NCBI GenBank assembly: GCA_944376605.1
Contig: CALWDE010000003.1
Span: forward strand, 186,001 to 250,000
Source: an uncultured Bacilli bacterium
Lineage (GTDB): Bacteria > Bacillota_I > Bacilli_A > RFN20 > CAG-826
Direction: 5' to 3'
Length of the DNA: 64,000 bases
The notes under the pieces are model-generated. The model saw only the letters and a program-made list of their open reading frames with translations, was not told the DNA's origin and ran no database searches. Each line of letters begins with the position of its first letter. Positions within the stretch are counted from its first letter, which is position 1. The translations under genes and the position numbers were made by a program. Shown in pieces: positions 1-64,000 of the stretch.

Positions 1-20
1 GGCAGAAAAGAGTTTGGACC

Positions 21-2636
21 TTAAAGTTTTGCAATGCGCATTAAAGCTTCTTCTAGAAGCGCCTGATTGCCTTTTCGTTTTTCCTCTTCTAAAGCAATCT
101 TCTCTTTTGGAGCTTTGGCCATAAAACCAGGATTGCTTAGCATATTTTCACTACGCGCGATATCTGCTTTTAAACGAGCAATTTCTTTTTCTAAACGTGC
201 TTTTTGCTCTTGAAGAGAGATATCTTCTACAAGCGATAAAGAATAGGTTTTTCCAAAAGAAGAGAAACGGAAAGCATTCGTGCTTTCTTCCCCAATTTTC
301 ACACTAGTGGCAAAGGTGAATCGCGCCAAATAGTCACCAAAAGAAGGGAAGGGTTCTTGCGATAAAATAATTTGAATAGGCGCATTAGGAGCAAGATGAT
401 GATTTACTTTATACGCTCTTGCCTCTTGAATCATTGTATAAAGCAAATCAAAAGAAGCTTCTTCTCGGGCCGAGTAATAGGGACGTTTCCCCTTCATCGG
501 GCAAGCCTCTAGAAGAGACTGCTTCATTAAACTATTTCCTTTACCGGCAAAAGCTTCATAGATGCGGTCAGTAACAAAAGGCGCAAAAGGATGGAGAAGC
601 AGCAAAATCGCTTTCAGCAAGAAGGCTAAAGTAGAAAGGGCAGCAGCCTTTTCTTTTCCGCCTTTTTTCACGCTTACCTTGCTCCATTCTAGATATTTCC
701 CGCAGAACTCCTCATAGACAAAATTACGTAAAATTGCTCCCGCTTTTGCAAAGGCAAACTCGTCCATATTTTTACAGTAAGCACGATAGACACGAGATAA
801 TTTCGCTAAAATACCTTTTTCTAAATGTCCAAGAGGTACACTAAATAAAGGCGAAGGTTTTTCTTCTTCAATAATACCCTGTAAATAACGGGCAGCATTC
901 CATACCTTATTTAAGAAATCACGCGCAGAGGCAACCTTTTCTTCTTCATAACGGATATCAAGGCCTGGCGCAGTGCCGTTAGTGATAAAAAAGCGCAACG
1001 CATCGACACCGTATTGCTCAATAATATCAATAGGATCTACGCCGTTTCCGAGAGATTTTGACATTTTTCTTCCTTCGCGGTCACGCACAAGACCATGAAT
1101 AATTACTTCATGGAATGGCGCTTTCCCTGTCGCAAGAAGTGACTGGAAGATCATTCTGCTCACCCAGAAGAAAATAATGTCATAACCAGTTACTAAAATG
1201 GAATTTGGGAAATAACGCTTAAAATCTGCGCTTTCCTTTGGCCAGCCTAGCGTAGCAAAAGGCCATAAGCCACTAGAAAACCACGTATCTAGAACGTCGC
1301 TATCCTGTGTATAGCCCGTTAAATCGGTATCTTTATCTGGGCAGACAATCATATCTTCTGGATGAGAAGGGTCCCCTTTATACCAAACAGGAATTCTGTG
1401 TCCCCACCATAATTGACGCGATAAGCACCAGTCATGGCAGTTTTCCATCCATCTTAGAAGCGTCTTTTCAAAACGCTTTGGTTTAAAATAAACCTTTTTA
1501 GCAGGATCTTTTTGTGTTTCGCGGACGAGTTTAGCAATCTCATCCATTTTAAGGAACCATTGCTGAGAAAGCATCGGTTCGACAATAGCGTGAGAACGTT
1601 CACTATGCCCTACCGCATGTGTAATATTTTCAATTTTTACTAAATGTCCTTCTTTGGCAATTTTTTCCACTAGTTTTTCGCGGCACTCATACCGGTCAAG
1701 ACCTACAAATTCGCCAGCAATAGGCAACATATGAGCTTTGGAATCTAAGCAGGCAATGGCAGGTAAATGGTACTTTTCACCTAAGATAAAGTCATTAGGA
1801 TCGTGCGCAGGGGTACATTTCATTGCGCCTGTGCCAAAAGAGGGGTCCACATACTCATCTGCCATAATGGGTAACCATTCTCCATTGGCAGGATTTTTTG
1901 CCTTTTTACCAACAAAAGACGCGTATTTTTCACTTTTAGGAGAAACAAAAACTGCCACATCACCAAACATCGTCTCAGGACGCGTGGTGGCAACAACCAT
2001 CTTCTCGCCGCCTTCTACCTCATAAAGGAAGTAATACATCTTCCCTTTTTCTTCTTCGTGAATCACTTCAATATCGCTTAAAGCGGTTTCAAAAACAGGG
2101 TCCCAGTTAATAATCTTCTTTCCGCGGTAAATAAGACCTTTTTCATAAAGGGAACGGAATACAGTTTTGACTGCTTCTTGGATTCCTTCATCTAAAGTGA
2201 AGCGTTCCCGGGTGTAGTCAAGCGATAAGCCAAGTGCTTTCCACTGCTCATGAATTAGATGCGCATGTTCTTCTTTCCATTTGTAGCAACGCTTTAAAAA
2301 CTCTTCTCTCCCTAAATCTTTCGAAGTTAAGCCTTCTTTTCGTAATTCCTCTTCTACTTTAGCCTGGGTAGCAATTCCCGCATGGTCCATGCCAGGTACC
2401 CATAAAACATCTTCCCCAAGCATCCGGTGGTATCGCGCTAAAATATCCATTGGGATGGTGTCCATCGCATGACCTAAATGTAGTTTTCCTGTTACATTAG
2501 GAGGAGGTAAAACAAGAGAAAAAGGAGTCTTTTTGCTCTTTTCTCCTTCCGCGATAAAATCACCGTTTTGCTTCCATTCCTCATAAAGACCTTCTTCTAT
2601 TTTATGAGGATCATAATGCTTATCGAGTAATGCCAT
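21..2636 (-). CDS. valS: Valyl-tRNA synthetase
   Basis: Class I aminoacyl-tRNA synthetase that charges tRNA-Val with valine in the cytoplasm. The 871-residue protein is the usual length. It has the HIGH motif as KLHLGH near residue 50, a large CP1 editing insertion, the KMSKS motif in GRKMSKSLGNG, an anticodon-binding domain, and the C-terminal charged coiled-coil arm typical of ValRS. The start is preceded by a GGGAAGA ribosome-binding site. A T-box leader lies directly upstream, so expression should rise when tRNA-Val is uncharged. The gene ends 20 bases from the window edge, so a downstream partner (often folC) cannot be seen. Confidence 0.97.
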   Translation of the reverse strand: MALLDKHYDPHKIEEGLYEEWKQNGDFIAEGEKSKKTPFSLVLPPPNVTGKLHLGHAMDTIPMDILARYHRMLGEDVLWVPGMDHAGIATQAKVEEELRKEGLTSKDLGREEFLKRCYKWKEEHAHLIHEQWKALGLSLDYTRERFTLDEGIQEAVKTVFRSLYEKGLIYRGKKIINWDPVFETALSDIEVIHEEEKGKMYYFLYEVEGGEKMVVATTRPETMFGDVAVFVSPKSEKYASFVGKKAKNPANGEWLPIMADEYVDPSFGTGAMKCTPAHDPNDFILGEKYHLPAIACLDSKAHMLPIAGEFVGLDRYECREKLVEKIAKEGHLVKIENITHAVGHSERSHAIVEPMLSQQWFLKMDEIAKLVRETQKDPAKKVYFKPKRFEKTLLRWMENCHDWCLSRQLWWGHRIPVWYKGDPSHPEDMIVCPDKDTDLTGYTQDSDVLDTWFSSGLWPFATLGWPKESADFKRYFPNSILVTGYDIIFFWVSRMIFQSLLATGKAPFHEVIIHGLVRDREGRKMSKSLGNGVDPIDIIEQYGVDALRFFITNGTAPGLDIRYEEEKVASARDFLNKVWNAARYLQGIIEEEKPSPLFSVPLGHLEKGILAKLSRVYRAYCKNMDEFAFAKAGAILRNFVYEEFCGKYLEWSKVSVKKGGKEKAAALSTLAFLLKAILLLLHPFAPFVTDRIYEAFAGKGNSLMKQSLLEACPMKGKRPYYSAREEASFDLLYTMIQEARAYKVNHHLAPNAPIQIILSQEPFPSFGDYLARFTFATSVKIGEESTNAFRFSSFGKTYSLSLVEDISLQEQKARLEKEIARLKADIARSENMLSNPGFMAKAPKEKIALEEEKRKGNQALLEEALMRIAKL

Positions 2637-2639
2637 ATC

Positions 2640-2862
2640 TTCCCTTTCTTTCCAAAGAAAAACGTCCCGTATTTTTCATAGGGACGCGAGAATCACGTGG
2701 TACCACCCTATTTCCAGAGGCATTAACCTCTAGCACTCTTCCTAGATTATTCTGATAGACAGAGTTCTTTTTGCTAGAAGCGACTTCCTTGGAGTTATTG
2801 CCGCGCTTCCACCATCCGCAGCTCTCTACCAATAACCGAAACAAGGTCCCTCTTCTAAGAAC
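2640..2862 (-). promoter_or_regulatory. T-box leader of valS
   Basis: On the minus strand the leader carries the T-box core GGGTGGTACCACG (+ strand about 2696-2708), which pairs with the uncharged tRNA acceptor end. A terminator hairpin with arms CGTCCC and GGGACG and a T run follows at 2655-2686. A Stem I-like region contains GAAGTCGCTTC, whose GTC is a plausible valine specifier codon. The motif and its position before valS are seen directly; the specifier is inferred. Confidence 0.9.
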
Positions 2863-2868
2863 AAAGCG

Positions 2869-2874
2869 ATTATA
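2869..2874 (-). promoter_or_regulatory. -10 element for the valS T-box transcript
   Basis: A perfect TATAAT on the minus strand lies about seven bases before the expected start of the T-box RNA. No convincing -35 hexamer is visible at 16-18 bases upstream. Confidence 0.5.
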
Positions 2875-2904
2875 AAGGAAGATTTTTCTTTCGGATACTA
2901 AGAA

Positions 2905-4041
2905 TTAAAAAGTTGGAATGTCTTTGCCATAAAAGCAAGAAATACAAATTTCTTTTTCTTCTTTTAGTATCCCAGCGTGATGCCCTTTCATCTTATTTCC
3001 ATCTGGCTCAAAACGCGAAGCATATAATGCTTTTTTATCCGTTGATATCGCCACAAAAGGTCCAAGAGTTTCCTGCAAGAATGCTGTAGGCTCACCCTCG
3101 CCAAATATATGCTTTTCAATCGCCTCTTCCTTCGAGAGTAAAAGGAAGGAAGGAAAATGTTTACGGAAGGCCTTGGCGAATGCTTCTTCTTTCCCTTCCT
3201 TAATAAGAAAAGAAGCAAAACGGGCATCTAGGAAAGGCTTAGCAAGCAAAACCTCATCAATTTCTTTCACCGCGCATAAATCAAGCCACTCCACGGCAAT
3301 TTGTCCATGATCTGCCACCACTAATGTTGCAACATCAGGATTTTCCCGCACAAAAGTAGAGATAGAACTCACCATTCTTTCTAAAATTTCTTCTACTTTA
3401 TAAGAAGCAGGGCCTTCTTCGTGCATCGTGTGATCGGGTTCTAAAATATAAACATAGAGAAATTCTAAACTAGAATCAGTTTGAAATAAGGCACTCGCCG
3501 CGTCGATTTGCTCTTCAAAAAAAGGATAATCCCAAGGAAAAAGTGATTTGGCATTATGTCCTTTCTTTTGCATTAATTCAAAAATAGATGCATAGGGACA
3601 GCGGCGATACATGTATTTTTCTAAGCCTAGAGGAAGCGCTTCTCCTGTATCGCTGTAACGATTAGGAAAAGCATCAATCGCGCGCTTTAACTCGGGCATA
3701 TAAATCGACCAACCAATCCAGCCAGTTTCTGCAGGGAATTTACCGCTTAAAAGAGAGGTTGTCGCTGCAGCTGTAGTAGAAGGATTTACCGACTGGCACA
3801 CTGTACACATATGATCGAGGAAAAAACGTCCCGCTGGATGGCTTTCTAAAATACTTTTTCCTGCTGCATCAAATAGAAAAAGGGCAACTTTTTTCTTATC
3901 CGCTAAAAAAGTGTCGACCTCTTCTAAGCTTTTATGAAATGGCTCCACGTCAAATTTACGCAGCAAAGAATTAGAAAGAGCAACTAAAGAACGTTTATGG
4001 TTTGTGAGAGCAGGATATTGATCAAACACCAGTTTTTTCAT
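2905..4041 (-). CDS. Alkaline phosphatase superfamily (phosphodiesterase/nucleotide pyrophosphatase type) protein
   Basis: A 378-residue protein of the type I phosphodiesterase/nucleotide pyrophosphatase branch of the alkaline phosphatase superfamily. Seen motifs are FLFDAAG (first metal site), NPSTTAAATTSLLSGKFP with the likely threonine nucleophile, EPDHTMHEEG, VVADHGQ (metal-binding D and H), and a late MKGHHAG histidine pair. No signal peptide or membrane segment is apparent, so it is probably cytoplasmic. It follows engB by 12 bases and is likely co-transcribed, but no clear Shine-Dalgarno precedes its ATG. The substrate cannot be told from sequence; a phosphodiester or nucleotide is only a family-level guess. 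Confidence 0.8.
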   Translation of the reverse strand: MKKLVFDQYPALTNHKRSLVALSNSLLRKFDVEPFHKSLEEVDTFLADKKKVALFLFDAAGKSILESHPAGRFFLDHMCTVCQSVNPSTTAAATTSLLSGKFPAETGWIGWSIYMPELKRAIDAFPNRYSDTGEALPLGLEKYMYRRCPYASIFELMQKKGHNAKSLFPWDYPFFEEQIDAASALFQTDSSLEFLYVYILEPDHTMHEEGPASYKVEEILERMVSSISTFVRENPDVATLVVADHGQIAVEWLDLCAVKEIDEVLLAKPFLDARFASFLIKEGKEEAFAKAFRKHFPSFLLLSKEEAIEKHIFGEGEPTAFLQETLGPFVAISTDKKALYASRFEPDGNKMKGHHAGILKEEKEICISCFYGKDIPTF

Positions 4042-4053
4042 AGGAGAGATAGT

Positions 4054-4623
4054 TTAATCACATTTGCCTAAAAGAGAAAGCAAAAGGGAGCGAGAAGAAG
4101 AGGGAGAAGCTTTCATGCTAGAAAAGGCGTAAGGACATTCAAGAGTTTTCGCAAGACGAATGGCAGTATCTTTTTCTTTTCGTGTCGCCTTATCCTCTTT
4201 GGTAAAAATAAGAACAAAAGGAATCTGATCTTCTTGGAGCAAAGCAAGCATTGCTTCATCATCGTGATTTAATTCCCGGCGAATATCGAGAAGCAAAACC
4301 GCTCCGCTTAAGCGGGAAGAAGAACAATATTTTTCCATTAAAAGGGCAAAATCTTCCTCCTTTTCTCCCCCACCTGCCTGAAAGCCATATCCCGGTGTAT
4401 CCACAAGATAAAAGGAGTCATCGACAAGAAAGTAATTCAAAAACCTTGTTTTACCAGCTTTTTTCGCGCTGAAAGCAAGCTTATGACCTGTGAGCAAATT
4501 AATAAAGGTACTCTTCCCTACATTACTTCGTCCAAAAAGAGCAATTTCTTTTCTTTTTCTTTTTGGAGCATCGTCTCCTGTCACTGCGCTAAGCAAAAAT
4601 ATCGTATTCTTAAAGTCAACCAT
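4054..4623 (-). CDS. engB: Ribosome biogenesis GTP-binding protein EngB/YsxC
   Basis: A small TRAFAC GTPase of 189 residues needed for late 50S subunit assembly. G1 is GRSNVGKST, G3 is DTPGYGFQ, G4 is TKED (TKAD is more common) and G5 is a weak SS motif near the end. It follows lon, the order known from Bacillus, but a strong lon terminator separates them. A TACGAT -10 hexamer with an upstream TG lies exactly six bases before the ATG, which leaves no room for a Shine-Dalgarno. The gene therefore probably has its own promoter and a leaderless message. Confidence 0.93.
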   Translation of the reverse strand: MVDFKNTIFLLSAVTGDDAPKRKRKEIALFGRSNVGKSTFINLLTGHKLAFSAKKAGKTRFLNYFLVDDSFYLVDTPGYGFQAGGGEKEEDFALLMEKYCSSSRLSGAVLLLDIRRELNHDDEAMLALLQEDQIPFVLIFTKEDKATRKEKDTAIRLAKTLECPYAFSSMKASPSSSRSLLLSLLGKCD

Positions 4624-4629
4624 ACTTCT

Positions 4630-4635
4630 ATCGTA
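4630..4635 (-). promoter_or_regulatory. Extended -10 promoter giving leaderless engB mRNA
   Basis: The minus strand reads TGATACGAT, then AGAAGT, then ATG. The -10 ends six bases before the start codon, so transcription should begin at or next to the A of ATG. It sits just after the T run of the lon terminator. Confidence 0.55.
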
Positions 4636-4637
4636 TC

Positions 4638-4660
4638 AAAAAAGGGACCTTTTGGGTCCC
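4638..4660 (-). terminator. Terminator of lon
   Basis: Minus-strand hairpin with arms GGGACC and GGTCCC around a CAAAA-type loop, followed by TTTTTT. It lies immediately after the lon stop codon. Confidence 0.85.
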
Positions 4661-4666
4661 CTTTCC

Positions 4667-7015
4667 TTAATGAAGCAAGGCACGTTTTACCGCGTCATCT
4701 ACACTCTTCATGTAGATAATTTCCATGCCTTTTTTCACTTCCTCAGGAAGTTCAGAAACATCTTTCTTATTTCCTTCTGGCACAATAATCGTTCGAATAC
4801 CGCTTCTTAACGCTGCGAGAGATTTTTCTCTTAATCCTCCGATAGGAAGAGCATTTCCGCGCAAGGTAACCTCCCCTGTCATAGCTACGTTATTGTCAGC
4901 AGGAGTATGCGACAAACAGGAGATAATCGCGCAGGTGATAGCAACTCCCGCAGAAGGGCCATCTTTTGGCACCGCGCCTTCTGGAACATGGATATGAATA
5001 TCAATTTGGCCAAACATATCAGGATTAATGCCAAAATGCTCAGCATTTGCACGAACATAATCTAACGCGATAGAGCAAGATTCCTTCATTACATCGCCAA
5101 GCTTACCTGTAATAACAAGCTCACCCTTCCCTTTTGAATAGTTTACTTCAATCGGTAAGATATCGCCCCCATACTGAGTATAGGCAAGGCCAGTAATCAC
5201 GCCCACTTGTGGCTCTTTTTCTTTCTTGCTATCTTCAAAGATTTCCACCCCAAGATATTCCCGCACTTTTTCTTTATTGACATGAATTGGGGCTTCACTC
5301 TTCTTTTCAAGAAGTTCTACAACTGCTTTTCGACAAATAGAAGCAATGAGTCTTTCTAGTTCTCTTACACCAGCTTCTCTGGTATAAAATTCGATAATTT
5401 CAGGGAAAGCATCGTCTTCAAAAACAATTTCTGAAGGACTTAAACCATTTGCTTCACATTGCTTTTTCGCAAGGAATAAGGTCGCAATTTTAATCTTCTC
5501 TGGCTCGGTATAACTTGGGACTTCAATGAGTTCTAAGCGGTCACGAAGAGGTTCTGGAACATTTTCTAAATAGTTTGCGGTTGCAATAAATAGAACATGA
5601 CTTAAATCATAAGGTTCCTCAAGATAGTTATCGTTGAAGGCAAAGTTCTGTTCTGGATCAAGCACTTCTAAAAGTGCAGAAGCACAATCGCCCTTGTAAT
5701 TGGCATTCCCCACCTTATCGATTTCATCTAAAAGAAATACTGGGTTTTTTGTGCCAGCACGAATCATTCCTTGAATAATTCTGCCCGGCATAGAACCGAC
5801 ATAAGTACGGCGATGACCGCGAATTTCCGCCTCATCCGAGACTCCGCCTAGCGAAGCTTTACAAAATTTTCTTCCCAAAGCGCGGGCGATACTTCTTCCA
5901 AGAGAAGTTTTTCCGCATCCAGGAGGACCATAGAAACAAAGAATAGGTGCTTTTAAAGACTTTGTTTTGTTTTTAACTGCCAAGTATTCAATGATTCTCT
6001 TCTTGACCTTTTCTAGGCCGTAGTGGTCTTCATCCAAAATATCACGAACATGAGCAATATCTTCTTGATCGGTTGTTTCTTGATACCATGGTACCCGCAT
6101 TAAAGTATCAATGTAATTTAAGATTAGTGAGGCTTCTAAAGAATTATCAGGCATCATTTTATAACGCGATAACTCTTTCTTTACTTTTGTCTTAACTGCC
6201 TCAGGAAATGGTTCCGATTGTAGTCTTTTTTGAATAGCGTCAATATCACTTGGCGTATCGGAGTCTTCCCCAAGTTCTTGACGAATCGCCTTCATCTTTT
6301 CCCGCAGATAATATTCTTTTTGAGCTTGTTCTGCTTGTTTACGAATTTGAGAATCAATCTCTTCATCGATTCTTCGATTATTCTCCCGGGCATCAAATAC
6401 CTTGTCAAAGAAGGCAAGTCTCACCCGCGAATCTGCTTCGCGAAGCAAAGAAATCTTTTCTTCTACAGTTAAATGTAAAGGATTAGGAAGAAGGTCTAAA
6501 AGATTGGATATCGATTGTTTTAAATTTCTCCGTCTTCCCGCAGTATTAATGACAGATAAGGCATCATTATCTCTACTAGCGCGCGATAAAAAGTGCGAAG
6601 TTAACTGCGCTTCTTCTTCCGCGCCTAAAAGCACTTCAGGAATCTCTTCGCCGTCTGCTTCAAAATAGTCGGTTACTTTGCGTACAGCAGAGAAGGTAAT
6701 TCTTGCTAAACCTAAAATGGTGAGATAAAGAGTATTTTCTCCTTCTTCTAAAGAGAGAATACGGCATAAAGTGCCAACCTCATAAATAGCATCAGAAGAA
6801 ATTTCATCGCTATCCGACTCTTTCTGAGTAGCCACAAAAATGAGGCTATCAAAGTCTCCTAAAGCTTTTTTTGCTGCTTCTTTCGAGAAATCTCTACCTG
6901 CCGAAACGCTGCAACGGTTTCCAGGAAAAACTACGAGTTCTCGCGTAACAAGAAGAGGCAGAGTCTTCTTACTTGTTAAATTTTGTTCAAGATTTTCTGT
7001 ATTTTGTTCGTCCAT
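4667..7015 (-). CDS. lon: ATP-dependent protease Lon
   Basis: Cytoplasmic AAA+ serine protease that degrades misfolded and regulatory proteins. An N-terminal substrate-binding domain is followed by a coiled-coil region, Walker A GPPGCGKT, Walker B FLLDEIDK, and a protease domain with the catalytic serine in KDGPSAGVA and lysine in GGLREKSLAA. I chose the start beginning MDEQNTEN (782 residues) because AAAGGAG lies five bases before that ATG; an in-frame ATG ten codons upstream has no ribosome-binding site. The promoter contains a CIRCE-like inverted repeat, which suggests heat-shock control by HrcA. Confidence 0.96.
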   Translation of the reverse strand: MDEQNTENLEQNLTSKKTLPLLVTRELVVFPGNRCSVSAGRDFSKEAAKKALGDFDSLIFVATQKESDSDEISSDAIYEVGTLCRILSLEEGENTLYLTILGLARITFSAVRKVTDYFEADGEEIPEVLLGAEEEAQLTSHFLSRASRDNDALSVINTAGRRRNLKQSISNLLDLLPNPLHLTVEEKISLLREADSRVRLAFFDKVFDARENNRRIDEEIDSQIRKQAEQAQKEYYLREKMKAIRQELGEDSDTPSDIDAIQKRLQSEPFPEAVKTKVKKELSRYKMMPDNSLEASLILNYIDTLMRVPWYQETTDQEDIAHVRDILDEDHYGLEKVKKRIIEYLAVKNKTKSLKAPILCFYGPPGCGKTSLGRSIARALGRKFCKASLGGVSDEAEIRGHRRTYVGSMPGRIIQGMIRAGTKNPVFLLDEIDKVGNANYKGDCASALLEVLDPEQNFAFNDNYLEEPYDLSHVLFIATANYLENVPEPLRDRLELIEVPSYTEPEKIKIATLFLAKKQCEANGLSPSEIVFEDDAFPEIIEFYTREAGVRELERLIASICRKAVVELLEKKSEAPIHVNKEKVREYLGVEIFEDSKKEKEPQVGVITGLAYTQYGGDILPIEVNYSKGKGELVITGKLGDVMKESCSIALDYVRANAEHFGINPDMFGQIDIHIHVPEGAVPKDGPSAGVAITCAIISCLSHTPADNNVAMTGEVTLRGNALPIGGLREKSLAALRSGIRTIIVPEGNKKDVSELPEEVKKGMEIIYMKSVDDAVKRALLH

Positions 7016-7057
7016 AAGGCTCCTTTCTGGATCGAGGGATCCCATTTAGACGGCATG

Positions 7058-7085
7058 ATTATAAAAACTCTATTAGCAGAGTCAA
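7058..7085 (-). promoter_or_regulatory. Sigma-A-type promoter of lon
   Basis: The minus strand has -35 TTGACT (7080-7085), a 16-base spacer, and -10 TATAAT (7058-7063). This is the best-formed promoter in the window. The predicted leader is about 35 bases and contains the AAAGGAG ribosome-binding site. Confidence 0.75.
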
Positions 7086-7099
7086 CATTAAACTGCTAA
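7073..7099. promoter_or_regulatory. CIRCE-like operator (HrcA site) over the lon promoter
   Basis: The 27-base element has outer arms TTAGCA and TGCTAA separated by 15 bases. This is exactly the total length and outer-arm geometry of CIRCE (TTAGCACTC-N9-GAGTGCTAA), although the inner three bases of each arm differ from consensus. It covers the -35 hexamer, so bound HrcA would block transcription. CIRCE control of lon is known in mollicutes. HrcA is not encoded in this window. Confidence 0.6.
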
Positions 7100-7105
7100 A
7101 AGTAA

Positions 7106-7132
7106 CAAAAAAGGCCAAGTTTTTGCTTGGCC
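7106..7132 (-). terminator. Terminator of tig
   Basis: Hairpin with seven-base arms GGCCAAG and CTTGGCC around a six-base loop, followed on the minus strand by a T run. It lies just after the trigger factor stop codon. Confidence 0.85.
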
Positions 7133-7150
7133 CGAGTAATTAGAGAGAAA

Positions 7151-8440
7151 TTAAGCAGCTTTGCTTTCGAGGAAAGTGCGAACTTTCTTCTCAAGAAGAT
7201 TTTGAATATAGCTATTCTTATTTTGTTCTACAATTTCCCGCACTCTCTTCTCTTCAATGCCGTATTCTTTTGCCATTCTAGCAATTTCAGCATTAAGTTC
7301 TTCCTCGCTTACTTTGATCTCTTCTTTTTGAATGACCATTTGCTCGACAAGGAAACGTTCGTAATTATGTTTGGCATCTTCCATCATCTTGTTATGAATG
7401 GTGTCTTCTTTTTCGCCGGTAATCTCGAGATATTGTTCAAAGGTTAAGCCCTGTGCTTCAATGTTCTTCTTTAAGTTCTCTTCTCCGCGCTTTGCTTCCC
7501 TATTTAAGATTTCTTCATCAATAGAGAAGGTAGAACGAGAGATGAGTTCTTGAAGAATATTGTTATAGAACTTTTCTTCCGCTTCGTTTGTCTTTCTTGT
7601 TAAAAGATTAGTCATAGTGCGGTTTTTTAAAGCCTCTACTGTTTCAACATCTTTGATGCCAAGCTCTTTGACCGCTTCATCGGTAAGTTCAGGAATTTTC
7701 TTTTCCTTAATTTCGTGGATAACAAGATGGAAGGTTGCTTCTTTTCCTGCTAAATCTTTGACATAAGTGGTAGGGAAGGTAACTTTAATATCTTTTTCTT
7801 CTCCCGCTTTTACTCCAACAACTGTCTCTTCAAAGCCAGGAACAAATTGATGAGAGCCAAGCTCTAAAGAGAAATTAGTAGCAGAGCCACCTTCAAACGC
7901 TTTTAATTCGCCATTTTCATCATGTAAAGAACCAGTGAAATCCATAACGACAGTGTCGCCAAGCTTTGCCTCTCTTTCGACAGGAATTAAATCAGCGTTT
8001 TGCTCTAATGTCTTTTGTACTTCGCCCATGACTTCTTCGTCTTTGACAGAAGGAGCTTCTTTCTTAGCGTCAAACTTGCTGTAATCACCAAGTTCACAAG
8101 TAGGAACAAGAATGCAGTCATAGACGAGAGTTAAATCAGTATCGCTAATCTTGCTAATACTGACGGAAGGAGCGAAAGCAAGATGTAAATCGTATTGCTT
8201 AATTCCGCCTTCTAGGCATGGATTTAATAAAGAATCAATGGCTTCATTCCAAATTTTGCCCATTTCTAAATGTTTTCTTACCATTTCTAAAGGGGCTTGA
8301 CCTTTACGGAAGCCTTTGAGAGAAACTTCTTTTGCTAACTTCTTTACGGCATTTTCCTGAGCTTCATGCCAAGAGTCTTTGTCGACTTCAACGGTTAACT
8401 TCACTTTGGTTGTGCCAATTTTTTCGATGATGTTGTTCAT
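7151..8440 (-). CDS. tig: Trigger factor, ribosome-associated chaperone
   Basis: A 429-residue peptidyl-prolyl isomerase and chaperone that binds the ribosome exit tunnel and shields nascent chains. The N-terminal ribosome-binding domain contains GFRKGQAP, the family signature loop near residue 45. The central FKBP domain spans roughly residues 150-240 (DTVVMDFTG and VPGFEE regions), and the C-terminal part is the long helical arm domain. AGGAG lies upstream of the ATG. It has a terminator before lon, so the two neighbouring quality-control genes are separate transcription units. Confidence 0.96.
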   Translation of the reverse strand: MNNIIEKIGTTKVKLTVEVDKDSWHEAQENAVKKLAKEVSLKGFRKGQAPLEMVRKHLEMGKIWNEAIDSLLNPCLEGGIKQYDLHLAFAPSVSISKISDTDLTLVYDCILVPTCELGDYSKFDAKKEAPSVKDEEVMGEVQKTLEQNADLIPVEREAKLGDTVVMDFTGSLHDENGELKAFEGGSATNFSLELGSHQFVPGFEETVVGVKAGEEKDIKVTFPTTYVKDLAGKEATFHLVIHEIKEKKIPELTDEAVKELGIKDVETVEALKNRTMTNLLTRKTNEAEEKFYNNILQELISRSTFSIDEEILNREAKRGEENLKKNIEAQGLTFEQYLEITGEKEDTIHNKMMEDAKHNYERFLVEQMVIQKEEIKVSEEELNAEIARMAKEYGIEEKRVREIVEQNKNSYIQNLLEKKVRTFLESKAA

Positions 8441-8510
8441 GATTTACTCCTATTTGGTACTATCTTCGCGCATCTAGTGGCGCTCCGAGTTGAAAATATA
8501 GACCTTTCCT

Positions 8511-9347
8511 TTAAGAAGGAAAAGAGAAAGCGGTGTCTTTCAGAAAGAAAACGCATTTTTCTACCTCATTTTGAGGAAAAATAGAGGAAGAGAGAAGAAG
8601 AGCCTCCCCTTCTTTGTCTAAAAGCATTTGGTGAGCAAGAAGAACGGCGCTATAACCAAAAAGTTCTTCTTTTCCTTCATAAGGGTGAAGCGGATAGGAA
8701 AAAACACTCGGCGCACGAATAATTTCCATTGCCACATTCAAAATGCTGGGTGAGGAAGCATATTGTTTTACATACTCTTCGCACTCTTTTTGGCTTTCAT
8801 CCATTAAAGGTGCCAAGGCAGTGGAGGGATTTATCGCGTATTCTTTCCCTTTCCGCGTAAAAGTCAGGTTGACATCACTTTTTAACTGCAAAAGACAAAG
8901 CAAAGAGGCTAAAGCAAGTGTTTCATCATCCTTTCTTTGAGAAAACTCTATTAAAGTGTTCTCTTCCTTCTTCATTTCTTCTTTGGATAAGGATAAGACC
9001 GCTTTTAGAAGAGACTTCCCTTCTTTTCCTTTGAGTTTCCCTTCTTTTTCTCTTTTCTTATTCTCTTCCATTTCGTGAATCTTTTTGGATAAAGATTTTC
9101 GCAAATGCATGAGTTTTTCTTCCATGACAATGGAAACATAAGGTTTAGACTCAAACCATTCTAAATCTTCGTAGCATTCTCCATATTCCCCATAAGAGAG
9201 TCTTAAAGCAATGCAAGAATCAAGAGCAAAAATCGGATCTTCTTGATAGATTTCCTCTTTATTCTGAAAGAAAAAATCTTTGGCTTTTTTCTCGGAATCT
9301 TCCTCATCCTTATTTAAGAGAGAAAGAAACTCTTCTTTTTTACTCAC
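8511..9347 (-). CDS. Uncharacterised helical protein
   Basis: A soluble, strongly charged protein of about 278 residues that I do not recognise with certainty. It is predicted almost wholly helical, with a lysine/glutamate-rich coiled-coil stretch around residues 90-130 and no signal peptide or membrane helix. Its length and low-complexity helical character recall DUF3196-type proteins of Mollicutes, but that is only a resemblance. The start is unclear: I use a GTG whose GTGA overlaps the stop of the upstream HAD gene, while a TTG three codons earlier is also possible. The overlap points to translational coupling with the phosphatase. Confidence 0.6.
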   Translation of the reverse strand: MSKKEEFLSLLNKDEEDSEKKAKDFFFQNKEEIYQEDPIFALDSCIALRLSYGEYGECYEDLEWFESKPYVSIVMEEKLMHLRKSLSKKIHEMEENKKREKEGKLKGKEGKSLLKAVLSLSKEEMKKEENTLIEFSQRKDDETLALASLLCLLQLKSDVNLTFTRKGKEYAINPSTALAPLMDESQKECEEYVKQYASSPSILNVAMEIIRAPSVFSYPLHPYEGKEELFGYSAVLLAHQMLLDKEGEALLLSSSIFPQNEVEKCVFFLKDTAFSFPS

Positions 9348-9997
9348 TTCTCCCAAATCTCCTTCACTAAATGAGGAATTTCACTAGGATGCTTTGCTTC
9401 CATCTCCACTCCATCAATCTTTCCAAAGCCATATGCAGCGTGAATAAAAGGAATCTCTGCTAACTTAGCAGATTCCATATCTAGCTCTGTATCACCAACA
9501 TAAATGGCTTCCTCTAGTCCTTCTCTTTCCACTAAAAGACGGATGTTTTCAGCCTTGGTACGTGGACTTTCGCCCCATGAAACATGTCCTTGAAAATAAG
9601 GAGCAAAGCCAGTGGAAGATAAGCAAGCCTCGATATAACCTTGCTGACAGTTAGAAACAATATAAAGCGGATATTTCCCCGATAATTTCTTAAGCATTCC
9701 GCCTACCCCACGAACAGGATTTGCACCTCCTTCTTGAATGTAGGTAACTTCATAACTTAAAGCTTTTTCGCCAAATACGCGTCCAGGTTCCCCAAAGCGA
9801 GAAATAAATAAGCGAGCAATAATCTCATCCATAGGCAAGCCCATAGAAGATTCCACACTAGCTAAATTAAAAGTACGAGGATTCCCCGTTAATGCTTGGA
9901 GAATTGCATTCCAAGACTTCTGAATTGCCTTACGGTTATCTACTAAGGTTCCATCAAGATCAAAGATAACGGCGCGCTTTTTTGCTTTCACTTTCAT
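9344..9997 (-). CDS. HAD-superfamily hydrolase, phosphoglycolate phosphatase-like
   Basis: A 217-residue haloacid dehalogenase phosphatase. Motif I is FDLDGTLVDN with the nucleophilic aspartate, motif II is SNCQQGY, the motif III lysine lies near SPRTKAENI, and motif IV is VGDTELDMESA. A helical cap lies between motifs I and II, as in Gph/PGPase-like subfamily members. AAGGAGAG precedes the ATG, and a GGTATAAT -10 lies about 25 bases upstream. It heads a two-gene unit with the uncharacterised gene that overlaps its 3' end. The substrate cannot be fixed from sequence; phosphoglycolate or another small sugar phosphate is the usual range. Confidence 0.82.
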   Translation of the reverse strand: MKVKAKKRAVIFDLDGTLVDNRKAIQKSWNAILQALTGNPRTFNLASVESSMGLPMDEIIARLFISRFGEPGRVFGEKALSYEVTYIQEGGANPVRGVGGMLKKLSGKYPLYIVSNCQQGYIEACLSSTGFAPYFQGHVSWGESPRTKAENIRLLVEREGLEEAIYVGDTELDMESAKLAEIPFIHAAYGFGKIDGVEMEAKHPSEIPHLVKEIWEK

Positions 9998-10171
9998 TTT
10001 GGTCTCTCCTTACGAGTTAAATTATACCGAGAAATGAAAGAGGTTTCCTTAATTTCATGTGAGCACGTCTATATTTATATGGCATTTACGCAATAACGCC
10101 GATATATTCGAATAAATCAATTTAAAGTTAGTATATTTATAGTTGTTAATTAGTTTAATAGTAGTAAGGTT

Positions 10172-10582
10172 TTAGTGTGCTATAACCTTTTCAATAATTG
10201 CTTGAACGCATGCTTTTGGGTCTTCCTTTTGCGCAATACAAATTTTTTCCATTGGGCAAAGATCAAGTCCGTCATGACGCATAATGTTCTCAGTCAATGT
10301 TCCGTAGCTTGCCTCTACCCCATACTTTTTTAATAGTAAGAGGCCTGGTTTACTCATCACTTCCCCATAACATTCTTTTATGCCAAGTTCTATAAAAAAG
10401 GACGCGGCCGCTCTTCCAACAATCTTATCTACAATTATCGCGCCTTTTAAATCTTCTTTTGATAAATATAAGTCAACAAGAGGTTTGATCATTTTTCCAT
10501 AGCAAAAATGAATATTGTCATCTTTGATATACGCTGCCGCTACATCATTTTCCTTTAATAAATCTATATATTCTTGTTTCAT
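10172..10582 (-). CDS. DUF1893 family protein
   Basis: A 136-residue protein matching the DUF1893 family pattern: an N-terminal LLKENDVAAAYIKDD segment, a VDKIVGRAAA core and a cysteine-containing C-terminal half (LCPMEKICI). DUF1893 folds like a cytidine deaminase relative, but its function is unknown. No signal peptide is visible. A TATAAT lies about 30 bases upstream on the minus strand, followed by a weak AAAGGAT ribosome-binding site. It is monocistronic, with AT-rich non-coding DNA on both sides. Confidence 0.75.
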   Translation of the reverse strand: MKQEYIDLLKENDVAAAYIKDDNIHFCYGKMIKPLVDLYLSKEDLKGAIIVDKIVGRAAASFFIELGIKECYGEVMSKPGLLLLKKYGVEASYGTLTENIMRHDGLDLCPMEKICIAQKEDPKACVQAIIEKVIAH

Positions 10583-10975
10583 ATTTTTGAAGAAATCCTT
10601 TTAATCGAAAAGATTATACGAAGAGAATGAATTAGAATGAAGAGGAGACGCAAAAGCTTAACCAACTTATAAGAAAATATAAAATAAGGTGAACGCTCTT
10701 AAAAAGCTCGTAATTGCTTCTGTTCAAAAAGTGATAATTTGTTGTCCCCTTTTCCTTACGCAATAACTTAATGAAATTACAAAAGAAAATAATGTCCTAT
10801 ATTTTAGAATTTTACATTTCGTAGTTTATACTCAGTTTTTTGTCTCATTCATAGAGAAAATAGAAAAACTCTTCCTTATTTAAATATGGATAAGAAATAC
10901 ATTTTAGATATCTTAATGAACGCTTCTTTATCGTCTCTGCTAAAAGTGCCTTATCGTTTCTCTTTTTGAGAGAGA
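10583..10975. other. AT-rich non-coding gap
   Basis: About 390 bases between the DUF1893 gene and the tRNA-Arg terminator. I see no ORF with a ribosome-binding site, no recognisable RNA motif and no repeat. It is more AT-rich than the flanking genes and may hold only the promoter of the DUF1893 gene (TATAAT-like sequence near 10612). Confidence 0.5.
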
Positions 10976-11002
10976 AAAAGAAAATGCCGGAACATCCGGC
11001 AT
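10976..11002 (-). terminator. Terminator after tRNA-Arg
   Basis: Minus-strand hairpin with arms ATGCCGGA and TCCGGCAT around TGT, followed by TTTCTTTTTC. Confidence 0.85.
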
Positions 11003-11013
11003 CTCAATTCTAA

Positions 11014-11090
11014 TGGCGCGCCCAAGGCGACTCGAACGCCTGACCCACAGCTTAGAAGGCTGTTGCTCTATCCAGCTGAGCTATGGGCGC
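11014..11090 (-). tRNA. tRNA-Arg (anticodon TCT)
   Basis: A complete cloverleaf on the minus strand. The acceptor arms are GCGCCCA and TGGGCGC, the D arm is GCTC/GAGC, the anticodon stem ACAGC/GCTGT encloses loop CTTCTAA (anticodon TCT, reading AGA), and the T arm carries TTCGAGT. A G discriminator and encoded CCA follow. A TATAAT lies at 11103-11108, 12 bases upstream of the mature 5' end. Confidence 0.97.
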
Positions 11091-11286
11091 AGCGTGGTAA
11101 TTATAGGCATTCTTCTAGAAAGGGCAAAGGTTTCCTTCATTTTTGTGTATTTCATTTCTCCCAAACTTAATTTCGTAGAAGAATCATGCTAGTTCATTAG
11201 TAACATTTTATGCTTTATTGTCTTTTGCTTTTCTATGAGAAAAAAATACAAAAATATTCTCAATTAAAATCAATAAAAAAAGAGAT

Positions 11287-13047
11287 TTATTGAGAAACCT
11301 TTTTCATGACTTCGAGAGCAAGCTCTTCTGGCAAGATTTGTGATAATTCTTCTAATGTCGCGCTTTGAATGGATTCTAAAGTTGGATAATGTTTTCTTAG
11401 CAGTTCTCTTCTTTTTGGACCAATCCCCTTAATGTCATCAAAAAGAGAATTTGTCATGCTTTTACTTCTCTTCTGGCGATGAAAAGTAATTGCGAAACGG
11501 TGAACTTCATCTTGCATCCGCATTAAAAGGAAGAAGAGAGGACTTTTGCGATCAAGAGGATACTGTTTCCCTTCTTTATCGATAATCCCTTCTGTTTCAT
11601 GCCGATTGTTTTTATATAAACCAAAAACAGGGATTGTTACATCAATCGCTTTTAAGGCTTCTAACGCGGCATGAACTTGGGTAAGACCTCCGTCTACAAG
11701 AATTAAATTAGGGTATTCTTGCTTTTCTTCCTTTAGGCGCAAATATCTTCTTTCGATAATTTCTTGCATCGAATGGTAATCATCCCCGGCATCTTCTTCG
11801 CTTAAATGAAACTTTCGATACATTCCTTTTACGCGTTCCCCATTGATAAAACAAACCATTGCCCCAACTGGGCTTGCGCCCTGCAAATGAGAGTTATCAA
11901 ATAGTTCAATTCTTTTCGGAAAAGGAAGCGATAACATTTTGCCAAGCTCTTCGAGCAACGCTTCATTATCTTCTTCTAGTCTTGCAGACATAAAATGATG
12001 GTCTAACGCTTTTCTCGCATTTAATAAAGCAATATCAAGCTGTTGTTTGATTCTTCCTTCTTTTGGTTCGATCACACGAATAGAAGGATAAATTAAAGAA
12101 AATTCTTCCTTAAAGTGAGGCAATAAAATCGCTAATTCAGCAGGATATTCTTCTTTTTGATAATACTGCTCCAATAATTCTGTAATTTGTTCATTGCTGT
12201 CACCAAAAGAGGCAACCACTTCACTTCTTTTTCCCAGTAACCTTCCACCCCGATAAGAAAGCAAAGAAAGAGCAAGATAGCCCTCTCTTTCCGCATAAGC
12301 TACTACATCACGGGAAGTAAAATCCGTAACTGCTTCCACGGCTTGATGCGAAATAGTTTGCTTAATTGCTTCTATCTTTTCTTTATAGCTTTGGGCGTCT
12401 TCATATCGCTCTTCCGCACTTGCTTCAAGCATCTTTTCTTTGAGTTTTGCTAACACTTCACTCACATCGCCTTCTAAAAAGCGACGGATGCTTTCGTACA
12501 TTCTTCGATATTCCTCATCTTCTACTTTCCTTATGCAAGGAGCAAGACACTGTCCTAAATGATAATAAAGACATGGCTTTGAGGGTAAAGTGCGGCATTT
12601 TCGTGTAGGATAAATCGAGTTTAGTAAATCAATTGTCTTATAACAGTCACCAGAATTGGGAAAAGGACCAAAATAGTAGTATTCATTTCGTTTGGTGACT
12701 CTACGGGCTATAGAAAGCGTAGCGTCGCTTCTTTTTAAAGCAATGTAAGGATAGTGACTATCGTCTTTTAGAACGATGTTATAACGCGGATAATGCGTTT
12801 GAATTAGATTCATCTCCAAGATAAAAGCTTCTTTTTCCTCATGCACCACAATAAATTCAAAATGATCCACGTGGCTTACCATTGCGGCAACTTTTCCTAC
12901 TTGGGGACGTAAAAAATACTGTGAGACACGTTTTTTTAAATTTTTTGCCTTTCCAATGTAGATAATTTGGTCATTCTCATCTTTCATGAGATAAACGCCA
13001 GGTTCATCTGGCAAAAGGGCGATAAGCCGAGCAATCTTTTCTTTCAT
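11287..13047 (-). CDS. uvrC: UvrABC excinuclease subunit C
   Basis: The nuclease subunit of nucleotide excision repair, which makes both incisions around a UvrAB-marked lesion. The 586-residue protein has an N-terminal GIY-YIG domain (GVYLMKD and YIGKAKNLKKR, residues about 16-45), a cysteine-rich region, a UVR motif near residues 195-235, an RNase H-like endonuclease domain with the ELFDNSHLQG and LILVDGG segments, and a C-terminal helix-hairpin-helix pair (GIGPKRRELLRKHYP). The ATG overlaps the mutS2 stop by four bases, so it is the second gene of a mutS2-uvrC operon and is probably translationally coupled. Confidence 0.97.
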   Translation of the reverse strand: MKEKIARLIALLPDEPGVYLMKDENDQIIYIGKAKNLKKRVSQYFLRPQVGKVAAMVSHVDHFEFIVVHEEKEAFILEMNLIQTHYPRYNIVLKDDSHYPYIALKRSDATLSIARRVTKRNEYYYFGPFPNSGDCYKTIDLLNSIYPTRKCRTLPSKPCLYYHLGQCLAPCIRKVEDEEYRRMYESIRRFLEGDVSEVLAKLKEKMLEASAEERYEDAQSYKEKIEAIKQTISHQAVEAVTDFTSRDVVAYAEREGYLALSLLSYRGGRLLGKRSEVVASFGDSNEQITELLEQYYQKEEYPAELAILLPHFKEEFSLIYPSIRVIEPKEGRIKQQLDIALLNARKALDHHFMSARLEEDNEALLEELGKMLSLPFPKRIELFDNSHLQGASPVGAMVCFINGERVKGMYRKFHLSEEDAGDDYHSMQEIIERRYLRLKEEKQEYPNLILVDGGLTQVHAALEALKAIDVTIPVFGLYKNNRHETEGIIDKEGKQYPLDRKSPLFFLLMRMQDEVHRFAITFHRQKRSKSMTNSLFDDIKGIGPKRRELLRKHYPTLESIQSATLEELSQILPEELALEVMKKVSQ

Positions 13048-15371
13048 TTTGTTCGTAAATAGGCAATGGTTGCTCCACCGCCACCCTCTCCTTCTCCAGC
13101 ACTTTCGAATTTTTCAATAAATTCTTTATGGCTCGATAAATACTCGCGCACAATGCGCGCTAAAACGCCTGATCCAAAACCGTGAATAATTCTTACTCTT
13201 GCGTAATGATTTACCAAACACTCATCTAGATATTTTTCTAGAACATGTTTCGCTTCTTCTGCCCGCATACCGATAAGATTACATTCCAGCGGCAACGAAG
13301 AATAATAAATTTTTTGATCAAGAGAAGGTAATGGATTATCTTTCTTTTCTTTCTTTTTGGGTGGAGTTTTTCGGACAAGTAGATTTTTCTCTACTTTCAT
13401 CTTTCTTCCTCCTTTTTCTCCCAAATAAACACTATCTCCTTGCATCGATAAAATTTCACCTTCTAAGAAAAGAGAAGGTGCTTCCACATAATCACCGATT
13501 TGAAAAGCAGTATCAGATGGAAGAGGAAGAGTTTCTTCTTCCGCGCTTTCTTCCATTTTCTTTTTTATCGCAATAACTTCATGTAATTTCTTTCCATCAT
13601 TTGCCTGTTTAAGCAAAGAAGAGAGTTTCTCTTCGTATTCTTCCAAAAGACGTTTTTGTTTTCTTTTTAAGTCTTCTTTAAAATCTTTTTCTTTTAAATT
13701 AAGCGAGGCTTCTTTGGAGCGAAGAACGCGTTCTTTTTCTTCTAACTCTTTTTGAAGAAGTGCAGCTTCCTTCTCTTTTTCTTCTGCTTTAAAAGTTTCT
13801 TCTCCTAATTTCTTTAAGGCAAGAGCAACACTTTTCTCTTTCTTTCCTTCTAAAACTTCTTTTGCCTGTTCAATTACCTTCTCTGGTAAGCCATAGCGTC
13901 TTGCCACAAAAAGACCATAACTTTCTCCTGGCACTCCCATTCTTAAGTGGTAGGTAGGAGAGAATGTATGGGTATCAAACGCCATGGACGCATTACTTGC
14001 TCCCGGAGAAGATAAGGCGAACGCTTTTAATCCTTCATAGTGACTTGAAACAAGAGCAAAGCAAGAAGAGGAAAGTAAATAAGAGATAACTCCCTCTCCA
14101 ATAGCCTCTCCTTCTTCAGGAGAAGTGCCGCTTCCAAGCTCATCTAGTAAAACCAAATCATTGCCTGTTAAGTGCGCTAAGATTTCTCCTACCTTTTTCA
14201 TATGGGCGCTGAAGGTAGAAAGATTTTCTGACAAAGACTGATCATCCCCAATATCGACGTATACATGTTCAAAGAAAGGCAGTTTTGCTCCATCTTTGGC
14301 AGGTAGAGGCAAAGCGCATAAAAACATATAGGCGCAGATACCTACTGTTTTTAAAGCTACTGTTTTTCCTCCAGCATTGGGACCGCTTAATAAAATAAAA
14401 GGATGCTCTTTATCAAAAGAAAAATCATTCGCGACAACATTTTTTATTGCTAAAAGAGGATGCCTAGCTCCCGGCAAAAATAACGTTTTATCTTTTGCTA
14501 AAGCAGGACAAGAACCTGCAAAAGTTTCTTTCAAAGTGCATTTAGCAAAAAGAAAATCAAAATACGCTACAGCAGAATTAAGCTCTTCTAACTCATCTTT
14601 CACTTCATAAACTTTCGAAGTTAACTCCCGTAATATCTTTCTCTCTTCTTCTTTTATTTCTTCACGGAGTTCACTCATCCTTGCTTCCATCTGTAGTAGC
14701 GATTCTGGTTCAATAAATAAAGTGCCTCCTGTTTGACTAATCCCTTGCACAAAACCTTTTACTTTACTTTTATATGCGTTTTGCACAGGTAAAACATAAT
14801 GACCGTTTCGCAAAGTTAAAGAAGAAGATGCTAAATAATCCGAATAGCGTAACAAAAGAGATTCTGCCTCTTTGCGAAGCCCGTTTTCTAAATGTAAAAA
14901 ACTCCTTCTTAAAGAAGCAAGACGAGAAGAAGCGCTATCTTTAATTTCCCCATCTTCTGATATAGAACGTTCTAAAACATTTTTTAAAAAAGGAAAATCG
15001 AGTAAAAAAGAAGTTTTTTCTTTTAAAAGAGGAATGTTGCTTTCTTCCTCCTTTTTTAAAAACTTTTTGATTTCTTCGCCATTGATCATCTCCTGATATA
15101 AAGCAAAAAGTTCACTAGGAGATGCCGTGCCTCCTTTTTGAGAGAGAGAAAACAAAGGACGTAAATCTTTACTAGGGAGAAGCGGCAAACTTCCAAACTT
15201 CGTCAAAAAAGAATCCGCTTCCGCTAAAGCGTCTAACTCTCTTTCTAAATCTCTTTCTTTCGAAAAAGGAGAAAGATGAAGAGCAAGTTCTTTTGCTCTT
15301 TCTCCTTTGCAGCAGGCTGCAAGTTTTTCCCGAATCAGAGGAAATTCTAAGATGGTTGCACTATCTTTCAT
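13044..15371 (-). CDS. mutS2: MutS2, ribosome-rescue/anti-recombination ATPase with Smr domain
   Basis: A 775-residue MutS2 homologue. It has core and clamp helices, Walker A in GPNAGGKTVALKT, Walker B LVLLDELGSGTSPEEG, a long KE-rich coiled coil at about residues 500-620, and a C-terminal Smr nuclease domain with the LIGMRAEEA and HGFGSG motifs. In Bacillus the protein splits collided ribosomes; it was earlier linked to suppression of recombination. The leader is absent: TATACT ends six bases before the ATG. It is divergent from rnhC across only 56 bases and co-transcribed with uvrC. Confidence 0.96.
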   Translation of the reverse strand: MKDSATILEFPLIREKLAACCKGERAKELALHLSPFSKERDLERELDALAEADSFLTKFGSLPLLPSKDLRPLFSLSQKGGTASPSELFALYQEMINGEEIKKFLKKEEESNIPLLKEKTSFLLDFPFLKNVLERSISEDGEIKDSASSRLASLRRSFLHLENGLRKEAESLLLRYSDYLASSSLTLRNGHYVLPVQNAYKSKVKGFVQGISQTGGTLFIEPESLLQMEARMSELREEIKEEERKILRELTSKVYEVKDELEELNSAVAYFDFLFAKCTLKETFAGSCPALAKDKTLFLPGARHPLLAIKNVVANDFSFDKEHPFILLSGPNAGGKTVALKTVGICAYMFLCALPLPAKDGAKLPFFEHVYVDIGDDQSLSENLSTFSAHMKKVGEILAHLTGNDLVLLDELGSGTSPEEGEAIGEGVISYLLSSSCFALVSSHYEGLKAFALSSPGASNASMAFDTHTFSPTYHLRMGVPGESYGLFVARRYGLPEKVIEQAKEVLEGKKEKSVALALKKLGEETFKAEEKEKEAALLQKELEEKERVLRSKEASLNLKEKDFKEDLKRKQKRLLEEYEEKLSSLLKQANDGKKLHEVIAIKKKMEESAEEETLPLPSDTAFQIGDYVEAPSLFLEGEILSMQGDSVYLGEKGGRKMKVEKNLLVRKTPPKKKEKKDNPLPSLDQKIYYSSLPLECNLIGMRAEEAKHVLEKYLDECLVNHYARVRIIHGFGSGVLARIVREYLSSHKEFIEKFESAGEGEGGGGATIAYLRTK

Positions 15372-15377
15372 TCTTTA

Positions 15378-15383
15378 AGTATA
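15378..15383 (-). promoter_or_regulatory. -10 element giving leaderless mutS2 mRNA
   Basis: The minus strand reads TATACT, then TAAAGA, then the mutS2 ATG. There is no space for a leader or a ribosome-binding site. Confidence 0.55.
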
Positions 15384-15415
15384 TCTCTAGTAAGCCTTAT
15401 ATCCTATCGAAGGTG

Positions 15416-15421
15416 TATGAT
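15416..15421 (+). promoter_or_regulatory. -10 element giving leaderless rnhC mRNA
   Basis: The plus strand reads TATGAT, then AGAAAC, then the rnhC ATG at 15428. The spacing matches the divergent mutS2 promoter. Confidence 0.55.
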
Positions 15422-15427
15422 AGAAAC

Positions 15428-16357
15428 ATGAAAAAGCCAACCGTTCTTGTTCGAAAAATGAAAGAAGAAGAGTTACCCCTGCAAATCGCTCTTCATCTTT
15501 TGGAAAAACCAAAGACGCCTCAGCCAAGTCTCCTTTTAGAAGGAGAAGAGGAAGGCTGCACGCTGCGCTTATATCAAAAAAAGGACGGCACTTATACGCT
15601 TGTCTTTCAAGGGAAAAGAGCAGAAGAAGAGTATCACCGCTCTTTTCCAAATGAATCGCTTCCTCTTCCTAAAAATAAAAAGCCTACTTTAGATGCTTCT
15701 CTTCCTCCTTCTCTTTTCCCGCAAATCGGCTCGGATGAGGTGGGAACAGGAGATGTTTTTGGTCCGCTTATTGTCGTAGGAGCATATCTAAAAAAGGAAG
15801 ATCTTCCTACTCTCCACTCTTTCGCGATTCGGGACAGTAAAAAAGTCAGTGATGAAGAGATTCGACAAATGTTTCCTCTTCTTAAAAAAGAATTCCCCCA
15901 TAAGGTAGCGATTTTATCTCCTTTGCGTTATAACGAGATTCGTGATCGTTATAACATGAACGCAATGAAAGCAGTTCTGCATAATTATGTTCACCTTCAT
16001 TTACAAAAAGCATTTTCTCCCTCTTATCACTATATTGATCAGTTTTGTTCTCCCGATAAATATTTCTCTTATTTATCAAAGGGAAAAGAGCAAATTTTCT
16101 CAAACGTTTTCTTTGCAGTAAAAGGAGAAAGCCATTACCCCTCTGTCGCATTAGCCTCATGCCTTGCAAGAGGATATTTCTTAGAAGAAATCCAAAAGAT
16201 GAACGAGAAATATGATGTTAAATTCCCATTAGGCGCTAGTTCTGTTGTAGATGAATTTATCGAAGAGTTTGCTAAAAAATATGGCGAAGAAGAATTTAAG
16301 CAGGTTGCCAAATGCAACTTTAAGAATTTTTCTCGCGAAGAAGCGATAAAACATTAG
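15428..16357 (+). CDS. rnhC: Ribonuclease HIII
   Basis: Type 2 RNase H of 309 residues that cleaves the RNA strand of RNA-DNA hybrids and is typical of Bacilli. The N-terminal TBP-like substrate-binding domain spans about the first 90 residues. The catalytic domain starts with IGSDEVGTGDVFGPLIV, holding the first acidic pair, followed by DSKKVSD and later YIDQF and SHYPSVALAS. I chose the ATG at MKKPTVLV because a TATGAT -10 ends six bases before it; upstream in-frame codons overlap mutS2 and have no ribosome-binding site. The last 38 bases overlap the convergent rluD-like gene. Confidence 0.95.
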   Translation: MKKPTVLVRKMKEEELPLQIALHLLEKPKTPQPSLLLEGEEEGCTLRLYQKKDGTYTLVFQGKRAEEEYHRSFPNESLPLPKNKKPTLDASLPPSLFPQIGSDEVGTGDVFGPLIVVGAYLKKEDLPTLHSFAIRDSKKVSDEEIRQMFPLLKKEFPHKVAILSPLRYNEIRDRYNMNAMKAVLHNYVHLHLQKAFSPSYHYIDQFCSPDKYFSYLSKGKEQIFSNVFFAVKGESHYPSVALASCLARGYFLEEIQKMNEKYDVKFPLGASSVVDEFIEEFAKKYGEEEFKQVAKCNFKNFSREEAIKH

Positions 16358-17243
16358 AGAAATCTTCTGGAAGAGGCGCTTCAAACTCGCACTCTCTCCC
16401 ATCAGAAGGATGCTTGAGATATAGCTTAGCAGCATGCAAAAGTTGCCCTTTCGAAAAAAGGGAATGATTGTGAGTTCCATAGAGAGGATCTCCTTCAATA
16501 GGATGATGAATATAGTCCATATGAACACGGATTTGGTGAGTTCTTCCTGTATAAAGTCTGCAGCGAAGTAAACTGTGCGTAGCAAAAGTCTCTTCCACGA
16601 CAAAATCCGTTCTTGCCGCTTTGCCGTCTTTTGTCACTGCAAAGCGAATGGGGTCATCTTTTTTTCGACCAATTGGAGCGTCAATCCTTCCCTCTTTTCC
16701 CGGAAAGTTTCCTGTAACTAGAGCTAGATATTCGCGGTGCATAGAATGGTCTTTTAACTGATTTGATAAGGAAATAAAAGCTCTTTCAGATTTTGCGACC
16801 GCTAATAGTCCCGTTGTGTCTTTATCAATACGGTGAACAATGCCTGGCCTTAAAGCGTCCACTTGATAAAAAGCGTCACCATATCGATAGGCAAGCGCGT
16901 TCACAAGCGTCCCTTCTTCGTGACCATTTCCAGGATGGACAACAAGCCCTCTTGGTTTATTAATAATCAAAAGATCCTCATCTTCATATATAAGAGAGAA
17001 TGGTAAGTCTTCTTTCACTATCTCTAGTGGTTTTTTAGTAGGTATTTGGTAAGAGATAATATCGCCAATTCTTACCTTATAATGGGCACTTTCCTGCTTT
17101 CCGTTTACGAAAATATAGCCAGAGTCAATATAAGTAGATGCACGGGTTCTACTAGAGGCTAAAGCATGAGAAAAGATAAGAGAGTCAAGACGGAGAGAAA
17201 CTTCATTTTCTCGAACAATAAATTCGCCTTTATTTCGTTCCAT
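16320..17243 (-). CDS. rluD: RluA-family 23S rRNA pseudouridine synthase (RluD-like)
   Basis: A 307-residue pseudouridine synthase acting on structured RNA, most likely 23S rRNA. It has an N-terminal S4 RNA-binding domain (about residues 13-70, ending at YQIPTKKP) and a catalytic domain with PRGLVVHPGNG and the signature HRIDKDTTGLL, whose aspartate is catalytic, plus the conserved GRTHQIRVHM segment. It overlaps lspA by 14 bases. The lspA-rluD pair is a common arrangement in Firmicutes. The paralogue choice (RluD rather than RluB or RluC) rests on context and domain order. Confidence 0.9.
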   Translation of the reverse strand: MERNKGEFIVRENEVSLRLDSLIFSHALASSRTRASTYIDSGYIFVNGKQESAHYKVRIGDIISYQIPTKKPLEIVKEDLPFSLIYEDEDLLIINKPRGLVVHPGNGHEEGTLVNALAYRYGDAFYQVDALRPGIVHRIDKDTTGLLAVAKSERAFISLSNQLKDHSMHREYLALVTGNFPGKEGRIDAPIGRKKDDPIRFAVTKDGKAARTDFVVEETFATHSLLRCRLYTGRTHQIRVHMDYIHHPIEGDPLYGTHNHSLFSKGQLLHAAKLYLKHPSDGRECEFEAPLPEDFSNVLSLLREKNS

Positions 17244-17892
17244 CCCCTTCCCCTTTTTCTTCCTTTCTTGCTTCTTTAATGGAACGAACCACCATTAAAA
17301 TGACCGCAAGAATAACTCCTACAACAAGAAGAGCATCCGCAACATTAAAAATCGCAAAGGGAGCATTATTGATGCCGAATAAATAAAATTCAAAAAAGTC
17401 TACTACCCCGTTAAACCCAACAATATTTTCCCAGTAAAAAGCGCGGTCAATCGCATTGCCTAACGCTCCAGCAAAAGTCATCGCAAATAGAATGTTCGCG
17501 AATAAATCGTTTTTCTTAATGTGACGTAACCAGAAATATAAAATCACGCCTGCTCCAAGAAAGCTAATCGCTGCGAGTAAACCTCTTGCCCAAGCCTCAC
17601 CATCTCCTATTCCAAAGGCCATCCCTTCATTGAAGGTTAAATGAATGTAGAAGAAGTTAGGGATCACTTCCGCTTTCCCTCCCACTAAAATTCCTCCTAC
17701 ATCATTGCCAAGCGTCCAAACAACAATCCATTTGCTTAGTAGATCAAGAAGAAAAAGGAGCGGAGCAAGCCATAAACAGGTTCTTAAAATCCCCTTAGCA
17801 TCTTTGGGAAAGGGTGAAAAATCAAAAGCCTTTTTTAGACGTGAAGAAAGGCTATTCTCGTCTTTGCGGATTCCTCCTTTCTTCTCATCCAT
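17230..17892 (-). CDS. lspA: Lipoprotein signal peptidase II
   Basis: An integral-membrane aspartyl protease that removes signal peptides from diacylglyceryl-modified prolipoproteins. At 220 residues it is longer than the usual 150-170, owing to a charged N-terminal extension of about 35 residues and a basic C-terminal tail. Four membrane helices are apparent. The catalytic aspartates lie in GNAIDRAFY and FNVADALLV, and FNEGMAFG is the conserved loop. Its presence means the cell makes lipoproteins. It overlaps ileS by eight bases and rluD by 14 within the T-box-controlled ileS operon. Confidence 0.95.
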   Translation of the reverse strand: MDEKKGGIRKDENSLSSRLKKAFDFSPFPKDAKGILRTCLWLAPLLFLLDLLSKWIVVWTLGNDVGGILVGGKAEVIPNFFYIHLTFNEGMAFGIGDGEAWARGLLAAISFLGAGVILYFWLRHIKKNDLFANILFAMTFAGALGNAIDRAFYWENIVGFNGVVDFFEFYLFGINNAPFAIFNVADALLVVGVILAVILMVVRSIKEARKEEKGEGDGTK

Positions 17893-20587
17893 GGTGAATC
17901 TCCTTTAAAGCTTCTTTGCAGCGAGGACATAAGGTATGTCCTTCCTCGTCTTTTTCTAAACTTGAGAAGGTCAGACGGCATCTTTCGCACTTTTCTCCTT
18001 CTTTCTTTTTAGCAAGATAAGAAGTTTCCCCTTCTTTAAGCGTAACTTCACTCACCATAAGAAGCGAAGGTAATTCTTCTTTCATTTGGGAAAGGAAGGC
18101 AAACTCCTTTCCTTTTTCTGAGATTAGTAATTCTGCTTCAATAGAAGAGCCAATAACTTTATTACTGCGGGCCTCTTCTAATGCTTTTAAGGCATTATCT
18201 CTTAAAGAGCGGAAGAGAGCATATTCTTCTAGTGTTTCTTCATTGACTTCTTTTCGAGAAGGGAACTTTTCTAGCGCGACAGAAGAGAGAGGATGAGAAA
18301 GCGGTAAAGCGCGATAAGCTTCTTCCATCGTAAAGGGAAGAATAGGAGCAAGAAGTAAAATTAAGCCTTTTGTGATAAAGAAAATAGTTTCTAAACGCGC
18401 TTTTCTGCGCTTAGAAGAAAGGGCGTCGCAGTAGAGAATATCTTTGCTTGCATCAAGGAAGAACCCAGAGATATCAACAATGAAATTCAATATGTTTTGT
18501 AAAAGAGTAGGGAAAGCAAAATGATCATAAGAGGTTAACACTTCATTGATAAGACGCTGAAAATCTTCTCTTACCCACTTATCAAGTAAAGGCGTTTCTT
18601 CACTCGTCTCTCCTTCATAACCATCTAATGCGCCAAGAAGGAAACGCAAAACATTACGGATTTTTCGATACTGATCGCTGACTGCTTTCATCACGCTTTC
18701 CCCAATGCGCACATCGCTTTGATAATTCACTCCAGCGCACCATAAGCGTAACAAATCCGCACCAAATTCCCCGGCAACTTTCGAAGGATCAATCCCGTTT
18801 CCTGCACTTTTAGACATCTTTTTCCAAGATTCATCCATCACCCAGCCATGTGTTAGACAGTGCTGAAAACTTGGTTTACCCGTTAAGGCGACAGAAAGCG
18901 TTAAAGAGCTATTAAACCATCCTCGGTATTGGTCGTTACCTTCTAGATATAAGTCGCATGGCTCTTTAAGCCCTCTACCTTTTAATACCGCCATCCAAGA
19001 AGAACCAGAGTCAAACCAAACATCCATGATGTCTTTTTCTTTGCTAACTCCCTCTTCTTTTTTCTCTTCTGGTAAGAAGTAACTTGCCTCTTTGCTAAAC
19101 CAGACATCGCTCCCCTCTTCTTCAAAGATTTTTGCAATATGTTCAATCACATCTTCATCCAAAATAGGAGTTTGATCAGCGTGATACAAAATGGGTAAAG
19201 GCACACCCCAGCTTCTTTGACGAGAAATACACCAGTCAGAACGGTCCTTAATCATATTTCTCATCTTTTCTTCGCCCCACTTTGGGGTCCATTCAACTTC
19301 TTTAATCGCCGCAAGAAGTTTTTCTTTTAAAGGAGAAATCGAGCAGAACCACTGCGGAGTGGCGCGGAAAATAACAGGTTTATGCGTCCGCCAATCATGC
19401 GGATAGCTATGAACAATATCAATTTCCTTGATTAAGGAGCCATTTTCTTCGAGCAGCTCAACAACTTTGTCATTTGCCTCTTCATAGAAAAGTCCATTTA
19501 AAGGATCGCCTTCCTTTAAATGCAATACTCCTTCTTCATCCACTGGGCAAAAGGGACGAATACCATAAGGCGCACAGGCGTTAAAATCATCTACACCATG
19601 GTCTGGCGCAGTATGAACGCAGCCTGTACCAGCATCCGATGTAACATAAGAGTTGACGATAAGAGGAGATACTCTTTCAGGATATAAAGGATGAATCGCT
19701 TCTATACCTTCTAGCTGCTTCCCTTTATAAGTAGCAAGTAGCTCACAGCGCGTTAAACCAAGTTCTTCCTTTAAAGCTTCTGCTCTATCGGTTAAAAATA
19801 ACAAAGTGCCATAATCTGTTTCATAAAAGCCATACGTAAATTTAGGATTTAAAGTGATGGCTAAATCAGCAGGAATTGTCCAAGGAGTTGTTGTCCAAAT
19901 AAGCACATAAGAAGAGGCAGGAACAAGAGGATGATTTTCTTTTAAAGCAAAGCGAACATAAATCGTTCTTGCAGGAACATCTTTATATTCTACTTCTGCC
20001 TCTGCTAAAGCACTTTCACTAGAAGGGCTCCAGTAAACAGGCTTCACTCCTTTATAAATCACTCCTTCCCTAGCAAGTTTCCCAAATAAGCGAACTTGGT
20101 CTGCTTCGTATTTTTTATCTAATGTAAGATAAGGATTAGAAAAATCGCCAAGAAGACCAAGACGGTGAATTTGCTCTTTTTGATGCTCCACCTGTTTTAA
20201 AGCGTATTCCCGGCATTTTTGTCGAAACTCGGCGACAGAAAGCTTTTTTCGATCAACGCCGCTTTTCGCCACTTGCACCTCAATAGGTAACCCGTGTGTA
20301 TCCCAGCCAAAAACAAAAGGTGTGCGATATCCTTCCATACTTTTGCTACGAATCACAAAATCTTTTAATAAGCGGTTCATCATATGCCCGCAATGAATAT
20401 CGCCATTGGCATAAGGAGGGCCATCATGAAGAACGTATTCTTTCGCTCCTTCTCTTTCTTTTAAAAGAGTTTCATAAAGATGCATCTTATCCCATTCTTC
20501 AAGACGCTTTGGTTCTTTTAAGGGAAGATTCCCCCGCATCTCAAAAGCGGTTGAACCCATTTTTAAGGTATCTTTCATATCACCCAT
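17885..20587 (-). CDS. ileS: Isoleucyl-tRNA synthetase
   Basis: Class I synthetase of 900 residues that charges tRNA-Ile. The HIGH motif appears as HCGH within ANGDIHCGHMMN, a CP1 editing domain follows, and KMSKS is seen in KKMSKSAGNG. The C-terminus carries a zinc-binding pair of CxxC motifs (CERC and CPRC), as in the bacterial short-type enzyme. GGAGG precedes the ATG. A T-box leader controls the operon ileS-lspA-rluD. Confidence 0.97.
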   Translation of the reverse strand: MGDMKDTLKMGSTAFEMRGNLPLKEPKRLEEWDKMHLYETLLKEREGAKEYVLHDGPPYANGDIHCGHMMNRLLKDFVIRSKSMEGYRTPFVFGWDTHGLPIEVQVAKSGVDRKKLSVAEFRQKCREYALKQVEHQKEQIHRLGLLGDFSNPYLTLDKKYEADQVRLFGKLAREGVIYKGVKPVYWSPSSESALAEAEVEYKDVPARTIYVRFALKENHPLVPASSYVLIWTTTPWTIPADLAITLNPKFTYGFYETDYGTLLFLTDRAEALKEELGLTRCELLATYKGKQLEGIEAIHPLYPERVSPLIVNSYVTSDAGTGCVHTAPDHGVDDFNACAPYGIRPFCPVDEEGVLHLKEGDPLNGLFYEEANDKVVELLEENGSLIKEIDIVHSYPHDWRTHKPVIFRATPQWFCSISPLKEKLLAAIKEVEWTPKWGEEKMRNMIKDRSDWCISRQRSWGVPLPILYHADQTPILDEDVIEHIAKIFEEEGSDVWFSKEASYFLPEEKKEEGVSKEKDIMDVWFDSGSSWMAVLKGRGLKEPCDLYLEGNDQYRGWFNSSLTLSVALTGKPSFQHCLTHGWVMDESWKKMSKSAGNGIDPSKVAGEFGADLLRLWCAGVNYQSDVRIGESVMKAVSDQYRKIRNVLRFLLGALDGYEGETSEETPLLDKWVREDFQRLINEVLTSYDHFAFPTLLQNILNFIVDISGFFLDASKDILYCDALSSKRRKARLETIFFITKGLILLLAPILPFTMEEAYRALPLSHPLSSVALEKFPSRKEVNEETLEEYALFRSLRDNALKALEEARSNKVIGSSIEAELLISEKGKEFAFLSQMKEELPSLLMVSEVTLKEGETSYLAKKKEGEKCERCRLTFSSLEKDEEGHTLCPRCKEALKEIHHG

Positions 20588-20807
20588 AACGATTCCTCCA
20601 AAAAGAAAACGCCCCGAAGGGCGCTTACGCGCGGTGCCACCTTCTTCGAGAGAATCTTTTTCTCTCGCGCTCTATCCTGATAACGCCAGGTGCGGCAATT
20701 CTACTCCGTTCGAATTACAGGCTCAGCGGTGATAGCTTTTCAGGTGCCCCGTTCTCATCCAAGGGGCTCGCTCCTATTTCTTACTAAGTGTTGTCCGCTT
20801 CTTTGCC
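20588..20807 (-). promoter_or_regulatory. T-box leader of ileS
   Basis: On the minus strand the core AAGGTGGCACCGCG is followed by a terminator hairpin with arms CGCCC and GGGCG and a T run. The Stem I region contains AGCTATCACCGCT, whose ATC is a plausible isoleucine specifier. The transcript probably starts downstream of a TAAAAT -10 at 20814-20819. Confidence 0.9.
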
Positions 20808-20814
20808 GATTGCA

Positions 20815-20840
20815 TTTTAAAGGAAGGGAAGATTCCCTTC
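20815..20840 (-). terminator. Terminator of ftsZ
   Basis: Minus-strand hairpin with eight-base arms GAAGGGAA and TTCCCTTC and a very short loop, followed by a weak CTTTAAAAT tail. The tail also supplies the putative -10 of the ileS T-box transcript. Confidence 0.6.
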
Positions 20841-20857
20841 AAGAAAAGAGTAAGCGG

Positions 20858-22036
20858 CTACTCCTCATCCTTTTTGTTGCCGCCTAAAGTTCTGGCTAAG
20901 AAATTAGGTAAAAGACTGCTCGCGTAGTCTTCTTTTTCTTCACTTTCTTCTTCGCTATCCCCTTCTACATGTTCACTTGGGAAAAATAAGCCGTTTCCCA
21001 CTTTCGAATTATCGCGAGGGATTTGGATTTGCGGAGGAGAAGTAAAATCATATTCCGCGCTGAAATCGCTAGCAATCACCGCAACGATAAGCGTGTCTGT
21101 AATATTAGGGTTAATCGAAACGCCAAACTTAATATCAATGGCGCCTCCTGCTTGTTCGCTAATGCGGCGGACGCATTCCTGCGCTTCATATAAGGTAACA
21201 CCCGTTCCGCATGTAACCGCGCAAATGGCGCGTCTAGCTCCCGAAACAGAAGCTTCTAATAAACGGGAATTTAAAGCGCTATTTGCCGCGTCTTGTGCTT
21301 TTTGTGGGCCAGTGCCTTGTCCATATCCAATCAGAGCAATTCCCGAATCTTTTAAAGTGCTTCTAACATCAGCAAAATCAAGATTCATAATGGCAGGAAT
21401 TTGAATTAAGTCCGCAACCGTTTTTACCGAGCGCGACAAAATGTCATCGCTTAAAGAAAAAGCTTGATCAATAGGCGCATTTCCAGAATCCATTAAAAGT
21501 TTATCGTTAGAAACAATAATAATGGAATCCACAGCATTTTTAAGTTTTGTTAACCCTTCAATGGCGTTTGCGCTGCGCTGAGGGCCTTCAAAGCCGAAAG
21601 GACGTGTCACAATGGCAACGGTAAGAGCGCCTTCTTCTTTGGCGATTTTAGCAATAACAGGAGAGGCACCAGTGCCAGTCCCTTTTCCAAGTCCAGCAGC
21701 AATAAATACCATATCCGCTTTTTTATTAGCATCGCCGCCCCGAATAATCGCCCGAATATCTTCTTCGCTTTGTTTAGCAGCTTCTTCGCCTACACTAGGA
21801 TCGCCTCCTGCACCAAGTCCTTCGGTGACGTTTGTACCAAGTGCAATACGGTGCGGCGCTTTGGAGGTAGCAAGAGCCTGACGGTCTGTGTTACAAACAT
21901 AAAACTCCACATTTTCGATATGGTCATCAATCATGCGGTTTACGGCATTATTTCCTGCTCCGCCAACACCAATTACAACAATGCGAGCGACAGGGCCAAA
22001 ATCATCAATATCAAAACTGTTATGCGCATTATCCAT
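20858..22036 (-). CDS. ftsZ: Cell division protein FtsZ
   Basis: Tubulin-like GTPase that forms the cytokinetic ring. The 392-residue protein has GVGGAGNNAVNRM, NTDRQAL, the T7-loop region LDFADVRSTLKDSG, an acidic linker (EGDSEEESEEKED), and a terminal LLPNFLARTLGG resembling the conserved C-terminal peptide that binds FtsA. The tubulin signature is LGKGTGTGASP, where most FtsZ have GGGTGTG, so one glycine is a lysine. It lies four bases after ftsA in a two-gene unit with no peptidoglycan genes nearby. Confidence 0.96.
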   Translation of the reverse strand: MDNAHNSFDIDDFGPVARIVVIGVGGAGNNAVNRMIDDHIENVEFYVCNTDRQALATSKAPHRIALGTNVTEGLGAGGDPSVGEEAAKQSEEDIRAIIRGGDANKKADMVFIAAGLGKGTGTGASPVIAKIAKEEGALTVAIVTRPFGFEGPQRSANAIEGLTKLKNAVDSIIIVSNDKLLMDSGNAPIDQAFSLSDDILSRSVKTVADLIQIPAIMNLDFADVRSTLKDSGIALIGYGQGTGPQKAQDAANSALNSRLLEASVSGARRAICAVTCGTGVTLYEAQECVRRISEQAGGAIDIKFGVSINPNITDTLIVAVIASDFSAEYDFTSPPQIQIPRDNSKVGNGLFFPSEHVEGDSEEESEEKEDYASSLLPNFLARTLGGNKKDEE

Positions 22037-22039
22037 AGG

Positions 22040-23254
22040 TTATTCTCCTCGATCTACATTTCGACTTAGGGTAGATACCCCAGCATAGTTATCTTCTAAT
22101 GTTCCCCGATAAGAACTTCTCGCAGAAATCGCACCTAACAAATTAATTGCGGCAGGATCTCTAGCGCCAGGGAAGGGAGGAATATAAGAGTAAATGTTAC
22201 TAACTCCAGGTAAATTAATAGAAGTTAGATAAGGAAGTAGTCCGCTTAATAACGAGCCGCCCCCTCCAATAAGAAGAGGCTGTTTGTTACTTTGATCGAT
22301 TTTAATTTTCTCCATCACTGAGTAGAAAGGCGCTTTCAATTTTTCGCTATAGAGAGTTAAGAAAGCCTCAATGGCTTCGTTTAAATCCTTTTGCTTAATG
22401 ACGCGGTCCCCTTTGACCAAAAGAGGGATTTCATACTTTCTTCCCGCTTTGAGAAGACCAAATTTTTCTTTCAGATAAGTCGCTTCGCTGAAGGAGATAT
22501 TTAAACTATTCATCAAATAATTGGTAAGCGTATCTCCACCGCATTCAATATAAGAAGAAGCAAAAGGTTGATGGCCGCCAATAAAAGAAACAGTCGAAAT
22601 GTGGGCGCCAATATCAAGATAGTAGAAAGTAGAAGGCAAATTAGGATTTGCGCTTAATAAAGTCGAGGTAGCGTAAGTTTCGACAAGTTGCTGCTCAATG
22701 CGGAATCCTGCTCCCTCACATAATTGACGATAAGTAGTAATGGTTTCATAAGGCAAGCAGTGAAGCTTTGCATCCATTTTTAAAATGTGAGACTTTTTCC
22801 CAAGAGGAGGAAATTTTGTGCTCGTACCGTCTTCTAACGTAAAGCGGTCAGGAACAATATCTACAAGCCCTACCCCAGATGGCAGCGCTTCTTTTTTAAT
22901 AAGAGTGTGAACATTACTAACATCAACTTGATTGATGATGTCGTTAGTTGCTACCACATTCGTAGCCTTCCCGCTTTGATACACCATAAGGTTAAGAGGA
23001 GGCAATAAAAGTACTGCGCTATCAAGAGAAACCTTAACAACAAGAGATTCATCTTCCATATGACGGAAAGATTGAATCGCCGCAATAATCGATTTCATAT
23101 CTTCCGCAGTAAAGGAAGTATGAAGAATAGGATGGTCATAACGCTTTTTTGCATAAAAAACAGGTATAGGACGATGATCTTTTGCATAGCCAATCATAAA
23201 CTTGGCAGACCCCGTCCCAATCTCGAGAACAGAAGTATATTTCGTAATGGCCAT
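22040..23254 (-). CDS. ftsA: Divergent FtsA-like actin-fold division protein
   Basis: A 404-residue member of the FtsA/actin ATPase family, which normally anchors FtsZ to the membrane. The phosphate-1 motif is LEIGTGSAKFMIG, phosphate-2 is YYLDIGAHISTVSFIGG, and the adenosine motif is LLIGGGGSLLSGLLPYL. The central SHS2-like region is less conserved. The C-terminus (AGVSTLSRNVDRGE) does not form an evident amphipathic membrane-targeting helix. It is shorter and more divergent than typical FtsA. It has its own upstream region with a 16-base palindrome and is coupled to ftsZ. Confidence 0.85.
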   Translation of the reverse strand: MAITKYTSVLEIGTGSAKFMIGYAKDHRPIPVFYAKKRYDHPILHTSFTAEDMKSIIAAIQSFRHMEDESLVVKVSLDSAVLLLPPLNLMVYQSGKATNVVATNDIINQVDVSNVHTLIKKEALPSGVGLVDIVPDRFTLEDGTSTKFPPLGKKSHILKMDAKLHCLPYETITTYRQLCEGAGFRIEQQLVETYATSTLLSANPNLPSTFYYLDIGAHISTVSFIGGHQPFASSYIECGGDTLTNYLMNSLNISFSEATYLKEKFGLLKAGRKYEIPLLVKGDRVIKQKDLNEAIEAFLTLYSEKLKAPFYSVMEKIKIDQSNKQPLLIGGGGSLLSGLLPYLTSINLPGVSNIYSYIPPFPGARDPAAINLLGAISARSSYRGTLEDNYAGVSTLSRNVDRGE

Positions 23255-23264
23255 AATTTACTCT

Positions 23265-23280
23265 TCTATCTTAAGATAGA
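23265..23280. repeat. 16-bp perfect palindrome upstream of ftsA
   Basis: The sequence TCTATCTTAAGATAGA is a perfect inverted repeat ending 10 bases before the ftsA ATG. It could be an operator or overlap the -10 region. The intact two-fold symmetry is seen directly; the role is unknown. Confidence 0.5.
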
Positions 23281-23312
23281 CTTTGTTTTCTTGCAATAAG
23301 GCTTTGTTGATA

Positions 23313-23328
23313 ATTAGTAGTTTTTTAG
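23313..23328 (-). repeat. 16-base motif shared by the ftsA and mraZ upstream regions (copy 1)
   Basis: The minus strand reads CTAAAAAACTACTAAT. The identical 16-mer occurs at 25111-25126 in the same orientation upstream of mraZ. It is AT-rich, so chance is not excluded. Confidence 0.35.
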
Positions 23329-23342
23329 AAATATTTTTGCAA

Positions 23343-23370
23343 AGAAAAAAGGCGCCAGTTTCCTAGCGCC
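23343..23370 (-). terminator. Terminator between the small FtsL-position gene and ftsA
   Basis: Minus-strand hairpin with arms GGCGC and GCGCC followed by TTTTTTC. A second hairpin with eight-base arms CTATGGGT and ACCCATAG lies just upstream at about 23382-23407. Together they separate mraZ-rsmH from ftsA-ftsZ. Confidence 0.8.
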
Positions 23371-23428
23371 TATCAGCCTTTTCTATGGGTAAGGAGAGAA
23401 CCCATAGGAAGAGGACTTCGAATAAAAC

Positions 23429-23662
23429 TTATTCTTGATACGACAGAAGATTTTCTTCCGTTTCACTAGTGGAAACACTCGTCGAAACGTTTTGTCTTTC
23501 TTCATAGGCTTCTGCCCGAGCTAATTGGTAAGAAATACCAACAGGAATAGCCGCAAGTCCGCAGAAAGCAATAAGACATAAGGAACACACCATGGCAGTT
23601 TTTGCCCGGTAATATAGTTTCTTATGACCTGTTTTTTCTAATTTATCTTTCATCACGATCAT
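23429..23662 (-). CDS. Small single-pass membrane protein in the FtsL position
   Basis: A 77-residue protein with a basic N-terminus, one membrane helix (about residues 26-48, ALCLIAFCGLAAIPVG-like) and a short hydrophilic serine/glutamate-rich tail. Position directly after rsmH, with overlapping stop and start, is where ftsL sits in Firmicutes, and the topology fits. However, it lacks a clear periplasmic leucine-zipper coiled coil and is shorter than FtsL. I call it FtsL-like by position only. Confidence 0.55.
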   Translation of the reverse strand: MIVMKDKLEKTGHKKLYYRAKTAMVCSLCLIAFCGLAAIPVGISYQLARAEAYEERQNVSTSVSTSETEENLLSYQE

Positions 23663-24582
23663 GGCTTATTCCTTTCTATTGCTCGTAGCTTTGCACTATG
23701 TGCACGGTGATTTTGAAGAAGTTCTTCATTCGTAGCGATAATGGGTTTTCTTGTTAAATCTGAGAACTTCGCTTCTTCGGTAACTGGATGGTAACGAGAA
23801 CCTTCAACAGTTGTGAGAGAACGAAATTTCCTTTTTACCATGCGGTCTTCTAAAGAATGGAAAGTAATGATGGCGGCGCGTCCATGTAGAGATAATGCTT
23901 TTGGCAAATCCTCTAGCATTTTCTCTAATGCAGTAAGTTCCCCGTTTACCGCGATTCTTAAAGCTTGGAAGGTTTGTTTTGCAGGATGGCCTTTTTGGAA
24001 AAGGCTTTTTGCTCTTTTTGCTCTTTTTATCACGTCAACAAGCTCACCAGTCGTTTCAATTCTTTTTTTGGTTCGCTCTTCCGCAATAAGATGAGCAATG
24101 CGCCTTGAATCCTTCTCTTCCCCGTATTCATAAAGGATACGGGCAATCTCTTCTTCCGGATAGGAAGAGAGAATTTTTGCTGCAGTAAGGGGGTTTCTTT
24201 GATCCATTCGCATATCGAGTGGAGCATCCATTCGATAAGAGAATCCGCGTTCTCCTTCATCAAATTGAGGAGAAGAGACGCCTAAATCCGCTAAAATTCC
24301 GTCCACCTCTTTTACGCCTCTATCTTGTAAGACAGAAAAGAAATTTTGGAAATTCTCACGAATGAGGATAAACCGTTTACCTAATTCCTCGAGCGCTTTT
24401 CCTTCTTCAATCGCTTCAGCATCGACATCAAAGGCGATGAGAGTTCCTTCAAAGGAGAGTTTATCGAGAATGGCACGGCTATGACCACCTCGCCCAAAGG
24501 TCAAATCAACGTAAATTCCATCAGGCTTAATGGCAAGAAGATCAATGGTTTCTTTTAGAAGAACCGGTTGATGATCACTCAT
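23659..24582 (-). CDS. rsmH: 16S rRNA (cytosine-1402 N4)-methyltransferase
   Basis: A 307-residue SAM-dependent methyltransferase (MraW) that modifies C1402 in the ribosomal P site. Seen motifs are HQPVLLKETIDLL at the N-terminus, YVDLTFGRGGHS for SAM binding, ADLGVSSPQ, and the C-terminal FHSLEDRMVKRKF. It overlaps mraZ by eight bases and the small TM gene by four, the usual arrangement at the head of a dcw cluster. Confidence 0.97.
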   Translation of the reverse strand: MSDHQPVLLKETIDLLAIKPDGIYVDLTFGRGGHSRAILDKLSFEGTLIAFDVDAEAIEEGKALEELGKRFILIRENFQNFFSVLQDRGVKEVDGILADLGVSSPQFDEGERGFSYRMDAPLDMRMDQRNPLTAAKILSSYPEEEIARILYEYGEEKDSRRIAHLIAEERTKKRIETTGELVDVIKRAKRAKSLFQKGHPAKQTFQALRIAVNGELTALEKMLEDLPKALSLHGRAAIITFHSLEDRMVKRKFRSLTTVEGSRYHPVTEEAKFSDLTRKPIIATNEELLQNHRAHSAKLRAIERNKP

Positions 24583-25012
24583 ACTTTTTGCTCCTTTCGG
24601 CTAGCTCTTCAAAGCGATTAGACCGATCGGCGAAGTATTCTTCGTAAGCTTTCGTGTCCCAAAGTTCAAAATGGTCAAGCGCCCCAAGAATGGTGACATC
24701 TTGAGAAATGCTGTGTCTCCCAAGCAGTTCTGCAGGAAGCATGATTCTTCCATGCGAATCTACTTGGAGCGGTTCAACACTACTCGCACTAAGACGAACG
24801 TAATCCCGAGAAGCAGAATCGAGTGTATCACGAGAGAGAAGTTCGTTAATTTTCTTTTGGAAACCATCTTCGTCGTAGATGTCTAAGCAGCCATCAAACC
24901 CGCGGAGAACATAAAGCATCATTCCCGCTTCCGCATTCATCAAGCGGCTTGGTATTTGAAGGCGGCGTTTTGCATCTAACGTTCTTCGATAGGTTCCAAA
25001 ATAAATTCCCAC
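24575..25012 (-). CDS. mraZ: Transcriptional regulator MraZ
   Basis: A 145-residue double SpoVT/AbrB-fold protein that forms ring-shaped oligomers and represses its own division-cluster operon. Two repeats carry the DAKRRLQIPSRL and DSHGRIMLPAEL signatures. The start codon is GTG. Two GTGGGA repeats spaced ten bases apart overlap the start region and probably serve as the autoregulatory MraZ box. It is followed by rsmH with an eight-base overlap. Confidence 0.95.
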   Translation of the reverse strand: MGIYFGTYRRTLDAKRRLQIPSRLMNAEAGMMLYVLRGFDGCLDIYDEDGFQKKINELLSRDTLDSASRDYVRLSASSVEPLQVDSHGRIMLPAELLGRHSISQDVTILGALDHFELWDTKAYEEYFADRSNRFEELAERSKKYE

Positions 25013-25022
25013 TTCTTCCCAC
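25007..25022 (-). promoter_or_regulatory. Putative MraZ box (GTGGGA direct repeats)
   Basis: The minus strand reads GTGGGAAGAAGTGGGA: two GTGGGA units at a ten-base period, the second beginning with the GTG start codon of mraZ. MraZ of other bacteria binds TGGG-type direct repeats at about ten-base spacing in the mraZ leader. The overlap with the ribosome-binding and start region is unusual. Confidence 0.5.
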
Positions 25023-25080
25023 CTCGTGCATAAAGTCTAATGCTTTTTTCTAGGAAGATAAAGAGGTTTTACGCGCAAGA

Positions 25081-25103
25081 AAAAAGGACGAAGTGCTCGT
25101 CCT
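25081..25103 (-). terminator. Terminator of the pheST operon
   Basis: Minus-strand hairpin with arms AGGACGA and TCGTCCT around a five-base loop, followed by TTTTTTCTTG. It lies upstream of mraZ. Confidence 0.8.
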
Positions 25104-25110
25104 CCTAAAG

Positions 25111-25126
25111 ATTAGTAGTTTTTTAG
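25111..25126 (-). repeat. 16-base motif shared by the ftsA and mraZ upstream regions (copy 2)
   Basis: Identical to the copy upstream of ftsA and in the same orientation. Here it lies just before the pheT-side terminator, about 100 bases from the mraZ start. Confidence 0.35.
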
Positions 25127-25203
25127 TTATTTTTTGGTCTTTATTCTTAAGGTTTTATCTTCATTTTTGCGATTTCGCCTAAAATGCAGATATTCCCTAA
25201 AAA

Positions 25204-25608
25204 TTATTTTTCTTCTTTCTCTACAAGCCGGCTAGGCAATTCTGTGCGAAGGGCCAAATATGCAAGAGCTCCCACATCACATTCCTTTTCAGGAAAGATA
25301 TAGCAAACACTGTCTTCCTCTTTGATAAGTTCTTCTTCTAATTCGCTATCTTCTTCATCAAAGACATAAATTGCTTCACTAATTTCTTCTTCGTAAGGAA
25401 AGAAAGCGCCTGTCACACTATCTTCCACAAGAAAGCTGCCTTTCGCGTGCATATGAAAGCAAATCACCTTCTCTGCTAAGCGTTCCATCTCCCCTTCATA
25501 ATGTAAGGAGATAATTTTATGAATAGGCGCTCTTGGGGTTAAATCAGGGATAGTGTCCCCTGCAAAAGGAGTTAACGAGAAAGGAACCTCTTTTTTTCGA
25601 ACTATCAT
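25204..25608 (-). CDS. YceD/DUF177-like protein, tentative
   Basis: A 134-residue acidic protein. The central pattern (ERLAEKVICFHMHAKGSF, then VTGAFFPYEEEIS and an acidic IYVFDEEDSELEE block) recalls the YceD/DUF177 family linked to 23S rRNA accumulation. It lacks the usual C-terminal cysteine-containing end, and rpmF does not follow. It overlaps the pheT stop by four bases, so it is the third gene of the T-box pheST operon. The assignment is uncertain; a lineage-specific protein is the alternative. Confidence 0.5.
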   Translation of the reverse strand: MIVRKKEVPFSLTPFAGDTIPDLTPRAPIHKIISLHYEGEMERLAEKVICFHMHAKGSFLVEDSVTGAFFPYEEEISEAIYVFDEEDSELEEELIKEEDSVCYIFPEKECDVGALAYLALRTELPSRLVEKEEK

Positions 25609-27992
25609 TTCCGCACCTCCGCCGCAAATTTTGTTTCTAAAGCGTGCATTACTTTTGTCATTGCCTCATTGATTTCTTCTTCTTTTAACGTCTTGTTTTC
25701 ATCTTGTAAGAAGAAGGCTAAGGCAAGTGACTTCTTTCCTTTTTCTACCGCTTCTCCATGATAAACATCAAAAATGAAGACATCTTTGATGTAAGAAGAG
25801 GCATGAAGTGCTTCTTCTTTTAATTTTTGAAAGGAGACCTCTTCCTTGCAGATTAAAGCAAGATCTCTTCTCGTAAAGGGGAAGCGTGCAGGAATACTCG
25901 CCTTATTTTGACTTCCTTTCACATTAAGAAGAGAAGACAAGTTCAGTTCCATAACAATAGCATTTTTCACTTCTCGTTTCTTCTTTTCAAGTGGATGAAG
26001 TTCTCCCATTATGGCGATAAGCTCTTTCCCAAGATAAATCTTTACGCTTCTTCCAGGATGAAGCTCACTTTCTTCCGTTCCTAAACGTTCATAACGTACG
26101 CGGTTATTTTTAATGCCAAGAAGAGAAAGGATTCCTTCTAAATACCCTTTCATTGTAAAGAAGTCATAAGGTCTTCTCTCAAGCATCGAAATGATGTTTT
26201 CTTCTCCAGACAAAGCAATACCAAGATGTTTTTCACTTCTTCCTTCTACCGCAACTTCTGAAATTTCAAAAACCGCTAAATCGTTTTTCTGCCGCGAAGC
26301 GTTATAAGAGAGAACAGAAAGAAGAGATGGTAAAAGAGAATGACGATAAATAAGGCGGTCTTCTGTCAAAGGATTAAGAATTTGATAATGTTTCCCCTTT
26401 AAAAGTGCGGAATAAGTATTCTCCTCCTTTAAAGGTAAAAGAGAATACGTTAACACTTCATTAACGCCTAAATGACGAAGCATTCTGCGAATGGCTCTTT
26501 CTCTTTTTTGCTCTTCTGAATATCCGCCATTTCCTGGTAAAACCATTTCTCTTTCGGGAACATTTTCATAGCCAAGAAGACGAATCACTTCTTCTGATAT
26601 ATCCGCCTCCCCTTCCACATCAATGCGCGAAGAAGGCACGGTAACAAAAAGAGAGTCCCCTCTTTTTTCTGTAAGGAAAGATTCGGAATTTAAAGTGCGA
26701 ATCACTTCTTCCTCGCTAAAAGAAGTACCAAGTCTGTTATTCATATACTCTAAAGAGGTTTGAATGACTTTTTTAGGACTTTTCACTTTCCCTGCAAAGG
26801 CAAGGGAAGAAACTTTAGAAGGAGAAGTTAACTCCTTAAGAAGAGATAAAGCGCAAGAAAGCGCCTCTTCTTGGCTTTCTCCTAGACCTTTTACAAAACG
26901 GGAACTCGATTCGCTTGCAAGACCAAGTCGGCTAGAAGTATGACGAATGCTCGCCCCATCGAAAAGTGCGCTTTCTACGACGATATTTTTGCTCTTTTCT
27001 GTAACGGTGCACGTCAAAGAAGTCATAATGCCGCCAAGACACATACAGGCATGATTAGAAGCGATACAAATATCCCCTTTTTCTAGACGATATTCCTTCT
27101 CGTCCATCGCTGTCCAGCTCCCCTCAATATCGTCTTCCGCAACAAGAGTATTTCCTTCTAGCTTATCTTTGTCATACATGTTGAAAGGCTGACCTGTTAA
27201 AAGCATCGCGTAGTTACCAATATCCACTACATTATTAATGCTTCTTACCCCGCACGCCATTAAACGGCGTTTTAGATAAAGCGGAGAAGGAAGAACGTGG
27301 ACATCGCTTACTTCTGCTAAAGCAAAACGAGAACATTTCTCCGTTGCAATTGCAGGCTTTATCTCAGGTGCTTCTCCCTTTATTTCTTCAAAAACAGGAA
27401 GTTTTAATGCGCGATGAGTTAAAGTAGCCACCTCCTCTGCAACGTGAATCATGGCATTTAAATCAGGACGATTGGCAAGAAGTTTTAAATCAAGTGTAAC
27501 ATCATCTAATTGCAAATAAGAAAGAACATCTTCGTCTCCAACTTTGGCAGAAGAGTCGAGTTCTTCAATTCCTGCAATTTGTTTTTCTTCTAAATATTTC
27601 TTATCAACACCAAGTTCCAGTAAAGAGCAGCACATGCCATTACTTTCTACACCGCGTATTTTGGAAGGTTTAATGGTAATCTCCGGTAAAACTGCCCCAG
27701 GGCGTGCCACAATCACTTTAAGTCCTTCTCTAGCATTTGGAGCGCCGCAAACAATTTGCACAACGCCGTATTTTTCTCCTTCATCAACCTTTAAGACGTG
27801 AAGATGATCACTATCGGGATGAGGAAGACAAGAAACAATTTGCCCGATGACTAAATTTGTACCCTGAGCAAGTGGAGTGATGGATTCTACCTCCACCCCA
27901 GCAAAAGTTAAAAGATTTGCAACTTCTTCGGGAGTGATTCCCTTTAAATCAACATATTCTGCTAACCACTTATAGGAAACTTTCATTTTCAA
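25605..27992 (-). CDS. pheT: Phenylalanyl-tRNA synthetase beta subunit
   Basis: The 795-residue beta chain of the (alpha-beta)2 synthetase. It starts with the family signature KVSYKWLAEYVDL. Next come an EMAP-type tRNA-binding domain (about residues 40-150, LVIGQIVSCLPHPDSDHL), B3/B4 editing and B5 domains, a catalytic-like core, and the C-terminal FDX-ACB anticodon-binding domain (PARFPFTRRDLALI onward). It overlaps pheS by four bases. Regulation is by the T-box ahead of pheS. Confidence 0.97.
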   Translation of the reverse strand: MKMKVSYKWLAEYVDLKGITPEEVANLLTFAGVEVESITPLAQGTNLVIGQIVSCLPHPDSDHLHVLKVDEGEKYGVVQIVCGAPNAREGLKVIVARPGAVLPEITIKPSKIRGVESNGMCCSLLELGVDKKYLEEKQIAGIEELDSSAKVGDEDVLSYLQLDDVTLDLKLLANRPDLNAMIHVAEEVATLTHRALKLPVFEEIKGEAPEIKPAIATEKCSRFALAEVSDVHVLPSPLYLKRRLMACGVRSINNVVDIGNYAMLLTGQPFNMYDKDKLEGNTLVAEDDIEGSWTAMDEKEYRLEKGDICIASNHACMCLGGIMTSLTCTVTEKSKNIVVESALFDGASIRHTSSRLGLASESSSRFVKGLGESQEEALSCALSLLKELTSPSKVSSLAFAGKVKSPKKVIQTSLEYMNNRLGTSFSEEEVIRTLNSESFLTEKRGDSLFVTVPSSRIDVEGEADISEEVIRLLGYENVPEREMVLPGNGGYSEEQKRERAIRRMLRHLGVNEVLTYSLLPLKEENTYSALLKGKHYQILNPLTEDRLIYRHSLLPSLLSVLSYNASRQKNDLAVFEISEVAVEGRSEKHLGIALSGEENIISMLERRPYDFFTMKGYLEGILSLLGIKNNRVRYERLGTEESELHPGRSVKIYLGKELIAIMGELHPLEKKKREVKNAIVMELNLSSLLNVKGSQNKASIPARFPFTRRDLALICKEEVSFQKLKEEALHASSYIKDVFIFDVYHGEAVEKGKKSLALAFFLQDENKTLKEEEINEAMTKVMHALETKFAAEVRK

Positions 27993-29035
27993 TCCTCCTG
28001 ATGAAAACTAGCAAGGAAACGAATGTCGTTTTGATAAAAACGGCGAATATCGTCGATGCCATAGCGAAGCATGGCAACGCGCTCAATGCCAACGCCAAAA
28101 GCAAAGCCAGATACCTCTTTTGGATCATATCCGCCCATCTTTAAGACATTAGGATGCACTTCTCCTGCCCCAAGAATTTCAATCCAGCCTGTGCCCTTGC
28201 ACATATTGCAGCCTTTCCCGCCACATTTCGCGCAGCTCACATCAACCTCGACTGAGGGCTCTGTAAAAGGAAAATAAGAACTTCGTAAACGAATTTTTCT
28301 CTTCTCCCCGAACATTTTCTTTACAAATAAGGCAAGCGTTCCTTTTAAATCTGCCATCGAAACGCCTTTGCCCACTACTAAGCCTTCTACTTGGCCAAAC
28401 TGGTGAGAATGCGTCATATCGTCATCGTCTCTTCGATAGCATTTACCAGGAGAAACAATTCGTAAGGGACCCTTGCTTAAATCTTCTTCTAAGGTATGTG
28501 CCTGTGCAGCAGAAGTTTGTGTTCTAAGAAGTAATCCATTTGTTAAATAGAAGGTATCCTGCATATCACGGGCAGGATGATCATGAGGCATATTGAGAAG
28601 CTCAAAGTTATAACGTTCGCTCTCAATATCATTTCCTTCTACAATGCGAAATCCCATCGAAGCAAAAATGTCGCATATCTCATCACGAATAAGATAAAAC
28701 GGATTGATAGTGCCAGGCGTAAAATTTCTTCCAGGAAGAGAAATATCAATTGTTTCTTTCTCTAACTCTTTTTTCATTTCTTCTTCCTTTAGCTGCTTTT
28801 CCCGCGCAAGAAAGGCGTTTTGTACTGCTTCTCTAGCTTTGTTTAAAATAGCGCCAACTCTGCCCTTATCTTTCGCTTCAACATTTCTTAATTCCGATAA
28901 AAGCGAAGATAAGCGTCCTTTTTTGGAAAGATAAATGTTCCGAATTTCCATAAGGCGAGAGGAAGAGGAAGCACTTTCTATCTCCTTTATCGCATCTTCT
29001 TGGCATTTCTTTGCTTCTTCAATGAGACTTTCCAT
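27989..29035 (-). CDS. pheS: Phenylalanyl-tRNA synthetase alpha subunit
   Basis: The 348-residue catalytic subunit, a class II synthetase. An N-terminal coiled coil that binds tRNA (about residues 1-85) is followed by LPGRNFTPGTINP, motif 2 region GKCYRRDDDDMTHSHQF and motif 3 region GFAFGVGIERVAMLRYG. GGAGG lies upstream of the ATG. A CxxC...CxxC cluster (CAKCGGKGCNMC) is typical of Firmicute PheS. The T-box leader is directly upstream. Confidence 0.97.
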   Translation of the reverse strand: MESLIEEAKKCQEDAIKEIESASSSSRLMEIRNIYLSKKGRLSSLLSELRNVEAKDKGRVGAILNKAREAVQNAFLAREKQLKEEEMKKELEKETIDISLPGRNFTPGTINPFYLIRDEICDIFASMGFRIVEGNDIESERYNFELLNMPHDHPARDMQDTFYLTNGLLLRTQTSAAQAHTLEEDLSKGPLRIVSPGKCYRRDDDDMTHSHQFGQVEGLVVGKGVSMADLKGTLALFVKKMFGEKRKIRLRSSYFPFTEPSVEVDVSCAKCGGKGCNMCKGTGWIEILGAGEVHPNVLKMGGYDPKEVSGFAFGVGIERVAMLRYGIDDIRRFYQNDIRFLASFHQED

Positions 29036-29039
29036 AAAA

Positions 29040-29268
29040 CCTCCAAAAAATAAAAAAGGTTGGCCCGGGAACGGACAAATATCCGCGGTGCCATCCCGAT
29101 TCGAGCATCACAAGATTCTCGCAGCTTTTTTCCTTTAACCCTAGGATGGGATGAGTTTCCTCACGTCCTCCAAAGACGAATTCACTAAGCGTATCCTGAG
29201 ACGGTTTCTCTTTTCGTCTCTCCCAGAAAGGAAGTTCTTCTTAGTTACTACTTCTTTCTCAACGGACC
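29040..29268 (-). promoter_or_regulatory. T-box leader of pheST
   Basis: On the minus strand the core GGGATGGCACCGCGG is followed by a GC-rich hairpin region and a T-rich run before pheS. A Stem I-like region contains GTGAATTCGTC, whose TTC is a plausible phenylalanine specifier. A TAAAAT -10 candidate lies at 29275-29280. Confidence 0.88.
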
Positions 29269-29304
29269 GAAGGTATTTTAATCGTACTTGCAGTTAAAAT
29301 AAAG

Positions 29305-30027
29305 TTAGAGCCTTAGAAGGTACATGAATATTCCGCCCGCAACACCAACATTTAAAGAATCAATATGTTCAATAGGGATGCGTAGCAGAATTTTTGCATG
29401 CGCAATCGCTTCTTGAGATACTCCATTCCCTTCATTTCCAAGCACTAAACATATTTTTTCGTTTTTATCGAATGTTTCTTCGTTAAAATAGTCGTTTACT
29501 TGTAAAGAAGTAGTAATTATTTGGTAGTTATTATTTTCTAATTCTTTAAAATCTTCTTCCCTACTTTTTTCACTTTCAATTATGTCCAAGGCAAAAATAG
29601 CACCTTGCGAGGCTTGTAGCACTTTTGCCGAATATGCTTTAGCACAATCTTTTGTGAGGATGACCGTTTTAAAGTTGAAGGCTAACGCTGTACGAAGTAA
29701 TGTTCCAACATTCCCAGGATCTTGTACCGCATCTAAATACAATATACGTTTGCTTTGCCCTCCACTATTTTTCTTTTTATGACATAAACCAATAACGCCT
29801 TCTGGTGTTTTTTGTTTCGATAAGGAAGCAAATGCTTTTGGAGAAAGCAAAATATTACGCGCTTTCGAAGCATAAGGAACAAGAGAAAAAACGATATCCA
29901 AGAGGTTATAACGTTCCGCTTCTTCAATTAAGTGATAACCTTCCACTAAAAAGATATCCCCTCTTCCATCCGCCTTTTTTCTAATTTCTTTTAAGAAAGA
30001 GTTTTGCGCACTTTCAATTTTTTCCAT
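29305..30027 (-). CDS. TrmH/SpoU-family RNA methyltransferase
   Basis: A 240-residue SPOUT methyltransferase acting on tRNA or rRNA 2'-O-ribose. It has an N-terminal substrate-binding domain (FLVEGYHLIEEA) and a SpoU core with LYLDAVQDPGNVGTLLRTA, LVLGNEGNGVS and the C-terminal PIEHIDSLNVGVAGGIFMY, all family signatures. Such a gene beside pheS is common in Bacilli. I use the start at MEKIES because AAGGA lies seven bases upstream of it; the ATG five codons earlier lacks a site. It overlaps the YgjP-like gene by 14 bases. Confidence 0.9.
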   Translation of the reverse strand: MEKIESAQNSFLKEIRKKADGRGDIFLVEGYHLIEEAERYNLLDIVFSLVPYASKARNILLSPKAFASLSKQKTPEGVIGLCHKKKNSGGQSKRILYLDAVQDPGNVGTLLRTALAFNFKTVILTKDCAKAYSAKVLQASQGAIFALDIIESEKSREEDFKELENNNYQIITTSLQVNDYFNEETFDKNEKICLVLGNEGNGVSQEAIAHAKILLRIPIEHIDSLNVGVAGGIFMYLLRL

Positions 30028-30664
30028 ACGTGTTTCCTTCATAATCTAATTGTATTAAAGCGTTACGAAACTTTGCATAATCAGGACAATATTTTAAAAG
30101 AAGTGCGTAAAATTTTTTCCCATGATTTCTTACATAATCGTGAACGAGTTCATGAAGAATAACCGAATCAATAATTTCTGGTAAATAATGGACAAGCGAT
30201 AAAGAAAAAGTTATTGTGCCAGTTTTTGCATAGTTGCTGCCATAGATAGAGCGGTACGTTCCAACGGTGATTCGGTGTGGAATTTGATCCCCCATAAGGG
30301 AAGATAAACGCGGGACTGCTTCTTCTAAATAAGATAAAAATCTCTTTTTTAGATAGGATATACGCGTAGCTTCTGACATTAATGACCAACCATTTATCTT
30401 TTCTTTTTTACCAAAAATCCAAACAAAATCACCCTTTGCAATCTTTTTTTCTAAATATTGAGGGTGATTCTTTTGAAAACGAAGATAAAGAGTACGCAAG
30501 GTATCTTCCCGTTCCTTTTTACTAGAAAAGAAAGGGACTACATAAATAAAGTTACCTTTCTCGTGATCAAAGGAGAGATGGAAGCTTCTTGTTCTTTTTC
30601 TTTCATATAAAGAAACCTTAATTTCTTCTCCTTCTATCTCTAGCACCATCGTCTTTTTCGGCAT
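30014..30664 (-). CDS. YgjP-like zinc metallopeptidase (DUF45)
   Basis: A 216-residue protein of the M48-related YgjP/DUF45 family. The zinc site is HELVHDYVRNHGKKFY, in the HExxH-N5-H-x3-F/Y arrangement near the C-terminus. No signal peptide is seen, so a cytoplasmic location is likely. The biological role of the family is unknown. I place the start at MPKKTMVL because a TATAAT ends exactly six bases before it, and an upstream in-frame ATG would lie beyond that -10. It is divergent from the DUF523 gene and heads a two-gene unit with the SpoU methyltransferase. Confidence 0.82.
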   Translation of the reverse strand: MPKKTMVLEIEGEEIKVSLYERKRTRSFHLSFDHEKGNFIYVVPFFSSKKEREDTLRTLYLRFQKNHPQYLEKKIAKGDFVWIFGKKEKINGWSLMSEATRISYLKKRFLSYLEEAVPRLSSLMGDQIPHRITVGTYRSIYGSNYAKTGTITFSLSLVHYLPEIIDSVILHELVHDYVRNHGKKFYALLLKYCPDYAKFRNALIQLDYEGNTYGKN

Positions 30665-30670
30665 AAAAAC

Positions 30671-30676
30671 ATTATA
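30671..30676 (-). promoter_or_regulatory. -10 element giving leaderless YgjP-like mRNA
   Basis: The minus strand reads TATAAT, then GTTTTT, then ATG. A perfect hexamer lies six bases from the start codon. Confidence 0.6.
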
Positions 30677-30749
30677 AACCGAATAAAAGCGGTTCACTTC
30701 TCCTCTTTTTCATGGTGAACTCTCCTCTTTTAGCCTACAATGATGCCCG

Positions 30750-31448
30750 ATGGAAAAAATATTGATTAGTGCTTGTTTGATTGGGGACCGTTGTCGATAT
30801 GATGGAGAAGCTTCTCCTTATCCTTTTGTGGAAAAATTAAAGAAGAAATATGTGTTAGTTCCCTATTGCCCAGAAATAGAAGCAGGACTTCCTGTCCCTC
30901 GCGTGCCTGCCGAAATCTTGCAGGGACAAGTGATTAATAAGGACGGGAAAAATTTAACCAAGGTGTATGAAGAGGCTGCCGCAAAATCTGTCAGTTTATG
31001 CAAACTGCTTGGTATCCATATTGCAATTTTAAAAGATGGTTCCCCCGCATGCGGTGCGCGTCTTATTCATGATGGGAAATTCTCGGGAAAGAAAATTCCC
31101 GGACTTGGTATCACCGCAAAACGTCTTATCCACGCAGGCGTTAAAGTGTACGCAGATACTGATGAACTCGCTTTCCTTTTAGCAGATAGAGACAAAGATC
31201 TTCCGGAAAGAGAAATGGAACGCTATGGCATGGTCAAAAGCGATCGGGCCAAAGAAATCTTGAAAGAGAGACAAAGAAGCGAGAGGAAGAAAGAAAGTCA
31301 TCAAAGTAAAGAAAAAGAGAAAATTTTCTCTCATCCAAGGAAAAATCACGCCAAACGTTTTTCTCATTCTTCCTTTTCTAAGAAGAAGAATTATTCACAA
31401 GGAAAAAGAAAAAATTCCTTTTCTTATAACAAGAAAAAAGCAAAGTAA
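30750..31448 (+). CDS. DUF523 (TudS-like) protein with long basic tail
   Basis: Residues 1-155 form a DUF523 domain with ISACLIGDRCRYDG, PEIEAGLPVPR and GSPACG. DUF523 includes the TudS thiouracil desulfurases, where three cysteines hold an iron-sulfur cluster; the cysteines here are placed compatibly. Residues of about 160-232 form a lysine/arginine/serine-rich, low-complexity tail that is not part of the family and may bind nucleic acid. A TACAAT lies eight bases before the ATG, so the transcript has little or no leader. It is followed within 10 bases by the ECF transporter gene. Confidence 0.82.
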   Translation: MEKILISACLIGDRCRYDGEASPYPFVEKLKKKYVLVPYCPEIEAGLPVPRVPAEILQGQVINKDGKNLTKVYEEAAAKSVSLCKLLGIHIAILKDGSPACGARLIHDGKFSGKKIPGLGITAKRLIHAGVKVYADTDELAFLLADRDKDLPEREMERYGMVKSDRAKEILKERQRSERKKESHQSKEKEKIFSHPRKNHAKRFSHSSFSKKKNYSQGKRKNSFSYNKKKAK

Positions 31449-31457
31449 TTCCTTTTT

Positions 31458-31983
31458 ATGAAAAAGATTTCTTCTACTGCGCGTCTTTCTTTTTCTGTGA
31501 AGCATCTCACTCTTGCGGCGATTTTAGCTGCCTTGTCTGTTGTTTTTGGACTTTTCTTAGCAATTTCTTATCCAGGAGGAGGATACTTCTCTTTTGGTGA
31601 CGTCTTTTTGTTTTTAGGAGCCTTCTTACTCCCTTTACCTGAGTCTCTTCTCACTTCCCTTGTAGCAGGCATTCTTTTAGATTCTCTGACGGGTTCTTTT
31701 CTTTATTTGCCTTTTACTGTTGTGGCGAAACTGCTTTTAACACTTCCCTTATCGCTTGCTTTTACTTTTGGGAAAGAAAAGAAAATACTTGCCTTTTTTG
31801 CAAGTATCTTAGGGACACTTCTCCAGTGTGCGACATATTTTATTGCCTACTATCTCTATTTAGGGCTTGGAGGATGTATCAACACTCTTTTTTGATTTGA
31901 TACAAGGAGGAGGATGTCTTCTTTTGGCGTTCCTTTTCTATTTGCCCTTGAAGCGAATTCCTTTTCTTAATCCTCGTCCTTAA
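31458..31983 (+). CDS. ECF transporter S component, interrupted by a one-base frameshift
   Basis: A membrane substrate-binding component of an energy-coupling-factor vitamin transporter. The first 145 codons encode about five membrane helices, with an N-terminal LTLAAILAALSVV typical of S components and FGDVFLFLGAFLLP. A TGA at 31893 falls inside a run of six Ts (31888-31893). With one T fewer, the reading continues as TLFDLIQGG, the conserved end motif of S components, through a last helix to a TAA at 31981, giving about 175 residues. So the gene is either truncated, slip-corrected, or affected by an indel or sequence error. The vitamin cannot be named. Confidence 0.75.
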
Positions 31984-32149
31984 ACTCCCCATAAAAAGAG
32001 AGCAAAGAGATTGTAAAAAAGATAACAAAAAGGATAGCGCAAGTAAGAGCGCCAATCATCATCACTTCCCCCTCTCCAAAAAGAAATAAAGCAAGAGCAA
32101 GTAAGAAGAATATGCCACTCGAATAAGTGAAGACAACTGCCTTTTTCAT
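31967..32149 (-). CDS. Small two-helix membrane protein
   Basis: A 60-residue protein of two hydrophobic helices (about residues 5-24 and 30-52) with an acidic C-terminal end (YGEFKDED). I do not recognise a family. The start is set at MKKAVVF because a TATAAT ends six bases before it, immediately after the msmK terminator. The 3' end overlaps the extended frame of the convergent ECF gene. Confidence 0.55.
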   Translation of the reverse strand: MKKAVVFTYSSGIFFLLALALFLFGEGEVMMIGALTCAILFVIFFTISLLSFYGEFKDED

Positions 32150-32155
32150 GCTTTC

Positions 32156-32161
32156 ATTATA
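32156..32161 (-). promoter_or_regulatory. -10 element giving leaderless mRNA of the small membrane protein
   Basis: The minus strand reads TATAAT, then GAAAGC, then ATG. Confidence 0.5.
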
Positions 32162-32162
32162 A

Positions 32163-32184
32163 CAAAAAGGCCCCATAAGGGGCC
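32163..32184 (-). terminator. Terminator of the sugar-ABC ATPase gene
   Basis: Hairpin with six-base arms GGCCCC and GGGGCC around a four-base loop, followed on the minus strand by TTTTTG. Confidence 0.85.
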
Positions 32185-32202
32185 AAATAATCAAAGTCGA
32201 GA

Positions 32203-33543
32203 TTAATAAATTCTCTTCTCAGTAATAGGATCAAAGATGTGAGCCTTTTTGACATTAAAGATAATATCAAGTGTATCACCGAGTTTGATTTCTTTCACAA
32301 GAGGAATCTTCGCGACAAGGTCTCCTGTACCAAAGGTGGTATGAATGTAATATTCATGGCCAAGAAGCTCAGCAACTTCAACTTTGACACTATAAGGAGC
32401 AACTCCGTAGCGTTCTTCTCTTTCTTTGTTTGCTTCATGGATATCTTCAGGACGTAAACCGAAGATCACATCGTGCTCACCAGTTAAGCAAGCTTGATAT
32501 TTACTGATACGTTCTTCCGCAGCAGCAATCTTTTCGTCCACTTTTGGATCGTGGTGAACGGCATTTTCTGCTTGAAGTTCTTCCACAAGGGCTTGATCGG
32601 CAGCAATCTCTCTCTTATAGAACTCATCATGAGAAGCGCGAACAGCATCTGTTGTTTTTACTTCAAATGTTCTCTCACGGTCATGGAGAACAACCTTATC
32701 TCCCTTCCAAGTTGCTTTCATCATGTTCATAGCAGGAGAACCAATGAAGGTTGCAACAAAGATGTTGGCAGGATTGTTATAAATTTCAATTGGAGAACCA
32801 ATTTGTTGGATATAACCAAGTTTCATAACAACGATACGGGAAGCCATGGTCATAGCTTCGGTTTGGTCGTGGGTAACATAAATTGTAGTAGCACCAAGCG
32901 CTTCATGAAGTTTGATAATTTCGGAACGCATTTGGACTCTTAATTTCGCGTCAAGGTTAGAAAGAGGTTCGTCCATTAAGAAGAGCTTAGCATTACGGAC
33001 AATCGCTCTACCTAAAGCAACACGCTGACGCTGTCCACCAGAAAGAGCTTTTGGCTTACGGTCTAAATATTCTTCGATTTGTAAGATTTTAGCAGCGCGG
33101 TGAACACGGGTATCAATTTCTGCTCTTGGTAAATGACGAATCTTAAGACCGAAGGCCATATTATCGTAAACGGTCATATGAGGATAAAGCGCATAGCTTT
33201 GGAAGACCATCGCGATGTCTCTATCTTTTGGAGTAACATCATTCGAGTAGTTCCCATCGATATAAAGTTCGCCGTTGGTAATATCTTCAAGACCAGCAAT
33301 CATACGGAGAGTTGTCGATTTACCACATCCAGAAGGACCGACAAAGACGATGAATTCATGCTTTTGAATGTCTAAATTGAAGTCGAAGACAGCTTGAACT
33401 CCATTGTCATAAATCTTATCCACATGACGAAGAGAAACGTAAGACATACTATTGGCGGATTCGTTCGCCTTTTTCTCTTCTTTTGGGGCAGCAGAAGTTG
33501 CCTTTTCTTCTACAACTTCACTCTTCTTTTTTAGTAATGGCAT
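32203..33543 (-). CDS. Sugar ABC transporter ATPase, MsmK/UgpC type
   Basis: A CUT1-family ATPase that powers sugar-uptake permeases. At 446 residues it exceeds the usual 370 or so. The N-terminus adds about 32 charged residues before [15 protein letters not shown]. The core has Walker [10 protein letters not shown], signature [15 protein letters not shown], Walker [13 protein letters not shown] and a C-terminal TOBE/MOP domain with [12 protein letters not shown] coiled-coil-like insertion of about 55 residues (near residues 305-365) interrupts the regulatory domain. No permease or binding protein is adjacent, so it probably serves transporters encoded elsewhere. A cre-like operator overlaps its promoter. 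Confidence 0.92.
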
Positions 33544-33570
33544 AAAAGCCTCCCTTAATTAACTAGGGGG

Positions 33571-33576
33571 ATTATA
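33571..33576 (-). promoter_or_regulatory. -10 element of the sugar-ABC ATPase gene
   Basis: Minus-strand TATAAT about 28 bases before the ATG, with GGGAGG in the leader as ribosome-binding site. The cre-like site lies directly upstream. Confidence 0.6.
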
Positions 33577-33583
33577 GCAGGAA

Positions 33584-33597
33584 TGTAAGCGCTGTCT
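33584..33597. promoter_or_regulatory. cre-like operator upstream of the sugar-ABC ATPase gene
   Basis: TGTAAGCGCTGTCT matches the CcpA cre consensus TGWAAGCGNTWNCW at all constrained positions but one. It covers the spacer and -35 region of the promoter. CcpA or another LacI-family regulator is expected to bind. Confidence 0.6.
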
Positions 33598-33652
33598 TGT
33601 GCATTACGCACAAAAAGATAAAATAAGTAGAATGCCTCTCATCTTTTCTCAT

Positions 33653-34216
33653 TTAATGGCGGCCATAATGGAGATAAAGTTCAAAGAAAAGCGCATCGTG
33701 ATAATCATGTAAATCGAGCCCTGTTTTTTCCCGAAAAGCGTTAAGGCGATATAAAAGAGTGTTTCGGTGGATGTATAAAGCTTCCGAAGCGTAGTCTCCT
33801 CTTTGTCCTGCTCTTAAAAACTCTTCTCCTGTTTTGATTAATTCATAATCAAGTCCTTGAAAAGGAAAACGTAGCTCAGAAAGCAAAGAAAAATCGCCAA
33901 AAGAAAATGCTTTAAATAGTAAATCAGAAGGGTAGCTGATCTTCCCTGGCAAAAAGGTCAATGCGCCAGGTAAAAACCGAGGTAAAAAAGGGTTATTCTC
34001 TCCGCCTATCACTCCCGCTAAAGAGAAAGAGAGATCTTCACAAAAAGCAGGAAAAGAAGTAATAAAACGCATGCTCTCTTTTCTCTCTAATAACAGAGAA
34101 GCGCCTTCTAAAGAAGAAGTAAAAGACTCTTCAGAAATATGAGAAGCCTTTAAAAAAGACAAAAAAGCAGTTTTAGGAAAAGAAGTAGAGGAACTTTTAA
34201 GAAATATCTTGTCCAT
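33653..34216 (-). CDS. PucR-type C-terminal HTH regulator (short)
   Basis: A 187-residue protein whose last 55 residues match the PucR C-terminal helix-turn-helix domain: YIHRNTLLYRLNAFREKTGL followed by DLHDYHDALFFELYL. The N-terminal two thirds are unrecognised and too short for the usual PucR sensor plus GGDEF-like modules. The start overlaps the stop of the glucosidase gene in TAATG, so it is coupled to it and may regulate the glucan genes. The ligand is unknown. Confidence 0.72.
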   Translation of the reverse strand: MDKIFLKSSSTSFPKTAFLSFLKASHISEESFTSSLEGASLLLERKESMRFITSFPAFCEDLSFSLAGVIGGENNPFLPRFLPGALTFLPGKISYPSDLLFKAFSFGDFSLLSELRFPFQGLDYELIKTGEEFLRAGQRGDYASEALYIHRNTLLYRLNAFREKTGLDLHDYHDALFFELYLHYGRH

Positions 34217-35928
34217 TATTTCACCACAAGAAGATAGCTTTCAAATGGGCGAAGCGTTAACACGTGATTAGAAAGAAGCACTCCGTCATAGTTATGAAGT
34301 AAAACGTCCGCAATTTGGAAATTAAAAGTAAAGTAAACTTGATAAGGACGCATATTAGTAATCACCATAATCGTGGTATATCCGCGATGCAAATAGGAAA
34401 TAACATCTTGATGATTCCAGTCAATCCATTCTAACTGAGAATTTTGCACCAAATTGTTGTAATAAGTGTTCTTTCTAAGCGCTATCGCAGAACGATAGAA
34501 ATTTAAGACGCTATAAGGATCATCATGTTCTACTTTCGCGTTATAACCAGCTAAATAATCTTTTGTATAAGGCAAAAGAGGTTTCACTTCGCTAAAGCCG
34601 CCATAAGGAGAACTATCCCAAGAAAGCGGTGTTCTGGCATTCATTCTCGCTGCGCGGCGTAAGAAAGATAAAATTTGTTCGTCGCTATAACCGGCTTTTC
34701 TATAAGAAGTAATCGAATCAGCAGTGCCTACATCAGCAGCAAAATCCTCGATGCTGCCTTCAATTAAATTATCCATAGCAAGCTCTTCCCCTTGATAAAG
34801 GAAGGGGGTGCCATAAAGGAAAAGAAGAGTTAAGGCCAAAGCTTTTGCGGATTCTTTTCGATATATTCTTGAACCATACTGCGCCAAAAGGCGAGGATGA
34901 TCGTGATTACACCAATATAGAGGCATATCGCAGCTGTTATGACAAGCATCGTACCAGCGTGTGAAATTATGTTTTAACTGCATCACATCCGTGACAATTT
35001 CTTCGTCTTTTTTCCCAATAGAGCCGAAATTTCCATTATTCCAAACAGTATCAAAATTAAAAAGTAAGTCCAAAGGTCCACTTAAGCGGTCCGCTAACGC
35101 TTTTCCTTCATAAGGCTGAACAGAACCGCCCACCTCACCAATTAATAAAACGCTTCTTCCCTTTAAAGCTTTCTCGCGGAACTCTTCTAAATAGTGGAAT
35201 AGTTCCGGACGATTCGAAAATTTAGAAGGATCTAAAACAAATCCGTCCCCGTCTTCATCATATAAATCAGAATCGGTAAAACTTAAATCTTTTGCTAAAT
35301 GAGCAACAGCGTCAAGCCGGAAGCCGTCCACACCAAGTTTAATATAGAAATCAGCAATTTCCGCATATAGTTCCCGCACTTTGGGGTTACTCCAGTCCAC
35401 ATCAGGCATTCCGCTTCCAAAAGCGTGAAAATAAAATTCATCGCTTCCTTCTACCTTTTCCCAACAAGAAGGAGTGAAGAAGCTTCCCCAGTTAGTAGGA
35501 GGAAGAAGTTTATCTCCCACCATTTTGCCTTTGCGGAAAATATAGTAACTTCTCTCTTCCGAAGAAGGATCAGCAAGTGCTTTTTGAAACCAAGGATGCT
35601 CTTTAGAAGTGTGATTTAAGACAAGGTCTAAAAGAATACGGATGTTGCGTTCATGCGCTTCACTAAGGAGTAATTTTAAATCCTCTAATGAGCCAAAACG
35701 CGGATTAATTGCATAATAGTCAGAGACATCATAACCATTATCTTCCATTGGGGAGGCAAAAATAGGACAAATCCATAGCATCCCTACTCCTAAATCCTTT
35801 AAATAATCAAGTTTAGAAATAAGGCCTTTTAAATCCCCTATTCCGTCCCCATTTCCATCTTTAAAAGCTTCTGGATAGACAATGTAACCGACTTCGTTCC
35901 GCCACCAGCGATCCGAGTTTTTTTCCAT
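34216..35928 (-). CDS. GH13 alpha-glucosidase / oligo-1,6-glucosidase-like enzyme
   Basis: A 570-residue GH13 glycoside hydrolase acting on alpha-glucosides, predicted cytoplasmic because no signal peptide is seen. It has GNGDGIGDLKG near the start, region I DLVLNHTS, region II GFRLDAVAHL with the catalytic aspartate, region III LIGEVGG with the acid/base glutamate, and region IV CNHDHPR. The sequence fits the oligo-1,6-glucosidase/trehalose-6-phosphate hydrolase clade; the exact substrate is open. I chose the start MEKNSDRWW because GGAGG precedes it. A cre-like site overlaps the promoter -35 region. Confidence 0.88.
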   Translation of the reverse strand: MEKNSDRWWRNEVGYIVYPEAFKDGNGDGIGDLKGLISKLDYLKDLGVGMLWICPIFASPMEDNGYDVSDYYAINPRFGSLEDLKLLLSEAHERNIRILLDLVLNHTSKEHPWFQKALADPSSEERSYYIFRKGKMVGDKLLPPTNWGSFFTPSCWEKVEGSDEFYFHAFGSGMPDVDWSNPKVRELYAEIADFYIKLGVDGFRLDAVAHLAKDLSFTDSDLYDEDGDGFVLDPSKFSNRPELFHYLEEFREKALKGRSVLLIGEVGGSVQPYEGKALADRLSGPLDLLFNFDTVWNNGNFGSIGKKDEEIVTDVMQLKHNFTRWYDACHNSCDMPLYWCNHDHPRLLAQYGSRIYRKESAKALALTLLFLYGTPFLYQGEELAMDNLIEGSIEDFAADVGTADSITSYRKAGYSDEQILSFLRRAARMNARTPLSWDSSPYGGFSEVKPLLPYTKDYLAGYNAKVEHDDPYSVLNFYRSAIALRKNTYYNNLVQNSQLEWIDWNHQDVISYLHRGYTTIMVITNMRPYQVYFTFNFQIADVLLHNYDGVLLSNHVLTLRPFESYLLVVK

Positions 35929-35959
35929 AAGGATGCCTCCGAACTCGCCCCCTATCGGC

Positions 35960-35965
35960 ATTATA
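35960..35965 (-). promoter_or_regulatory. -10 element of the glucosidase-regulator operon
   Basis: Minus-strand TATAAT about 31 bases before the ATG. The leader contains GGAGG. Confidence 0.6.
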
Positions 35966-35972
35966 GAACGAA

Positions 35973-35986
35973 TGAAAGCGCTTCGA
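35973..35986. promoter_or_regulatory. cre-like operator upstream of the glucosidase gene
   Basis: TGAAAGCGCTTCGA has the symmetric core GAAAGCGCTTC of CcpA/LacI-family operators and overlaps the expected -35 position. It resembles the site ahead of the sugar-ABC ATPase gene, so the two units may be co-regulated by glucose availability. Confidence 0.6.
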
Positions 35987-36043
35987 GAAGCCTTTCTCTT
36001 TCTTTTCTTTCTTTCCTCATAGATAAAGAGAAAAGCTCCGCCC

Positions 36044-36049
36044 TATAAT
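36044..36049 (+). promoter_or_regulatory. -10 element giving leaderless ABC exporter mRNA
   Basis: The plus strand reads TATAAT, then GAAGTT, then ATG at 36056. Confidence 0.6.
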
Positions 36050-36055
36050 GAAGTT

Positions 36056-37852
36056 ATGAAGCGCCTCTTCTTAACATGCAAAAAACTTACAGAAGGTAGA
36101 CATCTCGCTTATCTTTTGCAGCTTTTTATTCAAATTGTTCAAGTGTTTTTTTCTACCTTTTCCATCTTCTTAACTAAAGTCCTCATTGATGCTATTCAAG
36201 GAATGACTGAATTAGAAAAAGCCGATGCGTTCGAAAGTTTTGTCATTTTTCTCATCACGGGAGGACGCGGAAATGAATTTTTGATGGAGAACAGAATCAC
36301 TGTGCTCCCTGTGGCGCTTGTTATTTCTACCTTAATTACAGCTTTACTTTCTTTTGCCCGCATGAGTTTACGTAGTTACGCAATCGCTTATATGAATGGG
36401 GCTATGCAGCGCACTTTGTTTACCCATCTAACTGCAGTGGACTATCCTTTTTATAAGACACACGATGGCGGAGATTTAATTCAAACTTGCACACGCGATG
36501 TTGATGTTTTACGCCGCTTTATGATTGGTGATGTTAGTAACTTCAACTACTCTTTTTGGACTCTCCTATTTGTCTCAGCCATTTTATTTAATATGTCTTA
36601 TGAACTCGCCTTAGCGTGTCTTGGCCTTCTTCCTGTCATGCTGCTTTATAGTTTCTTCCTTATGAAAAAGGTAAGAAGACTCTACCGTGCAACGGATGAT
36701 TCAGAAGGAAGAATGACAGAAAGAATCAATGAGAATTTAGCGAGTGTGCGTTTAGTTCGCGCTTATGGAAGTGAGAAAAAAGAATGCGAAAATTTTGAGC
36801 GTTATCTTGATGATTACGCGGAGAAATTCACCAAATGGAGAAGGTGGTCTTCTTTCTTTTTTGCTTCGGGTGATATTTTTGCTTTTGGCAGTAATGCTTT
36901 AGCCTTAGGAGTAGGAGTTTACTTAGCCTATTTAGGAAAAGTTAACGCGTCGACGATTGTTGTGTCCTTCCTTTTCGTTAATATGATTGTTTGGCCACTT
37001 CGTCAATGCGCTACAAGTTTATCCAATATGGGACAATATCTTGCTTCTAGCGACCGTTTAAGAGTGATCTTAGACGCTCAAGAAGAAGATAGAGAATCAG
37101 GAATTACAGACGAGATTCGCGGTGATATTACTTTTGAGCATGTTTCTTTCCATTATGAAAATGATGAGAAAAACGCGCTTAATGACGTTTCTTTCCATAT
37201 TCCTGCAGGTTCCACTGTGGCGATTATGGGCAAGACGGGATCAGGAAAAAGTACGCTATCTCTTCTTCTTACCCGCTTATATGAGCCCACAAGCGGACAA
37301 ATTCTTTTAGACGATAAGCCGCTTTCTTCCTATCAGAAGAAACATTTAAGAAAAGAAATTGTTCCTGTTTTACAAGATCCTTTTCTTTTTAGTAAAACGA
37401 TTGAAGAAAATATTCTTTTAGCGAGAAAAGAGGCAAGTAGAGAAGAGTTATATCAAGCGGCAAGAACCGCTTCCATTGATGATACCATCCGCTCTCTTAA
37501 AGAAGGTTATGCTACGCCAGTTGGTGAAAAGGGAATGTCTTTATCAGGCGGACAAAAGCAAAGAGTAGCCATGGCAAGAACGCTGATTACTGACGCCCAT
37601 GTCTACATTTTTGATGATTCTCTTTCTGCTGTGGATACAGAAACTGACCGAAAAATTAGAGCAAATTTAAGAAAAAAGAAAGGCGATTCTACCATCTTTA
37701 TTATCACTCACCGCGTTGCTACCGCCCAAGACGCTGATCTTATTCTTGTTTTAGAAGACGGAAAGTTAACTGAAATGGGAACACACGAAGAGTTATTAGA
37801 AAAACCAGGTTTATATCAGCGTATCGCGGAAATTCAAAGGAGGATGGCTTAA
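36056..37852 (+). CDS. ABC exporter half-transporter, subunit A (degenerate ATP site)
   Basis: A 598-residue type IV ABC half-exporter: six membrane helices in the first 330 residues, then a nucleotide-binding domain with Walker A GKTGSGKST, signature LSGGQKQR and Walker B VYIFDDS. The residue after Walker B is aspartate instead of the catalytic glutamate, as in the non-canonical half of heterodimeric exporters. It is followed one base later by its partner. The ATG lies six bases after a TATAAT. The substrate is unknown; multidrug, lipid or peptide export are family possibilities. Confidence 0.92.
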   Translation: MKRLFLTCKKLTEGRHLAYLLQLFIQIVQVFFSTFSIFLTKVLIDAIQGMTELEKADAFESFVIFLITGGRGNEFLMENRITVLPVALVISTLITALLSFARMSLRSYAIAYMNGAMQRTLFTHLTAVDYPFYKTHDGGDLIQTCTRDVDVLRRFMIGDVSNFNYSFWTLLFVSAILFNMSYELALACLGLLPVMLLYSFFLMKKVRRLYRATDDSEGRMTERINENLASVRLVRAYGSEKKECENFERYLDDYAEKFTKWRRWSSFFFASGDIFAFGSNALALGVGVYLAYLGKVNASTIVVSFLFVNMIVWPLRQCATSLSNMGQYLASSDRLRVILDAQEEDRESGITDEIRGDITFEHVSFHYENDEKNALNDVSFHIPAGSTVAIMGKTGSGKSTLSLLLTRLYEPTSGQILLDDKPLSSYQKKHLRKEIVPVLQDPFLFSKTIEENILLARKEASREELYQAARTASIDDTIRSLKEGYATPVGEKGMSLSGGQKQRVAMARTLITDAHVYIFDDSLSAVDTETDRKIRANLRKKKGDSTIFIITHRVATAQDADLILVLEDGKLTEMGTHEELLEKPGLYQRIAEIQRRMA

Positions 37853-37853
37853 T

Positions 37854-39797
37854 ATGAAAAACGTTGAAGAAGCGCTTCCTGAGAAAGTTAATCTAAAAAT
37901 TTGGCTCAAAATTGGCAAATACGCCTTACGTTATTGGCCCATTATTCTTCTTACCATTTTTGCGATGCTTGTCACTTCTTGGTATGACTCTGCTCTTGTC
38001 CCTACCTTAAATGCCTCTGTCATTGAAAGCACAAGCGCTTTTGCTACTCTTCCTCTAGAAGGAAACGTAATAGATGTTCCCTTACGTTTAACTTTCATTG
38101 AAGGAATTTTAGAATTCTCAATTCCGTTTTGGGGTTTTTTACTTCTTGAGGTAACGGCAATTTTATTAAGAAGCGTTGCTGTTTTTACAAACTTCTATTT
38201 CTCAAACATTCTTTCTATGCGCATCATGACCGATTTAAGGCGGGACTGCTTTAAAAAGGTGCAGCAGCTTTCCTTCTCCTACTTTGACCGCGTCAATTCA
38301 GGCTGGTTAATTGCTAGAATGAATAACGATACAGCTTCTCTTGGCGATACCCTTTCTCAGCAAATCTTGCAAATATTCTGGTCTATTTTTGACATTTTAT
38401 TTACGTTAGTATCGATGTTTAGTCGTTCGTGGATTTTCGCCTTAATTGTTTTAGCGTCCACTCCATTTGTCATGGTGCTTGTTCCCCTTTTACAAAAGCT
38501 GCTTCTTGTAAGATGGCGAAAAGCGAGAAACGCCTATTCTTATTTTGTAGGCTGGTTAGCAGAAGTTATTAATGGCTCCAAAACCATCCGCACATTAGCC
38601 ATAGAGGAAGAAGTGAGCCAAGAAGCGGAAGGCATTATTTCTGATGTTGAGCAAAAACGCTTTAAGGCAAGCCGCGTGAATGCTTATTTAACTCCTTCTT
38701 TGCAGCTTCTTTCCGGTATTACAACTGCAATTGTTGTTTTAAGCGGCATTTTTATGATTCAGGGTGGAGGAGACGAAGAAACCATTATTGCCTTAAGTGC
38801 GACAATTGTTTTATTTATTTCCTTTGTCGGCAATATTTATAACCCCTTGCAGTCTTTTTCGGAATTAGCAAGTGAAATCATGGCCTCGCAGGCAGGCGCA
38901 GAAAAGGTAGGGCAACTTCTTGATGAGGTTCCAGAGGTGCAAGACCGGGATGAAATTGTGGAGCGCTTTGGCACATCTCTTGCGCCAAAAGAAGAAGAAT
39001 ATTCTCCTTTAAATGGCACGATTGATTTTAAAGAAGTGTCTTTCCATTACGCAAACGGCATTGAAGTCATTCATCCTTTATCGCTCCACATTGAAGCAGG
39101 AACTTCCCTTGCTATTGTGGGAGAAACTGGTTCTGGAAAAACAACTTTAGTGAATTTGCTTTGCCGCTTTTATGAACCTACAGGAGGAGACATTTTATTA
39201 GACGGAGTCTCTTATCGCGACAGATCTTTGCACTGGCTACATTCTAATATTGGTTATGTTCAGCAGTCCCCTTTCGCTTTTAAAGGTACTTATTTTGAAA
39301 ATATTGCCTATGGCAAAGAAGATGCAACGTTAAAAGAGGTTAGAGAGGCAGCCAAAATTGTAGGTATTGATGATGAAATCATGTCTTTAAAAGATGGATA
39401 CAATACTTATTTAGAAGAGGGTGGAGGTTCTCTCTCACAGGGGCAAAAGCAGCTTCTCTCTTTTGCGCGTGCTTTGGTGAGAAATCCGTCTATTTTGATT
39501 TTAGATGAAGCGACTAGTTCCATAGATACCGAAACAGAAGCACTTGTCCAAAACGCTTTACTGAAGTTACTCAAAGGCAGAACATCTATCTCGATTGCTC
39601 ACCGTTTATCTACCATTGTCCATTGTGACAGGATTTTAGTCATGCAGGAAGGAAGTATTATCGAAGAAGGGAATCACAAGCAGCTCATGCAAAAGAAAGG
39701 TTATTACTACCAGCTTTATATGAATCAGTTCCGTGATTTAGATATTGGAGAGCAAGTGAAAACCTACGAAAGTCAAATTGAGGGAGAGAAATATTAA
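37854..39797 (+). CDS. ABC exporter half-transporter, subunit B (canonical ATP site)
   Basis: A 647-residue partner of the preceding gene. It has six membrane helices with an unusually long first extracytoplasmic loop, then Walker A GETGSGKTT, signature LSQGQKQLLSFARA and Walker B ILILDEATSSID with the catalytic glutamate intact. This fits a heterodimer with one active and one degenerate ATP site. An SD-like AAAGGAGGATGG lies just upstream. The 3' end overlaps the stop region of the convergent XRE gene by four bases. Confidence 0.93.
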   Translation: MKNVEEALPEKVNLKIWLKIGKYALRYWPIILLTIFAMLVTSWYDSALVPTLNASVIESTSAFATLPLEGNVIDVPLRLTFIEGILEFSIPFWGFLLLEVTAILLRSVAVFTNFYFSNILSMRIMTDLRRDCFKKVQQLSFSYFDRVNSGWLIARMNNDTASLGDTLSQQILQIFWSIFDILFTLVSMFSRSWIFALIVLASTPFVMVLVPLLQKLLLVRWRKARNAYSYFVGWLAEVINGSKTIRTLAIEEEVSQEAEGIISDVEQKRFKASRVNAYLTPSLQLLSGITTAIVVLSGIFMIQGGGDEETIIALSATIVLFISFVGNIYNPLQSFSELASEIMASQAGAEKVGQLLDEVPEVQDRDEIVERFGTSLAPKEEEYSPLNGTIDFKEVSFHYANGIEVIHPLSLHIEAGTSLAIVGETGSGKTTLVNLLCRFYEPTGGDILLDGVSYRDRSLHWLHSNIGYVQQSPFAFKGTYFENIAYGKEDATLKEVREAAKIVGIDDEIMSLKDGYNTYLEEGGGSLSQGQKQLLSFARALVRNPSILILDEATSSIDTETEALVQNALLKLLKGRTSISIAHRLSTIVHCDRILVMQEGSIIEEGNHKQLMQKKGYYYQLYMNQFRDLDIGEQVKTYESQIEGEKY

Positions 39798-40036
39798 AAA
39801 GCTTCTTCCTCAATTCCTAAAAGTAAAAAATCCATCGTTACTTCAAATAAGTTACCAATTTGTAAAATAGAGAGTAAATCGGGATAGCCGTGTCCACACT
39901 CCCATTTGGAAACCGCTTTGTCAGACACACTTAAACGCGAAGCAAGCTCAGCCTGAGTCCAGCCTTTTTTTACACGTAAAGTACGTATTCTTTGACCAAA
40001 TGTGTTTAACGCACGAGCGGATTCCTCATATGTCAT
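39794..40036 (-). CDS. XRE-family helix-turn-helix regulator
   Basis: An 80-residue DNA-binding protein made mostly of one HTH_3 domain: FGQRIRTLRVKKGWTQAELA, then RLSVSDKAVSKWECGHGYPD. The fold and SVSDKAVSKWE motif are typical of small XRE repressors. The start is uncertain; I use the ATG at MTYEESARA because the upstream extension has no ribosome-binding site and begins at TTG. It is convergent with the ABC exporter and may regulate it, but no operator was identified. Confidence 0.75.
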   Translation of the reverse strand: MTYEESARALNTFGQRIRTLRVKKGWTQAELASRLSVSDKAVSKWECGHGYPDLLSILQIGNLFEVTMDFLLLGIEEEAF

Positions 40037-40112
40037 GCCATTATTTATGGGGGTAAAACCGTTCTTGTTTATCCACAATTCGTAGATAACATTCCTTACA
40101 AAGGACAAGAAA

Positions 40113-40145
40113 GAAAACAGTTCCGATAAAATCGGAACTTTTTCA
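40113..40145 (-). terminator. Terminator after the glycogen operon
   Basis: Hairpin with eight-base arms GTTCCGAT and ATCGGAAC around three bases, with T-rich flanks on both strands. It probably ends the minus-strand glgB operon. Confidence 0.75.
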
Positions 40146-40171
40146 TTTTTTAAAATTCGAAAAATTTTCTA

Positions 40172-40600
40172 CTAAAGTTCGGCGCTATAAAAGTGTGCTT
40201 CCACAAAAAGTAAGATTAAAGGTACAGCAGACGGGATTAAAGAGCAAAGAAAAGAGATGGTCGACTGAAAGTAATAACAGCAAATTCCATACGCTACAGC
40301 AAGGAAAATATAGGCAATGTAAGTCCAAAAAGAATACTTATCGCGATGCTCAATCTTCTTATCTAGAAGAGAGAATAGACGGATGATGCCGCATAGCACC
40401 ATCGCTCCCCCAAGCGTAAATAAAGTAACAGGCTGCGTGATATCCGAAAAAGAAGAGAGATAGCTATATAAAGGAACTGTTGTGCCAATCTCTTCCCCAC
40501 TAGCAATGCCAAAGTATCCCGGTATTGCAAAAAGAAGAAAGGGCATAATGGCAAGCACGGTGCCAGTTAATAAGGAATACTGAATTTTCGTTAACTTCAT
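40172..40600 (-). CDS. Uncharacterised four-helix membrane protein
   Basis: A 142-residue protein with about four hydrophobic helices: residues 8-30, 57-77, 90-110 and 115-136. No known motif is recognised. The start overlaps the dUTPase stop in TAATG, so it is the last gene of the glgB-glgP-dUTPase unit and is likely translationally coupled. Confidence 0.6.
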   Translation of the reverse strand: MKLTKIQYSLLTGTVLAIMPFLLFAIPGYFGIASGEEIGTTVPLYSYLSSFSDITQPVTLFTLGGAMVLCGIIRLFSLLDKKIEHRDKYSFWTYIAYIFLAVAYGICCYYFQSTISFLCSLIPSAVPLILLFVEAHFYSAEL

Positions 40601-41091
40601 TAATAGCCACCATCCTGTCTTGCGTAATTAATTTCTAGTTTTGCGTAGTAAGCCTTTTTTCCTTCTGCAAAATCAGCACCAAGAAGAGGAAGCAAATTTA
40701 AATAAGCAGAAAAGAGCATGGCATATGCTTGCGGCTTAATCTCACTCACTAATTCTCCTGCTAAATGGTAACACTTTAAAATTTGTTCTACCAAAGAGCA
40801 ACTTTCTAAGCGCATTTCATGCTCATAAGATTCCACGCCTAGAGCGATGCCAAGAGAAAGCAAGAAGTGAAGACCATCCGCCCACTCCTCGAGAATCACC
40901 TCTTTTGGAGAGGGGCCTTTATAAGACCAGTACTTAAAGCAGCGTGTCTCATTGGCCATCTCTCCCAGTTCCACAAGGAATGCTAAAACGCGTTCCTTCA
41001 TGGTTTTTTCATAAGGTGCGTGATGTTCTTCAATAATTCTTGCATCAAGTTTTTGTTGAGCAACAAATAGCTCACTTAAACTCTCTCTCAC
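40600..41091 (-). CDS. Dimeric all-alpha dUTPase (dUTPase_2)
   Basis: A 163-residue helical NTP pyrophosphohydrolase that converts dUTP to dUMP, keeping uracil out of DNA. It shows the family metal-binding motif ELGEMANETRCFKYWS and the second motif EEWADGLHFLLSL. I chose the GTG whose GTGA overlaps the glgP stop, because GAGGGG lies five bases upstream; the longer in-frame start lies inside glgP. Its position at the end of a glycogen operon is unexpected. Confidence 0.85.
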   Translation of the reverse strand: MRESLSELFVAQQKLDARIIEEHHAPYEKTMKERVLAFLVELGEMANETRCFKYWSYKGPSPKEVILEEWADGLHFLLSLGIALGVESYEHEMRLESCSLVEQILKCYHLAGELVSEIKPQAYAMLFSAYLNLLPLLGADFAEGKKAYYAKLEINYARQDGGY

Positions 41092-43526
41092 TTTTTCCCC
41101 TCTAAAAGGCGTTCTAAGTGCCAAATATCACGGTTATATTCTTCAATGGTGCGGTCACTGGAGAAATAACCACTGCTGGCGATGTTATGAATAGCAGCTT
41201 CTGCCCACTTTGAGGTGTCGCTATAGAAATCATCCGCTTTTTTGCTTGCTTTCAAATAACTATGGAAGTCTTTCAAAATAAGGAACTGATCGCCATGATT
41301 CATAATCTCATCAAAGATATAGCGGAAACGGTCACCTTTGCCAAAGGCCCAAGGACCATTAAAGAGAGAATCCATGACATTTTTAATATCATGATCGCTG
41401 TTATATAAGTCCCAAGGATTGTAGTTACCAGATGCAAAAAGCTCATTCACTTCAGGCTCTGTAAGACCGAAGATAATTTCGTTTTCTTTTCCTGCTAAAT
41501 CGGCAATTTCGATATTGGCTCCGTCTAAAGTTCCAAGTGTTAAAGCACCATTCATCATGAACTTCATGTTACTTGTTCCCGAAGCTTCTTTTCCAGCTGT
41601 AGAAATTTGCTCAGAAATATCTGTCGCAGGAATGATACGTTCTGCTAAAGAAACGCCATAATTCTCCACAAAGCAAACTTTCATAAAGCGAGAAGCTTTT
41701 TCATCAGAATTAATGACATTTTGCACAGATAAGATCAGTTCAATGATGCGCTTTGCGTACTCATAAGAAGGAGCGGCTTTTGCTCCAAAAATATAAGTAT
41801 GAGGAATCATTTTGAAATTAGGATCATTTTGTATTTTTTGATAAAGATACATGAGACGGAACACGTTCATAATTTGTCTCTTATAAGCGTGTAATCTCTT
41901 AATCTGTGAGTCAAAAATACTGTTTGGATCAAGCTCGATACCATACGTTTTCTTTGCAAAAGCGGCAAATTCTTTCTTATTTTCGAGCTTGATGGCCATG
42001 ACTTCTTTCTTTGTCGTTTCATCGCTGGCGTAATCATTAAATTTAATGAGATCTTCTGGATGCATAATCCAGGAATCGCCAATACGCGAAGAAATTAACT
42101 CAGCAAGTTTGGGGTTGCTATAAAGTAACCAGCGGCGGTGAGTGACCCCGTTTGTCTTATTATTGAACTTTTCTGGGAAAGTTTCATAGAAAGCGCGGAA
42201 GGTAAAGTTTTCTAAGATGTTCGTGTGTAATTTTGCAACACCATTTACCGAGAAACCCGCATAAATTGCCATGTTTGTCATGTGGATTTGCCCATCTTTA
42301 ATGATGCGCATTTGGTACTTCTTCCCTTCGTCAATACCTTGTTCATTCATAAAGGCATTAAAGCGGCGATCAATTTCTTCAATGATCATATAAATACGAG
42401 GAAGGAGCATTTGTACATAGTGAACCGGCCATCTCTCAAGCGCTTCTGGCATGACAGTATGATTGGTATAAGCGATGCTCTTTTGTACGCATTTCCAAGC
42501 ATCATCCCATCCCCAGCCATATTCATCCATTAAAAGACGCATCATTTCAGGAATCGCTAAAATGGGGTGCGTGTCATTTAACTGGAACACATAATGTTCA
42601 TGGAAGTGTTCTAATGAGCCATATCGCCGCATTTCTCCGCGCATAGTAGACTGAAGTCCTGCAGAAACTAAGAAATATTGCTGGCGAAGGCGGAGTAAAC
42701 GTCCGTGCTCAGTAGAATCATCAGGATATAAACCGAAGGTTAACTCTTTTAAGGTCGATAAATATTCATTAAAAGAGCAATCAGTGGGGAGATTTTCTGT
42801 GCTAGGCTCAGCCGACCATAAACGTAAGGTGTTAGCAACCTTGTTATGATAACCAACCACTGATACATCATAAGGAACAGCGCGAATGGCTCTCGCATTC
42901 ACTAAGCGAATAGCATAATTTCCGTCTGGTTTTAGATAGGTTTCCGCGTTGCCGTAGAACTTTACCTCTACAGCGTGCTTTGGCTTTCTCACCTCAAAAA
43001 CAAAACCATCGGAAAGCCATTGGTCTGGTAATTCTACCTGCTTTCCATCAACAAACTTTTGTCTAAAAAAGCCGTAATCATAACGGATAGTGTTGCCATG
43101 TAAAGGATAGCCAAGAGATGCTGCGCTATCTAAGAAGCAGGCAGCAAGTCTTCCAAGACCACCATTTCCAAGTCCAGCATCGGGTTCTTGATCTTCGAGT
43201 TCATTAATATCAACGCCTAAATCTGCTAATCCGTCCTTGGCAATCTTATAAACGCCAAGGTTTTGCATATTATTTAAAAGCAAACGGCCAATTAAGAACT
43301 CCATGGAGAAATAAATGCACTGTTTTTTGGCATTTTTTAAAATATCTTCACGGCAAATTCTCCAGTCTTTTCCGGCATAATCTCTCACCATTTCTCCTAA
43401 AACGACATAACGTTCTGTAATGTGAGAATCTTTGACCGAACGGCCGTATCTTTCTTCTAAGCGACGTGCGAATTCTTCTTTAAAAGCAGTTTTATTCGCA
43501 AACATATCGTTGCTAATTTGTTTCAT
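41088..43526 (-). CDS. glgP: Glycogen/alpha-glucan phosphorylase
   Basis: An 812-residue GT35 phosphorylase that releases glucose-1-phosphate from glycogen. It has the conserved N-terminal LGNGGLGRLAACFLDS, the central FNDTHP-type segment FQLNDTHPILAIPE, and the pyridoxal-phosphate lysine region EASGTSNMKFMMNG. Length and motifs are normal. It follows glgB by three bases and overlaps the dUTPase start. With glgB it supports storage and mobilisation of glycogen; glgC and glgA are not in the window. Confidence 0.96.
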   Translation of the reverse strand: MKQISNDMFANKTAFKEEFARRLEERYGRSVKDSHITERYVVLGEMVRDYAGKDWRICREDILKNAKKQCIYFSMEFLIGRLLLNNMQNLGVYKIAKDGLADLGVDINELEDQEPDAGLGNGGLGRLAACFLDSAASLGYPLHGNTIRYDYGFFRQKFVDGKQVELPDQWLSDGFVFEVRKPKHAVEVKFYGNAETYLKPDGNYAIRLVNARAIRAVPYDVSVVGYHNKVANTLRLWSAEPSTENLPTDCSFNEYLSTLKELTFGLYPDDSTEHGRLLRLRQQYFLVSAGLQSTMRGEMRRYGSLEHFHEHYVFQLNDTHPILAIPEMMRLLMDEYGWGWDDAWKCVQKSIAYTNHTVMPEALERWPVHYVQMLLPRIYMIIEEIDRRFNAFMNEQGIDEGKKYQMRIIKDGQIHMTNMAIYAGFSVNGVAKLHTNILENFTFRAFYETFPEKFNNKTNGVTHRRWLLYSNPKLAELISSRIGDSWIMHPEDLIKFNDYASDETTKKEVMAIKLENKKEFAAFAKKTYGIELDPNSIFDSQIKRLHAYKRQIMNVFRLMYLYQKIQNDPNFKMIPHTYIFGAKAAPSYEYAKRIIELILSVQNVINSDEKASRFMKVCFVENYGVSLAERIIPATDISEQISTAGKEASGTSNMKFMMNGALTLGTLDGANIEIADLAGKENEIIFGLTEPEVNELFASGNYNPWDLYNSDHDIKNVMDSLFNGPWAFGKGDRFRYIFDEIMNHGDQFLILKDFHSYLKASKKADDFYSDTSKWAEAAIHNIASSGYFSSDRTIEEYNRDIWHLERLLEGKK

Positions 43527-43529
43527 AAA

Positions 43530-45590
43530 TTATTTTCCTTTTTTCGTTTTTGCTTTACTAACTTTTGTGTGCGCAGGAGATTTTGCTCCTTTTGCCTCTC
43601 CTTTTTTACTCTTTTTTTCGCTTAAAGGAAGCACCCGAATCGGTTTTTTTCTTCCTTTAAAGATAGGATCAGGATCTTTTGGAGTAACTTCTAAGACAGA
43701 AACTGTGCTATTCGGAGAACGTTTTTCTTTCTCAATATGGCGCTTAAAAATCATCGAGGCATAGGCGCCAAGTTTGATAGAAATATGGTAAGGGCGTCCT
43801 TCTGGTGCACCAGGATAAGAAGTGCAAGGGAGGCCGTTATAGTTGTTCCAACCTCCATAAACATCCTTATCGCTATTAAAGAGTTCTTCATAGACCCCTT
43901 CATGCATACAACCAACCTCATATCCTTCGTAATAATTTGGAGTCATATTAAAGACGAAGAGCAAGTCAGAATCGCCATATTCTCTTTCAAAAGCAAATAC
44001 AGACTGATCACAGTTATCCACCATCGTCCACTGGAAACGAGCAGGGTTATACTCTTCCATATGCATTGCGTCTTCTGCCTGATAAATAAGATTTAAATCA
44101 CGAATGAGGCGCCGTACCGAGTCATGTTTGGGGAAACTTAATAAATTCCAAGGAAGAGAACGAAGCTCATTCCATTCATCAAAGGAAGCAAGTTCATTCC
44201 CCATAAAAGAAAGCTTTTTCCCGGGATGGGCATACTGATAAGTGTATAAATTCCTTAAAAGGGCAAACTTTGTATCATAATCGCCATAAAGTTTGTTGAT
44301 GATGGTTCCTTTTCCGTGCACTACCTCGTCATGGCTTAAAGGAAGAAGGAAATTTTCACTAAAGAAATAGGCCATCGAGAAAGTCAGTTTGTTATGTTCC
44401 CATTTTTTATAGATAGGGTCTTTGGAATAATACTTTAACGTATCATTCATCCAGCCTAAATCCCACTTATAGTCAAAGCCAAGTCCCCCATACTCTAAAG
44501 GCTTTGTTACGCCAGTAAAATCAGTAGAGTCTTCTGCAATCATCATCACATCGGGATGCTCATAATGAATTTTGCCGTTTAAGCGGCGGATAAATTCGGT
44601 GGCTCCTGTATTTTCACCTTTTGCCTTATTCCCGTCCCAATAAACAATATTACTTACCGCATCTACGCGAATTCCGTCGAAGTGATAATAAGAGAGGAAA
44701 TAATTCATGGCCGACATTAAGAAGGAACGTACCGGATCTTTTCCTAAATCAAATTGGCAGGAGCCCCAAGGACTATACATATGCACGGGATCACTATATT
44801 CATATAAAGGAGTACCATCAAAATCACGTAAGGCATAATAGTCGGTTGCAAAATGCACCGGAGCGAAGTCTAAAATCGCCCCAATGCCCGCTTGATGGAG
44901 ACGGTTTACAAAACTCATTAATTGTTTCGGATTGCCATAACGTCCATCTACCGAATAAAAACCAGTCGCTTGGTATCCCCAAGAGCCCGCAAAAGGATGC
45001 TGGACAATTGGCATAATCTCAACATGGGTGTAACCCATCTCTTGTAAATAAGGGATTAAATCGTCCGCAACTTCTTCATAAGAAGGTTTTCTGCCATCTC
45101 TTTCTCCTCGCCAAGAGCCAAGATGCATTTCGTAGATAGAAAGCGGCTTATCAAAGTTTCTATCGCGCTCACGCATCCATTTTCCATCGTCCCACGGAAA
45201 GCCTTCAATATCATAAAGTTTGCTGCATGAAGCAGGAGCAACCTCACTAAAGAAAGCGAAGGGATCTGCCTTATCCACCCATTCCCCACGGGCATTTTTG
45301 AAGTGGAACTTATAAGTTTGATAGTTATATAAATTAGGAACAAAAGTTTCATAAACCCCAGAATCATCAATTTTATTCATAGGATTTCTTTCTGGGTTCC
45401 AATCGTTCCATTCGCCAATCACAGACACTTGCTGCGCTAAGGGAGCGTACAAACGAAACCAAACACCAGAAACATTATGTGTTTCACCTTTTTCGTCTGG
45501 TAATGGGCAATAACCAAAATGAGCGCCAAAGTATTTATATGCGTCAATCGATTGCCCCATTAGATAATCGTAGAGGATGCCGTAAGCCAT
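43530..45590 (-). CDS. glgB: 1,4-alpha-glucan branching enzyme
   Basis: A 686-residue GH13 branching enzyme that introduces alpha-1,6 branches into glycogen. A CBM48 domain lies at about residues 30-130. The catalytic barrel has GIRVDAVSNIVYW with the nucleophile, MMIAEDSTDFTG with the acid/base residue, and LPLSHDEVVHGKG. The C-terminus ends in an unusual lysine-rich tail of about 30 residues. AAGGAG precedes the ATG. It heads the operon glgB-glgP-dUTPase-membrane protein and is divergent from ackA. Confidence 0.95.
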   Translation of the reverse strand: MAYGILYDYLMGQSIDAYKYFGAHFGYCPLPDEKGETHNVSGVWFRLYAPLAQQVSVIGEWNDWNPERNPMNKIDDSGVYETFVPNLYNYQTYKFHFKNARGEWVDKADPFAFFSEVAPASCSKLYDIEGFPWDDGKWMRERDRNFDKPLSIYEMHLGSWRGERDGRKPSYEEVADDLIPYLQEMGYTHVEIMPIVQHPFAGSWGYQATGFYSVDGRYGNPKQLMSFVNRLHQAGIGAILDFAPVHFATDYYALRDFDGTPLYEYSDPVHMYSPWGSCQFDLGKDPVRSFLMSAMNYFLSYYHFDGIRVDAVSNIVYWDGNKAKGENTGATEFIRRLNGKIHYEHPDVMMIAEDSTDFTGVTKPLEYGGLGFDYKWDLGWMNDTLKYYSKDPIYKKWEHNKLTFSMAYFFSENFLLPLSHDEVVHGKGTIINKLYGDYDTKFALLRNLYTYQYAHPGKKLSFMGNELASFDEWNELRSLPWNLLSFPKHDSVRRLIRDLNLIYQAEDAMHMEEYNPARFQWTMVDNCDQSVFAFEREYGDSDLLFVFNMTPNYYEGYEVGCMHEGVYEELFNSDKDVYGGWNNYNGLPCTSYPGAPEGRPYHISIKLGAYASMIFKRHIEKEKRSPNSTVSVLEVTPKDPDPIFKGRKKPIRVLPLSEKKSKKGEAKGAKSPAHTKVSKAKTKKGK

Positions 45591-45708
45591 ATTTTTACTC
45601 CTTTTTCCTTTTTCCTATGCAAAGTCTACCAGCAAACAAGCACTTCGCGCATGGAAAAAGAATAAAAGGGCGGTTAGAATGCCTTCTAGTGAGAAAAAAG
45701 GAGTCAAA

Positions 45709-46914
45709 ATGATTAAGGTTATAGCAGTCAATGCCGGTTCATCCTCTATTAAATACAAGTTATACGAAATGCCAGAAGAAAAAGTCATTGCCTCTGGTAT
45801 GGTAGAAAGAATTGGTCACGAAGATGCCATCTTTAAATTTAAAGGAGGAAAGGAAGATAAAAAAGATATCCTCCCTATTTTAGATCACGCAAAAGGAGTG
45901 GAACTGATTCTCAAAGCGTTAGAAAGCTCGGGAGTGGTTGCCTCTTTAAAAGAAATTGCTGTTGTCGGGCACCGCGTGGTACAAGGCGGAAAATATTTTG
46001 CAAAAAGTGCCTATTTTACGGAAGAAAATGAAGAGAAAATTCGCGAATTAATCCCTTTAGATCCTCTGCACGCGCCTGCCCATTTACTTGGTTTCCACGC
46101 TTTTAAAGAAGCTCTTCCTGAAGCCAAGGCCATTGCCGTATTCGATACCGCCTTCCACCGCACCATGGAAGAGGAAGATAGCATCTTCCCTATTCCAGAA
46201 GAATGGACAGAAAAATATGATTGCCGCCGCTATGGCGCGCATGGCACTTCCCATCAATATTTAGCGGAAAAGGCGATTCACGACTATTTCCATGATAAAA
46301 AGGACACAAGAATTATTACTTGTCATATTGGTTCTGGTGCATCTTTAGCGGCAATACGCGATGGAAAATGCGTGGCAACATCGATGGGCCTTACTCCTTT
46401 AGGAGGAGTTATGATGGGCACTCGCTCCGGTGATATTGACCCAAGTGTATTAGACTACATCAGTACTTGCACAGGAAAAGACGTTCACGAAATCTATGAA
46501 ATTTTAAATAGAGAATCTGGTCTTCTTGGTGTTTCTGGCGGACTTTCCAATGATACAAGAGACATTGAAGAGGCTATGAAAAATGGCAATCCAAAGGCGC
46601 TTCGCGCGGCGAACTTATTTGCACGAAGAATCGCCGATTATATCGGACAATATTTTGTTCGTCTTGGCGGAGTAGATATGATTATCTTCAGCGCTGGGAT
46701 CGGGGAAAATAGCGAAACCTTCCGTGAACTTATCTTAAAAAGATGTCAGGAAGCACTACACCTAGAAATTGACTGGGAAAAGAATATTAGCTATAACCGC
46801 AAAGAGGGTCTTATCAGTAAACCGTCTTCGCAAATCCAAGTAGCCATTATTCCTACCGATGAAGAGGTTATGATTGCCCGTGACTGCTACAAAGCTTGGG
46901 AGGGTACCCTTTAA
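45709..46914 (+). CDS. ackA: Acetate kinase
   Basis: A 401-residue cytoplasmic kinase that makes ATP from acetyl-phosphate, giving acetate. Motifs seen are VNAGSSSIKYKLY at the N-terminus, VGHRVVQGG, FDTAFHRTM, GAHGTSHQY, THIGSGASL-like CHIGSGASLAAI and FSAGIGENS. I chose the start at MIKVIAVNAG because AAAGGAG lies six bases upstream. No pta gene is in the window. The nrnA gene begins at its stop codon (TAATG). Confidence 0.96.
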   Translation: MIKVIAVNAGSSSIKYKLYEMPEEKVIASGMVERIGHEDAIFKFKGGKEDKKDILPILDHAKGVELILKALESSGVVASLKEIAVVGHRVVQGGKYFAKSAYFTEENEEKIRELIPLDPLHAPAHLLGFHAFKEALPEAKAIAVFDTAFHRTMEEEDSIFPIPEEWTEKYDCRRYGAHGTSHQYLAEKAIHDYFHDKKDTRIITCHIGSGASLAAIRDGKCVATSMGLTPLGGVMMGTRSGDIDPSVLDYISTCTGKDVHEIYEILNRESGLLGVSGGLSNDTRDIEEAMKNGNPKALRAANLFARRIADYIGQYFVRLGGVDMIIFSAGIGENSETFRELILKRCQEALHLEIDWEKNISYNRKEGLISKPSSQIQVAIIPTDEEVMIARDCYKAWEGTL

Positions 46915-47909
46915 TGGCCAAGACAGCTCTCGACCTATATATCAAGAAAAACGCTGCTATCTTTAAAGCACTTCGCAAAGAGATTTTAGCTTTTGACCGC
47001 ATTTGTGTTTTCCGCCATATTAAACCGGATTATGACGCGTTAGGTTGCCAGTTTGGCATGGTAGAGTTTTTAAAAGCGAACTTCCCCGAAAAAGAAATTC
47101 ATCAAGTTGGAGATACGCATCCTGTCTTTGTCCCGCGCTTATTTGAAGCACCGGAAAAGTTACCAAACTCCTGGTTTGATGAAGATTTTTTAGCGATTGT
47201 GTTAGACGTTGGTGATCAAGCACGTATTGCCGATCCCCGTTTCTTAAAAGCCAAAAAGGTTATCAAATTAGACCACCATCCTTTTAATCTTCCTGATGTT
47301 AGTCATCTCTCTTTTGTTGATGAAGAGACTGCTTCTTGCGGGGAGATTGTTACCGCCTTTTTAAAGAGTTTTGGTAAAAAAGTGAAGTGGACGAAGGAAG
47401 CTGCAAAAGCTTTATATATCGCGATTGTTGGCGATAGTGGACGCTTTATGTATTCATCCACTTCCCCTTTAACATTTAGCGCGGCAGCCTACCTTATCGA
47501 TCAAGGAATTGATATTCGTAGCATTTATTTGTCAATGTATGAGAAAACCATTGATGACTTGGCTTTTCAAAAGTATGTCCTCAATCACTATGTCGTAACC
47601 GAAAAAGGAGTTGCCTATTATTTGCTTTCTGATGATGGGCTAAAAGAACTCGGTTTAACTTCCGAAAGAGGCAAAGAACACGTCAATATGTTCTCGAATA
47701 TTGAAGGGATTGAAGCTTGGTGCAGTATCACGCAAGATAATGATCCAAAAGAACCTTGTTGGCGTATCTCTATCCGCAGCAAAAAGAAAGACATTTCCAA
47801 GGTTGCTCAAAAGTGGGGCGGTGGAGGTCATCCCCAAGCCTCCGGAGCAAAGATCAAAGATTTAACGGAACTAGATGCCTTTATTGCTGATTTAAATGCT
47901 TTGTTCTAA
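46914..47909 (+). CDS. nrnA: DHH/DHHA1 phosphoesterase, NrnA-like oligoribonuclease
   Basis: A 331-residue DHH-family phosphoesterase that degrades nanoRNA or pAp. The DHH domain shows HIKPDYDALGCQ and a LDHHPF metal-binding motif; the C-terminal DHHA1 domain ends with GGGHPQASGAKIKD. The start ATG overlaps the ackA stop in TAATG and is preceded by GGGAGGG. A terminator follows the stop codon. Assignment to NrnA rather than another DHH member rests on length and motif spacing. Confidence 0.88.
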   Translation: MAKTALDLYIKKNAAIFKALRKEILAFDRICVFRHIKPDYDALGCQFGMVEFLKANFPEKEIHQVGDTHPVFVPRLFEAPEKLPNSWFDEDFLAIVLDVGDQARIADPRFLKAKKVIKLDHHPFNLPDVSHLSFVDEETASCGEIVTAFLKSFGKKVKWTKEAAKALYIAIVGDSGRFMYSSTSPLTFSAAAYLIDQGIDIRSIYLSMYEKTIDDLAFQKYVLNHYVVTEKGVAYYLLSDDGLKELGLTSERGKEHVNMFSNIEGIEAWCSITQDNDPKEPCWRISIRSKKKDISKVAQKWGGGGHPQASGAKIKDLTELDAFIADLNALF

Positions 47910-47916
47910 AAAAATT

Positions 47917-47945
47917 GACGGAGTTTCTCACTCCGTCTTTTTTGT
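47917..47945 (+). terminator. Terminator after nrnA
   Basis: Hairpin with eight-base arms GACGGAGT and ACTCCGTC around TTCTC, followed by TTTTTTG. Confidence 0.9.
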
Positions 47946-47977
47946 TTCCTTAACTCCTCGAACTCTCTTTTCTTCGT

Positions 47978-47983
47978 TATAAT
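47978..47983 (+). promoter_or_regulatory. -10 element giving leaderless dnaE mRNA
   Basis: The plus strand reads TATAAT, then TTAGCG, then ATG at 47990. No Shine-Dalgarno sequence can fit. Confidence 0.6.
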
Positions 47984-47989
47984 TTAGCG

Positions 47990-50900
47990 ATGAGTTTTAT
48001 CGCTTTAAATACGTATAGCGGCTTTACTTACTTACAGAGTGCCTTTACCCCAGAAACCCTTATCGACTACACAAAGAAGATGGGCTACTCTGCTTGTGCT
48101 TTATGTGATTTAAACACTCTTGCAGGATATGCGCCTTTTACACATAGCTGCTTGAAGAAAGGGATAAAACCTATTTACGGCACGCATTTTTCCCTTTTTC
48201 CTGAGTTATGCCTATTTGTTTTAAATGAAAAAGGCTATCAAAACTTACTTCTTTTAGAAGAAAAAAGAGTTAATCTCACTTTAAAAGAAGAAGATTTTTA
48301 TCGGCATAGTGAAGGTTTATACGCTGTCATTTCTTTAAAAGAAAAAATTAGTTATCCTTCTTCTTTTTGGGAGAAGTTAGCGAAAGCTTATTCGCATCTT
48401 TCTTTAGGATTACCAAAAAGCAAAGATGAAAATTTTCTGCGTTATTGGCGGGATTTTGCAAAAAGCCATTCCCTAGACATTATGGCTTTTCCTGCGATTC
48501 GCTACCCCAAAAAAGAGGATGCGGTAAGTCTTCTTATTTTAAATGCTATTCGTAGCAGAGAAACTCTTACTGTTCAAAAGGCGGAAGGAGAAGAATTTTT
48601 CCCTAGTTTAGAAGAGCTAAAAAAATATTACTTAGAGGAAGAAATTGAAAAAACAAATGAGGTTTTGCAAAGTTCTTCTTTCTCCTACATCCAAAAAAGA
48701 GGAAGTTTACTCCGCTTCCCTGAAGCAAAAGAGATGGGAGCGGATGCTTACTTAAGCGCTTTAGCGCATCAAAAATTAAAAGAAAAAGGGAAAGATAATC
48801 CTGCCTATCTAGCGCGCTTAGAAGAAGAGCTTTCCATTATTGCCAAAATGGGATATTCCGATTATTTCCTTATTGTTGCCGATTATGTATCTTTTGCCAA
48901 AAAGAGAGGAATTTTGGTAGGACCAGGAAGAGGTTCTGGAGCAGGGTCTCTTGTTTCTTATGCGCTTGGAATTGTTCAGCCCGATCCTTTAGAGCACGGC
49001 CTTCTTTTTGAACGCTTTTTAAATCCAGAAAGACAAAGTATGCCCGATATTGACGTGGACTTTGAAGATACTAGAAGAGAAGAAGTTGTCGCCTATCTTT
49101 CAGAAAAGTATCAAAAAGAGAGATGCGCGCATGTTCTTACCACGCAAACAATTGGAGCAAAAGAAGCTTTGCGTGATATTGGCAGAGTCTATTCGATCCC
49201 TGTTCATGACATTAATTTATTATGTGGAAGCATCTTAAATGAAAAAATCTCTTTGCGCGAAGATTACAAAACAAATCCCATCTTCCGTGATTATGTAAAA
49301 AGCGACACTTATTATCTCAATATTGTCTCTTTAGCAGCCAAAATAGAAGGACTTCCCCGACAAGCTGGTTTACATGCTGCTGGGATTCTTCTCAATGAAA
49401 CCCCTTTAGCAAAAGTACTTCCTATTGAACTCTCTCCTTCTGAAGGACAAATTGCGCAGCTAGAAAAAGATTATTTAGAAGAACAAGGATTTTTAAAAAT
49501 GGACCTTCTGGGACTACGAAATTTGTCCCTTATTCGTTCTATTTTAGAAAGCATAGAAGAGGAAGAAGGCGTCCATTTAACTTATGAAGAGTTACCAATC
49601 CGCGATAAAGAAGCTTTGTCTTTGATTGAAAAAGGCGAGACGATGGGACTATTTCAGCTCGAAAGTCCAGGTATGAAAAACGCGATTCGCCTTGTAAGGC
49701 CAGAACGCTTTGAAGATGTTGCTGCGATTGAAGCCCTTTTCCGTCCTGGACCAATGGAACAAATCTCCACCTATGCAAAGCGGAAGGCAGGAGAAGAGAA
49801 AACTACTTATTTATTCCCGGAATTAGAACCGATTTTAAAAGAAACATACGGCATTATCGTCTATCAAGAACAGATTATGGAAATATGCCGAAGTTTGGCA
49901 GGGATGGAGTATGGAGAAGCGGATTTATTCCGCCGGGCAATTTCTAAAAAAGACCACGAAAAATTACTTTCCTTGAAGCCCCGGTTTGTAGAAGCGGTCA
50001 TCAAAAAAGGAAAGAAAGAGAAAGAAGCTGAAGCTTTGTATGCCTTAATTGAGCGCTTCGCAAACTACGGTTTTAATAAATCACACGCGGTATCTTATGC
50101 CTATTTAACTTGCCAAATGGCTTATTTAAAAGCGCACTTCCCTAAAGAATTTTATTCTTGCATCTTAGCTACGATGAATAGCGAAGAAAAGAAGTTCCGT
50201 AATACCTTATCCGAACTAAAAAGAAGGGGAGTAAAGCTTCTGTTACCTTCGCTTAACGCTTCTGCTTTCTCTTTTCACGCAGAAAAAGATGGTATCCGTT
50301 CTCCTTTGTCCTTTATCAAAGGAATTCCTTCCTCTTTGACGCTCTCTCTTACCGAAGAAAGACTTGAAAAGGGTGAATATCTCGACTTTTTTGATTTTGC
50401 AAAAAGAGCAAAAGGTTATGGTTTAACTCTTCCCTATCTTATCCGTCTTATCGACGGAGGCGCTTGCGACTGTTTCCACAAAAATAGGGCAACTTTACGC
50501 GCTACTGCCGCTAGTGCTCTCCATTATGCCGAAATGTTTGTGGGGCAAGATGGCCAAACAGTCTTTTTAAACCTTGCCATTGAAAAGCCTTCTTATCAGG
50601 AAAGAGAAGAGGACTATTTAGTAAAGCTTGAGGCGGAGAAAGAAGCGCTTGGCATTATGCTATCTGGCTCTCCTTTATCTGCCTTCCGTGCAACCATTCA
50701 AAAGCGCGGCGCAATAGCTCTTTCTGATTTAGATGATTCCCCCTCCCCTGCTTGGACATACGGCATGATTAAAAGCGTAGAAGCTAGAACGACAAAAAAC
50801 GGCAGACAAATGGCTTTTGTAGAACTGATGGATGAAACATCAGAAGTGCGTTTTACTCTTTGGGGAGAAACTTATTCTCGTTATTACTCTTATCTAAAAG

Positions 50901-51007
50901 TAGATCGACCTATTTTAGCCTTAACTAGACGCAACTTTTATCAAAAAAAGCAAAACTATATCGTGGAACAAATCATTCCTTTATCGGAAGAAGGGAGCAA
51001 AAGATGA
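47990..51007 (+). CDS. dnaE: DNA polymerase III alpha subunit (DnaE type)
   Basis: A 1005-residue C-family replicative polymerase. The catalytic aspartates lie in MPDIDVDFED, with GPGRGSGAGSLVSYALGI, FGFNKSHAVSYA-type NYGFNKSHAVSYAYL, helix-hairpin-helix and a C-terminal OB-fold. The N-terminal PHP domain is degenerate: where active domains read HxHSxYS and TDH, this protein reads ALNTYSGF and CDLNTLAG, so no metal site remains. Its message is probably leaderless. The gene overlaps polA by four bases. Confidence 0.94.
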   Translation: MSFIALNTYSGFTYLQSAFTPETLIDYTKKMGYSACALCDLNTLAGYAPFTHSCLKKGIKPIYGTHFSLFPELCLFVLNEKGYQNLLLLEEKRVNLTLKEEDFYRHSEGLYAVISLKEKISYPSSFWEKLAKAYSHLSLGLPKSKDENFLRYWRDFAKSHSLDIMAFPAIRYPKKEDAVSLLILNAIRSRETLTVQKAEGEEFFPSLEELKKYYLEEEIEKTNEVLQSSSFSYIQKRGSLLRFPEAKEMGADAYLSALAHQKLKEKGKDNPAYLARLEEELSIIAKMGYSDYFLIVADYVSFAKKRGILVGPGRGSGAGSLVSYALGIVQPDPLEHGLLFERFLNPERQSMPDIDVDFEDTRREEVVAYLSEKYQKERCAHVLTTQTIGAKEALRDIGRVYSIPVHDINLLCGSILNEKISLREDYKTNPIFRDYVKSDTYYLNIVSLAAKIEGLPRQAGLHAAGILLNETPLAKVLPIELSPSEGQIAQLEKDYLEEQGFLKMDLLGLRNLSLIRSILESIEEEEGVHLTYEELPIRDKEALSLIEKGETMGLFQLESPGMKNAIRLVRPERFEDVAAIEALFRPGPMEQISTYAKRKAGEEKTTYLFPELEPILKETYGIIVYQEQIMEICRSLAGMEYGEADLFRRAISKKDHEKLLSLKPRFVEAVIKKGKKEKEAEALYALIERFANYGFNKSHAVSYAYLTCQMAYLKAHFPKEFYSCILATMNSEEKKFRNTLSELKRRGVKLLLPSLNASAFSFHAEKDGIRSPLSFIKGIPSSLTLSLTEERLEKGEYLDFFDFAKRAKGYGLTLPYLIRLIDGGACDCFHKNRATLRATAASALHYAEMFVGQDGQTVFLNLAIEKPSYQEREEDYLVKLEAEKEALGIMLSGSPLSAFRATIQKRGAIALSDLDDSPSPAWTYGMIKSVEARTTKNGRQMAFVELMDETSEVRFTLWGETYSRYYSYLKVDRPILALTRRNFYQKKQNYIVEQIIPLSEEGSKR

Positions 51008-53571
51008 AAGCAGTCATTATTGATGGAAATTCACTTCTTTTTCGTGCTTATTACGCAACTTCGCACGGAGATGGCCCGCTTATGCGGACAAAAAACGGTA
51101 TTCCTACCAATGCAATTTACGCCTTCAGCAATATGCTTTCTCATATTCTGAATGAGATAGAAAAAGGAGATATCTTTTTTGTTGCCTTTGACGCGGATAG
51201 CCACACCTTCCGAAAAGAGGAATATGAAGGATATAAAGCAACGAGAAAACCTTGCCCGGAAGATTTAATTCCGCAGTTCCCTATTTCTCGAGAATTACTC
51301 GATTCTTTATCCATTGCTCATTATGAAGAACACGGTGTAGAAGCAGATGATATTGCTGGTTCTTTAGCCAAAAAGTGTTCGCAAAAAGGGATGGATGTAT
51401 TTCTATACACAAGTGACCGAGATTATTTACAGTTAATTGATTCTCATATCCGGGTGGTGCTTCCTAAAAAAGGGTTATCCGAAAATGAAGTCATGGATAT
51501 AGAGGCGTTAAAAGACCGTCTTGGCTTAACTCCTGCCCAAATTGTGGATTATAAGGGACTACGCGGAGATGATTCCGATAATTTACCTGGCATTAAAGGT
51601 ATTGGAGAAAAAACCGCAGTAAAACTATTGCAAGAATATGGTTCTTTTACCTCCATTATGGAGAAAAAAGAGGAAATACCGGGAAAAATCGGAGAAAAAA
51701 TCCGTCTTGGTGAGAAAGAGGGATGGCTTTCTTACCGCCTTGCCAAAATTAAAGATGATTTGCTTTTGCCCTTTCAAGAAGAGGAACTCTTTTATGAAGG
51801 TTACTCTCCTGTAAAAGCGGCCGCTTTTGCCTCGCAATATGAATTTCGTAACTTTTTAACGCGTTTACCAAAAAAGTTACGCAAAGAGGAGGAAGAAAGT
51901 AGACTTGCGAAACCTCTTTTTGTCTCTTCTTTTACCGAGCTTGATTTTAGCGAGGCTTTATCACTTTTTGTTTACGTTCCCAAAGGCAATTATCACGAAG
52001 AAGATTTCACTTATCTCTCTTTATCGGATGGAAAAAGAGTTTTTACTGCCTCACGAGAAGAAACTCTGCAAAACCCCTTTCTTCTTTCTTATTTTGCGGA
52101 GGAAAATCAGAAAAAGCTTGTTTATGACGCGAAACTAGTCACCTATGCACTTCATAAACAAGGGATTGCGATAAACGGAATTCAAGATGATCTTTATCTA
52201 AGTACATATTTACTTGATGCAGGTGAGAAAAAAGACTTTACCTATTTGCTAGAGAAAAATGGCTATATTAAACCAGAAAAAGAGGAAGAAATTTCTGCCT
52301 ATACATCTTTCTTTATTGGCCAAGAGGTGAAAAAGAACGCTGCACTTCTCAAAGGCATGGGAATGAAAAAACTTTATGAAGAAATTGAATTCCCTCTTAC
52401 TTTTGTTCTCGAAAAAATGGAAGAAGAAGGAATCCCTCTTCATGAAGAAGTGTTAAATACCTACCGCGAAGAGTTTTTAGAAAAGCGCGAAGCGAGTAAG
52501 AAGAAGATTTTATCTTACGCAAAAGAGCCGTTTAATTTGAATTCTCCTTTGCAAATGAGTCACTTTTTATATGAAGAGCTTCATCTAGAAAGCAAAAAGA
52601 GCAAAGGCACTTCCGTAGAAGCACTTCATGAACTCATCGATAAGCATCCCGTTATTAACGATATTTTAGAATACCGCAAATACCAAAAATTGCTTTCTAC
52701 TTATATTGATGGCCTTACTCCGCACATTGCAAGCGATCATAAAATTCACACCTATTTCAATCAGTGCGAAACCTCTACAGGGAGACTGAGTAGTTCTTCC
52801 CCGAATCTACAAAATATTGGTGCAAGAGAGGAAGAAGGAAGACTTGTACGAAAAGCTTTTTACTATGATGATCCTTCTGTTTGCTTTGTATCCTTCGACT
52901 ATGGACAAATTGAACTTAGAATTTTAGCGGAAATGGCTTCTTCTACCGCTTATCAAAAAGTCTTTGAAGAAGGAAGAGATGTTCATTTAGAAACCGCAAG
53001 AAAAATCTTTCATCATGAAGAGGTTACTCACGAAGAGAGAAGAAAAGCGAAAGCGGTGAATTTCGCTATTATTTATGGCTCTACTATTCACGGACTAGCA
53101 GAGCAAATTGGTGTTTCTTTCCAAGAGGCAAAAGACATTATTACCTCTTTTTATGAAGCTTATCCCGAGATTAAAACCTTCCTCGATGAGGTGGTGAAAA
53201 AGGCAGAGGAAAACGGCTATGTCGAAACTCTGCTTGGAAGAAGGCGTTATTTACGTGATATTCATGACGCTAGTTTCCCAAAAAGAGAAGCAGCACGCCG
53301 GGCAGCAATGAACGCGCCAATTCAAGGCACTGCTGCCGACTTAATTAAATCTGCTATGTTAAAAGTAGATGCCTATTTATCTTCTCTTCCTCATACCTCT
53401 TGCAAGATGATTTTGCAGATTCATGACGAACTTATTTTTGTTATGAAAAAAGAAGAAATGCCGCTTCTTATTCCAGAAATTAAAAAGATAATGGTGAGTG
53501 CTTTGCCATTAAATGTAAAGCTAACTGTGGAAGAAGGAGAAGGACGCAGTTGGTACGACTGTAAGGAGTAA
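51004..53571 (+). CDS. polA: DNA polymerase I
   Basis: An 855-residue A-family polymerase. The N-terminal 5'-3' exonuclease domain has DGNSLLFRAYYA and DRDYLQLI. The middle 3'-5' exonuclease-like domain lacks obvious catalytic acidic residues, as is common in Bacilli. The polymerase domain has FDYGQIELR, the KAVNFAIIYG finger motif and QIHDELIF. It overlaps dnaE by four bases, and mutM-coaE starts one base after it. The order polA-mutM-coaE is a known Firmicute arrangement. Confidence 0.97.
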   Translation: MKAVIIDGNSLLFRAYYATSHGDGPLMRTKNGIPTNAIYAFSNMLSHILNEIEKGDIFFVAFDADSHTFRKEEYEGYKATRKPCPEDLIPQFPISRELLDSLSIAHYEEHGVEADDIAGSLAKKCSQKGMDVFLYTSDRDYLQLIDSHIRVVLPKKGLSENEVMDIEALKDRLGLTPAQIVDYKGLRGDDSDNLPGIKGIGEKTAVKLLQEYGSFTSIMEKKEEIPGKIGEKIRLGEKEGWLSYRLAKIKDDLLLPFQEEELFYEGYSPVKAAAFASQYEFRNFLTRLPKKLRKEEEESRLAKPLFVSSFTELDFSEALSLFVYVPKGNYHEEDFTYLSLSDGKRVFTASREETLQNPFLLSYFAEENQKKLVYDAKLVTYALHKQGIAINGIQDDLYLSTYLLDAGEKKDFTYLLEKNGYIKPEKEEEISAYTSFFIGQEVKKNAALLKGMGMKKLYEEIEFPLTFVLEKMEEEGIPLHEEVLNTYREEFLEKREASKKKILSYAKEPFNLNSPLQMSHFLYEELHLESKKSKGTSVEALHELIDKHPVINDILEYRKYQKLLSTYIDGLTPHIASDHKIHTYFNQCETSTGRLSSSSPNLQNIGAREEEGRLVRKAFYYDDPSVCFVSFDYGQIELRILAEMASSTAYQKVFEEGRDVHLETARKIFHHEEVTHEERRKAKAVNFAIIYGSTIHGLAEQIGVSFQEAKDIITSFYEAYPEIKTFLDEVVKKAEENGYVETLLGRRRYLRDIHDASFPKREAARRAAMNAPIQGTAADLIKSAMLKVDAYLSSLPHTSCKMILQIHDELIFVMKKEEMPLLIPEIKKIMVSALPLNVKLTVEEGEGRSWYDCKE

Positions 53572-53572
53572 T

Positions 53573-54976
53573 ATGCCAGAATTACCAGAAGTGAGAACGG
53601 TGGCAGCGCTGCTATCGAAAAATCTCGCACGTAAAAAGATTACAGACCTCTCTATTTATCGCGAGAAAAATATTCTTGTCCCAAAAGAAGAATTTTGCGC
53701 TTTCCTAAAAGGAGAAACTTTCTTAAATGTTACAGGATATGGCAAGTATCTCCTTTTTCATTTAACAAATCATAAAGTAATACTTTCTCATCTTCGCATG
53801 GAGGGAAAATATCAAATTCGAAGCTTAAAAGAAGAAAAAGAAAAACACGATATTTGTGCATTCGATTTAGATAGTGGTGAAACTCTTGTTTATATGGACG
53901 TCCGAAAGTTTGGTCAATTCACAATTAGAAGAGAAGAGGACGCCTTTTCTCTTCCGCCTCTCTCTCACCTTGGAAAAGAAATTTGGGATATCTCTGCAAA
54001 AGAGCTTTATCAACTTCTAAAACCCTGCAAAAAGCCCATAAAAGAAGCGATAATGGATCAGCATATTATTGCAGGAATTGGCAATATTTATGCCGATGAA
54101 ACGCTTTTTGCGGCAAAAATCCATCCTTTACAAAAAGCATCTTCTCTTTCGGAAGAAGAAGTGAGCCTTTTAAAGGAAAAAGCAAGTTCTATCTTAAGTA
54201 AAGCAATCGAAGAAGGTGGAAGCACAATTCGTTCCTATCACCCAGAAAAAAATATGGATGGCCGCTTCCAGGTGTCTTTAAAAGTATATGGAAAAGAGGG
54301 CGAACTTTGTCCTAGATGCAGTTCCCCTCTTCGCCATATTTTGGTAGGAGGACGTGGTACTACTTATTGTCCTATTTGCCAAAAAAGAAAAGAGAGAGGA
54401 ATTCTTATTGGCATTACTGGCGAGATTGCCGCAGGCAAAAGTGCTACCCTTTCTTATTTTAAAGAAAACGGCTTTCAAACTTTATCTTCAGATGAAGTTG
54501 TTCATCAGCTTTATGAAGAAAAAGAAATCATCAAATGGATGAGAGAAAACGTTTCTTCTTCTCTTATTCGTAGAGGGAAAATTGACCGTAAAAAATTGTT
54601 ATCTCTCTTTTTAAAAGACAAACGTATTTTAGAAAAAGTGGAAGAGAAAATTCATCCTTTGGTGTATCAAAAGATTCATACATTTTTGAGTAAGTGCTGT
54701 GAAAATGTAAATATCGCTATAGAAGTTCCTCTTCTTTTTAACTCCCCCATTGAAAAAGAATGCGATTATCTTCTTTTTGTATATGCGGAGGAAGAGACGC
54801 GAAAACAGCGTCTTCTTGCACGCGGAAAAGATCCAGCTAAGTCGATGGCCTTGTCTCCTTCCTTTTCGATGAGCGAGGTTAAAAAACGCTGCGCATTCCT
54901 AATCGATGGTTCTTCTTCTCTTTCTTACTTAGAAGAGCAGCTTGATAAAGTTCTTTCTCTTATAAGGCAGAGGTAA
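53573..54976 (+). CDS. mutM-coaE: Fused formamidopyrimidine-DNA glycosylase (MutM) and dephospho-CoA kinase (CoaE)
   Basis: One 467-residue ORF with two complete enzymes. Residues 1-272 are MutM/Fpg: the catalytic PE at the N-terminus, the GKYLLF lysine, and a C-terminal zinc finger with cysteines at about 246, 249, 266 and 269. Residues of about 276-467 are CoaE: P-loop GEIAAGKSA, then SSDEVVHQLY, EVPLLFNS and RLLARGKDP. No stop, ATG or ribosome-binding site separates them. In Firmicutes the two genes are usually adjacent, so fusion is a plausible next step. The 3' end overlaps convergent dnaI by 17 bases. Confidence 0.93.
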   Translation: MPELPEVRTVAALLSKNLARKKITDLSIYREKNILVPKEEFCAFLKGETFLNVTGYGKYLLFHLTNHKVILSHLRMEGKYQIRSLKEEKEKHDICAFDLDSGETLVYMDVRKFGQFTIRREEDAFSLPPLSHLGKEIWDISAKELYQLLKPCKKPIKEAIMDQHIIAGIGNIYADETLFAAKIHPLQKASSLSEEEVSLLKEKASSILSKAIEEGGSTIRSYHPEKNMDGRFQVSLKVYGKEGELCPRCSSPLRHILVGGRGTTYCPICQKRKERGILIGITGEIAAGKSATLSYFKENGFQTLSSDEVVHQLYEEKEIIKWMRENVSSSLIRRGKIDRKKLLSLFLKDKRILEKVEEKIHPLVYQKIHTFLSKCCENVNIAIEVPLLFNSPIEKECDYLLFVYAEEETRKQRLLARGKDPAKSMALSPSFSMSEVKKRCAFLIDGSSSLSYLEEQLDKVLSLIRQR

Positions 54977-55873
54977 GAGAAGGGCGAAGGATTTCTATCT
55001 CTTTTGCTAGTCCTGCCTCCAAACATTCCTTCATACGTAATCCTTGTTTTTGCCCAAAGGAAATTTGGCCATATTCTTTGGCGATATCTTGATAACTCTC
55101 ACGCGATGTAAAAATAACAAATTTCCCTTTTTTTCGTCTCTCTTCTAGAAGTGGCAGCAAGAAAAGGTCTCTTTCCTTTGCGGTTTTATATTCCGCGCCA
55201 AAATCATCAAGAACAAGAAGTGGCACTTCTAAAAGTTTCGTAAATAAATCACGGAAGGCATTTGGATTTTTATAGTCAGAGACGCTTTTCATAATCGTTT
55301 CAAAGCGTTTGGGGCAGGAGATAAAAGCGGCCTCTTCCCCTCTTCTAACAAATGCCAAAGCAAGTAAAGCGGCTTGGAAACTTTTCCCCGTTCCTAAAGC
55401 GCCTTTGATATACAAAAACGGTTTTGACGCGTTCATTTTTGCATAGGCAAGAGTCACCTCTTTTCGGTTTCTCGTCATCGGTTCTTCTTTAAATTTTAAA
55501 AGCCACTCCTCGGGAAAATCACGAAGAAGAAAGCGGCTTGCCGCAAGTTCTTTTTCTAAGATTTTTTCACATCTTCCCATCCGTAAACCAAGACTTCCAT
55601 CATCTTCTACCGCTAGCTGATAAGTAAAGTGAGGGATGGAGTTTTGACATGCGTTCACGTTTTTGCAGTGCGCGCAGGCATGAAGCGAAGCTTGATATTC
55701 TGATAAAGGAATTAAATAGTCTTTGACATCCTCTTCCCTAAAGCCAAGCGAGAGAAAATTTTGCATGACTTTTTGATCAGAAAGAAGAGAAGCGAATAAA
55801 TCTTCTCCCTGTTCAAGAGAGAGATCATTTTGCACTTTTTCTAACGTTTCTTTCACGCTTTTTTCGTTTTTCA

Positions 55874-55874
<1 letters not shown>
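54960..55874 (-). CDS. dnaI: Primosomal protein DnaI, helicase loader
   Basis: A 304-residue AAA+ ATPase that loads the replicative helicase. The N-terminal domain has a cysteine/histidine cluster (CAHCKNVNACQNSIPH) of the DnaI zinc-binding type. The ATPase has Walker A IKGALGTGKSF, Walker B LLVLDDFGAE and sensor FTSRESY. I chose the start at MKNEKSV because its ATG overlaps the dnaB stop (TGATG) and GGGAGG lies just upstream. It is paired with dnaB, as in Bacillus. Confidence 0.92.
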
Positions 55875-58183
<2,309 letters not shown>

Positions 58184-58197
58184 AAGAGGGCAAAGTC

Positions 58198-59655
58198 ATG
58201 CGTTTAGATATTAGTAAGAAAACAAAAGTCATTTGCACCATTGGACCTTCTAGTGAATCACCAGAAATGGTGCTTAAGCTTTATGAGGCGGGAATGAATG
58301 TCATGCGGCTTAATTTCTCGCATGGCACACATGAAGAGCAAAAGAAAAAATTACAAATTGCTCGTGATTTTGAGAAAAAATACGACATTTTGCTTCCTGT
58401 TGCTCTCGACACGAAAGGACCAGAAATTCGTACTGGAATGATGGAAAATGGCAAGGTGGATGTTCCAGAAGGCACCATCATGCGCATTCAGATGACTCCA
58501 TGTCTTGGGAATAAGGAGAGATTCTCCTGTTCTTATGCTGGCTTATATGATGACACAAAAGTCGGTGACACTCTTTTAGTAGATGATGGAAATTTGCAGT
58601 TTCTTATCATAGAAAAAGATGAAAAGAACCGTGAACTTGTGGTAAAAGCGCTCAATTCCCATTATTTAAAAGATCAAAAGGGAATGAACGCCCCCTGCTC
58701 CCGTTTATCTATGCCCTTTATTTCTCCCCAAGATGAAAGTGATTTAAAGTTTGGCTGCGAAGAAGGGTTTGACTGCATTTTTGCTTCCTTTGTCCGTAGA
58801 CCAGAAGACATTGAAGATTTAAGAAAAGTTTTGGCGAAGTATGGACGCCCCCAAATGCCAATCTTTGCGAAGATTGAAAATCCAGAAGGCGTTGAAAAAA
58901 TTGAAGAAATTGCGCGCGCTGCGGACGGAATTATGGTTGCAAGAGGCGATTTAGGAGATGAGATTGCTCCAGAAGAGGTCCCCCTTGTGCAAAGAAGAAT
59001 TATCGCTTTATGCCGGAAGCTTGGTAAACCCGTGATTACCGCCACACAGATGCTCGATTCAATGACCACGCATCCCCGTCCCACTAGAGCAGAGGTAAGC
59101 GACGTGGCAACTGCGATTGATGAAAGCAGTGATTGCGTGATGTTATCGGGAGAATCTGCTTCAGGTAAATATCCTGTCGAAGCGGTAAAAATGCAGTCTT
59201 CCATTGCTAGAGCTATGGAAAGAGAGCTTCCCTATGAAACTTTAGCAAGAGAAGCTTTTGACACTTCCGAGCACTCTGTTAATGACGCGATTGCTAATTC
59301 GATCGCCAATACTGCTTTACTTATTGGGGCTAAGCTTATTGTAAACTTTACTATCCGCGGCAATAGTACTAGACGCATTAGTAAAGCGCGTCCTTGCTGC
59401 CCTATTATTTCAGTAACTAACAATCGACAAACCGCTTTACAGAGCGGTTGGTGCTGGGGTGTTTATAGTGTGTTACTAAAAACTTCTATGCCAGATTTTA
59501 TCGAAGAAATGGAAGTTTTAGCCTTAAAGATTGCACGAGATTTAGGGATTAAAGACAACTCTCCTATCATTATTGCAGGCGGAACTCCTGTTGGAGCAGG
59601 AAGAACTAACTTCATGCGTATTATTAATGTCACCCCCTTAAAGGAGTTAGACTAA
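58198..59655 (+). CDS. pyk: Pyruvate kinase
   Basis: A 485-residue glycolytic enzyme that makes ATP and pyruvate from phosphoenolpyruvate. Seen motifs are KVICTIGPSSES, MRLNFSHG, the catalytic IFAKIENPEG, MVARGDLG and TATQMLDSM. It lacks the extra C-terminal phosphohistidine-type domain of the longer Bacillus enzyme. It lies 14 bases after pfkA and shares TAATG with glk. The three genes form a glycolytic unit. Confidence 0.96.
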   Translation: MRLDISKKTKVICTIGPSSESPEMVLKLYEAGMNVMRLNFSHGTHEEQKKKLQIARDFEKKYDILLPVALDTKGPEIRTGMMENGKVDVPEGTIMRIQMTPCLGNKERFSCSYAGLYDDTKVGDTLLVDDGNLQFLIIEKDEKNRELVVKALNSHYLKDQKGMNAPCSRLSMPFISPQDESDLKFGCEEGFDCIFASFVRRPEDIEDLRKVLAKYGRPQMPIFAKIENPEGVEKIEEIARAADGIMVARGDLGDEIAPEEVPLVQRRIIALCRKLGKPVITATQMLDSMTTHPRPTRAEVSDVATAIDESSDCVMLSGESASGKYPVEAVKMQSSIARAMERELPYETLAREAFDTSEHSVNDAIANSIANTALLIGAKLIVNFTIRGNSTRRISKARPCCPIISVTNNRQTALQSGWCWGVYSVLLKTSMPDFIEEMEVLALKIARDLGIKDNSPIIIAGGTPVGAGRTNFMRIINVTPLKELD

Positions 59656-60494
59656 TGGAAAAAGTTGTTGCATTAGATATTGGCGGGACCAATACCCGCG
59701 TTGCCCTCATCAATGAGAAATACGAAATTGAAAAAGTTTTAATTCATCCTACTGTGGTCGGTAACACGGAACTCTTTCTCAAAAACGTGGAAAATACAAT
59801 TCGCGAAGCTTTACCTAATCTCGATGGCGTGAAATGTTTTGCGATGGGCGTTCCTGGCAGAGTGAGATATGACGGCTATATTTACGCTTTACCAAATGTG
59901 CATATTGTCAACGTTCCTCTTGCAGACCACTTAAGAAAAACGTTTGGCATTCCTGCCTATGTGATTAATGACGCGGAAGCTGCCGCTTTAGCAGAGAGCA
60001 ATATTGGAAAGCACAAAGAGGAACCTTCTTTGTACTTTGTCACCATTTCTACTGGCGTTGGCGGGGCTTTTACGGAAAAAGGAGTTCTAAAAAGCTCTTC
60101 CTATGAGGTAGGGCATACCATGATGACATATCACGGAGAATGTCATGAATTTGAACATATGGCTTCAGGCACTGGACTTGTCCGTCTTGCTGATATGAAC
60201 GGATTACATGTTGCAAGTGCAAGAGAGTTTTTTGAGTGTAAGAAAAACGGTCTAGAACTTGCTTGCCGAGTTTATCGCGACTGGATTCACTTATTCGCCG
60301 ACTGGTTCCGCATGATTCAAGATACCTTCTCCCCTGCTTTATTTGCTCTAACAGGCGGAGTGATGAAAAGTGCAGATATCTTCTTTGAGGATATGAAAAG
60401 GGCCGTTCCTGATATCCGTTTAGAGCCATGTGCTTTAGGACAAGAAGCAGGACTTCTTGGCGGAGCAGTATATGGCTTCCAGCAAAAAGAATAA
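59655..60494 (+). CDS. glk: ROK-family glucokinase
   Basis: A 279-residue ROK-family sugar kinase, most likely glucokinase because it follows pfkA and pyk. ATP-binding phosphate-1 motif is LDIGGTNTRVALI, the catalytic INDAEAAALAE region and VTISTGVGGAF follow, and ALTGGVMKSAD forms the C-terminal nucleotide site. The usual ROK zinc motif CxCGxxGCxE is absent; the equivalent segment reads YHGECHEFEHMASG, with one cysteine. The kinase may lack structural zinc or bind it differently. The start overlaps the pyk stop. Confidence 0.88.
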   Translation: MEKVVALDIGGTNTRVALINEKYEIEKVLIHPTVVGNTELFLKNVENTIREALPNLDGVKCFAMGVPGRVRYDGYIYALPNVHIVNVPLADHLRKTFGIPAYVINDAEAAALAESNIGKHKEEPSLYFVTISTGVGGAFTEKGVLKSSSYEVGHTMMTYHGECHEFEHMASGTGLVRLADMNGLHVASAREFFECKKNGLELACRVYRDWIHLFADWFRMIQDTFSPALFALTGGVMKSADIFFEDMKRAVPDIRLEPCALGQEAGLLGGAVYGFQQKE

Positions 60495-60506
60495 GAAGCA
60501 AATAAG

Positions 60507-60550
60507 GGACTGTTCGAGAACCTTTATCGGTGAAAGGACAGTCTTTTTTT
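60507..60550 (+). terminator. Terminator of the pfkA-pyk-glk operon
   Basis: Long hairpin with outer arms GACTGT and ACAGTC and inner arms CCTTT and AAAGG, followed by TTTTTTT. Confidence 0.9.
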
Positions 60551-60965
60551 ATGTATAAATTATTCTTACACGTTTACAAAAATGCGATTGATGTCTTCTT
60601 CCCCTCGATAGCCTTACAATTTTTAATATTTGTGTATAATGGAAGTTTCATTAGAAGCCATTAATGATGAGTATCGTGATGAAGCAGAATATTATTTTGC
60701 CTTTCCTCTATGTGCCAAATGGTGTAGGGCAGCACTACTTGAACTTTGATAGAGACGCTAATCTGGTAACTACGCATAATCCTGACGCCCATCTTCCTAC
60801 AAACGAAGCTCTCCCAAATATGCCCTATGATGCTGTATCAATCATCACCTATTACGCCTTAAATACAAATTCTAATTTATCCGCATACTTTGCTTAAAAA
60901 GAAAGAACATCTCGTAAATTAGTCTAACTTTTGCTTCTACCCTTAAAAATCCCTCTCTTTTTTTC
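60551..60965 (+). other. Intergenic stretch with a promoter and a possible decayed ORF
   Basis: This stretch between the glk terminator and the thrS promoter carries CTTACA, 16 bases and TATAAT (60612-60640). Two short overlapping frames follow: 60639-60749 (36 codons) and 60664-60897 (77 codons, beginning MMSIVMKQN). Neither has a ribosome-binding site or a recognised domain. It may be a degraded gene or plain non-coding DNA; I see no RNA motif. Confidence 0.3.
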
Positions 60966-60993
60966 TTGATAGAGAGATAGAGAAGACTATCAT
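60966..60993 (+). promoter_or_regulatory. Promoter of the thrS T-box transcript
   Basis: -35 TTGATA (60966-60971), a 16-base spacer and -10 TATCAT (60988-60993). Confidence 0.55.
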
Positions 60994-60998
60994 AGAAG

Positions 60999-61165
60999 CG
61001 CAAAGAAGGAGACATACTCAAAGGGAAGTCCCTATGGAGCACCACTCCAGAGCATCTACTGAAAAGTAGCGCGCTACCGCGTTAAGGGAGATAGAGAAAC
61101 GAGAGGAAATCTTGTAAACAAGGTGGAACCGCGCGGAAGCGCCCTTGGAGGGCGTTTTATTTTGC
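60999..61165 (+). promoter_or_regulatory. T-box leader of thrS
   Basis: The core AAGGTGGAACCGCG lies at about 61124-61137. The terminator hairpin (arms CGCCC and GGGCG) and TTTTATTTT follow. The Stem I region contains GCTACCGCG, whose ACC is a plausible threonine specifier. The ribosome-binding site AAGGAG of thrS follows the terminator. Confidence 0.92.
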
Positions 61166-61183
61166 CAAAAAGGAGACACAAAG

Positions 61184-63097
61184 ATGAAAGTTTATCTCAA
61201 TGAAAAAGAAGTAGAAATCAAAGACGGAGCAACGGGTTTTGATTTGCTAAAGCAAGAAGCAAACGATGAAAAAAAGGTTGTTGTTGCCTATAAAGGAGAG
61301 GAAAGAGAATACTCTTTAAGAGAAGCTCTCAAAGAAGGAGATCATATTTCCTTTATTAAAATTGGAAGTAAGGAGGCTCAAGATTTACTCAATCACTCCA
61401 CTTCACACTTAATGGCAGCAGCAATTCGTGTTTTTTATCCAGAAGCGCATTTTGGAGTAGGACCAGCAATTGAAGAAGGCTTTTATTATGATGTTGATCC
61501 TGGCGAAGGAAGAGTCATCACCGAAAGTGACTTACCAAAGATTGAAGAAGAGATGAAAAAACTCGCCAAAGAAAACGCAGCCTATCTTCGAGAAGAAGTT
61601 TCTCCTAGTAAAGCGTTAGAACTCTTTCATGATGATCCCTATAAAACAGAACTTATTAAGGAACATCAAGGAGAAGGTATTAGTCTATATCATCAAGGAG
61701 ATTTCTGCGATTTATGTCGCGGTCCCCATTTACCATCGACCGGATACATCAAGCATTTTAAGCTTCTTTCTATCGCAGGCGCCTACTGGCGAGGAGATAG
61801 TAACAATAAGCAGTTAACAAGAATTTATGGTACTTCTTTCTACACAAAAGAAGAATTAGATCATTATTTGATGATCTTAGAAGAAAGAAAGAAAAATGAT
61901 CATCGGAAACTTGGCAAAGAGCTTGGCTTATTCTTTCTTTCGGAATATGGCCCTGGCTTCCCCTTCTTCCTCCCTAAAGGCATGGCATTAAAGAATAATT
62001 TACTTGCCTATTGGCACGAAGTTCATGCGCGATATGGCTACCAAGAAATAGAAACTCCTACGATTTTATCAAGGGAGCTTTGGGAAATCTCCGGTCACTG
62101 GGATCACTACAAAGAAAACATGTACACCACCAAAATTGACGATAAAGATTTTGCGATTAAGCCAATGAACTGCCCTGGTGCCTTGCTTGTATATAAAAAT
62201 GCAATTCATAGTTACCGGGAGTTACCTCTCCGCTACGCTGAACTGGGACATGTTCACCGTCATGAAGCTTCCGGTGCCTTAAACGGTTTATTCCGTGTCC
62301 GCGCTTTTACACAAGATGATTCCCATATTTTTATTCGCGAAGATCAAATTGAAAGTGAAGTAAAAAATATCATGGCCTTATTTGATGAGGTCTATGCTAC
62401 TTTTGGTCTTTCTTATCATATTGTCTTATCCACAAGACCAGAAGAAGGCTATATCGGCACGGTTGAATTCTGGGATAAAGCGGAAGCAGCTTTAGCGAAA
62501 GCCTGTCTTGATTCAGGACATGAATACAAGATTAATCCTGGTGATGGTGCTTTCTATGGACCAAAACTTGACTTCAAATTACGCGATTCGATGGGCAGAA
62601 CGTGGCAGTGCGGCACGATTCAGCTCGACTTAAATCTCCCCCACCGCTTTGGCTGCTTCTATATTGATGAAAAGGGCGAGAAGAAAGAACCTGTGATGCT
62701 TCACCGTGTTGTCTTTGGTTCTATTGAACGTTTTATTGGCATTATTACGGAAAACTATGGTGGCGCCTTCCCTGCTTGGCTTGCTCCTACTACCGTGAAA
62801 GTATTGCCTGTTAACGCTGCATACCACACGGAATATGCCAAGAAAGTAGTAAAAGAGTTAAAAGAAATTGGTGCGAGTGTAGAAATGGATAGCAGCGAAG
62901 AAAAGCTCTCCTACCGCATCCGTAAAAGCCAAATGGAGAAGGTTCCTTATTCCCTAGTTTTAGGTGATAAAGAATGTGAAGAAAACTCTGTTACAATCCG
63001 CGAATTTGGTTCTGAAAAACAGACACATCTTTCCTTAGAAGAGTTTAAAAATCTTTTAAAGGAAGAGATTACTTCTCGTCATAAAGTCTCTTTCTAA
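61184..63097 (+). CDS. thrS: Threonyl-tRNA synthetase
   Basis: A 637-residue class II synthetase. The N-terminal TGS domain spans residues 1-60, followed by the editing domain with HSTSHLMAAA (HxxxH) and CDLCRGPH, the catalytic core with RHEASGALNGLFRVRAF and TQDDSHIF, and a C-terminal anticodon-binding domain. I chose the start at MKVYLNEKE, because AAAAGGAG lies just upstream, after the T-box terminator; an earlier in-frame start lies within the T-box hairpin. Expression is under T-box control. Confidence 0.97.
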   Translation: MKVYLNEKEVEIKDGATGFDLLKQEANDEKKVVVAYKGEEREYSLREALKEGDHISFIKIGSKEAQDLLNHSTSHLMAAAIRVFYPEAHFGVGPAIEEGFYYDVDPGEGRVITESDLPKIEEEMKKLAKENAAYLREEVSPSKALELFHDDPYKTELIKEHQGEGISLYHQGDFCDLCRGPHLPSTGYIKHFKLLSIAGAYWRGDSNNKQLTRIYGTSFYTKEELDHYLMILEERKKNDHRKLGKELGLFFLSEYGPGFPFFLPKGMALKNNLLAYWHEVHARYGYQEIETPTILSRELWEISGHWDHYKENMYTTKIDDKDFAIKPMNCPGALLVYKNAIHSYRELPLRYAELGHVHRHEASGALNGLFRVRAFTQDDSHIFIREDQIESEVKNIMALFDEVYATFGLSYHIVLSTRPEEGYIGTVEFWDKAEAALAKACLDSGHEYKINPGDGAFYGPKLDFKLRDSMGRTWQCGTIQLDLNLPHRFGCFYIDEKGEKKEPVMLHRVVFGSIERFIGIITENYGGAFPAWLAPTTVKVLPVNAAYHTEYAKKVVKELKEIGASVEMDSSEEKLSYRIRKSQMEKVPYSLVLGDKECEENSVTIREFGSEKQTHLSLEEFKNLLKEEITSRHKVSF

Positions 63098-63126
63098 AAA
63101 CAATAAAGACTAACTTTATTCAAAAT

Positions 63127-63166
63127 AAGGCTGTCTAGAAGACCGATAATCAGACAGCCTTTTTTG
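63127..63166 (+). terminator. Terminator of thrS
   Basis: Hairpin with ten-base arms AAGGCTGTCT and AGACAGCCTT around 15 bases, followed by TTTTTG. Confidence 0.9.
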
Positions 63167-63273
63167 TTGACTTCTTGTGTAGCGATAAATAGTTGATTGG
63201 CGAAAGATTGAATTCCTTCATTACAAGATTACAATTTTAAAAATTAGGTTATAATTATGACAAAGGAGTAATT

Positions 63274-64000
63274 ATGAGAATTAGAAATCTTTATTTCTAT
63301 TTCATCTTACTAGGTCTAGTATCTAGTCTCTGTCTACCTCACGAATTCTCCTCTTTAACTGAAACGGCAAACTCCTTTTCAGTAACACGTAAAAATGAAG
63401 CACCCGACACAAGCGTTAAACAAGACGCTTTTGAGACTGGAGACGGAACTCCTGGGATTGATTATACCTATGAATATTATGGTAAAAACGGTGAAGTTCT
63501 TGCCTCTAGTGATGACTATATTCCTTCTATTCAACCTATGTACGCACAAGATAAATATGAAGATAATGACGATTTATCTTCAGCAAGGTACTTTAATCAA
63601 GGCTTTCAGCCCGATTCGATGCAACCGTTTTACTCATTCCGCTATAACATCAGTGGAACAATAAGTAGAAAAGGTTGGTGGTTATGGGAAACTCCGGATC
63701 GCGATTTTTATGGATTTCATACCTCCGGAGCCGGTATGTTAACAGCCGATTTAAATTCAATTCCAAGTAATTGTGACTACGACCTAAATTTGTATTACTT
63801 ACCTAACAACCCAACGTCCAGCCCATCGCAAAGCATTTTGGTCGATACAAGCACCAATACGCAATCAATTGCACAAACCGAGGGGGTTTCTAAAATTTTT
63901 GTTGAAGCTGTTTTTGCAATAGTCGAAGTATATTCTAAAAACGACCAAACCTGGAACGATACAGATTCATATAATCTGACCGTAGCTTTTACAAATTCCA
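63274..64000 (+). CDS. Secreted protein with a PPC-like domain, 3' end outside the window
   Basis: An open frame of 242 codons that runs off the window. AAAGGAG and a TATAAT lie upstream. The N-terminus (MRIRNLYFYFILLGLVSS) is a signal peptide, possibly followed by cleavage near residue 30. Residues of about 88-170 (YEDNDDLSSARYFN, then YNISGTI, PDRDFYGFHTSGAGML and CDYDLNLYYLP) follow the plan of the pre-peptidase C-terminal (PPC) beta-sandwich domain, often found in exported peptidases and surface proteins. Downstream sequence is Thr/Ser/Asn-rich. Function is unknown; no catalytic domain is visible yet. Confidence 0.7.
   Translation, partial: MRIRNLYFYFILLGLVSSLCLPHEFSSLTETANSFSVTRKNEAPDTSVKQDAFETGDGTPGIDYTYEYYGKNGEVLASSDDYIPSIQPMYAQDKYEDNDDLSSARYFNQGFQPDSMQPFYSFRYNISGTISRKGWWLWETPDRDFYGFHTSGAGMLTADLNSIPSNCDYDLNLYYLPNNPTSSPSQSILVDTSTNTQSIAQTEGVSKIFVEAVFAIVEVYSKNDQTWNDTDSYNLTVAFTNS

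Follow-up and report, generated by a model that had tools for sequence, protein, structure and literature searches.

Leaderless genes have been predicted in Firmicutes, mainly in Lactobacillales and Mycoplasma (PMC3160421), and in Streptococcus pneumoniae leaderless mRNA has been mapped at 70 operons (9%), with its translation shown by reporter (PMC6212727). Leaderless genes are also established in Deinococcus, and in Deinococcus-Thermus a -10 motif, TANNNT, lies 6-7 bases before the ORF (PMC12340547). A leaderless class in Bacilli, put forward as notable in a sequence-only reading of the DNA analysed here, therefore has precedents in Lactobacillales, Mycoplasma and S. pneumoniae (PMC3160421; PMC6212727).

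The DNA analysed here is a 64,000-nt stretch (the window) from an uncultured member of the Bacilli, whose genome comprises 1.18 Mb in 15 contigs and is 97% complete. This genome has a GC content of 38%, and GC varies from 38% to 60% among the sampled genomes placed in one genus. Like S. pneumoniae D39 (PMC6212727), the organism belongs to class Bacilli and combines Shine-Dalgarno-led genes with genes of the leaderless type; those of D39 were mapped by sequencing and reporter-tested, whereas ours are predicted from sequence. About a fifth of first-in-unit genes appear to belong to the class examined here. The counts are 34 of 182 among first-like genes of the own genome and 54 of 234 (23%) among divergently transcribed genes of the genus samples, a larger share than the 9% of operons in D39. 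The TA-like genes of Lactobacillales and Mycoplasma likewise have a -10 box right before the start codon, with a TG extension in some low-GC genomes; the present lineage spans 38-60% GC and is not among the lineages named in the passages considered (PMC3160421). Deinococcus-Thermus shares the box 6-7 bases from the ORF (PMC12340547) and, in D. radiodurans MP1 as analysed here, the pyrimidine at -1, but the Deinococcus class covers about a third of genes with the looser TANNNT, whereas the box in our lineage is TATAAT-like and is carried by about a tenth of all genes. This is thus a new, well-populated lineage of a known leaderless type, with a high share of transcription units and strong gene-by-gene conservation.

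Promoter-like hexamers beside start codons in the window

The sequence-only reading had listed seven genes in which a -10 hexamer is followed by six bases and then ATG, and all seven layouts are present on re-reading of the window. The gene dnaE (DNA polymerase III alpha; 47990..51007, + strand; NCBIfam DnaE/polc) is preceded by TATAAT at 47978..47983 (TATAAT-TTAGCG-ATG, 47978-47992), and its mRNA is predicted to begin at the ATG. On the minus strand, the engB/ysxC GTPase gene (4054..4623; TIGR03598 above cut-off) has TACGAT at 4630..4635 (TACGAT-AGAAGT-ATG; ATG at 4623), and mutS2 (13044..15371; TIGR01069 above cut-off) has TATACT at 15378..15383 (TATACT-TAAAGA-ATG; ATG at 15371). Divergent from mutS2, rnhC (ribonuclease HIII; 15428..16357, +; TIGR00716 above cut-off) follows TATGAT at 15416..15421 (TATGAT-AGAAAC-ATG). 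TATAAT itself precedes the remaining three: a YgjP-like metallopeptidase gene (30014..30664, -; PF01863; box at 30671..30676, TATAAT-GTTTTT-ATG, ATG at 30664), a 60-aa membrane protein gene read as an ORF with a homologue in L218 at E 3e-5 (31967..32149, -; box at 32156..32161, TATAAT-GAAAGC-ATG, ATG at 32149) and an MsbA-like ABC exporter gene (36056..37852, +; NCBIfam; box at 36044..36049, TATAAT-GAAGTT-ATG). The eighth case in that reading, TACAAT eight bases before the ATG of a DUF523-like gene, is also in place (30736..30741, +; ATG at 30750). NCBIfam confirmed the names DnaE, MutS2, RNase HIII, EngB/YsxC and MsbA-like exporter, and Pfam the name YgjP-like; for the DUF523-like gene NCBIfam gave no match, leaving that name unconfirmed.

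Gene starts were picked by a simple ORF rule, and hexamers within one mismatch of TATAAT, with A2 and T6 invariant, were counted at distances 0-45. Such hexamers lie at distance 6 in 6 of the 48 genes in the window and in 0-2 genes at every other distance. Two further cases were absent from the sequence-only list. The dnaB helicase-loader ORF (55874-57130, -), which has a DnaB_2 domain, carries TATGAT at 57126..57131, 7 nt before its second in-frame ATG (57118); orthologues show TATCAT-6-ATG at the matching position, and the second ATG is probably the true start. A methyltransferase ORF at 29305-30042 (-) reads TACAAT-6-ATG. In its orthologues the start lies 3-5 codons further in, in several of them with a Shine-Dalgarno sequence upstream, and we therefore take this case as a probable false positive. 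Separately, ackA (45679-46914, +) probably starts about 10 codons past its first ATG, since three orthologues start about 10 codons downstream, behind a Shine-Dalgarno sequence. The 15-mer found at dnaE, TATAATTTAGCGATG, also occurs in L017 (G000:C6:140556-140570), where just 12 codons follow before a stop.

Spacing, initiator base and position in the transcription unit

A genome-wide plot of hexamer-to-start distance, proposed in the sequence-only reading as a check for an excess at six bases, gave a clear excess. Across 394 kb sampled from the own genome (323 genes, simple ORF caller), the hexamer lies at distance 6 in 24 genes, on a background of about 2.4 per position, and 7 bases before the first ATG in another 9; distances 6 and 7 together account for 33 genes, where 4.9 are expected (p ~6e-17). 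Pooling eight genus members (1031 genes) yielded 62 genes at 6, 31 at 7 and 19 at 8, or 112 over these three distances. The spacing of six therefore holds as a peak but not as a fixed value, the peak having a shoulder at 7-9.

Most of the genus members sampled have the peak. Four of them (G011, G018, G032 and G007) show it as in the own genome, two (G018 and G032) at 60% GC, where TATAAT is rare by chance; in a further member, G028, the excess is weak. On their own, counts of the reversed pattern control poorly for chance when a genome is AT-rich, and TATAAT at a spacing of 12 was therefore counted as well. Exact whole-genome counts over 37 genus genomes were 778 for TATAATN6ATG and 189 for TATAATN12ATG, with an excess of the former in 36 of the 37. 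Over 24 genomes from seven other families of the order, the corresponding counts were 1169 and 985. No spacing peak was found in dnaE-region samples of cultured Bacilli, and none in AT-rich relatives such as G040. Samples L201-L205 (G173), from another genus of the own genome's family, have their peak at 7 instead of 6 (8 vs 3 of 82 genes), and in a survey of the class Bacilli the family f25 (G157, G189, G196 and G202) is strongly enriched for TATAATN6ATG, for example 79 vs 22.

Transcription usually initiates at a purine, with a pyrimidine at -1. Among the eight genus members, a pyrimidine precedes the ATG in 58 of 62 six-base genes, compared with 504 of 919 others (p ~1e-10), which at this spacing places +1 on the A of the ATG. 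The preference is absent for spacings 7 and 8 in the pooled members, so those transcripts may have a leader one or two bases long. In the same pooled genomes, class genes are first in their unit in 96 of 107 cases, compared with 502 of 878 others (p 4e-12), and 3.6% of them have a Shine-Dalgarno sequence 5-12 bases ahead of the start, compared with 61% of the others.

In composition profile, the hexamers of the class match those of ordinary upstream promoters from these genomes, including the variants TATACT, TAAAAT and TACAAT. A TGn extension is found in 24 of 112 class promoters vs 11 of 141 ordinary upstream ones; a general extended -10 in the class was tested and is weak. For a -35 hexamer, sought at 16-18 bases, the best TTGACA match is weak in both sets, averaging 2.70 vs 2.51 at a shifted position for the class and 2.70 vs 2.40 for standard promoters. 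Under the same pipeline, TANNNT in D. radiodurans MP1 peaks at 6 (8 of 115; background 0.83), all 8 genes at that spacing having a pyrimidine at -1, and E. coli K-12 shows no peak.

By NCBIfam and Pfam, the class includes genes for replication, repair, tRNA and rRNA modification, SmpB, glycosyltransferases and transporters. It is scattered over unrelated housekeeping functions and coexists with Shine-Dalgarno-led genes; a shared function or regulon was sought, and these annotations reveal no single pathway.

Conservation of the layout among orthologues

Orthologue comparisons indicate that, within the genus, individual genes inherit the layout. The -10 hexamer lies 6 (19), 7 (3) or 9 (3) bases before the start in all 25 dnaE orthologues, while spacer and upstream sequence vary freely, and a Shine-Dalgarno sequence is present in 0 of the 25. 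Outside the genus, cultured Bacilli included, dnaE is mostly Shine-Dalgarno-led. Similarly, mutS2 has the hexamer at 6-7 nt in 23 of 28 orthologues, and engB has a one-mismatch hexamer at 6-8 nt in 14 of 27 genus orthologues. In one sub-clade (L286-L288, L290, L292, L293 and L300) a Shine-Dalgarno leader replaces the adjacent -10 box of engB, so the adjacent-box layout is not obligatory; the difference may record a switch from leaderless to led, or the reverse.

For the other five genes, the layout is kept in part of the orthologues: rnhC has TAAAAT-6, TACAAT-7 and TACAAT-8; the YgjP-like gene has the hexamer at 7-8 nt in two orthologues and a Shine-Dalgarno leader in one; three DUF523-like orthologues read TAAAAT-7-ATG; ABC exporter orthologues show TATAAT-7 and CATAAT-6, with two outside the class; and in G011 the homologue of the small membrane protein reads TAAAAT-6-ATG. 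The genes tig and valS mostly keep their Shine-Dalgarno leaders among orthologues. Taken over reciprocal best hits, in which pairs are not independent, the probability of belonging to the class is 0.65 when the orthologue belongs to it and 0.07 otherwise.

Proposed mechanism and alternatives

The initiator base, unit position, conservation and control organisms all support the leaderless reading first proposed from the window. We consider it highly likely that these genes have housekeeping-sigma promoters that start transcription at the start codon or within about 0-3 bases of it. The promoter would be of the ordinary housekeeping-sigma type, in most cases consisting of just the -10 box and in fewer having TGn as well. 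With the six-base spacing, RNA polymerase would begin at the A of the start codon, and with spacings of 7-9 it would begin about one to three bases upstream; the resulting mRNA would lack a Shine-Dalgarno sequence, and its 5'-terminal AUG is presumably recognised directly by ribosomes loaded with initiator tRNA, as is known for leaderless mRNAs elsewhere. It is from the position of the box, its motif, the initiator base, the gene context and the conservation, all observed features of the class, that we infer where the transcripts begin and that a 5'-terminal AUG is translated.

Chance placement of TATAAT near ATG in AT-rich intergenic DNA could be entertained on the few cases in the window alone and the 38% GC of the genome, but the own-genome plot, with 24 genes against 2.4 per position, refutes it; as the peak also persists at 60% GC and is absent from AT-rich relatives such as G040 and from cultured Bacilli, we give chance practically no weight. 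The surroundings of the box bear on a different possibility, that the hexamer is no promoter but an AU-rich translation-initiation signal inside a normal leader. Some bacteria do use AU-rich leaders without a Shine-Dalgarno sequence. Such a signal, however, would have to coexist with a positional profile equal to that of upstream promoters (TATACT, TAAAAT and TACAAT variants included), the first-in-unit position of class genes, a -1 pyrimidine at spacing 6 only, and a box set in GC-rich surroundings in the 60% GC genomes, and we judge it very improbable.

The hexamer could also be a genuine promoter while translation starts further inside the gene, at a later codon that has a Shine-Dalgarno sequence to itself, in which case the adjacent ATG would merely be a misannotated start. 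This seems to be true once in the window, for the methyltransferase look-alike at 29305-30042. An internal start would leave the distance unfixed, so the sharp peak at 6 speaks against it, as do the -1 pyrimidine locked to the ATG and the alignment of dnaE N-termini, which runs from the ATG onwards in relatives within the genus and the order; as a general account it is hardly credible. Within the preferred reading, in which transcription starts at or just before the start codon, leaderlessness might further be a maintained regulatory class instead of a neutral by-product, under joint control through the state of initiation factors or ribosomes. Most genes retain their state even between distant orthologues (for DnaE, down to about 45% identity), and replication, repair, ribosome-assembly and envelope genes are all found in the class; we regard the idea as unlikely.

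A large uncultured lineage of Bacilli, ranging from 38 to 60% GC, thus joins those that appear to use leaderless mRNAs substantially. In genomes of this kind, start codons may be wrongly assigned by gene finders that expect a Shine-Dalgarno sequence, a risk suggested by the dnaB gene. Furthermore, switches between leaderless and Shine-Dalgarno-led states, such as that of engB in one sub-clade, may offer a natural series on the loss or gain of leaders.
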